A stretch of 33,210 nucleotides of DNA. It comes from a virus. The notes below the pieces were generated by a model, which did no database searches, was not told the DNA's origin, and was given only the letters and a program-made list of their open reading frames with translations. The DNA is taken from IMG/VR virus record IMGVR_UViG_3300023110_000115, positions 1 through 33,210 of that record, one strand, 5' to 3'. Positions 1 to 33,210 of the stretch are shown one piece after another. The translations under genes were made by a program, and so were the position numbers. Every line of letters begins with the position of its first letter. Position 1 is the first letter of the stretch.

Positions 1-588
1 CAAGGTTATCAGCCAGGATACATTTCGGTCTTTCGTAATGGTGTAAGACTGGCTGAAGAAGATTACTTAGCAAGTGATGGTTATTCTGTGCTGCTGAATA
101 CACCAGCGGTCAAAGATGATATTATGTTGTTTGAATATCGTACTGAAGTTGTTCAAGTGCTTGATAATTCACTTGGTCCTGAGAAACTAAATCTCACATC
201 AAACTCATTACCCATTGATGTAATTGATGTGGCAGATGCTTCAATACCAATCAGTGCTTTAGCGTTGACAGCAAATGGTATTCCAATTGCTGTAGTGAAT
301 ATTTCTGAAGACTCAATACCCATTGAAGCAATAAATATAACTGCAAATTCAATCTCACTCGAATCACTCTCACTCACAGCAAATGGCATTCCGATTGCTG
401 CTGTGAACACATCAGGACTCAACTTAGATGCTGGTGCGAAGGCAGATATGTTCTATGAGAACAGTAACATTCTAACAGAATCTTATACAATCACTGATGG
501 CAAAAATGCTCTCAGTGCGGGACCGATCACAATCGCAGATGGTGTGATTGTTACAGTGCCTGCTAACTCAGTTTGGACAGTGGTATAA
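1..588 (+). CDS. Tail-fibre-like structural protein, 5' end missing
   Basis: The reading frame is open from base 1, so the gene begins upstream of the window; the GTG at 88 is probably internal. The first 45 residues carry a motif (ISVFRNGVRLAEEDY) that recurs in the protein at 5263-5907 (INVYLNGLRISETDFD), a domain common in marine T4-like phage fibre proteins. Residues of about 55-140 form short beta repeats built on N-[SG]-I-[PS]-[IL] units, as expected for a trimeric fibre shaft. The stop overlaps the next ATG (TAATG), so the two genes are translationally coupled. The fibre role is inferred from motif and context; the receptor is unknown. Confidence 0.75.
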   Translation, partial: QGYQPGYISVFRNGVRLAEEDYLASDGYSVLLNTPAVKDDIMLFEYRTEVVQVLDNSLGPEKLNLTSNSLPIDVIDVADASIPISALALTANGIPIAVVNISEDSIPIEAINITANSISLESLSLTANGIPIAAVNTSGLNLDAGAKADMFYENSNILTESYTITDGKNALSAGPITIADGVIVTVPANSVWTVV

Positions 589-1109
589 TGGCAACAAGTA
601 TAATTAAAACAGATGAACTAAGACTGTTGAACGATCAGGTGGTGATGTCGGATGGAGCATTGACAGAGAATGTTACGTTTCCTGCTGGGCATGTGATTCA
701 AACTTTTGTTGAAATTGATGGTATTGTAACAAGCACCGATACTACAACTTATGTTACACCATTTACCGGAATTGATATTACAATGATTGGTAATAATAAG
801 GTTTTGGTGATGGTTTTTTTTTCAGGGTTTGCAACAGCTTCGACCTCTGCAAGAGCTTATTTTAGGCTAGCTCAAACTTTAGGTGGTTCTACAACGCATT
901 ATCCTCTAGCTAGAGACGTAGGTTATAGCGTAACTGATATAAGAATGCCAGTTTCAATGGCATACCAAACAGGTTTATTATCGTCAGGGGCGACCTATAC
1001 TTTTAATGTCGAATTTCAATCTGTCAGTTCATCTGGCACAGTAGTTGTCAATAACCCGTATGACGGGGCAGGATATAGTACATTAGTCGTGCAGGAGATT
1101 AAAGTATGA
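588..1109 (+). CDS. Tail-fibre protein with FPAGHVIQ motif
   Basis: I chose the ATG at 588, which overlaps the upstream stop; a TTG at 573 would extend the frame into the previous gene. Residues 1-40 (MATSIIKTDELRLLND, then TFPAGHVIQ) match the N-terminus of the gene at 1479, and a diverged form is in 14940-15593. This suggests a shared attachment domain with variable C-terminal receptor-binding parts. The remainder is beta-rich and low in charge, with no recognised enzyme motif. Its stop overlaps (ATGA) the tail chaperone gene at 1106, the usual fibre-chaperone order. Fibre assignment is good; the specific function is unknown. Confidence 0.75.
   Translation: MATSIIKTDELRLLNDQVVMSDGALTENVTFPAGHVIQTFVEIDGIVTSTDTTTYVTPFTGIDITMIGNNKVLVMVFFSGFATASTSARAYFRLAQTLGGSTTHYPLARDVGYSVTDIRMPVSMAYQTGLLSSGATYTFNVEFQSVSSSGTVVVNNPYDGAGYSTLVVQEIKV
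654..700 (+). repeat. Direct repeat copy 1 in fibre gene N-terminus
   Basis: This 47-base segment encodes the GALT-NV-FPAGHVIQ module. It matches 1542-1588 at 43 of 47 positions by eye. Such near-identical islands between neighbouring fibre genes allow recombination that swaps the variable C-terminal parts. Confidence 0.8.
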
Positions 1110-1486
1110 TTACGATAATTGATGTGCTGGAGAGTTTAAAGGTAAAAAACTGGACTCTCCGAGGGAACGGATTAACTGAAACAGAATTTAATAAGGGATT
1201 TACACAAAATAGAAGTAAAAATCCAAACGAATGGTCAATTACTTGGTCTGAAGTTTCAGAAAAATTCGCAGAACTCCAAGCAGCCGAACCAATGCGACTA
1301 TTAAAAGAAGAACGCAATCGGCTACTTGCTGAAACAGATTGGAGATTTCGTATTGACCAAGAACCAAAACAAGAATGGTATGAATATTGTCAAGCGTTGA
1401 GAGACTTGCCATCAAACAGTGATCCTCAATTGGATGAGAATGGACAATTGACCAATGTAAACTGGCCGGAGGTACCAAATGCCTAG
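1106..1486 (+). CDS. Phage tail assembly chaperone
   Basis: This 126-residue protein has the tail-assembly-chaperone signature. A helix containing LQAAEPMRLLKEERNRLL leads into TDW (residues 78-80), then a YEYCQALRDLP helix and a WPEVP tail. The same layout is seen at 2039-2368 and 10969-11451. Proteins of this kind help fold or trimerise fibres and are normally encoded just downstream of their client, here the fibre at 588-1109. It overlaps that gene by ATGA and the next fibre gene by 8 bases. The N-terminal 45 residues differ from those of the other two copies and probably carry client specificity (inference). Confidence 0.8.
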   Translation: MITIIDVLESLKVKNWTLRGNGLTETEFNKGFTQNRSKNPNEWSITWSEVSEKFAELQAAEPMRLLKEERNRLLAETDWRFRIDQEPKQEWYEYCQALRDLPSNSDPQLDENGQLTNVNWPEVPNA

Positions 1487-2042
1487 TGCTTTGCGAATCA
1501 AAGAGATACGGGACTTAGAAGACAATGTGATGATGTCAAATGGAGCATTGACAGGCAATGTTTCATTTCCTGCTGGGCATGTGATTCAGCTAAAACATGA
1601 AATGTATTCGGGTGGCGATATATCGACAAGCAGCCAAAATTTTGTTGAAATCAATTCCTCACTTCGATTGTCATTTACCTTAAATTCAACAAATAAAGTT
1701 TTAGTCAATATCTCAGGTGGAGGACCAAATAAGCATAGTGGTAGTAGTAGCAACATGTCTTTTTACTCCTGGGGTTTGTTAAATTCAGACGGAAGCATTA
1801 CTAATTTTTCTGATAGTTCTCAGGGTCTTGCTTTCTTTGGTTCAGAGATTTCAGCTACTGCTCATCCATGTTCTCTTTCTTATTCATATGTTTATACACC
1901 AGCAGATTGGTCAATCACTGACTATTCAAATCCCTTCACTCTTACGCCAATTTTTAGGTCAGGTGATGGTGGAATTGTTCGTGCTACAGAAGGTGGTGGT
2001 GGTCAAAATATTCAAGTATATGGAATGGTATTTCAACAATGA
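1479..2042 (+). CDS. Tail-fibre protein with FPAGHVIQ motif, second copy
   Basis: The N-terminal 35 residues (LRIKEIRDLEDNVMMSNGAL, then SFPAGHVIQ) are homologous to the gene at 588. The C-terminal 150 residues are unrelated by eye. They are rich in Ser, Asn and Gly and end with a short beta segment (IQVYGMVFQQ). This is the expected pattern for a fibre family with a shared base and an exchanged tip. It sits between two tail chaperone genes, overlapping the one upstream by 8 bases and the one downstream by ATGA. The receptor cannot be predicted. Confidence 0.75.
   Translation: MPSALRIKEIRDLEDNVMMSNGALTGNVSFPAGHVIQLKHEMYSGGDISTSSQNFVEINSSLRLSFTLNSTNKVLVNISGGGPNKHSGSSSNMSFYSWGLLNSDGSITNFSDSSQGLAFFGSEISATAHPCSLSYSYVYTPADWSITDYSNPFTLTPIFRSGDGGIVRATEGGGGQNIQVYGMVFQQ
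1542..1588 (+). repeat. Direct repeat copy 2 in fibre gene N-terminus
   Basis: This is the partner of 654-700, differing at four positions. Both copies lie at the same place in their genes, just before the proteins diverge. Confidence 0.8.
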
Positions 2043-2368
2043 TAAAACATAACTTTTTACCAGAAGCCTTAGTTGAGTTACGCCCTGGCGCAGTTTTCAC
2101 AGTTCGAGATGGTGAAATTTTTTGGGAAGGAGATATAACTAAGCCAAGTGAAAAAGAAATTCAAAACAAGATTGCTGAACTCGAAGCAGCCGAACCACTT
2201 CGACTATTGAGAGAAGAAAGAGACCGTCGATTGACGGCAACAGATTGGCGTGCCACAATTGATTATCCCGGTGATGACCAAGCAGCATGGCTTGAGTATC
2301 GTCAGGCACTTCGAGATATTACAGAACAAGATCCAGAAAACGTCACTTGGCCAGAGGAGCCGGTATGA
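2039..2368 (+). CDS. Phage tail assembly chaperone, second copy
   Basis: This 109-residue protein shares the C-terminal half of the chaperone at 1106: LEAAEPLRLLREERDRRL, then TDW, WLEYRQALRDI and a terminal VTWPEEP. The first 40 residues differ (beta-rich, GAVFTVRDGEIFWEGD). It overlaps the fibre gene upstream (ATGA) and the next gene downstream. It probably serves the fibre at 1479-2042, although it could also serve the C1q-like protein that follows (inference). Confidence 0.8.
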   Translation: MIKHNFLPEALVELRPGAVFTVRDGEIFWEGDITKPSEKEIQNKIAELEAAEPLRLLREERDRRLTATDWRATIDYPGDDQAAWLEYRQALRDITEQDPENVTWPEEPV

Positions 2369-2919
2369 TCAAAATTCATGGTTCATCAGGAATTGAATTT
2401 CCAAACAACTACTCAATCAAGTCAGACAGTGGTGAATTGAAATTCAATCATGATATGTCGACTATCGCAAAGGCAACTTCTGAACATTTTGAAGAATTCA
2501 ATCGTCCAATACTTGCTGTTCGGCATAATGGCTCCGCACATACAACTCACGCAGGTACTCGGATTAAACTACAAGAAATTGTAATAGACACACATAATGG
2601 ATATAATATTAGCACAGGAGATTATACAGTACCATTGTCTGGAAAATATCTTTGCCTCTGTTCACTTTTTATAAACACAGCTGGCGTTGTTGATAATTAT
2701 GCTTATTTCAAACCATACAGAAATGGTACTTGGTATCCTTCCTCTCAATGGTGTCATGGTTTACACCAGGCTACTCGCAATTATGAAACACTTACAGGTA
2801 ATTGGCTTTTAGAAGGAGAAGTTGGTGATACATTTGCTATGGGTCTATATACCAATGGTAGTTCACAACTCTACCTTGGTAATTACCATCAATTAAACTT
2901 TATTTACCTATCATCATGA
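2365..2919 (+). CDS. Tail-fibre tip protein with C1q-like domain
   Basis: The start is the ATG at 2365, overlapping the stop of the chaperone; an upstream TTG at 2347 lies inside that gene. The N-terminus (IKIHGSSGIEFPNNYSIK) resembles phage fibre attachment segments. From about residue 80 the pattern GDYTVPLSGKYLCLCSLFI followed by LLEGEVGDTFAM and a final HQLNFIYL strand resembles the C1q/TNF jelly roll, a trimeric binding domain used at fibre tips. A similar domain occurs at 13192-14934. Ligand unknown. Its stop overlaps the small membrane protein gene at 2916. Confidence 0.65.
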   Translation: MIKIHGSSGIEFPNNYSIKSDSGELKFNHDMSTIAKATSEHFEEFNRPILAVRHNGSAHTTHAGTRIKLQEIVIDTHNGYNISTGDYTVPLSGKYLCLCSLFINTAGVVDNYAYFKPYRNGTWYPSSQWCHGLHQATRNYETLTGNWLLEGEVGDTFAMGLYTNGSSQLYLGNYHQLNFIYLSS

Positions 2920-3068
2920 GTATCAAAAATAAACTCTGGAATGACTATCGACTCTTTCAGAGTTTATTCACACGCAAAGAACTTTTTCATCCAAAAGTAA
3001 TCAGTGTGTTTGTCTTTTCATACCTTTTCGTTTTTGCTGCTACAGTGATTGTATACATTTCTCAATAG
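2916..3068 (+). CDS. Small membrane protein, 50 residues
   Basis: The ATG overlaps the preceding stop (ATGA), which supports translation by coupling. The protein has a basic N-terminal half (MSIKNKLWNDYR, FTRKELFHPK) and one hydrophobic segment at residues 29-48 (ISVFVFSYLFVFAATVIVYI). This predicts a single-span protein with the N-terminus in the cytoplasm. I do not recognise a family. Its place at the end of a fibre operon would suit a small lysis or envelope protein, but nothing in the sequence proves that. Confidence 0.55.
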   Translation: MSIKNKLWNDYRLFQSLFTRKELFHPKVISVFVFSYLFVFAATVIVYISQ

Positions 3069-3075
3069 ATAAATA
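3068..3075 (+). promoter_or_regulatory. Putative T4-type late promoter box
   Basis: GATAAATA lies 31 bases before the ATG at 3107. It resembles the T4 late box TATAAATA, and equivalent boxes with similar spacing occur at 5922, 12798, 31946 and 32122. It overlaps the stop codon of the previous gene. Confidence 0.5.
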
Positions 3076-3106
3076 ATAAGTAAATTCAACAATTATAAAA
3101 GACACT

Positions 3107-3328
3107 ATGGGAAATATAATCAAACACCTTCGAGGAACCTCCTCTGACCATGAAACATATACTGGCGAAAAAGGAGTGATTTCTATGGTCACAAATGAAG
3201 ACCATGAACCAACCGGTGAAATTCGTATTCATGATGGTAAGACAGCTGGTGGTATCGATCCTTTATCTGAACTTCGACAAATGATTGAAGATTTACAAAA
3301 TCGAGTTACTGCCCTGGAAGGAAGTTAA
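3107..3328 (+). CDS. Small fibre-associated protein with Mtd-N-like motif
   Basis: This 73-residue protein contains GEKGVISMVTNEDHEPTGEI followed by RIHDGKTAGG. That pattern is typical of short phage fibre N-terminal domains (a related RRG...GE...KIGDG pattern is at 6414). The C-terminus (LRQMIEDLQNRVTALEG) is a short coiled coil like the end of the protein at 4848-5261 (LDRLQALEDQVATLTG), suggesting trimerisation. It follows a late-type box and starts a new group of structural genes. It may be a baseplate or fibre linker (inference). Confidence 0.6.
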   Translation: MGNIIKHLRGTSSDHETYTGEKGVISMVTNEDHEPTGEIRIHDGKTAGGIDPLSELRQMIEDLQNRVTALEGS

Positions 3329-3370
3329 CATGTTATTTGGTAAACAAGTAAAATTTATATTGAGGAATAA

Positions 3371-4846
3371 ATGGCCGGTGTTCTAATTGTAGATGAAATA
3401 CAAGCTCCTGAAGGTTCTGAGGGAATTCGTCTAAAGGCACCCCTACTCTCATCTGAAGGTGCTTCACTTCTGGATGCCGTGTCCGGCAATGTTCACACAA
3501 GATTCAGTTCATTCGAAGATGGTTCAATACCATATTCGAAACTTGATATACCAGATGGTGCGTTAAAATTCTCAAAATTAGAAGAGATGCCTGCGGGATT
3601 TGTCACACCCGATAAGATGACACAAATTCCCTACAGCAAAGTAACAGTTAACGATGGTCAAATTCCCTTTGCTAAACTTACAGTTCCTCTCTTTTCAATC
3701 TTACCTAATCGTTTAGCACCTGTACCTTATGATAAAATTACAATCAATGAAAATGAGATTGAACTCGATCGAATCAATATTCCATCTCAAAGCTTTACAT
3801 TAGATCATATTATCATACCTGAGGCATCAATTGATTATGACCGAATATCAATTGCGAATAATGAAATTACATTTGATAAGTTAGACATACCTCATAAAAG
3901 TTTTACATTAGATCATATCGAAATTGCAAACAATTCAATTGATTATTCATTACTTACCATAGCAAACAATGCGATTGAACTAAGCAAGATTAACATACCA
4001 AATCAATCAATTTCAATTGATGCCGTAGTGATACCCGATGGTTCAATTGATTTTGAAAAAGTCAATATACCTACTGATTCAATTGAACTTTCATTTGAAA
4101 AATCAAAGATTGCGAATAACTCAATTGCGTTAACTAAACTTGATTTCTATGAAGGAACTATACCAGACTCAGTAATTCCAATGTCTGCTCTCAAGGGAAC
4201 TTCAAGTACTTCGCATGATGTAGAAGCAGTTTATGATGCAAATGATGCGAATATATTTCTTGGTTATGAAATGGACAATACAACTTTGGGTCCTGGTGTT
4301 CGTGCTGAGAATGATCAAAATCAGCAATTTGTTCCACCACAGACAACAAAGAAACTTCAAGAAATTCATATAGCAATACGGTCAGCAGGTTCAGGTAGTT
4401 TACACATGCCAGGCTTTTGGATTGGAGGCGCTCATTTATATGTGCCAGAAATGCTTGATCCAGAAACACCAAGAGCAGGTTGGGTTTTGATGACAATTGG
4501 TGGTATTGATAGTCTTCATTATGGTAAAGTAATTGATATGATTGCACATTGGCCGCACGTTAATGCGAGTGGTCAAAATAATCTAAATGACCATCTATTT
4601 CAAAGTAATGAAAAGAAAAATTGGATATTTCTCTACACTTATGGTAATGTTGTCAAAAATGCTGACAAAGTTTTATGGTTCAATGAATCATATAACGCTC
4701 CAAAATATGCTTGGGCAGCACCGCAAAATGGTGCTTACTTAGGAATCTATCGCAATGATTATGGTTGGGTTCATGAAGACTACTCACCTTATAGTGATAA
4801 TCGTCGAAATCATGTAAGTTACGTTAACAAACTACTTTTATTCTAA
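3371..4846 (+). CDS. Long tail-fibre protein with beta-repeat shaft
   Basis: This 491-residue protein begins with an attachment-like segment (MAGVLIVDEIQAPEGSEGIR). Residues 50-275 form about 20 short repeats of 10-12 residues with the pattern [NDG]-x-I-x-[YFL]-x-[KR]-[LIV]-x-I-[PA], for example EIELDRINIP and SIDYSLLTIANN. These probably build a long beta-structured shaft. The C-terminal 200 residues are rich in Trp, Tyr, His and Asn and look like a receptor-binding head, without a recognised family. A good GAGG ribosome site precedes the ATG. The gene abuts 4848 with one base between. Confidence 0.75.
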   Translation: MAGVLIVDEIQAPEGSEGIRLKAPLLSSEGASLLDAVSGNVHTRFSSFEDGSIPYSKLDIPDGALKFSKLEEMPAGFVTPDKMTQIPYSKVTVNDGQIPFAKLTVPLFSILPNRLAPVPYDKITINENEIELDRINIPSQSFTLDHIIIPEASIDYDRISIANNEITFDKLDIPHKSFTLDHIEIANNSIDYSLLTIANNAIELSKINIPNQSISIDAVVIPDGSIDFEKVNIPTDSIELSFEKSKIANNSIALTKLDFYEGTIPDSVIPMSALKGTSSTSHDVEAVYDANDANIFLGYEMDNTTLGPGVRAENDQNQQFVPPQTTKKLQEIHIAIRSAGSGSLHMPGFWIGGAHLYVPEMLDPETPRAGWVLMTIGGIDSLHYGKVIDMIAHWPHVNASGQNNLNDHLFQSNEKKNWIFLYTYGNVVKNADKVLWFNESYNAPKYAWAAPQNGAYLGIYRNDYGWVHEDYSPYSDNRRNHVSYVNKLLLF

Positions 4847-4847
4847 T

Positions 4848-5261
4848 ATGCCTTTTATTGGAAACACTCACAAAACAATACTTCCCACATCAACAATTGA
4901 CCATCAAAAACTCTTAGGGTCAAATGCGGACACAACCACAAATGCGGGCTTCAGCACCTTCTATGTGAGATATTCTCCAGGTAATGTATCTGTTATTGTC
5001 AACGGAACTTATTTGATGGCAGATACTTATGTAGCAGAAAACGGAGTAGATGTTCGTATAGCTACAACTACATTGACAATCGCACCAACAGACCAAATTG
5101 AAATCATTGGTTATAATTTACCAATCAGTAATATTCTTGAAAGAACAGATGTTCATATTGTTGGTGGTAAAATCGCAGGTATTGATGTTGCAGATTTCGC
5201 AAATATTTTAGACCGACTTCAAGCTCTTGAAGACCAAGTAGCAACTTTAACAGGATCATAA
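4848..5261 (+). CDS. Fibre or virion accessory protein
   Basis: This 137-residue beta-rich protein starts with MPFIGN, as does the next gene (5263), implying related attachment ends. The middle (NVSVIVNGTYLMADTYVAEN) resembles the NG-x-x-L-x-x-x-DY motif of the genes at 1 and 5263. The end is a coiled coil (FANILDRLQALEDQVATL). It is encoded in a tight row with two other fibre genes. A structural role is likely; nothing more precise can be said. Confidence 0.65.
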   Translation: MPFIGNTHKTILPTSTIDHQKLLGSNADTTTNAGFSTFYVRYSPGNVSVIVNGTYLMADTYVAENGVDVRIATTTLTIAPTDQIEIIGYNLPISNILERTDVHIVGGKIAGIDVADFANILDRLQALEDQVATLTGS

Positions 5262-5262
5262 C

Positions 5263-5907
5263 ATGCCGTTTATTGGAAATCAACCTTCTGTTGAGAGGTT
5301 ACAAGAACATAAAGTATACAGTGGAGATGGAACAAGAAGAGCATTTGGTATTCAATATGAAAGTAATGCTGTTCTTGTTTTTATGAATGGTATCAAGCTC
5401 AAAGAGACTGAAGATTATCTTATTGATCCGAATGGTAATTTTATTGAATTTGTTCAACCACCTGAAGTTGGTGATACTGTTGATTTGTATGGCACAAATG
5501 GTGTGACAGATTTAGCCAGATCCTCTTATTCAAGAGAAACATTTACAGCGGCTCAAGGTCAAACATTATTTCAATTGAAGATGTCAATAACTGGTGGTGA
5601 AAGAATCAATGTTTATCTAAATGGTCTTCGTATTTCAGAGACTGATTTTGATATTGATTACATAAATAAGACAATAACTATGAGTGAAAGAGAGCAAGAT
5701 GATGTGATTGTTATTGAAATTATTGCTCATGGATTCCGCAGTTCAGCACATAATTCAAAAACAGAAAAAGCATTTCATCCAATGTTTTCAACACCAAACA
5801 AAATTCGAAGTGATATGCATATCAGTGAAGATGAAAATGCAATGATGGTTGGACCAATAACACTTGATGGAATCATTACGTTAAAAGGAACTTTAACAAT
5901 CGTTTGA
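5263..5907 (+). CDS. Fibre protein with two NG-x-x-L beta motifs
   Basis: This 214-residue protein carries two copies of a domain: AVLVFMNGIKLKETEDYLID and INVYLNGLRISETDFDIDYI. Each ends in a D-x-V-x-[IL]-x-x-x-G strand. The same domain opens the partial gene at position 1, so gene duplication within the cluster is evident. The C-terminus (ENAMMVGPITLDGIITLKG) is near-identical in pattern to the end of the partial gene at 1-588 (KNALSAGPITIADGVIV), a conserved fibre C-terminal strand motif. It is probably a virion adhesion component. Confidence 0.7.
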   Translation: MPFIGNQPSVERLQEHKVYSGDGTRRAFGIQYESNAVLVFMNGIKLKETEDYLIDPNGNFIEFVQPPEVGDTVDLYGTNGVTDLARSSYSRETFTAAQGQTLFQLKMSITGGERINVYLNGLRISETDFDIDYINKTITMSEREQDDVIVIEIIAHGFRSSAHNSKTEKAFHPMFSTPNKIRSDMHISEDENAMMVGPITLDGIITLKGTLTIV

Positions 5908-5921
5908 GAAAATAAAAGAAG

Positions 5922-5928
5922 CTAAATA
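5922..5928 (+). promoter_or_regulatory. Putative T4-type late promoter box
   Basis: CTAAATA lies 36 bases before the ATG at 5965 in a 57-base intergenic gap. It matches the boxes at 31946 (minus strand) and 32122 exactly. Confidence 0.5.
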
Positions 5929-5964
5929 CAAAATAATAATCATCACTTATAAAAAGATAATTTC

Positions 5965-6387
5965 ATGGCTAGTATACTTAAAGTAGACAGTTTACAAGAG
6001 TTGACCGCAAATGCGGGTATTCATATTGTGGGTAAAATTACTGGTCCATCCGGCGACCTCATTACTGCGGATGGTCGGCTTTCTGTCACAAGACAAAATA
6101 TTACTGTCACTGATAAGCTAACTGCAGAAACGATTTCAGCGAATACTTATCTAAATTTCATGATGAATCAGATAGCGAATTTAACAAATGTAGATACAGC
6201 AAATGAAAATCAAGTATTAACAGCAGATGGTTTGGGTGGTTTTCGTTTTTCAAACCCAATTGAAACCGGAGCTATAGGTTATTCAGATGCTTATTTCGGA
6301 TATGTTGATGGTGGTAAGCCTGATTCTGTATTCGCAAGTGAATTATTAAATATTGATGGTGGTACTGTAGTTCAAGACCATAGCTAA
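5965..6387 (+). CDS. Fibre-associated structural protein
   Basis: This 140-residue protein opens with MASILKVDSLQELTANAGIH and continues IVGKITGPSG, an N-terminal pattern I recognise from marine T4-like phage fibre and baseplate genes. The middle holds a stretch typical of fibre intramolecular or shaft regions (ENQVLTADGLGGFRFSN). There are no enzyme motifs. It follows a CTAAATA box and precedes another short structural gene. A structural role is likely, with the exact position in the virion unknown. Confidence 0.6.
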   Translation: MASILKVDSLQELTANAGIHIVGKITGPSGDLITADGRLSVTRQNITVTDKLTAETISANTYLNFMMNQIANLTNVDTANENQVLTADGLGGFRFSNPIETGAIGYSDAYFGYVDGGKPDSVFASELLNIDGGTVVQDHS

Positions 6388-6413
6388 CAAATACAAAAGG
6401 AGATAGTTATAAC

Positions 6414-6908
6414 ATGGCTAGTTTAATTCAAGTAAGAAGGGGTCCATCAAATGATTGGGTAAATCACGATCCGATTCTAAACCCCGGAGAATTCGGTTTT
6501 GAAACAGACACCGGCAAAGTAAAGATTGGTGATGGTTCTCAGACTTGGAACAATCTTGATTATATCTATAATTCACTTGCTGATATACGAAATGACTTAT
6601 TACCTCTGATTTCGTTACCTGATGCCGATACAATTCAAAGCAGTGGTGGAGATAGTATTCTAAGTGAGTCTGGAGGCACAACAGTTCTTGATAATGTTAC
6701 TCTTGGACCTAGTGTGATTGGTGCGGGTTCTGGTGGAAGTTCAACACCTTCACAATTCTATCGTCTATCGCTTTTATCAGGTGATTCAGAACTCGAATGG
6801 TATACTGCTGAAGCGGCTGATCAAGTTAGTCTACAAGAAGAAGAAAATTGGATGGTCGGAGCAGCAAGTTTTCAACTCATTAACAATAACCTAGTAATGG
6901 TAGTATAA
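6414..6908 (+). CDS. Fibre protein with Mtd-like N-terminal domain
   Basis: Residues 1-50 contain QVRRGPSNDW, NPGEFGFETDTGKVKIGDGS and WNNLDYI. This is the hallmark of the major-tropism-determinant / fibre N-terminal domain that anchors adhesins to the virion. The remaining 110 residues are Ser/Gly-rich and variable, with a beta end (SFQLINNNLVMVV). A GGAG ribosome site lies about 13 bases upstream. No reverse transcriptase or template repeat is seen in the window, so there is no evidence for a diversity-generating retroelement. Confidence 0.7.
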   Translation: MASLIQVRRGPSNDWVNHDPILNPGEFGFETDTGKVKIGDGSQTWNNLDYIYNSLADIRNDLLPLISLPDADTIQSSGGDSILSESGGTTVLDNVTLGPSVIGAGSGGSSTPSQFYRLSLLSGDSELEWYTAEAADQVSLQEEENWMVGAASFQLINNNLVMVV

Positions 6909-6911
6909 AAA

Positions 6912-8693
6912 ATGCATATAGATTACAAAAAATTAGGATATCGTTGGCGAGGTCCCTATTCTGAATCAATTGATTATGAAGACAAAGATGTTGTCTATAA
7001 AGATGGTGCGGCCTTTGCTTATGAACGAGATACACAATCATTTAAGATTTTTGCCAGAGGTCAAGTCGAAGCAATTTCAAAAGGTGAAATTATTGTTGGT
7101 GGTGATTCTACTGTTGTTTCTGGATTTCCCGGAGAATTTTTATATGTTCGCAACGGTGAAGTAAATTTTGAACATCCCTATGACCGTAATGGAACTAAAG
7201 TCAAAGCACTCTCATCTATACCTAAATCATCTGATTATGGATTTATGGGTGGTTGTGGTAATTTCTGGCATAATCACCACTATATATCTTATGTTATGTG
7301 GGATGGTTCTGTTCGTTCTTTGGGGTGGAATAATTCTTATAATTTGACAGGGCAGGGTCCCAAAGATAATACTACCGCCACTGGTGATTATACACCAACA
7401 CGAATTAATTTCCCAAAAGGAACACCTCCAATTGTAAAAACAATGACGAGACATGTTTCCATTCATTGTATAGACCGTGATGGTCAACTTTGGGGAGCAG
7501 GTCATCAATTTCATTATGGTGGCGCAACAAAAAATGAAGATCAAGGCCATCAAAGACAAATGGTCAATCTGAATGAAAGAACTCCAATTGGTAATGAAAA
7601 AGTTAAAGATGTTTTTTGCTTTGCTGAAATTGGAAAATGGGGTTATGATACTTACTTCGCTTTAACTGAATCTGGAAAAGTATATTCCTGGGGGCAAGAT
7701 AATCCTCATGGTATTCAAGGACGAGGTGGTGGAACAAGATACCAAGCCGCACTTATACCATTCACAGCCGAACATCCAATCAAGAAAATTTCTTCAGATG
7801 GATATTACGTAACTGGTATGATTGATGAAGATGATAACTTATGGACCGTAGGACATTCTAAGGCAAATTTCTTAGGTTATTCTACAACTGAATTTAATAG
7901 AGTTTTGTTCTTACCTGACAAAGTTCATGAGTTTTCCGCTGTTGGTTGTTATCGCCATACAAGCAATAATAACTATTATGCTATGGTAGGAATACTATTT
8001 AAGAATGGTGATTTCTATCACAGAAGTGACTCCCATGATGGTGAAAGTTGGGGTTCACCTGGAGCAAGTTGGTCACATTCCATTCATAATGAGTCTTATA
8101 AAACAGGACAAAATATTAGTAATATTTGGTTTGGTAATGGTGCTTGGCCAATGGCAATAGCAAGAACAAAAGATGGTCGTTGGATTTATCGTGGACCAAA
8201 TCGCTGGGGACAAGCGCCTTGGCCGGGCAACCACTGCACACCAACTGGACCTGTTGATTGGGATACAAATCCTATCTATGAACTCGACAACACATATTGG
8301 AATGATAATATTAAGGAATTCACTTGGTATAAGTCAAATCTTAATTCAATGGGATATGCCTTGACAAAAGATGGTCGTGTGTGGACAACAGGTTGTAATT
8401 ACGAAGGTTGGCGAGGATTAGGACATGCTAGTTCCACACGGGTAGGCGAACCTGCAAATGATGATTATGTTGGATATGATAATGCTTATTATCCTGTAGG
8501 TAACGATAAAATTGTTGAAGCAACTCATACCGGATACATATATCATAATTATGGAGGAACCTGGCAACCTTATTGGTCTTTTCATGTTCTTACAGATAAA
8601 GGTGATGTTTTCGCCTCAGGCGCAGGTTACGCAGGTGTGAATGGTCAACTTCATGATGTGGACATTCATGTACCTAGTAAAATAATTTTCTAA
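6912..8693 (+). CDS. Tail-fibre protein with RCC1-like beta-propeller
   Basis: In this 593-residue protein, the N-terminal 45 residues (YRWRGPYSESIDYEDKDVV and on to FKIFARG) resemble a W-x-G...DVV...W/F-x-x-FA-x-G carbohydrate-binding-like module, shared with the gene at 8717. Residues 100-590 hold diverged RCC1 repeats: GSVRSLGWNN, GQLWGAGHQ, GKVYSWGQDN, DNLWTVGHS, GRVWTTGCNYEG and GDVFASGAGY. This predicts a beta-propeller. RCC1 folds mediate protein or glycan binding, so a host-recognition role is likely (inference). The high Trp, Tyr and His content suits a binding surface. Confidence 0.7.
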   Translation: MHIDYKKLGYRWRGPYSESIDYEDKDVVYKDGAAFAYERDTQSFKIFARGQVEAISKGEIIVGGDSTVVSGFPGEFLYVRNGEVNFEHPYDRNGTKVKALSSIPKSSDYGFMGGCGNFWHNHHYISYVMWDGSVRSLGWNNSYNLTGQGPKDNTTATGDYTPTRINFPKGTPPIVKTMTRHVSIHCIDRDGQLWGAGHQFHYGGATKNEDQGHQRQMVNLNERTPIGNEKVKDVFCFAEIGKWGYDTYFALTESGKVYSWGQDNPHGIQGRGGGTRYQAALIPFTAEHPIKKISSDGYYVTGMIDEDDNLWTVGHSKANFLGYSTTEFNRVLFLPDKVHEFSAVGCYRHTSNNNYYAMVGILFKNGDFYHRSDSHDGESWGSPGASWSHSIHNESYKTGQNISNIWFGNGAWPMAIARTKDGRWIYRGPNRWGQAPWPGNHCTPTGPVDWDTNPIYELDNTYWNDNIKEFTWYKSNLNSMGYALTKDGRVWTTGCNYEGWRGLGHASSTRVGEPANDDYVGYDNAYYPVGNDKIVEATHTGYIYHNYGGTWQPYWSFHVLTDKGDVFASGAGYAGVNGQLHDVDIHVPSKIIF

Positions 8694-8716
8694 TATTAAA
8701 AAAGGAATAGAAAACC

Positions 8717-10462
8717 ATGGCAAACGTAATTTTAGGAAAAGTAGCCATCACTTGGAAAGGTGAGTTCGACACCAATCTTACATATCATGAACAGGATGTT
8801 GTGAGCAATGGTGCTGATACATTCATCTGTAAGGTGGCACAATCAACATCAGGTGCTTTCGATGTAACTGAATGGGATACCTTTGCTCAAGGAACCCGTG
8901 ATGTCGCAACAACACCAGGAGATTTGATTTATCATGATGGCTATCAACTACGTCGATTGCCAATTGGTGATGAAGGAGAAGTTCTTTCAATCAATGCTGA
9001 TACAAATATGCCTGAATGGGTTACACCATATACAACAAGCTCAAATCGTGTTAAAAGTTTATTGCGATTTGAAGGTGTTCCAATGAACGGATATGAACAA
9101 TTTTGTATGATGGAAGATGATTCAGTAAGATGCTGGGGGCATGGTGGTCATTATGGTCTTGGGCTAGGAACAAATAATTCTAGCCGCCCAAAAACACATC
9201 GTATGCCTTTCCCTCTTGGATTTCCAGGAATTGCGTATCATGCTGTTGATAATACTCCAATGCTTGTTAAATCACATCAGTATGGTTTTGCTTTGATCGA
9301 CAAAAATGGAGACCTTTGGACTTGGGGTGAAAATCAAAATGGTGTTTGTGGTACAAATAGTAACAACTACATGCCAAAAAATGTAATGAAACGCAATGAC
9401 GGTGCGAATCCATTGTATGATGGAAATCCAGGAGCAACAAAAGTAGTAGATGTTCAAGTTCCTTGTGGTTCACAAAACAATAACTGTATGGCAGTTATTG
9501 GTGTGAACGGTCTTCTTTATATGACAGGTTATAATGCTCATGGCCAGCTTGGTCGTGGTGATACATCAGAAAGTTCCTGGTTTGTTAAGTCTGCATATTT
9601 TGATAATCTAAAAACTTCAGAAGGTGTGACTGTAGAAAAAGTTCGTTTAGGACGAGCAGAATACACACATGGACTTTCAATTGATAGTACAGGAAGATTA
9701 CATGTATGGGGTTATAATGGTGATTATCAATTAGGAAATAACTCATCGACAAATGCTGCCACACCATTTCATCTGAACAGCGGATCAATCACAAATCAAG
9801 TGGTCACAGATATTTGGGCTGGACCGCATAGTTCATTCTGCCGTCTTGCTGATAAGTCTCTTCATGTATGGGGTGGAGATCGATACGGTTCTCATGGTAT
9901 TGGTGTGAATAGCGGAAGTTCTACAGTCAATTCTTCTTCACGAATTCCAGTTCCTTCTACTGATGATGTTGAGCTATTCTGCCATGATACTTACTATGAT
10001 TATCCCGCATCTTACATTTATAAGACTGATAATAAATTATACTCTACTGGATATAATGGAGTTGGAAATCTTGGTGTTGGTGATACTTCTGCCCGAGCCT
10101 CGTGGACAGAAGTAGATATGAGTATGTTTAAAAATGGTGAACTTCCAATCAAGATTTTCTGTAACGGTCAAAATGGACATAATGTATTTGGTGTTCTTAC
10201 AGACCAAGGACGAGTGTATGCTTGTGGATATAATGGTTACGGTCAATTAGGAGTCGGTGACCAAAGTAACAAAACTAGATTGACTGAAGCTATTTGTGAT
10301 AAATTTATTGTAGATGCTATTTTTGTTGGACATGAACGATATATGAATCTTCACGTTCTTACAAGTGATGGTCAGCTTTTAATTAGTGGTTGTGGTGATA
10401 ATTACCAATTGGCGATGCCTCATTCAACTGAATATCCTTCTTTAGCTCCTGTAGCATTTTAA
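8717..10462 (+). CDS. Tail-fibre protein with RCC1 beta-propeller, paralogue
   Basis: This 581-residue protein has the same design as the gene at 6912: a W-x-G...DVV N-terminal module (AITWKGEFDTNLTYHEQDVV), then clear RCC1 repeats. These include SVRCWGHGGHYGLGLG, GDLWTWGENQNGVCG, GLLYMTGYNAHGQLGRGD, GRLHVWGYNGDYQLG, KLYSTGYNGVGNLGVGD and GRVYACGYNGYGQLGVGD. At least seven blades can be counted, matching the usual seven-bladed propeller. The RCC1 consensus is much better kept than in 6912. A GGAAT ribosome site lies upstream. It is probably a receptor-binding adhesin, with the ligand unknown. Confidence 0.75.
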   Translation: MANVILGKVAITWKGEFDTNLTYHEQDVVSNGADTFICKVAQSTSGAFDVTEWDTFAQGTRDVATTPGDLIYHDGYQLRRLPIGDEGEVLSINADTNMPEWVTPYTTSSNRVKSLLRFEGVPMNGYEQFCMMEDDSVRCWGHGGHYGLGLGTNNSSRPKTHRMPFPLGFPGIAYHAVDNTPMLVKSHQYGFALIDKNGDLWTWGENQNGVCGTNSNNYMPKNVMKRNDGANPLYDGNPGATKVVDVQVPCGSQNNNCMAVIGVNGLLYMTGYNAHGQLGRGDTSESSWFVKSAYFDNLKTSEGVTVEKVRLGRAEYTHGLSIDSTGRLHVWGYNGDYQLGNNSSTNAATPFHLNSGSITNQVVTDIWAGPHSSFCRLADKSLHVWGGDRYGSHGIGVNSGSSTVNSSSRIPVPSTDDVELFCHDTYYDYPASYIYKTDNKLYSTGYNGVGNLGVGDTSARASWTEVDMSMFKNGELPIKIFCNGQNGHNVFGVLTDQGRVYACGYNGYGQLGVGDQSNKTRLTEAICDKFIVDAIFVGHERYMNLHVLTSDGQLLISGCGDNYQLAMPHSTEYPSLAPVAF

Positions 10463-10475
10463 TTGAGAATATATT

Positions 10476-10967
10476 ATGAGTGTTCTTGGTGACATTTTTG
10501 CTGGAGCAATTATTCCATTTGCTCACTCTTCAATTCCTCACGGTTTTCTTCGTTGCGATGGCGCAACGTTGAATGCTGTAGAAGATAAAATCTTTCTTGA
10601 TTTATATCAAGCAATTGGCACAACTTGGGGAGGATCAGGTAGTTCAAATTTTCGAATACCTGATCTTCGTGGTGAGTTTCTTCGTGGTTGGGATGCTGGT
10701 CGTGGTGCGGATAGTGGAAGAGGTATGGCTACTTACCAAGGCATGTCTTATCAAGCTCATCGACATGAAAGTTATAACACAAATATTCGTGGCGCAAGTT
10801 GGTGGGGACAGCGTGATGGAGACCTTGATGGTTCATGGGTAGCAACTGGATACGATAAAACAACATTGAGACTTTCAGACTATCTTTCTTTTGGAACTGG
10901 TTCACCAGGTGCTGGTTCTGAAACTCGTCCTAGAAATATTGCTATTCATTTTTGTATAAAGTATTGA
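10476..10967 (+). CDS. Tail collar domain protein
   Basis: This 163-residue protein has a phage tail collar domain: GAIIPFAHSSIPHGFLRCDG, then IGTTWGGSGSSNFRIPDLRG (residues 9-64) and the terminal NIAIHFCIKY strand. Between them lies a variable insert rich in Gly, Trp, Arg and His (WDAGRGADSGRGM onward), the usual receptor-facing part. The family includes short tail fibres such as T4 gp12. It is followed directly by a tail chaperone gene. A shorter relative is at 12841. Confidence 0.85.
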   Translation: MSVLGDIFAGAIIPFAHSSIPHGFLRCDGATLNAVEDKIFLDLYQAIGTTWGGSGSSNFRIPDLRGEFLRGWDAGRGADSGRGMATYQGMSYQAHRHESYNTNIRGASWWGQRDGDLDGSWVATGYDKTTLRLSDYLSFGTGSPGAGSETRPRNIAIHFCIKY

Positions 10968-10968
10968 T

Positions 10969-11451
10969 ATGATCATCTATTCAATTTCGACAGGTCTACC
11001 CTACGAAGCTCAGAAACATCCAACAAATGATGGTTTTTTAATTCCCGATACATATACTCAAGAGGAACCTCCTTTCTTCTCAGAGGATCAGTATGCTGTT
11101 TATGAAGATTCTGAATGGACTGTTTATGACAAGGAAGTGATTATTGAGAAACAAGATCCTTCACCAATCTTTGAAGATAGTGTTCCTGATTATGTTCCGA
11201 ATGTGATGGAAATCTTTCGAGCACAAAGAGACTATAAAATCAGTCTGACAGATTGGCGAATGCTTCCTGATTATGAACGAGGAGATGTAGAAGAATGGAA
11301 ACAATATCGTAAAGAATTGAGAGAATTGCCTGGTCGTATTGACCGTGGTGAAATTCCAATGCCAACAATTGACAATGAATTTCGTTTGAAAAAATATGAA
11401 CACTGGCCAAAAGAACCAACCCCTACAAATCTTTTCCCCGAAGGTTTTTGA
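10969..11451 (+). CDS. Phage tail assembly chaperone, third copy
   Basis: In this 160-residue protein, the C-terminal half carries the chaperone signature: FRAQRDYKISLTDW, then WKQYRKELRELP and YEHWPKEP near the end. The N-terminal 80 residues (acidic, Pro/Tyr-rich, with PDTYTQEEPPFFSEDQYAVY) differ from the copies at 1106 and 2039. It begins one base after the collar protein stop, so that protein is the likely client. Its 3' end overlaps the start of the next gene by 56 bases if the first ATG there is used. Confidence 0.75.
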   Translation: MIIYSISTGLPYEAQKHPTNDGFLIPDTYTQEEPPFFSEDQYAVYEDSEWTVYDKEVIIEKQDPSPIFEDSVPDYVPNVMEIFRAQRDYKISLTDWRMLPDYERGDVEEWKQYRKELRELPGRIDRGEIPMPTIDNEFRLKKYEHWPKEPTPTNLFPEGF

Positions 11452-12139
11452 ATGTAGTAATCGTTGGGAAATCTCAACACAAAAACTTTCTTCAAAAACA
11501 ATCTATCTAATCGATTCCTTTTATTCCGATATTTCTGCTGTTCGTCATGAAGTGAATAAACTTCCTGTCTGTCAGGTCGGTTTACCCGAAACATTTGAAG
11601 AAACAAAAGAACATTTTTTCTTAGGTAGAAAATCACATGTTGTGGGAATGCGAGGAACTATTCCTCCATATCGTGACCAATTGAATACACATGTTACAGA
11701 ACTTCTTGATTTAGAAAACCAAAATCTTCAAGCTCTGACTGTTGGTGATATCTTGGTCAATGTTTTTCAAAAAGGTCCGCTTTATGATGAAAACTCTTAT
11801 TGTTTTGCTCATTTAGATCCACCTGTTGATGCGATTGGTATGGTTGCTTTGTTGATTTTTCTCAATGAACATTATGAGGAAGGTGAGGGCTTTTCTTTTT
11901 ATTCTCCAAAAAAACCGATTGAAAAATTTAACAGTACATATGGCACAACTTATTGTCCAAAAGAATTGTTGAACATTGATTTGACAATTCAAGGAAAAGA
12001 AAATCGTGCGATACTATTTCCTGGTGATCAATTTATACATGGACAAAGAACACCTACAAAACAATTTTGTAATGAAACAAGATATGCTCAAGCTATTTTT
12101 ATGAACATTTTTCCAAAGAAAAATTATGTCTACAGTTGA
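11396..12139 (+). CDS. 2OG-Fe(II) oxygenase-like protein (DUF6445-like)
   Basis: This 247-residue protein contains GMRGTIPPY (residues 84-92), FAHLDPPVDAIGMVALLIFL (HxD pair at 142-144) and ILFPGDQFIHGQ (distal His). The arrangement is that of a double-stranded beta-helix Fe(II)/2-oxoglutarate dioxygenase, and the ensemble recalls the DUF6445 family found in marine phages. The ATG at 11396 lies inside the upstream gene without a clear ribosome site, so the true start is uncertain, but no better start is visible. It overlaps the next oxygenase gene by 14 bases. The substrate is unknown; protein or nucleotide hydroxylation is possible. Confidence 0.6.
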   Translation: MNTGQKNQPLQIFSPKVFECSNRWEISTQKLSSKTIYLIDSFYSDISAVRHEVNKLPVCQVGLPETFEETKEHFFLGRKSHVVGMRGTIPPYRDQLNTHVTELLDLENQNLQALTVGDILVNVFQKGPLYDENSYCFAHLDPPVDAIGMVALLIFLNEHYEEGEGFSFYSPKKPIEKFNSTYGTTYCPKELLNIDLTIQGKENRAILFPGDQFIHGQRTPTKQFCNETRYAQAIFMNIFPKKNYVYS

Positions 12140-12806
12140 ATTGTTTAAAGTTCCTATAATTGTGAAAGAATTACCAAACAAAGATGAAATTGGAAAAGAA
12201 ATCAATCAGTTTATGAAAAAAACTGTTTTTCTACAAACACAAGGTAACATTGGAAATGGCTCAAAATTTGGTGTTGACATGGAAAATGCAACCGAAGACA
12301 AAATACCTTACAACTATAAAATCTTTAAGAATGATTCTTTCTCGTTACTTCCTTGGATTTTTCAAAATGAATTTAAAGATTACATACATCGTCATTGTTT
12401 ATATGAACATGATAGGGAAAGAATTAATCCTGAAGAAGATTTAGAATTAGATTCATGGATTGTGAAACAAAATTCAAATGAATCTGGTTTGATTGCCCAT
12501 CAACATCCTGATTATTTGGTGAATGGTGTTTATTATCATAAGGCACCTGATCCAAAATTAAACTTAGGTGGTGAACTTATTGTATATTCACCATTTCCTC
12601 AACTTTCATATTATAATTTTTCAAGTCAAGATCGAATGTTTGTTCGTCCGTGTTCAGGTTTATTGATTATCTTTCCATCTTTTCTCAATCATGCCGTGAA
12701 TCCTATTCGTTATGATTCAAAATATAAAAATGTAGAAAGAGTTAATATTTCTGCTTCAGTTCATCTAAATTCTTTTCTTCAGTATAAAAAGGTCTTAGAT
12801 AAATAA
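12126..12806 (+). CDS. Putative 2OG-Fe(II) oxygenase
   Basis: In this 226-residue protein, the C-terminal half matches the phage/marine 2OG-Fe(II) oxygenase pattern. It has SGLIAHQHPDYLVNGVYYH (metal-binding His region), GGELIVYSPFP, then GLLIIFPSFLNHAVNPI (distal His) and a following Arg in ERVNISASVHLN that would bind 2-oxoglutarate. Such enzymes are frequent in T4-like marine phages, with unproven substrates. It overlaps the preceding oxygenase-like gene by 14 bases. The pair sits within fibre genes, so a virion protein could be the target (inference). Confidence 0.75.
   Translation: MSTVELFKVPIIVKELPNKDEIGKEINQFMKKTVFLQTQGNIGNGSKFGVDMENATEDKIPYNYKIFKNDSFSLLPWIFQNEFKDYIHRHCLYEHDRERINPEEDLELDSWIVKQNSNESGLIAHQHPDYLVNGVYYHKAPDPKLNLGGELIVYSPFPQLSYYNFSSQDRMFVRPCSGLLIIFPSFLNHAVNPIRYDSKYKNVERVNISASVHLNSFLQYKKVLDK
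12798..12805 (+). promoter_or_regulatory. Putative T4-type late promoter box
   Basis: GATAAATA lies 35 bases before the ATG at 12841, the same arrangement as at 3068. It overlaps the end of the oxygenase gene. Confidence 0.5.
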
Positions 12807-12840
12807 GGTATATAAATTTATAACCTATTCATAAGAAACC

Positions 12841-13179
12841 ATGGCGCAACTTATCATGAGTGCTTCCTTAGCGGCACTCCCTCAAGAAATCATTGATTAC
12901 GCACATTCTGATGGTAAAACACTTGCTGTTGGAAGTGGAACACCAATACCTGTAGGTTTCATTGCTACATTTGCAATGGGTGACTTGCCAACTGGCTGGC
13001 TTTTTTGTGACGGCTCTCCTCTCGATAGTGTAGCTGATACGATGTTTACTGAACTATACGATACAATCGGTACAACATGGGGTGGAACAGGAGCAAACAA
13101 TTTTAACATACCAGATTTTCGTGACCTAACAATTGCTGGTCCTGGTGATGCTGCAGCTTTTTATTGTATAAAATATTAG
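12841..13179 (+). CDS. Short tail collar domain protein
   Basis: This 112-residue protein has the collar core GTPIPVGFIATFAMGDLPTG, WLFCDGSPL, then IGTTWGGTGANNFNIPDFRD. It jumps almost directly to the terminal AAFYCIKY strand. Compared with 10476-10967, the receptor-facing insert of about 60 residues is missing. It may be a capping or adaptor protein, or a collar base to which the following large fibre attaches. It follows a late-type box and is 12 bases from the next gene. Confidence 0.8.
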   Translation: MAQLIMSASLAALPQEIIDYAHSDGKTLAVGSGTPIPVGFIATFAMGDLPTGWLFCDGSPLDSVADTMFTELYDTIGTTWGGTGANNFNIPDFRDLTIAGPGDAAAFYCIKY

Positions 13180-13191
13180 GAGTTATAAAAA

Positions 13192-14934
13192 ATGGCGATG
13201 AAGAAAGTTTATTCAACGAAAACTGGTAAGGTCACTTGGGCACAACCAAATCCTGCTCGTCCTGGTGAATATTTGATGCCAGCAGATGCTACGGAATTTC
13301 CTCCACCAGCATTTGATGACTCATCAAAAAAAGCAAAATATGTGAACAACTCATGGGTCACAGAGGACCTAACTCCAGAAGAACTTCATGAAGCCTCTGG
13401 TTCAACAGGAACATTCATTGGTCAACTAGATGATATTGGTAATATCGCTCTTGATTCAGTCACAAACGGTCAAGCATTGATTTGGGATGCTGAGAATAAC
13501 AAATGGACAAATGGAAATGTAGCCGCTGGAGAAGGAGGAATAGGAGGAGGTGGTTGTATCTTGCAAGTAAAGCAGTCTGTTAAAACAGATTCTTGGATGA
13601 CAAGAAGTAATGATTTTGTGGATATTCCTGGTCTTGACGTATCAATTACACCTAAGTCTGCAACAAGTAAGATCTTAGTGATGATTGATACCATGAATGC
13701 TGCAGATTTCTATTGCGGAGAAATACAATTGGCTCGTAATGGAACCTACATCTATCAAGCAGATGCTGCAGGTAATAGACCAAGGTCAACAATTATTGTT
13801 GGTCGTGAACCAAGTCCTCATGGTGAGTCAGAAAGAAGTTCTGCAATTTTTTTAGATTCTCCGAATACAACGTCAGAAGTAACCTACAAACTATTAGGCC
13901 GTGGCAGAAAAGACAATGAGCAAGATGGAGGTTTATTCATCAACAGAACTCCACCAGACAGAGACACCAACACGTTTGATGGTAGAGGCGTTTCTTCAAT
14001 CACTGTCATGGAAATTGACGAATCGAATAATATTCAAAACATTGTTGATCGTCAAACAGGACCACCTGAAACATATTTTGTTGCTTCGGTTAGTCGTCCA
14101 TCTGTAATTTGGTATAATGACCAATACTTAGATTTGTGGATTCTAAGAGAACAATCGGGTAATTCTTTCGACTCGAGCACAGGAGTTTTCACAGCACCAA
14201 AACAAGGTCTTTATCGTTTTGACTTCTTTGATAATTTTCGAACAGGTTCGAGCGCTCAGTTGTATTGGGATTGGCACAAAAATAATTCACCCATAGGTTA
14301 TGGAAGAGTCTACGGACATCATGATGCTGGATGGGAAGGAATGTCAGGTCATTTGATTATTTCCTTAGAAGAAGGCGACACCATTAGAATAAGAATGTAT
14401 GGACACGGTGGCACGGATGCTGATGGTGGCACATACGGTTTATTTACTGGTTACATAATGAATCAAGGTGCGAATGTGACAATTTCAAATGGCACAACGA
14501 ATGCATCTCAAGGAACTGCTTACAGTGAACTCGACACGGATGCATCGAGAGGAGCCGCTACTAATGCTGACAACTCAGAACTACCTTCATATGCCTGCCG
14601 TGCTTTCTGTACCTTTGATGGAACCGATGTCACCACTGTCAATGGCGAGTCGCATTGCCGAATACTTGGCTCTGGCAATATCAGCAAAGTGATCCGACAT
14701 GAAACTGGGAAATACTCTGTTCACTTCAAGACACCAATGCCTGACATTAATTATTCACCAACTATCACAGGAACAGGCGGGGGCACAAGCAGTGGCTACG
14801 CTCAATTAGATACACAGCAATTCAATGGTAATGGTTCCCATGATTTCTGGATAGACCGTTTTAACATTCGTGCAACTGACTCTGCAGGGGCATACACAAA
14901 TCATCCTCGCATTTCAATTCAAGTCTTTAGGTAA
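13192..14934 (+). CDS. Large tail-fibre protein with C1q-like domain
   Basis: In this 580-residue protein, residues 85-125 hold IGQLDDIGNIALDS and GQALIWDAENNKWTNGN, a common fibre motif. Residues 125-290 form a domain starting CILQVKQSVKTDSWM and continuing ISVTPKS-like strands (DVSITPKSATSKILVMIDT), frequent in phage fibres. Residues 320-435 resemble C1q (GVFTAPKQGLYRFDFF and SLEEGDTIRIRMYGHGG). The last 120 residues (FDGTDVTT, GNISKVIRHETGKYSVHF) are another known fibre-tip type. A GGAG site precedes the ATG; MAMKK or MKK may be the start. The fibre call is firm, the receptor unknown. Confidence 0.8.
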   Translation: MAMKKVYSTKTGKVTWAQPNPARPGEYLMPADATEFPPPAFDDSSKKAKYVNNSWVTEDLTPEELHEASGSTGTFIGQLDDIGNIALDSVTNGQALIWDAENNKWTNGNVAAGEGGIGGGGCILQVKQSVKTDSWMTRSNDFVDIPGLDVSITPKSATSKILVMIDTMNAADFYCGEIQLARNGTYIYQADAAGNRPRSTIIVGREPSPHGESERSSAIFLDSPNTTSEVTYKLLGRGRKDNEQDGGLFINRTPPDRDTNTFDGRGVSSITVMEIDESNNIQNIVDRQTGPPETYFVASVSRPSVIWYNDQYLDLWILREQSGNSFDSSTGVFTAPKQGLYRFDFFDNFRTGSSAQLYWDWHKNNSPIGYGRVYGHHDAGWEGMSGHLIISLEEGDTIRIRMYGHGGTDADGGTYGLFTGYIMNQGANVTISNGTTNASQGTAYSELDTDASRGAATNADNSELPSYACRAFCTFDGTDVTTVNGESHCRILGSGNISKVIRHETGKYSVHFKTPMPDINYSPTITGTGGGTSSGYAQLDTQQFNGNGSHDFWIDRFNIRATDSAGAYTNHPRISIQVFR

Positions 14935-14939
14935 ACATA

Positions 14940-15593
14940 ATGCCAAACAATAGTGTAATTTATGTAAATCGTATTTCAAATCGTTCAGGAATCTATCAGC
15001 TTTTGAATGCTGAACATTTTGATTCAAACAATCAAATTCTGTTAAACGAAACAGAAGCATTGTTTCGTTTTTCAAATGCAAATAGCGGTGTGAGAATTGA
15101 ACAGACGGGAACGGGGAACTCAATCACAGCAAATAATTTCATCGTGGATGCGTCTGGAAGCGTCACCAGCGGCACTTTATCATCAAGCGTGAACTTCCCC
15201 ACCGGTCATATGAAATTGCTCAATTTTTCGCAAATTGGCTACGGTCCTGGATTGACCGAAAACACAATTCTGATTTCTCTGGATCTCACAGGGCTTCACC
15301 AGGGCTCGAAAGTTTATCTGACTGGCTCAGTCAATCTTGAAAGAATTAGCGCAGACACAACAGATTCAGCACAATTATCCATTGATGGAGATGATATGAC
15401 AACATTACTTGTCGACGGCTCGGTTGGATACGGAGCCGCTGATAGCCAAAACATTCACATACCCTTTGCCTGTCTCAGTGATTCGATCACAGCAGATTCA
15501 ACCTCATTTGACTTGAGACTTCATAATTTCACAGGAACTGCTGAATTCAATATCAATGGCGGAACAGTCACCACATTCGAAGTGTTCTCATGA
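14940..15593 (+). CDS. Tail-fibre tip protein
   Basis: This 217-residue protein contains NANSGVRIEQTGTGNSI, a peptide typical of phage fibre and tail-spike linkers, then SSSVNFPTGHMKLL, a diverged form of the FPAGHVIQ motif at 588 and 1479. The rest is beta-rich, with a final strand TVTTFEVFS. By eye the region from about 14500 to here is richer in G and C than its surroundings, which could mark exchange of the tip. Its stop overlaps the flavodoxin-fold gene at 15590. Confidence 0.65.
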   Translation: MPNNSVIYVNRISNRSGIYQLLNAEHFDSNNQILLNETEALFRFSNANSGVRIEQTGTGNSITANNFIVDASGSVTSGTLSSSVNFPTGHMKLLNFSQIGYGPGLTENTILISLDLTGLHQGSKVYLTGSVNLERISADTTDSAQLSIDGDDMTTLLVDGSVGYGAADSQNIHIPFACLSDSITADSTSFDLRLHNFTGTAEFNINGGTVTTFEVFS

Positions 15594-16195
15594 AAGTTCT
15601 GATCATCATAGGCTATCATAAAAAAGATAGCTTTAATCACCAAGGAATTGTTAAGACTTTAGTTGAAGAACTTTCATCTGTTCGTAAAGAATTTGAAATT
15701 ATCGATCTTTATGAAGATGAATTTCATGCGGCATTTCAAGCAGAAAAAAATAGTGAATTGATTCAAAAATATAAAGAGAAGATCACAGAAGCAACACATT
15801 TGATCTTTGTGTCACCTGTTTGGTGGTTTCGTTGTACTTCAATGTTGGAAGGATTCTTTGATCAGATTTTTGTGCCAGGTTTTGCTTATAAGTTTAAGCA
15901 AATCACAAAGACATATGGTTTACCCATGCCTTTGTTAAAGAATAAGATTGTGTATACTTATTTGACACACGGCGCTCCCGCATTGCCAGTTCATACAATC
16001 TATTTGAATTCAGTGAAGTGGAGATTACAGTTAGGTGTGTTCAGCTTTTGCTTTGGATGGTTTCGTCCTACCATACGACAATTCTTTTCAGTTCCATTCT
16101 GTAGTGAAAAGAAGAGAGAAAAAATGTTAGGACGAGTGAGAAAAGATATTCAATATGAAATCAATGAATTCAACTATCTTGATTGGGGTTCCTGA
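15590..16195 (+). CDS. Flavodoxin-fold NAD(P)H oxidoreductase
   Basis: This 201-residue protein resembles the Flavodoxin_2 (NAD(P)H quinone dehydrogenase) family. It has a beta1 strand MKVLIIIGYHKKDS followed by a phosphate-loop region, IDLYEDEFHAAFQ, then THLIFVSPVWWFRCTSMLEG, FFDQIFVPGFAY and a THGAP segment. Such enzymes use FMN or FAD to reduce quinones, azo or nitro compounds with NAD(P)H. It is coupled by ATGA to a fibre gene, an unexpected place for a cytoplasmic enzyme. A paralogue of identical length is on the other strand at 28023. Its 3' end overlaps the convergent gene at 16174. Confidence 0.8.
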   Translation: MKVLIIIGYHKKDSFNHQGIVKTLVEELSSVRKEFEIIDLYEDEFHAAFQAEKNSELIQKYKEKITEATHLIFVSPVWWFRCTSMLEGFFDQIFVPGFAYKFKQITKTYGLPMPLLKNKIVYTYLTHGAPALPVHTIYLNSVKWRLQLGVFSFCFGWFRPTIRQFFSVPFCSEKKREKMLGRVRKDIQYEINEFNYLDWGS

Positions 16196-16359
16196 AGTCT
16201 CGTTCTTTCCTTTTCAAGAGCATCATCAATTATTTCTTTTTCACGTCTTTTTCGATCCCATACAGATTCATCATATTCAGGCCAACACATTCTTGAAATG
16301 TGAAGGCCAACAATAATTCCCAGCGCAAACCCAACACCAAACATCATTCCAATTTCCAT
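16174..16359 (-). CDS. Small membrane protein, 61 residues
   Basis: The first 22 residues (MEIGMMFGVGFALGIIVGLH) form a hydrophobic glycine-rich span. A charged C-terminal helix follows (ESVWDRKRREKEIIDDALEK). An AAGG ribosome site lies upstream. No family is recognised. It is the last gene of the leftward transcription unit and overlaps the end of the opposing oxidoreductase gene by 22 bases, with no visible terminator between them. Confidence 0.6.
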   Translation of the reverse strand: MEIGMMFGVGFALGIIVGLHISRMCWPEYDESVWDRKRREKEIIDDALEKERTRLQEPQSR

Positions 16360-16365
16360 ATAACC

Positions 16366-16620
16366 TTATTTTTCTTTTTTGATATCACTCGTTTCGTATT
16401 CATTTTCATCATGTCTTGTGTCGTAAATATTGAATTCAATAATTTTAAGACCCAATAGATTGAAAGTCCAATAAAACCCGCAATGAGAGCCACGAATCTT
16501 TGCGGACAAATTATTTTCATAGATTGGAAACCAACCCTTTGTGCCAAACCAGCGAAGTAGCTCAATTTCAAAGGCCCAGTATTCTGTAAGTTTTTTAGTA
16601 TAAAATAATTTGATATTCAT
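16366..16620 (-). CDS. Hypothetical phage protein
   Basis: This 84-residue protein is preceded by a strong GGAG ribosome site five bases upstream of the ATG. It is rich in aromatic residues (KLTEYWAFEIELLRWFGTKG, GFYWTFNLLG) with a charged C-terminus ending DIKKEK. The overlapping frame at 16344-16571 lacks a ribosome site and was not chosen. No family is recognised. Confidence 0.6.
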   Translation of the reverse strand: MNIKLFYTKKLTEYWAFEIELLRWFGTKGWFPIYENNLSAKIRGSHCGFYWTFNLLGLKIIEFNIYDTRHDENEYETSDIKKEK

Positions 16621-16629
16621 TTTTCTCCT

Positions 16630-17001
16630 CTAACGATTATCAAAGTAATCAAAGAAAACATCAGTTGGTGATTTGTGAATTGTGTTTCGTGCTTTACCAC
16701 GATTATAAACATAAGCAATCAATTCACCTTTCATATCGGACACAATATGTAAATGTGGATATTTTTTGATATTTGATCGAGTCAATGAAGCAGAGCCCTT
16801 TGTAAGGAAATTCTTAAGTGTTTCGACAAACATCGGCACATGTTTGATTCGTTTACTTCCAAGAAATTCATCAATTAGTTCATCACACATTTGTTCTTCT
16901 GGTAAACTTTCAAGATATTTCAATTCATCACGAAGTAAATCTTGTGCATTCGATACCACATAATTTTGATTTGAAACAATTGTTCTTGTATATTGCGTCA
17001 T
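16630..17001 (-). CDS. Hypothetical phage protein
   Basis: This 123-residue protein has a helical acidic middle (RDELKYLESLPEEQMCDELI) and a beta-like C-terminal part (HLHIVSDMKGELIAYVYNRG) that ends VFFDYFDNR. No family is recognised. The ATG overlaps the stop of the small membrane protein at 17001-17108 (TAATG), so translation is coupled. Confidence 0.65.
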   Translation of the reverse strand: MTQYTRTIVSNQNYVVSNAQDLLRDELKYLESLPEEQMCDELIDEFLGSKRIKHVPMFVETLKNFLTKGSASLTRSNIKKYPHLHIVSDMKGELIAYVYNRGKARNTIHKSPTDVFFDYFDNR

Positions 17002-17108
17002 TACCCGATCTCCTCTGGCATTACAAGGTCTTCTAATATTGGAAAACCAATGAGAAAAACAATTAGTATTGCTAAAATAAAAAATAACATCATTCCTTCA
17101 TTTCTCAT
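17001..17108 (-). CDS. Tiny membrane protein, 35 residues
   Basis: An AGAGG ribosome site lies three bases upstream of the ATG, and the stop overlaps the next start (TAATG). The translation begins MRNEGMMLFFILAILIVFLI, one clear membrane span, and ends with an acidic tail (LEDLVMPEEIG). The coupled context on both sides supports it as a real gene. Function unknown. Confidence 0.6.
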   Translation of the reverse strand: MRNEGMMLFFILAILIVFLIGFPILEDLVMPEEIG

Positions 17109-17121
17109 TGGCCTCTGTTAA

Positions 17122-18168
17122 TTATAGATTTCCGTTTACACCCTCAACGAAATAATTCATTGAAAGAAGTTCTGAATCAGTTGGAACAATTCCATCTTGA
17201 ATAGCGAGGTCACCATCACGATTGTAAATAGGTCCTTCGAATACAACAAATCGTCCTGACATAATATCTTGCTTCTTCTTATTTACAATATCTTTTATTT
17301 TTGTATGAACCATTGGTCCAAATTTTGATAAGTCAATGATACCAGTCTCAATGCCCCACCATTCGCTTGAAGAAGTCCATGAACCATCTTCAATTCGTTT
17401 CATTACATCGACATAGTATCGTCCCCAGTTGAAAATAGGTGCGGTCAAGTGAGCCTTGGGCCCATAAAGAGTCATATCAGAATCGTTACCAATCGCAAAT
17501 TTTCCTCGTTTATCTGCAGCTTGTGTTGCGGCGGCTGAATCGGTTGTGATATGAACAACATCTGCTCCATTGTCCATCAATGTGTTTGCCGCAGCGCCTT
17601 CTTTTGAAGGATCAAACCAAGAATTGACCCAAAGAACATTGACTTCTGCATCAGGATTCACTGATCGGGCACCAAGAGTGAACGCATTGATATGCCGAAC
17701 AATCTCAGGAATTGGGTGTGAACCAATGATACCAATGTTATCTGTTTTTGTTGTCATACCAGCAACCATACCGGCAAGATATTTTGCTTGATACATTCTT
17801 GCAAAATAGTTGCCCATATTGTCTGCTGTTTTAAATCCAGAACAATGTAAAAAGATTGTGTCGGGAAATTGTTTCGCAACTTCAAGAGTTGGATCCATAA
17901 ACCCAAAGCTAGTTGTAAAGATTACATCATAACCACGCCTTGCTAAATTACGAAGAACTCTCTGCGAATCAGTCTCAGGAACAGATTCAACATAAGTTGT
18001 TTCGTAGCCAGCGGCTTCAAGTTCTTGACGTCCTAGATCGTGGGCGTAGGTCCAACCACCGTCCCCTACAGGCCCTACATAGACGAATGCGGCTTTTGGT
18101 TTATCAGCGTAAGCAATTGAAATAAAGAGAGAAAAGATAAGAGAGAAGAGGAAGAGGAATTTTTTCAT
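17122..18168 (-). CDS. BMP-family periplasmic substrate-binding protein
   Basis: This 348-residue protein has a signal peptide (residues 1-21, cut after AYA). It then shows the basic-membrane-protein/PnrA pattern: KAAFVYVGPVGDGGWTYAHD, GYDVIFTTSFGFMDPTLEVA, GNYFARMYQAKYLAGMVAG and GADVVHITTDSAA. Cellular relatives bind purine nucleosides or similar ligands for an ABC transporter; no permease or ATPase is encoded here, so it would have to work with the host transporter. No lipobox Cys follows the signal, so it is likely soluble in the periplasm. A GAAAGGAAATA leader gives a good ribosome site. Finding this host-type gene complete in a phage is unusual. Confidence 0.85.
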   Translation of the reverse strand: MKKFLFLFSLIFSLFISIAYADKPKAAFVYVGPVGDGGWTYAHDLGRQELEAAGYETTYVESVPETDSQRVLRNLARRGYDVIFTTSFGFMDPTLEVAKQFPDTIFLHCSGFKTADNMGNYFARMYQAKYLAGMVAGMTTKTDNIGIIGSHPIPEIVRHINAFTLGARSVNPDAEVNVLWVNSWFDPSKEGAAANTLMDNGADVVHITTDSAAATQAADKRGKFAIGNDSDMTLYGPKAHLTAPIFNWGRYYVDVMKRIEDGSWTSSSEWWGIETGIIDLSKFGPMVHTKIKDIVNKKKQDIMSGRFVVFEGPIYNRDGDLAIQDGIVPTDSELLSMNYFVEGVNGNL

Positions 18169-18189
18169 TATTTCCTTTCAAGATTTTAT

Positions 18190-18244
18190 ACACTCACTGA
18201 TTGACCCTACAGTAAGTGTGTTAATGATTATTCACTGGGTCAAT
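18190..18244 (-). promoter_or_regulatory. Leader with two mutually exclusive hairpins
   Basis: In the RNA upstream of the BMP-family gene, 18210-18219 can pair with 18190-18199 (10 pairs, one G-U, loop of 10). The loop sequence GGGTCAAT is the exact complement of ATTGACCC just upstream (8 pairs, 18237-18244 with 18200-18207). Both cannot form fully, because there are no bases between the last two arms to span a pseudoknot. This looks like an attenuation or riboswitch-like leader; it matches no class I can name. Confidence 0.4.
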
Positions 18245-18329
18245 ACATGCTACTGGCTATCGCTAATGAGAATACACAAGAGTATAAAACGAAGCCTGTA
18301 ATACTTATAATAATGTCGATCTCTTTCAT
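18240..18329 (-). CDS. Possible tiny membrane peptide, 29 residues
   Basis: An AGGA ribosome site lies five bases before the ATG. The peptide (MKEIDIIISITGFVLYSCVF, then SLAIASSMY) is a single hydrophobic span. It sits between the methyltransferase stop and the BMP-family gene. It could be a leader peptide for the hairpin region that follows, since its stop codon falls inside the first pairing arm. Support is limited to the ribosome site and composition. Confidence 0.4.
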   Translation of the reverse strand: MKEIDIIISITGFVLYSCVFSLAIASSMY

Positions 18330-18338
18330 GTTATCCTG

Positions 18339-18345
18339 TATTTAG
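18339..18345 (-). promoter_or_regulatory. CTAAATA late-type box, minus strand
   Basis: CTAAATA on the minus strand just after the methyltransferase stop. It would start RNA about 150 bases before the BMP-family gene, with the alternative-hairpin leader in between. It is very close to the ATG at 18329, so it may not serve that peptide. Confidence 0.35.
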
Positions 18346-18347
18346 AG

Positions 18348-19538
18348 TTATATTTTGGAGTAGATATAAAGATTTTCAAGATTGCCTTGTGCTTGTTTCT
18401 TAGGTGCTCGACTGCCTCTTTGAGCAGCCCACTTGACAGAATAAACATCTTTTTGAACAAAGATTGAGTTTGCGATCTCTGTCATATCAGCACAGAAAGA
18501 ATCATTACCCCGATAGTTTGAAATCACAAAGCCGATTTTGGCTTTTCTTTTCATCACTTCAGCACAAGTCTGAAGAGTTACCCTCCAATAGCAATCAAGC
18601 CACTCACTGTAACTTGGATAGTTTTTATAAGATTGTTCTCCTGATTCATAGACTTCAAGATTATAATAAGGTGGTGAGAACAGAACAGCATCTACCATGT
18701 TCTGATATTCATGAATAAAACCAATACCTAACTTCTCACTTGGTGAAAGAAAAGCATCTACTTGTTTTGCTTCAATAAAAGGATTCTGATCATATAATCT
18801 TGTGACTAATCTTGAGTTATCAACAACAGAAGGAATCACATCTGTTGTGATCATATGTTTAAAAGAACTGTTTTGAAAACCAATCTGATAAGAATTCCAA
18901 CCCATCACAGGAGCAAATAAAACTTCACCTGAAAAACATTCAGAGAGAATTGAATAGTATGTGTGAGGATTAAAGATTGAAGGTTTATTACAACCTAACA
19001 TGAATGCTTTCCAAAAAGCACCATAGTTTTGAGCCTTGAGAATTGAATCAAAGAAAGCTGGACAAGCCATGGAGTTTCTTATGTGAAACTTCTCATACAT
19101 CACACGAAGTAAACCATAGGTATACTCACTATCTTTGTCTGAATATTTCTTAGTGCTAAAGAATTCTTGATGATTCAGATTCTTTGAGAAACGACCTAGC
19201 CAAGCATTCTTTTGTCCATTAAAAACTTTTCCTTCAAGAGATGATTTCTTTGGTAGATACAAATATTTTTCAAGAGGTTTATTGAGTGAAATGTATTTGT
19301 CAATAAAATAATCAAACGATTCTACCGCATTTGTAACTAAAATTTCATAAAGCTTTTTCGTATAGTCTTCATATAGGTCAAGTCGCAAGTCATTTGGATT
19401 TCGACAGACACGAAGTAGAAATGGCTTTAGATGTTGTTTGACTTGAAATGTTCCAGTTTTATCACCGATATCGAGAATAGCAAGTTCTGAACAGAACTGC
19501 TCATAGGAACATTTACGAAATTCAATTTGTGTGACCAT
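18348..19538 (-). CDS. SAM-dependent DNA methyltransferase
   Basis: In this 396-residue protein, near residue 290 is VDAVLFSPPYYNLE, the catalytic [DNS]-PP-[YFW] motif of N4-cytosine/N6-adenine DNA methyltransferases. Further on is a beta strand AKIGFVISNYRGN. Around residue 200 the segment EVLFAPVMGWNSYQIGF is a candidate SAM-binding motif with a divergent glycine pattern. The N-terminal 180 residues contain no recognised domain and may bind DNA. No restriction partner is nearby, so self-protection or gene regulation is the likely role (inference). No ribosome site is evident; a 7-bp hairpin lies 15 bases upstream of the ATG. Confidence 0.7.
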   Translation of the reverse strand: MVTQIEFRKCSYEQFCSELAILDIGDKTGTFQVKQHLKPFLLRVCRNPNDLRLDLYEDYTKKLYEILVTNAVESFDYFIDKYISLNKPLEKYLYLPKKSSLEGKVFNGQKNAWLGRFSKNLNHQEFFSTKKYSDKDSEYTYGLLRVMYEKFHIRNSMACPAFFDSILKAQNYGAFWKAFMLGCNKPSIFNPHTYYSILSECFSGEVLFAPVMGWNSYQIGFQNSSFKHMITTDVIPSVVDNSRLVTRLYDQNPFIEAKQVDAFLSPSEKLGIGFIHEYQNMVDAVLFSPPYYNLEVYESGEQSYKNYPSYSEWLDCYWRVTLQTCAEVMKRKAKIGFVISNYRGNDSFCADMTEIANSIFVQKDVYSVKWAAQRGSRAPKKQAQGNLENLYIYSKI

Positions 19539-19553
19539 AATTTAAAAGAGTAG

Positions 19554-19571
19554 GGCACTCCGCAGAGTGCC
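19554..19571 (-). terminator. Hairpin upstream of methyltransferase gene
   Basis: GGCACTC and GAGTGCC pair perfectly (7 bp) around a four-base loop. On the minus strand it is followed by CTACTCTTTTAAATT and then the methyltransferase ATG. It could be a weak terminator or attenuator within the operon, or a leader structure controlling translation. The T-run is imperfect. Confidence 0.4.
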
Positions 19572-19691
19572 AGTTGAGAGTTGAGTGATTTATACCTCAT
19601 AGTCACAACTTACAGAACCATGAAAAGTGCCAAGGACATTTTGTATGGTGTGTGGTATGCCATCAAGTATCACTCTTTCCTGATGAAGCGG

Positions 19692-19796
19692 CTACATGTT
19701 TGCCAAGTAAAGAAAGTCAAGTAAAAAAATTGTTGAGCCAACAAGAATGCTCCAAACTAAAATTCTTCGCCATCTTCGAAAATTTGCTGGTGACAT
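19692..19796 (-). CDS. Tiny membrane protein, 34 residues
   Basis: A run of six G bases lies four bases before the ATG and would be a strong ribosome site. The peptide begins MSPANFRRWRRI, a basic N-terminus. It is followed by a hydrophobic span (LVWSILVGSTIFLLDFLYL), so it should insert with the N-terminus inside. It follows directly the gene at 19806. The rest of this 267-base interval holds only the hairpin at 19554 and no other supported gene. Confidence 0.5.
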   Translation of the reverse strand: MSPANFRRWRRILVWSILVGSTIFLLDFLYLANM

Positions 19797-19805
19797 AGTT
19801 CCCCC

Positions 19806-20276
19806 CTATAAACCAATCTTTTTCTCCAAAGTTCTTACACGATTCTCAAGAGAAGCAATTCGTTCATCATGAGAAAGATGAAGTTCTTCTGGCGCTTCGT
19901 TAAAAACGAAAACATCAGAAAGTTTTGCCATAAATTCTTCTATACAAAATGAAACACTAATTTCACCTTGTCTTTCTGGATCAGGATAATTCAAACCATA
20001 AATTTCTACATGAATATGTTCTTGTGATACAGAACAATTTTCAGTATGATTTTCAAGCATATTATTCAAACACTTTTTCAACAAATTATAAGTTCTTGTT
20101 TGAAGATTTTTTGCTGAAGGTGTTGTGCTATCATTTTTATTTAAAATTCTTAAGATTTCATACCACGAACGAAAATTACATTGTTGTATAACATTTGAAA
20201 ATAATTGTTCATAGATTTGAGAGAAATCAGAATTTTCTAAAAAACTATCGTCTTCTTCGATTACTTCATATGACAT
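19806..20276 (-). CDS. Hypothetical phage protein with C-terminal coiled coil
   Basis: In this 156-residue protein, an acidic N-terminus (EVIEEDDSFLENSDFSQI) precedes SWYEILRILNKNDS and a helix with LQTRTYNLLKKCLNNMLEN. A beta stretch with EISVSFCIEEFMAKL follows. The protein ends in a heptad-like helix (DERIASLENRVRTLEKKIGL). The layout (SW, LQ helix, beta part, C-terminal coiled coil) is similar to 23172-23651 and the two may be distant paralogues. Function unknown. A GGAA ribosome site lies upstream. Confidence 0.65.
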   Translation of the reverse strand: MSYEVIEEDDSFLENSDFSQIYEQLFSNVIQQCNFRSWYEILRILNKNDSTTPSAKNLQTRTYNLLKKCLNNMLENHTENCSVSQEHIHVEIYGLNYPDPERQGEISVSFCIEEFMAKLSDVFVFNEAPEELHLSHDERIASLENRVRTLEKKIGL

Positions 20277-20279
20277 ATT

Positions 20280-21167
20280 TTATTCCCATTGTTGACATCC
20301 TCCATATCTTGGTGAAGCATAACGCCAAGTAATTGGTGTTTCAAGATGCTGTTTATATTTACGAATACATAATTCAAGTCTTTCAACAGCAGAACATTTA
20401 CAACTACGAAAACTCATAAATTCACTATTTTTCACATACTCTAATTTTTTAGCTGAAGACATTGGCTTTGCTAAAGGTACTTTATCAAAAGGTGTTGGTT
20501 TACGATTCTTGATTGATTCATAATTTGGGTTCTTGATATACCCATTACCTTGAATAATAATCTCACCATTATGTATTCGTTGTGCTATTTCTTCTGTAAA
20601 CTGAAAAGGAACTGTAACCTTTTTATTTGAAGACCAATGAGATTTCTTTTTATAATTTTTTTTCAGAACTTTATTCGCATAGAATTCAGATTTATTTTCA
20701 ATACCCAAGGGCAATTTTCTACCATACTTTCCTTCATGTATTTGATAGTGACGTATGATATTGTCAATTGTTTCTTTTTCCATACTACGGTCGATAAAAA
20801 CGGTAGGTGATGTAAAAAGATCTGTTTTATATTTGTCAATCACTCTATATTCTAAATCTAATGTACTTATATTATGACATACTTTTCCATGACCTGCCCA
20901 TATAGACCAAGTTGTGAGAACAGATTTTTGCTCAACAGCATCATTGACCATTTTGACATGAACAAAATCCTTCGAACGAGGTGGAATACCAGGATCACAC
21001 TCATAGTCTGGCAATTTTTTCGTGTATTGTTGAATAAATTCTTTACGATGCTTTTTACACCATTCACTTTCAACACCACGGGTTTCACATTGACCCATGA
21101 TAAAACTTTCTGAATAACTACAACTACTTACAACGAACCAAATCAGCAGTAGACCAAGCCTTTTCAT
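20280..21167 (-). CDS. Predicted lipoprotein of unknown function
   Basis: I chose the ATG at 21167, which has GGAG four bases upstream; the longer frame to 21233 runs into the small lipoprotein gene. The N-terminus MKRLGLLLIWFVVSSC ends in a lipobox Cys at residue 16, predicting a membrane-anchored lipoprotein of about 280 mature residues. The mature part has several Cys (CETRG, CKKH, CDPG, CKCSAVERLELC), basic patches and no recognised domain. The first 44 bases overlap the 42-residue lipoprotein gene in another frame. An envelope role during infection is likely; superinfection exclusion or lysis are guesses. Confidence 0.65.
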   Translation of the reverse strand: MKRLGLLLIWFVVSSCSYSESFIMGQCETRGVESEWCKKHRKEFIQQYTKKLPDYECDPGIPPRSKDFVHVKMVNDAVEQKSVLTTWSIWAGHGKVCHNISTLDLEYRVIDKYKTDLFTSPTVFIDRSMEKETIDNIIRHYQIHEGKYGRKLPLGIENKSEFYANKVLKKNYKKKSHWSSNKKVTVPFQFTEEIAQRIHNGEIIIQGNGYIKNPNYESIKNRKPTPFDKVPLAKPMSSAKKLEYVKNSEFMSFRSCKCSAVERLELCIRKYKQHLETPITWRYASPRYGGCQQWE

Positions 21168-21252
21168 AATGCTCCAAATCACAAAGTCGATAATTTTTAC
21201 TACTACAAGACGCAAGCAATATAATAAGTGCAAAACAAAAAAGAAGTTTCAT
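21124..21252 (-). CDS. Small overlapping lipoprotein, 42 residues
   Basis: The ATG overlaps the stop of the DUF3310 gene (ATGA). The translation MKLLFCFALIILLASC is a signal peptide with a textbook lipobox (LLASC, Cys 16), followed by a 26-residue mature peptide (SSKNYRLCDLEHYEKAWSTA and on). It overlaps the larger lipoprotein gene out of frame. The size and overlap recall outer-membrane spanins (Rz1 type). However, the partner here is also a lipoprotein rather than an inner-membrane Rz protein, so that role is only a possibility. Confidence 0.6.
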   Translation of the reverse strand: MKLLFCFALIILLASCSSKNYRLCDLEHYEKAWSTADLVRCK

Positions 21253-21629
21253 TTATACCTCTGTTCAAGACGGTGTAAAATTTCAATTGATTCCCATAAT
21301 ACTTTTGGATGTTCACCATAAAATTGATATTGAATAATATTATTATATACAATTTTCAAATCAGGATCGTCTTCTTTTTCCAAAAACTTTTGAATTTTGA
21401 GATAAACAGCATCGGGCATCTCAAAGTGAAGTGTGTTTGGATTCTTCGTTTGTCTTTCAAGATACCAAATTGCTTTGTCAATATCTTCAAGGCCGCCTTT
21501 AAGATTGAAACGAAAGATATATTTAAAGGCATTACCTAAATTAAATATCATATGCTCAATGATATCAATCGCCTCCACCCCCGAAGGGTGGTGGTTGTAA
21601 TGTATTGGGTGATTTACTTTTTCTGTCAT
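21249..21629 (-). CDS. DUF3310 phage protein (SaV-like)
   Basis: In this 126-residue protein, residues 5-60 match the DUF3310 signature: VNHPIHYN, GVEAIDIIEHMI, GNAFKYIFRFNLKGGLEDID and KAIWYLER. The family is very common in phages and has been called nucleotide-kinase-like, though a catalytic activity is not established. The C-terminal half is helical and unrecognised. It is coupled by ATGA to genes on both sides, in an early block with presumed host-takeover functions. Confidence 0.85.
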   Translation of the reverse strand: MTEKVNHPIHYNHHPSGVEAIDIIEHMIFNLGNAFKYIFRFNLKGGLEDIDKAIWYLERQTKNPNTLHFEMPDAVYLKIQKFLEKEDDPDLKIVYNNIIQYQFYGEHPKVLWESIEILHRLEQRYK

Positions 21630-21853
21630 GAGATTACTTTGAATTTTTTACCGTTGATTGTTTCAATTCGACGAACCTTGAGTGCTGAAGAGGATGGTAT
21701 GAAATTCTCCGTGTTCGCACTACCACCTGACTCTAAGAACTGAACTTGCTTTGTGCGAAGGTCCGCATCGAACTGCTTGCTGCCTTTAGTTGAACTTTTT
21801 GCTTTTGGTACACATCGTGAGAAAAATTTTGCTTCGTACTCTGCTCTTGTCAT
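21626..21853 (-). CDS. Hypothetical early protein
   Basis: The ATG at 21853 is preceded by GAGAG at a workable distance. An ATG six bases earlier (21859) abuts that site and is less likely. The product has about 75 residues, is basic (MTRAEYEAKFFSR, CVPKAKSSTKGSK) and ends in a beta hairpin-like stretch (VRRIETINGKKFKVIS). No family is recognised. It is the first gene behind the early promoter at 21898-21925, about 40 bases from the predicted RNA start. Confidence 0.65.
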   Translation of the reverse strand: MTRAEYEAKFFSRCVPKAKSSTKGSKQFDADLRTKQVQFLESGGSANTENFIPSSSALKVRRIETINGKKFKVIS

Positions 21854-21897
21854 GGTCATCTCTCGTTGAGGTTAGTCATCAATCACTTAACGATCAG

Positions 21898-21925
21898 ATC
21901 ATATCAGATTGGTTCAAAAAGTCAA
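21898..21925 (-). promoter_or_regulatory. Sigma70-like early promoter with GATC operator-like site
   Basis: On the minus strand: TTGACT, 16 bases, TATGAT. The -10 element and the 6 bases after it form the 12-mer TATGATCTGATC, found identically in the promoter at 27986-28013. The promoter begins right after the stop of the secreted-protein gene and drives the block starting at 21853. Confidence 0.75.
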
Positions 21926-21932
21926 GGCTTTT

Positions 21933-22640
21933 TTAAAAAATTTCTCTTGGGCGTCCTAAGCCACTGGGAAGCTGGTCTCCGTGAAGACCATCTGGGCGAA
22001 AACGGTCCGTCTGATATGGACCGTATTGTTGATTGTCCGCAATCAGAATCTTATATTCACACTCTTCAAGAAATAAATTGAAGGGAATTTCTCCAATATA
22101 TTCTGCTCCTGAATTCACTTCATGCCCTTTCATTCGTAATAAATGAGATCCTGAATTCAAATCTCCATAGTCTGTTTCAATTGTATTCTCAGTGAACAGA
22201 CACCGATCCAATGAATAATGAAGATGAATATAAAGACTGAGTGGTTGATAACCAGATTTTTCTTCTGGTCCTTTTAGTTGAAGAAGGATTCTTGTTTGAA
22301 ACATTCCCGAAGCAATGTCTTTTTTTGTTTTTCTTCGAACAATTTTTGCAGTGTTTAGTTGATTTCTTGAAGAAGCAGAAAGTTTTTCCGTTGAAGATAA
22401 ATGTTTTCCATTTTGAAGTTCTTCCAAGTATTCAGTGGAAACATCAATGTTATGAAACATGTTATAGTTTTTCAAAGCCATCAGATAAGCATCATACACT
22501 GAGCGGTCTAATCTTTCAAACCAGCGAGAGATTCCTACCGCATAAACATTCCCATTTTTTTCAAATACGATTTCGTCTTCCCAAGCATAGATTGTAAAAG
22601 ATACGAAAAGATACAAACATAATATAAAAATTTTTTTCAT
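21933..22640 (-). CDS. Secreted protein of unknown function
   Basis: This 235-residue protein has a signal peptide (MKKIFILCLYLFVSFTIYA, cleavage predicted after residue 19) with no lipobox. The mature protein has EDEIVFEKNGNVYAVGISRW, a helical middle and a beta-rich second half (GMFQTRILLQLKGPEE, LSLYIHLHYSLD, YKILIADNQQYG). No domain is recognised. A GAGG ribosome site precedes the ATG. It ends the Fe-S/redox transcription unit, and the next early promoter starts directly behind its stop. Confidence 0.65.
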   Translation of the reverse strand: MKKIFILCLYLFVSFTIYAWEDEIVFEKNGNVYAVGISRWFERLDRSVYDAYLMALKNYNMFHNIDVSTEYLEELQNGKHLSSTEKLSASSRNQLNTAKIVRRKTKKDIASGMFQTRILLQLKGPEEKSGYQPLSLYIHLHYSLDRCLFTENTIETDYGDLNSGSHLLRMKGHEVNSGAEYIGEIPFNLFLEECEYKILIADNQQYGPYQTDRFRPDGLHGDQLPSGLGRPREIF

Positions 22641-22646
22641 AAGACC

Positions 22647-22991
22647 TCACTGGTAAGGTGTGAAACTTTCTCCGCAACCACATTGTTGACCGCTTTCACG
22701 AATGAATACAAAACCCTGCTCAACAAGATTCTTCTGACTATAATCAATCTTCACGGGACCAATCACAGTTTCATAAAGTTCTTTGTTGACGGCAACAAGA
22801 ATTTCATTTGTTTCAAAGGTCACATCTTCTTCTCCGATTTGACCTTTTGAATTTGTTTCGAGTTCCCAACACCAACCAGAACAACCTCCTGAGTTCGCAC
22901 CAACACGAAGAACTGTTTCTTTTGGTTCTAAATTTTCTGCCATGTAGGATGCCAATAAAGCATCAGCAGCATCTTTAGTTACTTGTATCAT
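22647..22991 (-). CDS. iscA: IscA/HesB-type Fe-S cluster carrier
   Basis: This 114-residue protein has the A-type carrier pattern: ITKDA-like start (VTKDAADALLASYM), LRVGANSGGCSGWCWELE with the first conserved Cys, VKIDYSQKNLVEQGFVF, and the C-terminal CGCGESF pair that completes the cluster site. The extra Cys in GCSGWC is unusual. A-type carriers accept Fe-S clusters from IscU and pass them to target enzymes. The IscU scaffold is encoded four genes upstream in the same direction, so the phage supplies a partial Isc pathway. It could equally be called ErpA-like; the split is not resolvable here. Confidence 0.85.
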   Translation of the reverse strand: MIQVTKDAADALLASYMAENLEPKETVLRVGANSGGCSGWCWELETNSKGQIGEEDVTFETNEILVAVNKELYETVIGPVKIDYSQKNLVEQGFVFIRESGQQCGCGESFTPYQ

Positions 22992-23163
22992 CTAAAAACT
23001 CTTCTGATTGAACAAGAAATGGCGCTACATGAAATGCCGTAGAAGAATCTTCACGGCTTTCACGAAACATTTCACATGCTCTATCAGCCGCCGCCTGTGA
23101 ATTAAAAACTGCTGAAACACCATTTGATTTTGTTGATTTCCACATTACAAGATAAACTGTCAT
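22975..23163 (-). CDS. Hypothetical small phage protein
   Basis: This 62-residue protein has the arrangement YLVMWKST, VFNSQAAADRACEMFRESRE, HVAPFLVQSEEF. It looks like a small alpha/beta protein of the kind found in many phages (strand, helix with AAA, strand). A GGAG ribosome site precedes the ATG, and the 3' end overlaps iscA by 17 bases. Function unknown. Confidence 0.65.
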   Translation of the reverse strand: MTVYLVMWKSTKSNGVSAVFNSQAAADRACEMFRESREDSSTAFHVAPFLVQSEEFLDDTSN

Positions 23164-23171
23164 ATTTCTCC

Positions 23172-23651
23172 TTAGTCTGCTAAACTTTGAATATGATATG
23201 GTTGATTTCTTTTAAGTTCTTGTAAAATAGCATACATCTTTTTTACATCATCTTTAAGTTCAAACACATCATCTTCAATTGTTTTTCGTTTTTCTGTATG
23301 ATGTTCTCCTGCCACATCACGATAGGATAAAGAAACATTTGAAATATTAAAAGTGAGAGATAAATTTCCAGCTAATTCTTTCGCAGGAAAATGATCGCCA
23401 TAGTATGAGACAACAAATCCTCCACTACCCTTAATATAATAAGCAGAAGGTCCTAGAACCTCTGCTTTTTCAATCACAGAATCAAGCAGTTGTTTTGCTG
23501 TATGTTGTAAGTCACCAACTGTTGGAACTTGATCTTTTTTCTGGTCAAATATCCAAGAAGATTCTGTTGCTTTTAAAGATTGATAAATGATATGAAAATC
23601 AGTATCATTCATAATCAATCTTTTAAGAAATTGAAGTTTAGCTTTTGTCAC
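23172..23651 (-). CDS. Hypothetical phage protein with C-terminal coiled coil
   Basis: This 159-residue protein uses GTG at 23651, overlapping the upstream stop (GTGA); an ATG at 23612 is an alternative start. It contains SSWIFDQKK, VGDLQHTAKQLLDSVIEKAE, a beta part (GNLSLTFNISNVSLSYRD) and a C-terminal helix (VFELKDDVKKMYAILQELKR). The layout resembles 19806-20276. Function unknown. Confidence 0.65.
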   Translation of the reverse strand: MTKAKLQFLKRLIMNDTDFHIIYQSLKATESSWIFDQKKDQVPTVGDLQHTAKQLLDSVIEKAEVLGPSAYYIKGSGGFVVSYYGDHFPAKELAGNLSLTFNISNVSLSYRDVAGEHHTEKRKTIEDDVFELKDDVKKMYAILQELKRNQPYHIQSLAD

Positions 23652-24163
23652 CGATTCTCCATCGCATTTACATATTGTTGGTCAGAGTCGAATGTCATTT
23701 CTTCATTAGCTTTTCTTTCGGATGATTTGACCATTAGACCATTCACAAAATAGTAATCAACATCATCATCAAATCGTAAACTATACAAAGGTGCTTGGTC
23801 ATCTTTCATGCGAAGTTTATCAAGTATATCTTGATTTTCAATTCTTTCTTTACGAATCAAGCGGCATGGTGAAAAGTTGAGACCTTTCAGCAATCGACTG
23901 ATTTCTAAATGTTCAGCAGCAACTGCTTGATTTGTATCAAAATAATAAAAGACAGTATCGCTTGAGCAGTAGATTGGCTTTTCTGTATTTTCAAATTGTA
24001 GACAAAGTAAATCTTCTTTGATATAGAAAGCCTTTGGTCTTTCAATCACTTGAGCAATTTTCATTTGACCATTTTTCATTACAACAGCCTCATCTCCTAT
24101 TCGAAACTTTCTTATTTTGCAATAAAAATCTGGACAATAAACTCTTGTTTGATGACTAAACAT
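23648..24163 (-). CDS. Degenerate Hint-domain protein
   Basis: In this 171-residue protein, residues 15-60 read CKIRKFRIGDEAVVMKNGQ then KIAQVIERPK. Further on are LLCLQFENTEKPIYCSSDTV, AVAAEHL and, near residue 140, LYSLRFDDDVDYYFVNGLMV. This order (G-D-x-V, processed-strand segment, A-x-x-L, Y-x-L...Y-F-V-N-G-L-x-V) is that of Hint/intein folds. The nucleophilic N-terminal Cys, the T-x-x-H of block B and the terminal His-Asn are absent or replaced (VKSS), so self-splicing is not expected. It lies directly downstream of the intein-bearing IscU gene, overlapping it by 8 bases. Its role is unknown. Confidence 0.6.
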   Translation of the reverse strand: MFSHQTRVYCPDFYCKIRKFRIGDEAVVMKNGQMKIAQVIERPKAFYIKEDLLCLQFENTEKPIYCSSDTVFYYFDTNQAVAAEHLEISRLLKGLNFSPCRLIRKERIENQDILDKLRMKDDQAPLYSLRFDDDVDYYFVNGLMVKSSERKANEEMTFDSDQQYVNAMENR

Positions 24164-25025
24164 TTTGTGTTTCCTTTAATTGTTTCTTTTTTCGATAATC
24201 GGCAATTGCTGCTTTAATTGCGTCTTCGGCAAGGACGCTGCAGTGGATCTTAACTGGCGGAAGGGATAATTCGTCGACAATATCAGTATTTCGAATAGAT
24301 AATGCCTCATCAACAGTCATATCTTTAACCCATTCAGTTGCAAGTGAACTTGATGCCAAGGCAGATCCACACCCAAATGTCAAAAACTTAGCATCTACTA
24401 TCTTTTCATTTTCATCAACTTCAATTTGAAGTTTCATCACATCGCCACAATTTTTTGCAACAATACCTGAATAATATTCATGGTCAAAATGTGTGATTAC
24501 AATATAATTATTTGTTTCTTCGACTTGTAGCGTATAACAATCTTCCGTTACAGGATCAATATCTTCACGAAGCATGATTAGTTTGTGTGCAGATTCAAAT
24601 AAGTCCTGATAATCGGTACCTATTTCAGCACGAACACCACGAATAAAATCATTTATACCAATTTGATTAATAGGACGATAACCATGTTCGAGTGTGAGAA
24701 ATTCGTGGTCATTTGTCACACTAAGTTGACGACCTTCTACTTCATACGTATATAGTTCTTTTTTACCAGAATAAACTACTTTGGCTGTTTTGAACTGATA
24801 TCGTTGTTCAGGAATATTATAAGACCATACATTGATTCCTCTTCCTAATTCATAAGCATCTTTCAGTGAGATATACTGTTGAATTGGTGTGTGAATCAAA
24901 GTATCACCACTAAAACATTCAGGTGCTCCTACAAGACCTGTGCCTACGTTATCTTTATTTTTATCGAGAGAACCGACATTACGAGGATTATTATAATGAT
25001 CAAGTACTTCTTTTGAATATGACAT
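24156..25025 (-). CDS. iscU: IscU Fe-S scaffold interrupted by a mini-intein
   Basis: The 289-residue precursor has an N-extein, residues 1-36 (SYSKEVLDHYNNPRNVGSLD ... GLVGAPE). The C-extein is residues 193-289, starting CGDVMKLQ with GCGSALASSSLATEWV, LPPVKIHCSVLAEDAIKAAI. Joined, they give a 133-residue IscU with all three scaffold Cys and the LPPVK motif that binds the host HscA chaperone. Residues 37-192 are the intein. IscU assembles 2Fe-2S clusters with the cysteine desulfurase IscS, which is not encoded here and would come from the host. The ATG has an AGGA site. It sits 9 bases after the Bax-inhibitor gene. Confidence 0.92.
   Translation of the reverse strand: MSYSKEVLDHYNNPRNVGSLDKNKDNVGTGLVGAPECFSGDTLIHTPIQQYISLKDAYELGRGINVWSYNIPEQRYQFKTAKVVYSGKKELYTYEVEGRQLSVTNDHEFLTLEHGYRPINQIGINDFIRGVRAEIGTDYQDLFESAHKLIMLREDIDPVTEDCYTLQVEETNNYIVITHFDHEYYSGIVAKNCGDVMKLQIEVDENEKIVDAKFLTFGCGSALASSSLATEWVKDMTVDEALSIRNTDIVDELSLPPVKIHCSVLAEDAIKAAIADYRKKKQLKETQNV
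24450..24917 (-). mobile_element. Mini-intein in IscU
   Basis: This is a 156-residue in-frame insert between Glu36 and the first scaffold Cys. It starts CFSGDTLIHTPI (block A, Cys1), has QLSVTNDHEFLTL (block B T-x-x-H) and EDCYTLQVEETNNYIVI (block F). It ends YYSGIVAKN followed by Cys (block G, terminal Asn and +1 Cys). No homing endonuclease domain fits in this length. The usual penultimate His is Lys, which occurs in some inteins and may slow Asn cyclisation. The +1 Cys is the conserved catalytic Cys of IscU itself. Confidence 0.9.
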
Positions 25026-25034
25026 AGAATTTTC

Positions 25035-25745
25035 CTAATCGTTATTTGTTGATGAATATCCAGTCAAACTCAGAATCAATTGAAAAAGATTGATAAAATT
25101 GAGATATAAACTAATTGCAAATTTGATTCCATATCTTTCATCACCACCAGTTTCTGCATAGATTTGTTTTGCTGTTTGAACATCATAAGCGGTGAGACCA
25201 AGAAAAACAATAATTCCGACAATGCTAATAATCAATGAAAATAAAGAACTCATGAAAAACATATTAATCAAACTTGCAATGATCACACCAATCAGTCCAA
25301 AGAAAAGCAGTGAACCTAAACCGGACAAGTCTCTTTTGGTAATTGTGCCATAGGTAGCCATTGCACCAAAAAGCAAGGTTGTTGTCAAAAATGCCTCAAC
25401 AATACTGGTGGCACTATAGATTGCAAAAACACTGCTCAGTGACAGTCCTAAGACTCCTGTGAATGAATAATAAAAGGCGGTGAGCGTTGAGAGTGGCCAG
25501 TCTTGTCCTTTGAAACTGTACCAAAGGATCATGCCGAGTGGAGCAAGAAAGACAATCCAGGATGTGATGCCTGAAAGCAGAACAGTGAAAAGTCCGGTGG
25601 AATAAACAAGGTAGGCAACAATTCCGCTAACACCAAGACCACCTGCGGTGTGCTTGTACATGTTGTTCATGAACGAAACAAGGCCTTGTTCGCCCCCCGA
25701 AGATGGTTGAAATTGTTGATCGAAATTTGATTGAACGAATGCCAT
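25035..25745 (-). CDS. Bax inhibitor-1 family membrane protein
   Basis: This 236-residue protein has about seven hydrophobic spans and the family landmarks: MYKHTAGGLGVSGIVAYLVY at the first span, GTITKRDLSGLGSLLFFGLI, LGLTAYDVQTAKQIYAE, and a final span AISLYLNFINLFQLILSL. Bacterial relatives (YbhL/YccA/YetJ) are inner-membrane proteins linked to calcium leak and to FtsH control. YccA-type proteins can inhibit FtsH. A phage copy could protect phage proteins from FtsH or delay cell death (inference). A strong AGGAGG ribosome site precedes the ATG, and a late-type box lies about 30 bases upstream. Confidence 0.88.
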   Translation of the reverse strand: MAFVQSNFDQQFQPSSGGEQGLVSFMNNMYKHTAGGLGVSGIVAYLVYSTGLFTVLLSGITSWIVFLAPLGMILWYSFKGQDWPLSTLTAFYYSFTGVLGLSLSSVFAIYSATSIVEAFLTTTLLFGAMATYGTITKRDLSGLGSLLFFGLIGVIIASLINMFFMSSLFSLIISIVGIIVFLGLTAYDVQTAKQIYAETGGDERYGIKFAISLYLNFINLFQLILSLTGYSSTNND

Positions 25746-25773
25746 TGAATCCTCCTAATTTGAGTATACGGTA

Positions 25774-25947
25774 TTATTTATTATCGATTCGGTCCTCCTC
25801 TTGTGAAAAATTTTTCAAACCCAGTCTTTCACGAATTTCTTTGATTGTCATGTCTTTAAATTTATAATATAAGGGGCAACGTTTTCTTTTCATCATTTCA
25901 TCATGTTCATGCATCTTTCGAATTGATTCTTTGGTGTATCTTGTCAT
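25774..25947 (-). CDS. Hypothetical small basic protein, 57 residues
   Basis: An open frame starting at ATG 25947. The product begins MTRYTKESIRKMHEHDEMMK, is rich in Lys and Arg (KRKRCPLYYKFKD), and ends with IKEIRERLGLKNFSQ and an acidic tail. The N-terminus resembles that of the next upstream ORF (MKYTKFTDEELQ), a pattern common in small phage proteins. The ribosome site is weak and the frame overlaps that ORF by 41 bases. Reality is likely but not certain. Confidence 0.45.
   Translation of the reverse strand: MTRYTKESIRKMHEHDEMMKRKRCPLYYKFKDMTIKEIRERLGLKNFSQEEDRIDNK
25775..25783 (-). promoter_or_regulatory. Possible late-type box before Bax-inhibitor gene
   Basis: TAATAAATA on the minus strand, 29 bases before the ATG at 25745. 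It resembles the GATAAATA/CTAAATA boxes but is less exact, and it overlaps the end of the small ORF at 25774. Confidence 0.3.
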
Positions 25948-26089
25948 TGAGCAAATCCGACCAATAAAAAATTATTTTGTAAGTAAAGAGAAAACGCAAG
26001 GAGCTTTTTGGAGTTCGAAGACTTCGACGCCAACGAACATCATCAGCGATTATTTGTAGTTCTTCGTCCGTAAATTTTGTATATTTCAT
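25907..26089 (-). CDS. Hypothetical small protein, 60 residues
   Basis: The product begins MKYTKFTDEELQIIADDVRW, then RRSLRTPKSS and a hydrophobic stretch LRFLFTYKIIFYWSDLL. It could be a membrane-associated peptide. No clear ribosome site is visible, and the 3' end overlaps the frame at 25774-25947. It is kept because the N-terminal sequence looks protein-like and otherwise a 350-base gap would have no gene. Confidence 0.4.
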   Translation of the reverse strand: MKYTKFTDEELQIIADDVRWRRSLRTPKSSLRFLFTYKIIFYWSDLLNDKIHQRINSKDA

Positions 26090-26103
26090 TTCAATTACTT
26101 GAC

Positions 26104-26135
26104 AAAATACTAGGACAATCTATGAAAAATACTAG
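26104..26135. repeat. Direct repeat AAAATACTAG, 22-base period
   Basis: AAAATACTAG occurs at 26104-26113 and again at 26126-26135, two helical turns apart, between the genes at 25907-26089 and 26132. The second copy contains the stop codon of the gene at 26132. It may be a regulator binding site. Confidence 0.45.
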
Positions 26136-26641
26136 ATCCATAAGTTGCGATAGTATTTACCAAACATTTTCAGTCCTTGATTGACAATCTCTTCATCGTC
26201 TGCATAATTGAAAGAATCTTCTGAGATAATTATAAAAGCTTCGATCATTTGATCTAGAACATATTGCCAACGTTCTTCAAGCAAATCATTCGATACTTCA
26301 TGAAATTCTACATCATGTGCTTTATAACTCATATCTTCTGGAACATCTTCACAGTCAACAAAAGGAATTGAAATTGTATTTTTTTCCTTAAAAGAAATCA
26401 GACTAGCAAGTATCACATGAGACAATGTGTAGTCCAATGACCATAAATCTTTTCTCGAAATGTAAATAATTTTATGTTCAAAGAGTTTTTGTTGAACTGC
26501 ATTTATAACTTTGATCAAAAAATCATTGACCTCAGTCAACATTCGATACCACTGAGGTGAGACTTTTTTTTCATCATTTAGTTTCTCAATGAAATCATAG
26601 AATAAGAATTGATGATTTCGATGTGATTGAAAGACAAACAT
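26132..26641 (-). CDS. Conserved phage protein of unknown function
   Basis: In this 169-residue protein, the C-terminal part (LEERWQYVLDQMIEAFIIIS ... IVNQGLKMFGKYYRNLW) matches a pattern I recognise from many phages. There W-x-x-[VI]-L-D-x-[MI]-I-x-A-F is followed by a GL-x-[LM]-F-x-K-Y-Y-x-N-LW end. No activity is known for that family. The N-terminal half is helical. It lies three bases after the SLOG gene in the redox block. Confidence 0.65.
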   Translation of the reverse strand: MFVFQSHRNHQFLFYDFIEKLNDEKKVSPQWYRMLTEVNDFLIKVINAVQQKLFEHKIIYISRKDLWSLDYTLSHVILASLISFKEKNTISIPFVDCEDVPEDMSYKAHDVEFHEVSNDLLEERWQYVLDQMIEAFIIISEDSFNYADDEEIVNQGLKMFGKYYRNLWI

Positions 26642-26644
26642 AAT

Positions 26645-27031
26645 TTACACCAGGTATAATTGTTTTTCAGAATGATGTTTCAAAAACTCTTTGATGGTAA
26701 AGTTTGTACCACCTGTTTTTGATTTCATAATTTTATCAAGACGGCCAAAGTTATTGTCTACACAAGCAATTAGAATGTCTGAATGTTTCGCAATTAGAAC
26801 ATTGCGGGCTAAGTAGCCTGGAGTAGTGAAAATTTTTGGGTAAAAAATTTGTGTTGGTAATTCAAACTCTGCTGCGAGTTCTTCAGCGAAACGGTCTCCT
26901 CCCCTTGTTGCTCCTCCCGAAACAATTGTTGTAATTATATTTCGCTGAAGAATATTGAGCAGAACAGAACGAATCTTGGCTTTGTCACAATCTTCATTAC
27001 GAGAACGAGCACCAATGATTCCTATTTTCAT
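26645..27031 (-). CDS. SLOG-family (DUF2493-like) Rossmann protein
   Basis: This 128-residue protein has MKIGIIGARSRNE (first strand and loop), then TIVSGGATRGGDRFAEELAA, TQIFYPK, ARNVLIAKHSDILIACVD and a late GGT. The G-G-x-x-x-G-x-D signature belongs to the SLOG superfamily (DprA, YspA and DUF2493 proteins), which bind nucleotides or nucleic acid. At this size it is a stand-alone domain. Phage copies are common, and their function is not established. An AGGA ribosome site precedes the ATG. It lies two bases after the peroxiredoxin gene. Confidence 0.75.
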   Translation of the reverse strand: MKIGIIGARSRNEDCDKAKIRSVLLNILQRNIITTIVSGGATRGGDRFAEELAAEFELPTQIFYPKIFTTPGYLARNVLIAKHSDILIACVDNNFGRLDKIMKSKTGGTNFTIKEFLKHHSEKQLYLV

Positions 27032-27033
27032 GT

Positions 27034-27612
27034 TTATCCTTTGCTGGCATAAACCTCATCCAAAGATTTATACACTTTTTCTCCTGAAGTTTCTCCTTTG
27101 AGAGCATTCAAAATATTTTCTGGTTTTGTTTCTCCATATGGATCTGTAGGACAGTTGTCAGAAAATCCTGGCTCGACAAACCACTCTTCAATATTTTCAT
27201 CATTGATAATCACGGCATAACGCCAAGAACGCATACCAAATCCTTCTGGATGTTTTTCGACGAGCATTCCCATTTTACGAGTGAATTCACCACTTCCATC
27301 GGGAATAACCTTGACATTCTTCAACCCTTGATCTTGTGCCCATTTATTCATCACATAACTGTCATTGACAGATAGACAATAAATTTCATCAATTCCCTGT
27401 GCTTTGAATTCATCATACATTTTTTCAAATGTAGGTAATTGAAGTGTTGAGCAGGTTGGTGTGAATGCACCAGGCAAAGAGAAAAGAACTACTTTCTTAC
27501 CACTAAAATATTCACTTGAGGTGACATCCTGCCAGCGATAAGGATTTTCTCCACCTACAGATTCATCACGAACTCGAGTTCTAAATACAACGCTTGGAAC
27601 TTTTCCTAACAT
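27034..27612 (-). CDS. Prx5-type peroxiredoxin
   Basis: This 192-residue protein has the peroxidatic motif PGAFTPTCS with Cys54, preceded by KKVVLFSL. It then has LPTFEKMYDEFKAQGIDEIY, CLSVNDSYVMNKWAQDQ and the late Arg in MRSWRYAVIINDENI, which is the Prx5/hybrid-type peroxiredoxin layout. It reduces peroxides using glutathione, glutaredoxin or thioredoxin; no C-terminal glutaredoxin domain is fused. A Cys at about residue 158 (DNCPTD) might be a resolving Cys. An AGGA ribosome site precedes the ATG. Its place beside the Fe-S genes suggests protection of clusters from oxidants (inference). Confidence 0.9.
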   Translation of the reverse strand: MLGKVPSVVFRTRVRDESVGGENPYRWQDVTSSEYFSGKKVVLFSLPGAFTPTCSTLQLPTFEKMYDEFKAQGIDEIYCLSVNDSYVMNKWAQDQGLKNVKVIPDGSGEFTRKMGMLVEKHPEGFGMRSWRYAVIINDENIEEWFVEPGFSDNCPTDPYGETKPENILNALKGETSGEKVYKSLDEVYASKG

Positions 27613-27642
27613 GTTTTCCTTTTTGTGTAATGTTTGTGTGAT

Positions 27643-27945
27643 TTACAAAAAGGTATACAATCCCGTATACTCAGTGAAAACAGAGGGTAGACACTCAGCA
27701 TAAATGTTTTCGTATTCTTTTTGTGTTTTATTTGATAAATGACCTCTGCTCTTTGCTGTGCGACTAAATCGAACATCATAAAGGTCAAGACTATTTAGCG
27801 TGATTGTCACAGTGTTACATGATGTTTTGTTTTTACCGATGCGAAATTGAAGATAATTTTTTCCACCGACAAAACTTCTTGAGCCAGTCATTACGACAAA
27901 ACGGCTTCCTCCCAGCTGACCGAGAATTGTTTTCGCTACTGTCAT
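27643..27945 (-). CDS. Conserved phage protein (LGG-x-RF-x-x-MTG family)
   Basis: I chose the ATG at 27945 (GAGG upstream); a TTG at 27978 would begin at the RNA start itself. The 100-residue product has TILGQLGGSRFVVMTGSRSF, then NYLQFRIGKNKT, ITLNSLDLYDVRF and a TGLYTFL end. This is a widespread phage family whose function is not known to me. It is the first gene behind the early promoter at 27986-28013, so it is probably expressed at the start of infection. Confidence 0.75.
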   Translation of the reverse strand: MTVAKTILGQLGGSRFVVMTGSRSFVGGKNYLQFRIGKNKTSCNTVTITLNSLDLYDVRFSRTAKSRGHLSNKTQKEYENIYAECLPSVFTEYTGLYTFL

Positions 27946-27985
27946 ATCAAACCTCACTTGAATAATTATTTCAATCAATGATCAG

Positions 27986-28013
27986 ATCATAACAGACCAG
28001 ATAGAAAAGTCAA
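27986..28013 (-). promoter_or_regulatory. Sigma70-like early promoter with GATC operator-like site
   Basis: On the minus strand: TTGACT, 16 bases, TATGAT, followed by CTGATC. It has the same spacing and the same 12-mer as the promoter at 21898-21925. The stretch TGATCAGATCA is a near-perfect palindrome overlapping the -10 and start region. It heads the redox block. Confidence 0.75.
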
Positions 28014-28022
28014 GAACTTTTT

Positions 28023-28628
28023 TTAAGAAAACCAATCATTTTCATTCCACTTGTCAATCTCACGGTCAATGTCTTTGTAAACTCTCTTGAGGTATTTTTT
28101 TCTTTTTTTGTCTGAGCAAAACGGAACAGAGAAAAACTGACGAATTGTAGGAGAGAACCAGCCAAAGACAAAACTAAAAACTCCTAATTTCAATCTCCAT
28201 TTTACAGAATTCAAATAGATTGTATGAACCGGTAGAGCGGGTGCACCATGTGTCAAATAAGCAAAAACTTTTTTATTTGACAAATTTGGTTTTGGTATGC
28301 CATAGGTCTTGGTGACTTGACGAAAGTTGTAAGCAAACCCAGGAACAAATATTTGATCGAAAAATCCTTCAAGCATTGATGTGCAACGAAACCACCAAAC
28401 AGGACTTACAAAAACGATGTGAGTTGCTTCTCGAATTTTTTCTTGATAATACTTGATGAGTTCTTTGTTTTTTTCTGCTTGAAATGCAGCATGAAACTCA
28501 TCCTCATATAGGTCAATTACCTGACAAACTTTTCCTCGATGATCGGCAACTTTTTTGATTTCCTCGACAATTCCAGAATGACAGAAACTGTCTTTTTTGT
28601 GATAGCCGATGATGACTAAAATCTTCAT
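28023..28628 (-). CDS. Flavodoxin-fold NAD(P)H oxidoreductase, second copy
   Basis: This 201-residue protein is a paralogue of the gene at 15590, of the same length. Long blocks are shared (DLYEDEFHAAFQAEKN, FVSPVWWFRCTSMLEGFFDQ, ALPVHTIYLNSVKWRL), while the loops differ. It is on the opposite strand, so the two copies form an inverted pair about 12 kb apart. It is coupled by ATGA to the gene at 28625. As a Flavodoxin_2 enzyme it would pass electrons from NAD(P)H to quinones or other acceptors; the duplicated copy suggests a useful dose or different timing. Confidence 0.8.
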   Translation of the reverse strand: MKILVIIGYHKKDSFCHSGIVEEIKKVADHRGKVCQVIDLYEDEFHAAFQAEKNKELIKYYQEKIREATHIVFVSPVWWFRCTSMLEGFFDQIFVPGFAYNFRQVTKTYGIPKPNLSNKKVFAYLTHGAPALPVHTIYLNSVKWRLKLGVFSFVFGWFSPTIRQFFSVPFCSDKKRKKYLKRVYKDIDREIDKWNENDWFS

Positions 28629-29053
28629 GAAGATTTTTCCAATTCTTTTTGATAACGTGAAAGAATATCTTGTGTTGTATTATTTAGATCTGGTTGTCGC
28701 CAACCAATTCCACCATTTGCCTTGTCGCTAATCCAGAGTTCTTCCGAATTCACATTGGGAAGATTCTCACGAATCCAATTTTGTTTGTGAAGTGTTGTAG
28801 GAAGTCTTTCTGTTCCGGAAAAGATTGGACGAGATTCATAGTTAAGGCGGTCCATCCGAATCTCGACATCTTCACTGATTTTCTTTTTTGCATAATTTGT
28901 GGCGAGACCATGAATGACTGACATTGCGCCATCACCATAACGTTCTTCAAAATCTTTCTTATGTTTTTCGAGTTTCTTTACATAAGATTTTTTTGAAATT
29001 TTTTCTTTTTTTGAGAGTGACCTCTCACCAAGAAATTGAAAAAAAGTTTTCAT
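28625..29053 (-). CDS. Hypothetical phage protein, possibly virion-associated
   Basis: In this 142-residue protein, the opening MKTFFQFLGER is like the starts of small T4-like marine phage structural proteins. EERYGDGAMSVIHGLATNYA with KKK resembles a short helical motif frequent in those phages. The rest is hydrophilic with no known domain. A late-type box lies upstream of the neighbouring gene at 29595, so this gene could be expressed late with it. Function unknown. Confidence 0.6.
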   Translation of the reverse strand: MKTFFQFLGERSLSKKEKISKKSYVKKLEKHKKDFEERYGDGAMSVIHGLATNYAKKKISEDVEIRMDRLNYESRPIFSGTERLPTTLHKQNWIRENLPNVNSEELWISDKANGGIGWRQPDLNNTTQDILSRYQKELEKSS

Positions 29054-29058
29054 TCGAA

Positions 29059-29595
29059 TTAGCGTGGGTCTTTCTTATCACCCATATATTCACCATAAGC
29101 ATATCCTGCTTGATATGCTTTTATTTCTTCTGCTGACATATTGTTTTTCATAACTTTTTGTCCGGTTCGCTTTCCTCCTTTATAGAAGTGAGGTTCTGGT
29201 CCACGGCCATAATAAAAATCAGCTTCTCCCTGGTCAAATGGACTACCAGGACTTCGATCATAATCTCCCTTCAATTCCTTTTCTTTTTCATTATGATTTA
29301 CAACTGCTTCCATTCGACTACTAGCCGAACGAATTCTTCGAATGTTATCATTTTTTGCAGAGAGTTGGTCTTCGTTTTCATCTTCCGAATTTCTTGCATT
29401 TGCAGGCATCCCGGTTCGTTTTCTTGCAATTGCATCTTTTGTTTTTGGTTGAAAAGTCGAACTCATTCGAGCAACACCATCTCCGAGATCCTCATTGACT
29501 TCTTCCTCATTAGAACTTTCTTCTTTTGGAAGCTTTTCTTCTTTTGCCTTGCTTGCTTCGGCAATCTGAAGTATAAATTCCTTATATGTTTTCAT
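29059..29595 (-). CDS. Hypothetical phage protein, possibly virion-associated
   Basis: This 178-residue, very hydrophilic protein begins MKTYKEFILQIAEA, a typical T4-like structural start. A low-complexity acidic stretch (KEEKLPKEESSNEEEVNEDL) follows. Its C-terminus, with FYYGRGPEPHFYKGGKR and MSAEEIKAYQAGYAYGEYMG, resembles a small conserved protein of marine phages. It is likely disordered in the middle. It lies 5 bases before the next gene and behind a GATAAATA box. Function unknown. Confidence 0.6.
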   Translation of the reverse strand: MKTYKEFILQIAEASKAKEEKLPKEESSNEEEVNEDLGDGVARMSSTFQPKTKDAIARKRTGMPANARNSEDENEDQLSAKNDNIRRIRSASSRMEAVVNHNEKEKELKGDYDRSPGSPFDQGEADFYYGRGPEPHFYKGGKRTGQKVMKNNMSAEEIKAYQAGYAYGEYMGDKKDPR

Positions 29596-29649
29596 TTTTT
29601 TCTTTAACTATTATTTTTTGTAATGGTATTTTGTAAAAATACTTTCATG

Positions 29650-29657
29650 TATTTATC
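29650..29657 (-). promoter_or_regulatory. Putative T4-type late promoter box, minus strand
   Basis: GATAAATA on the minus strand, 54 bases before the ATG at 29595, inside the 76-base gap after the gene at 29672. No ribosome site better than A-rich sequence is seen in the leader. Confidence 0.45.
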
Positions 29658-29671
29658 AAACATAAAGTTCT

Positions 29672-30244
29672 TCACCGAAGAGGTCCTGGACGATGCATTT
29701 GCGTTTCATACATCGGCCAAACATTATTATGAAGAGTTCTTATAGGAATTACACGAAGTCCCATGATTCGAGCAATTGATGTATACTTACTGTTTGTCAT
29801 TGAAAATGTGATTCCATCTCGATCTCTGAGGATGTCCTGAAATGCCTCCAGCATTGTTGGGTGTGCTGATAAAAATTCAGCAAGAATCACTGAGCTTGGA
29901 TCCTTACGATATTTCTCATATCTTCGTTTCACGTGAATTCGATCCTCATGCGACAATTCAAGTCTACGAATGACACTGATCAGAGCAGAAGCATCCTTTC
30001 CTTCTAAGACTACCTTGAAATTGAGGTGATGTGCTCGAATTCGGTCTGACCTCTCTGTCACCAAATTGTGGACTTCTCTCGCATATATGGATCGATACTT
30101 GAATGCCGGATTTACAATCGCAGAAATTTCTGAAACAATTTTTTTATTTTTTCCATAAGCATCATTATCAAATGCAATGACCAAAAAAATCACTGTAGCT
30201 AAAAGAACAAGAATGGCTTGTATCCAGTCAATTAAATTTTTCAT
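29672..30244 (-). CDS. Membrane-anchored phage protein of unknown function
   Basis: I chose the ATG at 30244 (MKNLIDWIQAILVLLATVIF); the frame extends to 30352 inside the upstream gene, and 30253 is another possible start. One membrane span (about residues 6-23) is followed by a basic cytoplasmic or periplasmic domain of about 165 residues (RRLELSHEDRIHVKRRYEKY, ARIMGLRVIPIRTLHN). No domain is recognised. It overlaps the preceding coiled-coil membrane gene by 17 bases; the two may act together (inference). Confidence 0.6.
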   Translation of the reverse strand: MKNLIDWIQAILVLLATVIFLVIAFDNDAYGKNKKIVSEISAIVNPAFKYRSIYAREVHNLVTERSDRIRAHHLNFKVVLEGKDASALISVIRRLELSHEDRIHVKRRYEKYRKDPSSVILAEFLSAHPTMLEAFQDILRDRDGITFSMTNSKYTSIARIMGLRVIPIRTLHNNVWPMYETQMHRPGPLR

Positions 30245-30944
30245 TTGGATCATCAAATGCGGAAAGCCTTTCGAGAACGTCTGTGATACTATAGGCATTT
30301 GTCTGAACTGAAGATTCCAGTTGTTGAAGTGTTGAGCGAAGTTTGAGTTCATTTTCTTCCAAGGTATTGAATCGATCTTTTAGAGTTGTTGCCGCACCCT
30401 CAATTACAAATAATTGTTTTTCGGTATTTCTTCTTTCTTCTTGTAATTCTTCAACATTTTGGACAAGAACAGGGACTTGATCTAGTTTTTGTTGCATGTC
30501 GTAAACTGCGGTCCATGTAGAACCGATACCACCAGTGAAAATAATTCCAACTGCAGCACTGATATATTTTGTGAGATTGGATTTCTTTACTGTATTCTGA
30601 TCAAGAGCAGACACCGAATTTTTGACACGGTCAAGTGCTTCAAGAGTCCGTCCCTTTTCACGGTCAATGATTTCACCGACCTTTGGAAGAATTGTGCGAT
30701 AAAAGAAAGAATCAAATTTACGATGATATTGATCTTCATCAAATGCATGGTTCTTTACTTCGGTAACTTCCTGTTCTACCGTATTCAGTTTGATTTCGAG
30801 TTCACTTAGACGTTGTAAGTCCTTTGTTTCATATTGAGCAAGCCAATGATAAAATTCTTCTCGAGTTAAATTATGTTTATTATTATTCATAAAGTAATCA
30901 GAAACAAATTTATAAAGTTCATCCGCACTTTTGGCTTCAGACAT
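30228..30944 (-). CDS. Coiled-coil membrane protein of unknown function
   Basis: In this 238-residue protein, a helical N-terminal part (LQRLSELEIKLNTVEQEVTE) leads to a central hydrophobic span (residues 127-147, YISAAVGIIFTGGIGSTWTA). A long C-terminal coiled coil follows (QNVEELQEERRNTEKQL, LEENELKLRSTLQQLESS). This layout is typical of envelope-spanning or scaffold proteins. No family is recognised. A CATAAATA box lies 45 bases upstream. Confidence 0.6.
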   Translation of the reverse strand: MSEAKSADELYKFVSDYFMNNNKHNLTREEFYHWLAQYETKDLQRLSELEIKLNTVEQEVTEVKNHAFDEDQYHRKFDSFFYRTILPKVGEIIDREKGRTLEALDRVKNSVSALDQNTVKKSNLTKYISAAVGIIFTGGIGSTWTAVYDMQQKLDQVPVLVQNVEELQEERRNTEKQLFVIEGAATTLKDRFNTLEENELKLRSTLQQLESSVQTNAYSITDVLERLSAFDDPNEKFN

Positions 30945-30989
30945 AGTTTATCATTTGTTAAAGATTTGAGATAAAAAATTTATTCTAAA

Positions 30990-30997
30990 TATTTATG
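30990..30997 (-). promoter_or_regulatory. Possible late-type box, minus strand
   Basis: CATAAATA on the minus strand, at the very end of the gene at 30993 and 45 bases before the ATG at 30944. It resembles GATAAATA with one change. Confidence 0.35.
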
Positions 30998-31370
30998 ACT
31001 TTCCTGTTTCGTCTATCAAAGATTCTTGAATTATTTCAGAAATCAAGTCATTGAGTGTGATGTTTCTTTTATGAGCTTGGAGTGAAAGTCCAACAATTAC
31101 TTCATCGCTCAGTTCAAGAGTCACTTCAACTTCTTTGTCCGAATCTTCCATTTCTTCTCCTTCCTTATCAACCGTTTCAAATAAATTCGTTTCTGGTTCA
31201 ACGTTTAGAATATTTGTGCCAAAGAAACCTAATTCTGCTTGGTCTTCGTAAAATTCATAATCATCATCTTCTTCATTTTTTTCAGTTTTTGACGATATAT
31301 TAATTTGTCGAAGAAGTTTACGAATTTCAACCAATTCTCTTTGCATTTCACCAAGTTCATTTCCTTTCAT
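30993..31370 (-). CDS. Possible ribbon-helix-helix regulator
   Basis: In this 125-residue protein, residues 1-25 are helical (EMQRELVEIRKLLRQ) and residues 30-80 are highly acidic. Residues 80-118 (VEVTLELSDEVIVGLSLQAH then KRNITLNDLISEIIQESL) have the strand-helix-helix pattern of MetJ/Arc-type DNA-binding domains. It could be an early transcription regulator acting on the phage or host. It is coupled by ATGA to the gene at 31367. The domain match is by eye only. Confidence 0.5.
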   Translation of the reverse strand: MKGNELGEMQRELVEIRKLLRQINISSKTEKNEEDDDYEFYEDQAELGFFGTNILNVEPETNLFETVDKEGEEMEDSDKEVEVTLELSDEVIVGLSLQAHKRNITLNDLISEIIQESLIDETGKS

Positions 31371-31642
31371 TTATTCTCCATTACTTCTAGATATGTATCT
31401 AATATATCTCGATGAACGAGTTGTGGTTCTTCTTCAGTTCCGACCATCACATAAAGAGGATCATCAATCTCTTCTTCTTCATCATTATGTTCTTCATTTT
31501 TTTCATCGATTTCTAGTCTCATACTGAGAGTCGCACCGTTTTCGAAATAAACAGTTTCTTCAATTACATCATCTTCAAATGTTCCGTGCCATTCAATAGG
31601 AATCTGATTGTGAACTATTTCCGATATTCTTGTAAAATCCAT
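31367..31642 (-). CDS. Acidic early phage protein
   Basis: This 91-residue protein is strongly acidic (DEKNEEHNDEEEEIDDP), with a beta-like N-terminal part (IPIEWHGTFEDDVIEETVYF) and a C-terminal helix. Acidic small proteins like this often mimic DNA or bind host enzymes, but that is only a general possibility. It is coupled by ATGA to the next gene. No family is recognised. Confidence 0.6.
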   Translation of the reverse strand: MDFTRISEIVHNQIPIEWHGTFEDDVIEETVYFENGATLSMRLEIDEKNEEHNDEEEEIDDPLYVMVGTEEEPQLVHRDILDTYLEVMENK

Positions 31643-31672
31643 AAGAAGTCCTTTTTCTGAGAGTGATCATTT

Positions 31673-31912
31673 TCAAAAAGAATCAATTGTATCTTGATAT
31701 GTATCTTCTACATGCTGAATCGGAAAAATTGAAAAATTATCTACATCTACAATTTTCAGTCGATGATTTTTGCAATGTTTTCGTATGGTTGATTCCGAGA
31801 AATTAAATATGCCCAAATTTTGATCAATGACGATTGTTTGTGTCTCAGCTTCCTCCTTGATGTATTTCTTTAATCGAACTTCATGGTCACTGTAGTTGAA
31901 AAAGAATTTCAT
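31673..31912 (-). CDS. Hypothetical early phage protein
   Basis: This 79-residue protein (MKFFFNYSDHEVRLKKYIKE, TQTIVIDQNLGIFNFSESTI, then RKHCKNHRLKIVDVDNFSIF) is probably a small alpha/beta protein, possibly with a helix-turn-helix-like segment at SESTIRKHCKNHRL. An AAGGA ribosome site precedes the ATG. It is the first gene behind the overlapping late and early promoters at 31946-31986. Function unknown. Confidence 0.6.
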   Translation of the reverse strand: MKFFFNYSDHEVRLKKYIKEEAETQTIVIDQNLGIFNFSESTIRKHCKNHRLKIVDVDNFSIFPIQHVEDTYQDTIDSF

Positions 31913-31945
31913 AGATTCCTTGATTAGTGTTGATGATTGAGCTTA

Positions 31946-31952
31946 TATTTAG
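31946..31952 (-). promoter_or_regulatory. Putative late promoter box, minus strand
   Basis: CTAAATA on the minus strand, 33 bases before the ATG at 31912. It sits at the predicted RNA start of the early promoter at 31958-31986, so this gene block may be transcribed both early and late. Confidence 0.45.
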
Positions 31953-31957
31953 ACTAC

Positions 31958-31986
31958 ATTCTAACACAGTTCGAATCAAAAGTCAA
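31958..31986 (-). promoter_or_regulatory. Sigma70-like early promoter
   Basis: On the minus strand: TTGACT, 17 bases, TAGAAT. The -35 matches the other two minus-strand early promoters, and the predicted RNA start is about 40 bases before the ATG at 31912, as in those cases. It lacks the GATC 12-mer. Confidence 0.65.
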
Positions 31987-32017
31987 GTCAAAAAGATCAG
32001 AAGGTTCAAACAAAGGC

Positions 32018-32055
32018 AACCGAGGCTACGCCTCGGTTGAGCGGCTACGCCGCTC
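32018..32055. repeat. Twin GC-rich hairpins with GGCTACGCC cores
   Basis: Hairpin 1 (32018-32038) has a 9-bp perfect stem; hairpin 2 (32039-32055) has a 7-bp perfect stem. Both have TAC loops and share the core GGCTACGCC, while the outer stem bases differ but remain paired. They are far richer in G and C than their surroundings. They lie between divergent promoters, where a terminator would not be expected, although an insulating role is possible. Confidence 0.85.
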
Positions 32056-32067
32056 AGTCCGGCTCGA

Positions 32068-32120
32068 TGGTGAAGGAAAAGGAAATATCTAGTACTTTAA
32101 TTAATACATTTCCTTCACCA
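32068..32120. repeat. 12-bp perfect inverted repeat
   Basis: TGGTGAAGGAAA (32068-32079) and TTTCCTTCACCA (32109-32120) enclose 29 AT-rich bases that include TTAATTAA. It ends just before the CTAAATA box at 32122. With the twin hairpins it makes a 100-base structured block in the 249-base divergent gap. Confidence 0.85.
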
Positions 32121-32121
32121 A

Positions 32122-32128
32122 CTAAATA
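32122..32128 (+). promoter_or_regulatory. Putative late promoter box
   Basis: CTAAATA, 33 bases before the GTG at 32162. Same box and spacing as at 5922 and 31946. Confidence 0.5.
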
Positions 32129-32161
32129 TAAGTATATTTTGAATATTTCAAAAATTGCAAT

Positions 32162-32452
32162 GTGAAAAATAAAACATTTCTTTTACTACAAGCAAAACTT
32201 CTCTACATATATCAAAAACTGCATTGGTGGATGCCAAAACAGGAAGGTGAACTTTTGTTTGTTCGTAAGTATGCTAAATCATTGAGGTTTTTATATGAAG
32301 TTGTTTTGAAAAAGATTGGGAAAAAAGATATGAAAGAAAAACAAGAAGAAGAAAAAAAAGATTTTGCCGCCAATAATTTTTTCCGTATTATCAATGGGCG
32401 CAAGACACCTGACGAAAAAGACGCTGATGACGAAAACGTTGCCGGAGTATAA
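32162..32452 (+). CDS. Hypothetical phage protein
   Basis: This 96-residue protein is basic, with a Lys-rich middle (KKIGKKDMKEKQEEEKKDF) and an acidic end (EKDADDENVAGV). The GTG at 32162 has no clear ribosome site; an ATG at 32230 is an alternative start. The N-terminal part (LLLQAKLLYIYQKLHWWMPK) is amphipathic. No family is recognised. It precedes the DUF6356-like gene by 10 bases. Confidence 0.5.
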   Translation: MKNKTFLLLQAKLLYIYQKLHWWMPKQEGELLFVRKYAKSLRFLYEVVLKKIGKKDMKEKQEEEKKDFAANNFFRIINGRKTPDEKDADDENVAGV

Positions 32453-32462
32453 GGAGAAAAAG

Positions 32463-32729
32463 ATGAGCTTTCTAACAGACCATATACGAGATACGGAAAA
32501 TCCACAGACATATTGGATGCATGGAAAGTTCGCATTCATCAATAGCGCAATTTTGATTTATGCCGGTCTGATTGGAATGATACATGCAATTTTTCCATGG
32601 TGGTTTCAATTTTCAACAAGCACCATTTTAATTAAGAGTTTCAAAAAACTGATTGACAGTCGCCGACATCTCAAAGAATTAAATACAATCATTCCAGAAG
32701 GTTATCTTCAAAAGCAACACCTAGAATAA
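32463..32729 (+). CDS. DUF6356-like phage membrane protein
   Basis: The ATG at 32463 has GGAG five bases or so upstream; a longer frame from 32364 overlaps the previous gene and was rejected. The 88-residue product shows FLTDHIRDTENPQTYWMHGK, then FAFINSAILIYAGLIGMIHA and IFPWWFQFSTS. This is the Y-W-x-H...G-x-x-x-x-x-x-x-I-H-A-[IL]-F-P pattern I associate with DUF6356 proteins of T4-like marine phages. One or two membrane spans are likely. Function unknown. Confidence 0.65.
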   Translation: MSFLTDHIRDTENPQTYWMHGKFAFINSAILIYAGLIGMIHAIFPWWFQFSTSTILIKSFKKLIDSRRHLKELNTIIPEGYLQKQHLE

Positions 32730-32774
32730 ATTTTGAGACCAAGAGCAGATTTGAGGAATATTTCAAAAAAAGCC

Positions 32775-32803
32775 TTGACAAATAATATTTGATGTGATAT
32801 AAT
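32775..32803 (+). promoter_or_regulatory. Consensus sigma70 early promoter
   Basis: TTGACA, 17 bases, TATAAT: a perfect match to the bacterial consensus in both hexamers and spacing. It lies in the 157-base gap before the small gene at 32887 and would give a leader of about 75 bases. The -35 flank (GCCTTGAC) is shared with the minus-strand promoter at 21898. Confidence 0.85.
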
Positions 32804-32886
32804 TGCTCAATACTCAAAATTTCAGTCAGAATACTTATTCAAGTAAGAGATTCACACTCATACAAATATATACCTAAAAAGTAATT

Positions 32887-33039
32887 ATGAGACTACTTTA
32901 TGTGTTAGTAGCAATCTTTTTATATGTTCACATAGGAGGGTTGAATGGAATAGCAGATGCAATTGCAAGAGACGTAGACTATTTTATTGAATGTTATTAT
33001 ATGTTTGTCGAATACTTTTTTATTGAGACTGTTGGCTAA
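32887..33039 (+). CDS. Small early protein, 50 residues
   Basis: First ATG after the consensus promoter. The translation begins MRLLYVLVAIFLYVHIGG, a hydrophobic N-terminus that may be a signal anchor or signal peptide. An acidic aromatic part follows (ARDVDYFIECYYMFVEYFFI). The ribosome site is weak. It is followed 22 bases later by the gene at 33062. Function unknown. Confidence 0.5.
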   Translation: MRLLYVLVAIFLYVHIGGLNGIADAIARDVDYFIECYYMFVEYFFIETVG

Positions 33040-33061
33040 CATTACATTATGGAATTATATT

Positions 33062-33210
33062 ATGAACATATTTTACTTAGACAAAGATCCAAAGATATCA
33101 GCGACTTACCATTGCGATGCTCATGTCAATAAGATGGTCGTGGAATATGGTCAACTATTGTCAACTGCTCATCGTGTTCTTGATGGCCGTCAAACGAAGG
33201 TCAAAAATGC
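33062..33210 (+). CDS. Conserved phage protein, 3' end cut by window
   Basis: The first 49 residues (MNIFYLDKDPKISATYHCDA, HVNKMVVEYGQLLSTAHRVL) match a family widespread in T4-like and other marine phages, with the pattern NIF-x-LD-x-[DN]-P...HCD-x-HV-x-KM. Members are sometimes annotated as pyrimidine-dimer DNA glycosylase-like; I cannot confirm an activity from this fragment. It is part of the early plus-strand unit behind the promoter at 32775. Confidence 0.75.
   Translation, partial: MNIFYLDKDPKISATYHCDAHVNKMVVEYGQLLSTAHRVLDGRQTKVKN

Follow-up and report, generated by a model that had tools for sequence, protein, structure and literature searches.

Gene layout at the divergence point

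The sequence analysed here, referred to below as the window, is a virus record of 33,210 bases. Tail-fibre genes are transcribed rightward on its left side, and a long leftward operon extends across the middle. The hairpin block described below lies at a point where gene direction diverges, between ORF 31912, the first leftward ORF (31673 to 31912, minus strand; 79 amino acids, ATG start), and ORF 32162, the first rightward ORF (32162 to 32452, plus strand; 96 amino acids, GTG start). These two ORFs bear out the divergent transcription that a preliminary description had placed at the block. Protein searches with ORFs 32162, 31673 and 29059 did not find relatives. The neighbouring DUF6356 gene has four relatives, with which gene order is not shared, and no syntenic relative was found.

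The DUF6356 gene led to a relative contig of 48.6 kb, L207, whose proteins match head-closure (neck), tail-sheath stabiliser, DNA end protector and baseplate-hub families. On these matches L207 is taken to be T4-type. Because L207 and the window have early-promoter-like blocks in common, the window is treated here as a fragment of a T4-type phage.

Promoter-like sites around the block

The hexamer most enriched 15 to 70 nt upstream of the 48 listed genes is TAAATA, which precedes 10 of the 48 against an expectation of 1.2; the top heptamer in the same set is ATAAATA. The window contains two copies, and no others, of the 11-bp late-promoter-like motif CTAAATATAAG, in divergent orientation. The rightward copy (32122 to 32132, plus strand) places TAAATA 33 nt upstream of the GTG at 32162, and the leftward copy (31942 to 31952, minus strand) places it 33 nt upstream of the ATG at 31912; together the two copies make an 11-bp inverted repeat. 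At 31958 to 31986 on the minus strand, TTGACT-17-TAGAAT, preceded at its -10 element by TG, is a putative leftward early promoter of sigma-70-like type and is similar to the phage's other early promoters. Promoter-like sites of both kinds, early and late, thus flank the divergence point, as the preliminary description had proposed. Elsewhere in the window, an early-promoter-like block of about 52 nt is present in two copies that are 75% alike (21883 to 21934 and 27971 to 28022, minus strand), and several copies of it are found in L207 as well.

The late promoter is TATAAATA in T4 and NATAAATA in cyanophage S-PM2 (PMC2984593). The enrichment of TAAATA matches these sequences, whereas the motif in the window is CTAAATA or ATAAATA. 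Early and late promoters overlap in RB49, and this is thought to hold for S-PM2 too (PMC2984593); early and late promoter-like sites likewise overlap upstream of ORF 31912. Unlike those T4-type early and late regions, the region studied here has a cluster of hairpins between divergent promoters. Since the hairpins sit between these promoters, the leftward and the rightward main transcripts would both be expected to begin beyond them, and because the late-promoter-like motifs on both sides face away from the block, the block is probably not within the main mRNAs.

Twin hairpins and an inverted repeat

Hairpin 1 (32017 to 32039) is CAACCGAGGC-TAC-GCCTCGGTTG, a perfect 10-bp stem with a 3-nt loop. 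Hairpin 2 (32038 to 32056), which overlaps it by two bases, is TGAGCGGC-TAC-GCCGCTCA, a perfect 8-bp stem also with a 3-nt loop. Both are GC-rich triloop hairpins built on a common 9-nt core, GGCTACGCC. Outside GGC-TAC-GCC their sequences diverge and are still paired: 4 of the 5 comparable pairs of the outer stems differ between the two, with pairing intact in both. A perfect 12-bp inverted repeat follows at 32068 to 32120, its arms, TGGTGAAGGAAA (32068 to 32079) and TTTCCTTCACCA (32109 to 32120), separated by a 29-nt AT-rich spacer. Twin hairpins with a shared core and differing outer stems, and an inverted repeat around AT-rich DNA, had been described for this block, and both are present, with small corrections to the coordinates.

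The 33,210 bases contain no other perfect triloop hairpin of at least 8 bp, and no other 12-bp inverted repeat whose gap is at most 40 nt. As a control for these counts the intergenic region was subjected to 3000 dinucleotide shuffles, of which 24 contained at least one such hairpin, none contained two, and 4 contained such an inverted repeat. The hairpins are real and exceed chance expectation. Folding of the block also departs strongly from that of shuffled sequence, with z-scores of -6.6 as DNA and, as RNA, of -5.3 for the plus strand and -5.5 for the minus strand. At another site in the window, a GC-rich hairpin, GGCACTCTGCGGAGTGCC, stands directly upstream of ORF 19538 (19554 to 19571, minus strand).

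If the two hairpins descend from one another, the differences at the outer pairs, with pairing retained, argue for selection on pairing over recognition of the double-stranded form. A double-stranded protein-binding site, which the preliminary description had listed among the possible functions, is accordingly less likely for the twin hairpins, since a conserved half-site would not be expected to change outside GGC-TAC-GCC while remaining paired. In one form of the idea the 12-bp repeat, perhaps together with the CTAAATATAAG pair, would provide operator-like dyads bound by a regulator of the divergent promoters. The repeat stops 1 nt short of the rightward late-promoter-like motif, and a weak match to an Arc-like repressor is encoded nearby (30993 to 31370, E 2e-4). 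Direct repeats of at least 30 nt in the window do not include the block, which counts against this explanation, and we consider it quite unlikely.

Terminator-like features

The perfect 10-bp and 8-bp stems supply the stable GC-rich hairpin of an intrinsic (Rho-independent) terminator, and in a consensus scan hairpin 1 was terminator-like, in the leftward direction only. The best leftward tail behind it, TTGCCTTTGTTTGAA, has a D score of 10.5; 29% of random tails from the window placed behind the hairpin 1 stem score as well. Rightward tails contain no T-run. After the random-tail control the tail was dropped as positive evidence for a terminator, the U-tract directly behind the hairpin being no better than background. 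The block resembles tandem intrinsic terminators in having two successive GC-rich hairpins and a T-rich tail leftward; it differs from them in position, the hairpins being upstream of divergent promoters and not behind an operon, and in having a tail that does not exceed chance.

Search for copies and relatives

The repeated core had also been taken as a possible small mobile palindrome. The core GGCTACGCC has no occurrence in the window beyond the two hairpins and none in nine viral records reached via neighbouring genes. Across 398 genomes from a single bacterial phylum, which may not be that of the host, AGGCTACGCCT is not enriched relative to its reversed control and reaches at most 5 copies per genome. 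The searches do not favour mobility, and a REP-like mobile or repeated palindrome was rejected, as many copies were not found in the window, the nine viral records or the 398 bacterial genomes.

A strict scan for twin hairpins gave no viral matches and three bacterial ones. The latter lie in GC-rich DNA, pair over 4 to 5 bp on the two sides of the core, and are overlapped by ORFs in both of the loci for which ORFs were listed; on these grounds they were set aside as probable chance coding matches. When the spacer was loosened, the scan of viral contigs returned, among the matches listed, a few extended palindromes of 6 to 7 bp containing the core. No further copy of the inverted repeat turned up in a scan of viral sequences, and DNA similarity searches against phages and plasmids produced no convincing match to the block. 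All Rfam matches fell short of the gathering score (E 1.8 or more), and hence gave no known family; the titles of literature on the core sequence look unrelated among the matches listed. The structure was not found in any relative, and there is therefore no cross-species covariation among the records searched.

These results bear on the suggestion that the block is a remnant or neutral palindrome, duplicated or inserted without function. The pair is known as one copy only among the sequences searched and conservation was not found, both of which a neutral palindrome would explain. Decay would, however, be expected to erode pairing, and both hairpins and the repeat are perfectly paired; nor did the window, the nine viral records or the 398 bacterial genomes contain a source repeat. 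We regard neutrality as unlikely.

GC skew and the possibility of a DNA element

A replication origin or nicking site had likewise been proposed, with GC skew as a check. The skew changes at 32 kb, and the change mirrors the switch in coding strand; it reverses again at about 16 kb, where genes converge. Because the skew follows gene direction, its change is no evidence for an origin, and an origin based on GC skew was rejected.

The hairpins might still act as DNA, in cruciform or single-stranded form, as a replication start, a primase-loading site or a nicking site. Perfect palindromes placed between divergent promoters, the strong DNA folding score and the AT-rich DNA within the 12-bp repeat are consistent with such an element, and divergent transcription would leave negative supercoils between the promoters. 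Against it stand the skew, which tracks gene direction at the divergent and the convergent point alike, and the nearby ORFs, among which no replication-initiation gene was recognised in those scanned. T4-type origins are not known to be hairpin clusters, and we count this against the DNA element too. Its probability appears low.

A proposed folded RNA

The block is best explained, tentatively, as a compact element selected to fold when single-stranded, most likely acting as RNA. RNA is preferred among the single-strand readings, and an RNA, whether a leftward structured RNA or an insulator, is more likely than a double-stranded site, judging from the kept pairing. A candidate promoter for such an RNA is a weak leftward promoter-like site at 32131 to 32160 (minus strand), TTGCAA-18-TATACT, which agrees with the consensus at 9 of 12 positions. 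Its predicted start is at about 32124, about 4 nt ahead of the 12-bp inverted repeat. The site does not have the TTGAC form of the clear early promoters of this phage, and sites graded 9/12 occur near shuffle or background frequency. For a leftward RNA from 32124 to 32008 a clean three-hairpin fold is predicted, with a minimum free energy of -45.8 kcal/mol and a z-score of -4.4. The folding energy is thus below that of shuffled sequence for this RNA, as it is for the block on either strand.

The analysis shows the structures, their departure from chance, the promoter-like layout and the pairing retained in both stems; transcription of the block, together with the direction, start, end and any function of the transcript, is inferred. 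A short leftward transcript would start at about 32124, with the 12-bp repeat forming a 5' stem-loop, followed by hairpin 2 and then hairpin 1, and would end or stall before reaching 31986 and the leftward early promoter. The transcript might serve as a small structured RNA, as a block shielding the early promoter from stray leftward transcription, or as both. Structures that strongly exceed those of shuffled sequence, a promoter-like site at the right distance and the terminator-like listing of hairpin 1 in the leftward direction alone favour this folded RNA; the low grade of that site, the unremarkable T-rich tail, the lack of an Rfam match above chance and the failure of the searches to find the structure in a relative count against it. 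A structured RNA at the block is possible on this evidence. It is very unlikely that the block represents a new class of phage regulatory element, in which three hairpins, as RNA or DNA, form a module placed between back-to-back late promoters of T4 type and coordinate or insulate the two divergent operons.

Phages encode small structured RNAs, of which T4 RNAs C and D are examples. The block, a compact intergenic stretch that holds several stem-loops in about 110 nt, is like them in general layout only; unlike them, it has a weak promoter and no Rfam match above chance. Should it act in folded form, as RNA or DNA, it would show how a T4-type phage separates divergent early and late operons, and would add one more structured non-coding element to the T4-type group. 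If it does not, it is a well-formed, unexplained palindrome cluster of one viral contig.

Other genes of the fragment

Several other genes of the window gave matches to protein families. The protein encoded at 8717 to 10462 (plus strand) has strong matches to phage families that carry the annotation regulator of chromosome condensation, and a weaker one to a tail-fibre family. A PnrA-like ABC substrate-binding protein (17122 to 18168), a Bax1-I family membrane protein (25035 to 25745) and a peroxiredoxin (27034 to 27612) are all phage-encoded on the minus strand within one leftward block. The Flavodoxin_2 family is represented by two separate genes, at 15590 to 16195 (plus strand) and 28023 to 28628 (minus strand). 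A NifU-like protein (24156 to 25025, minus strand) is interrupted by an intein-like splicing domain, for which the Pfam Intein_splicing match (E 7.5e-7) is below the family cut-off. The insert follows the NifU N-terminus and extends from Cys37 to about Asn191, after which NifU picks up again at a CGD motif. Alignments with viral relatives cover the parts on either side of the insert.
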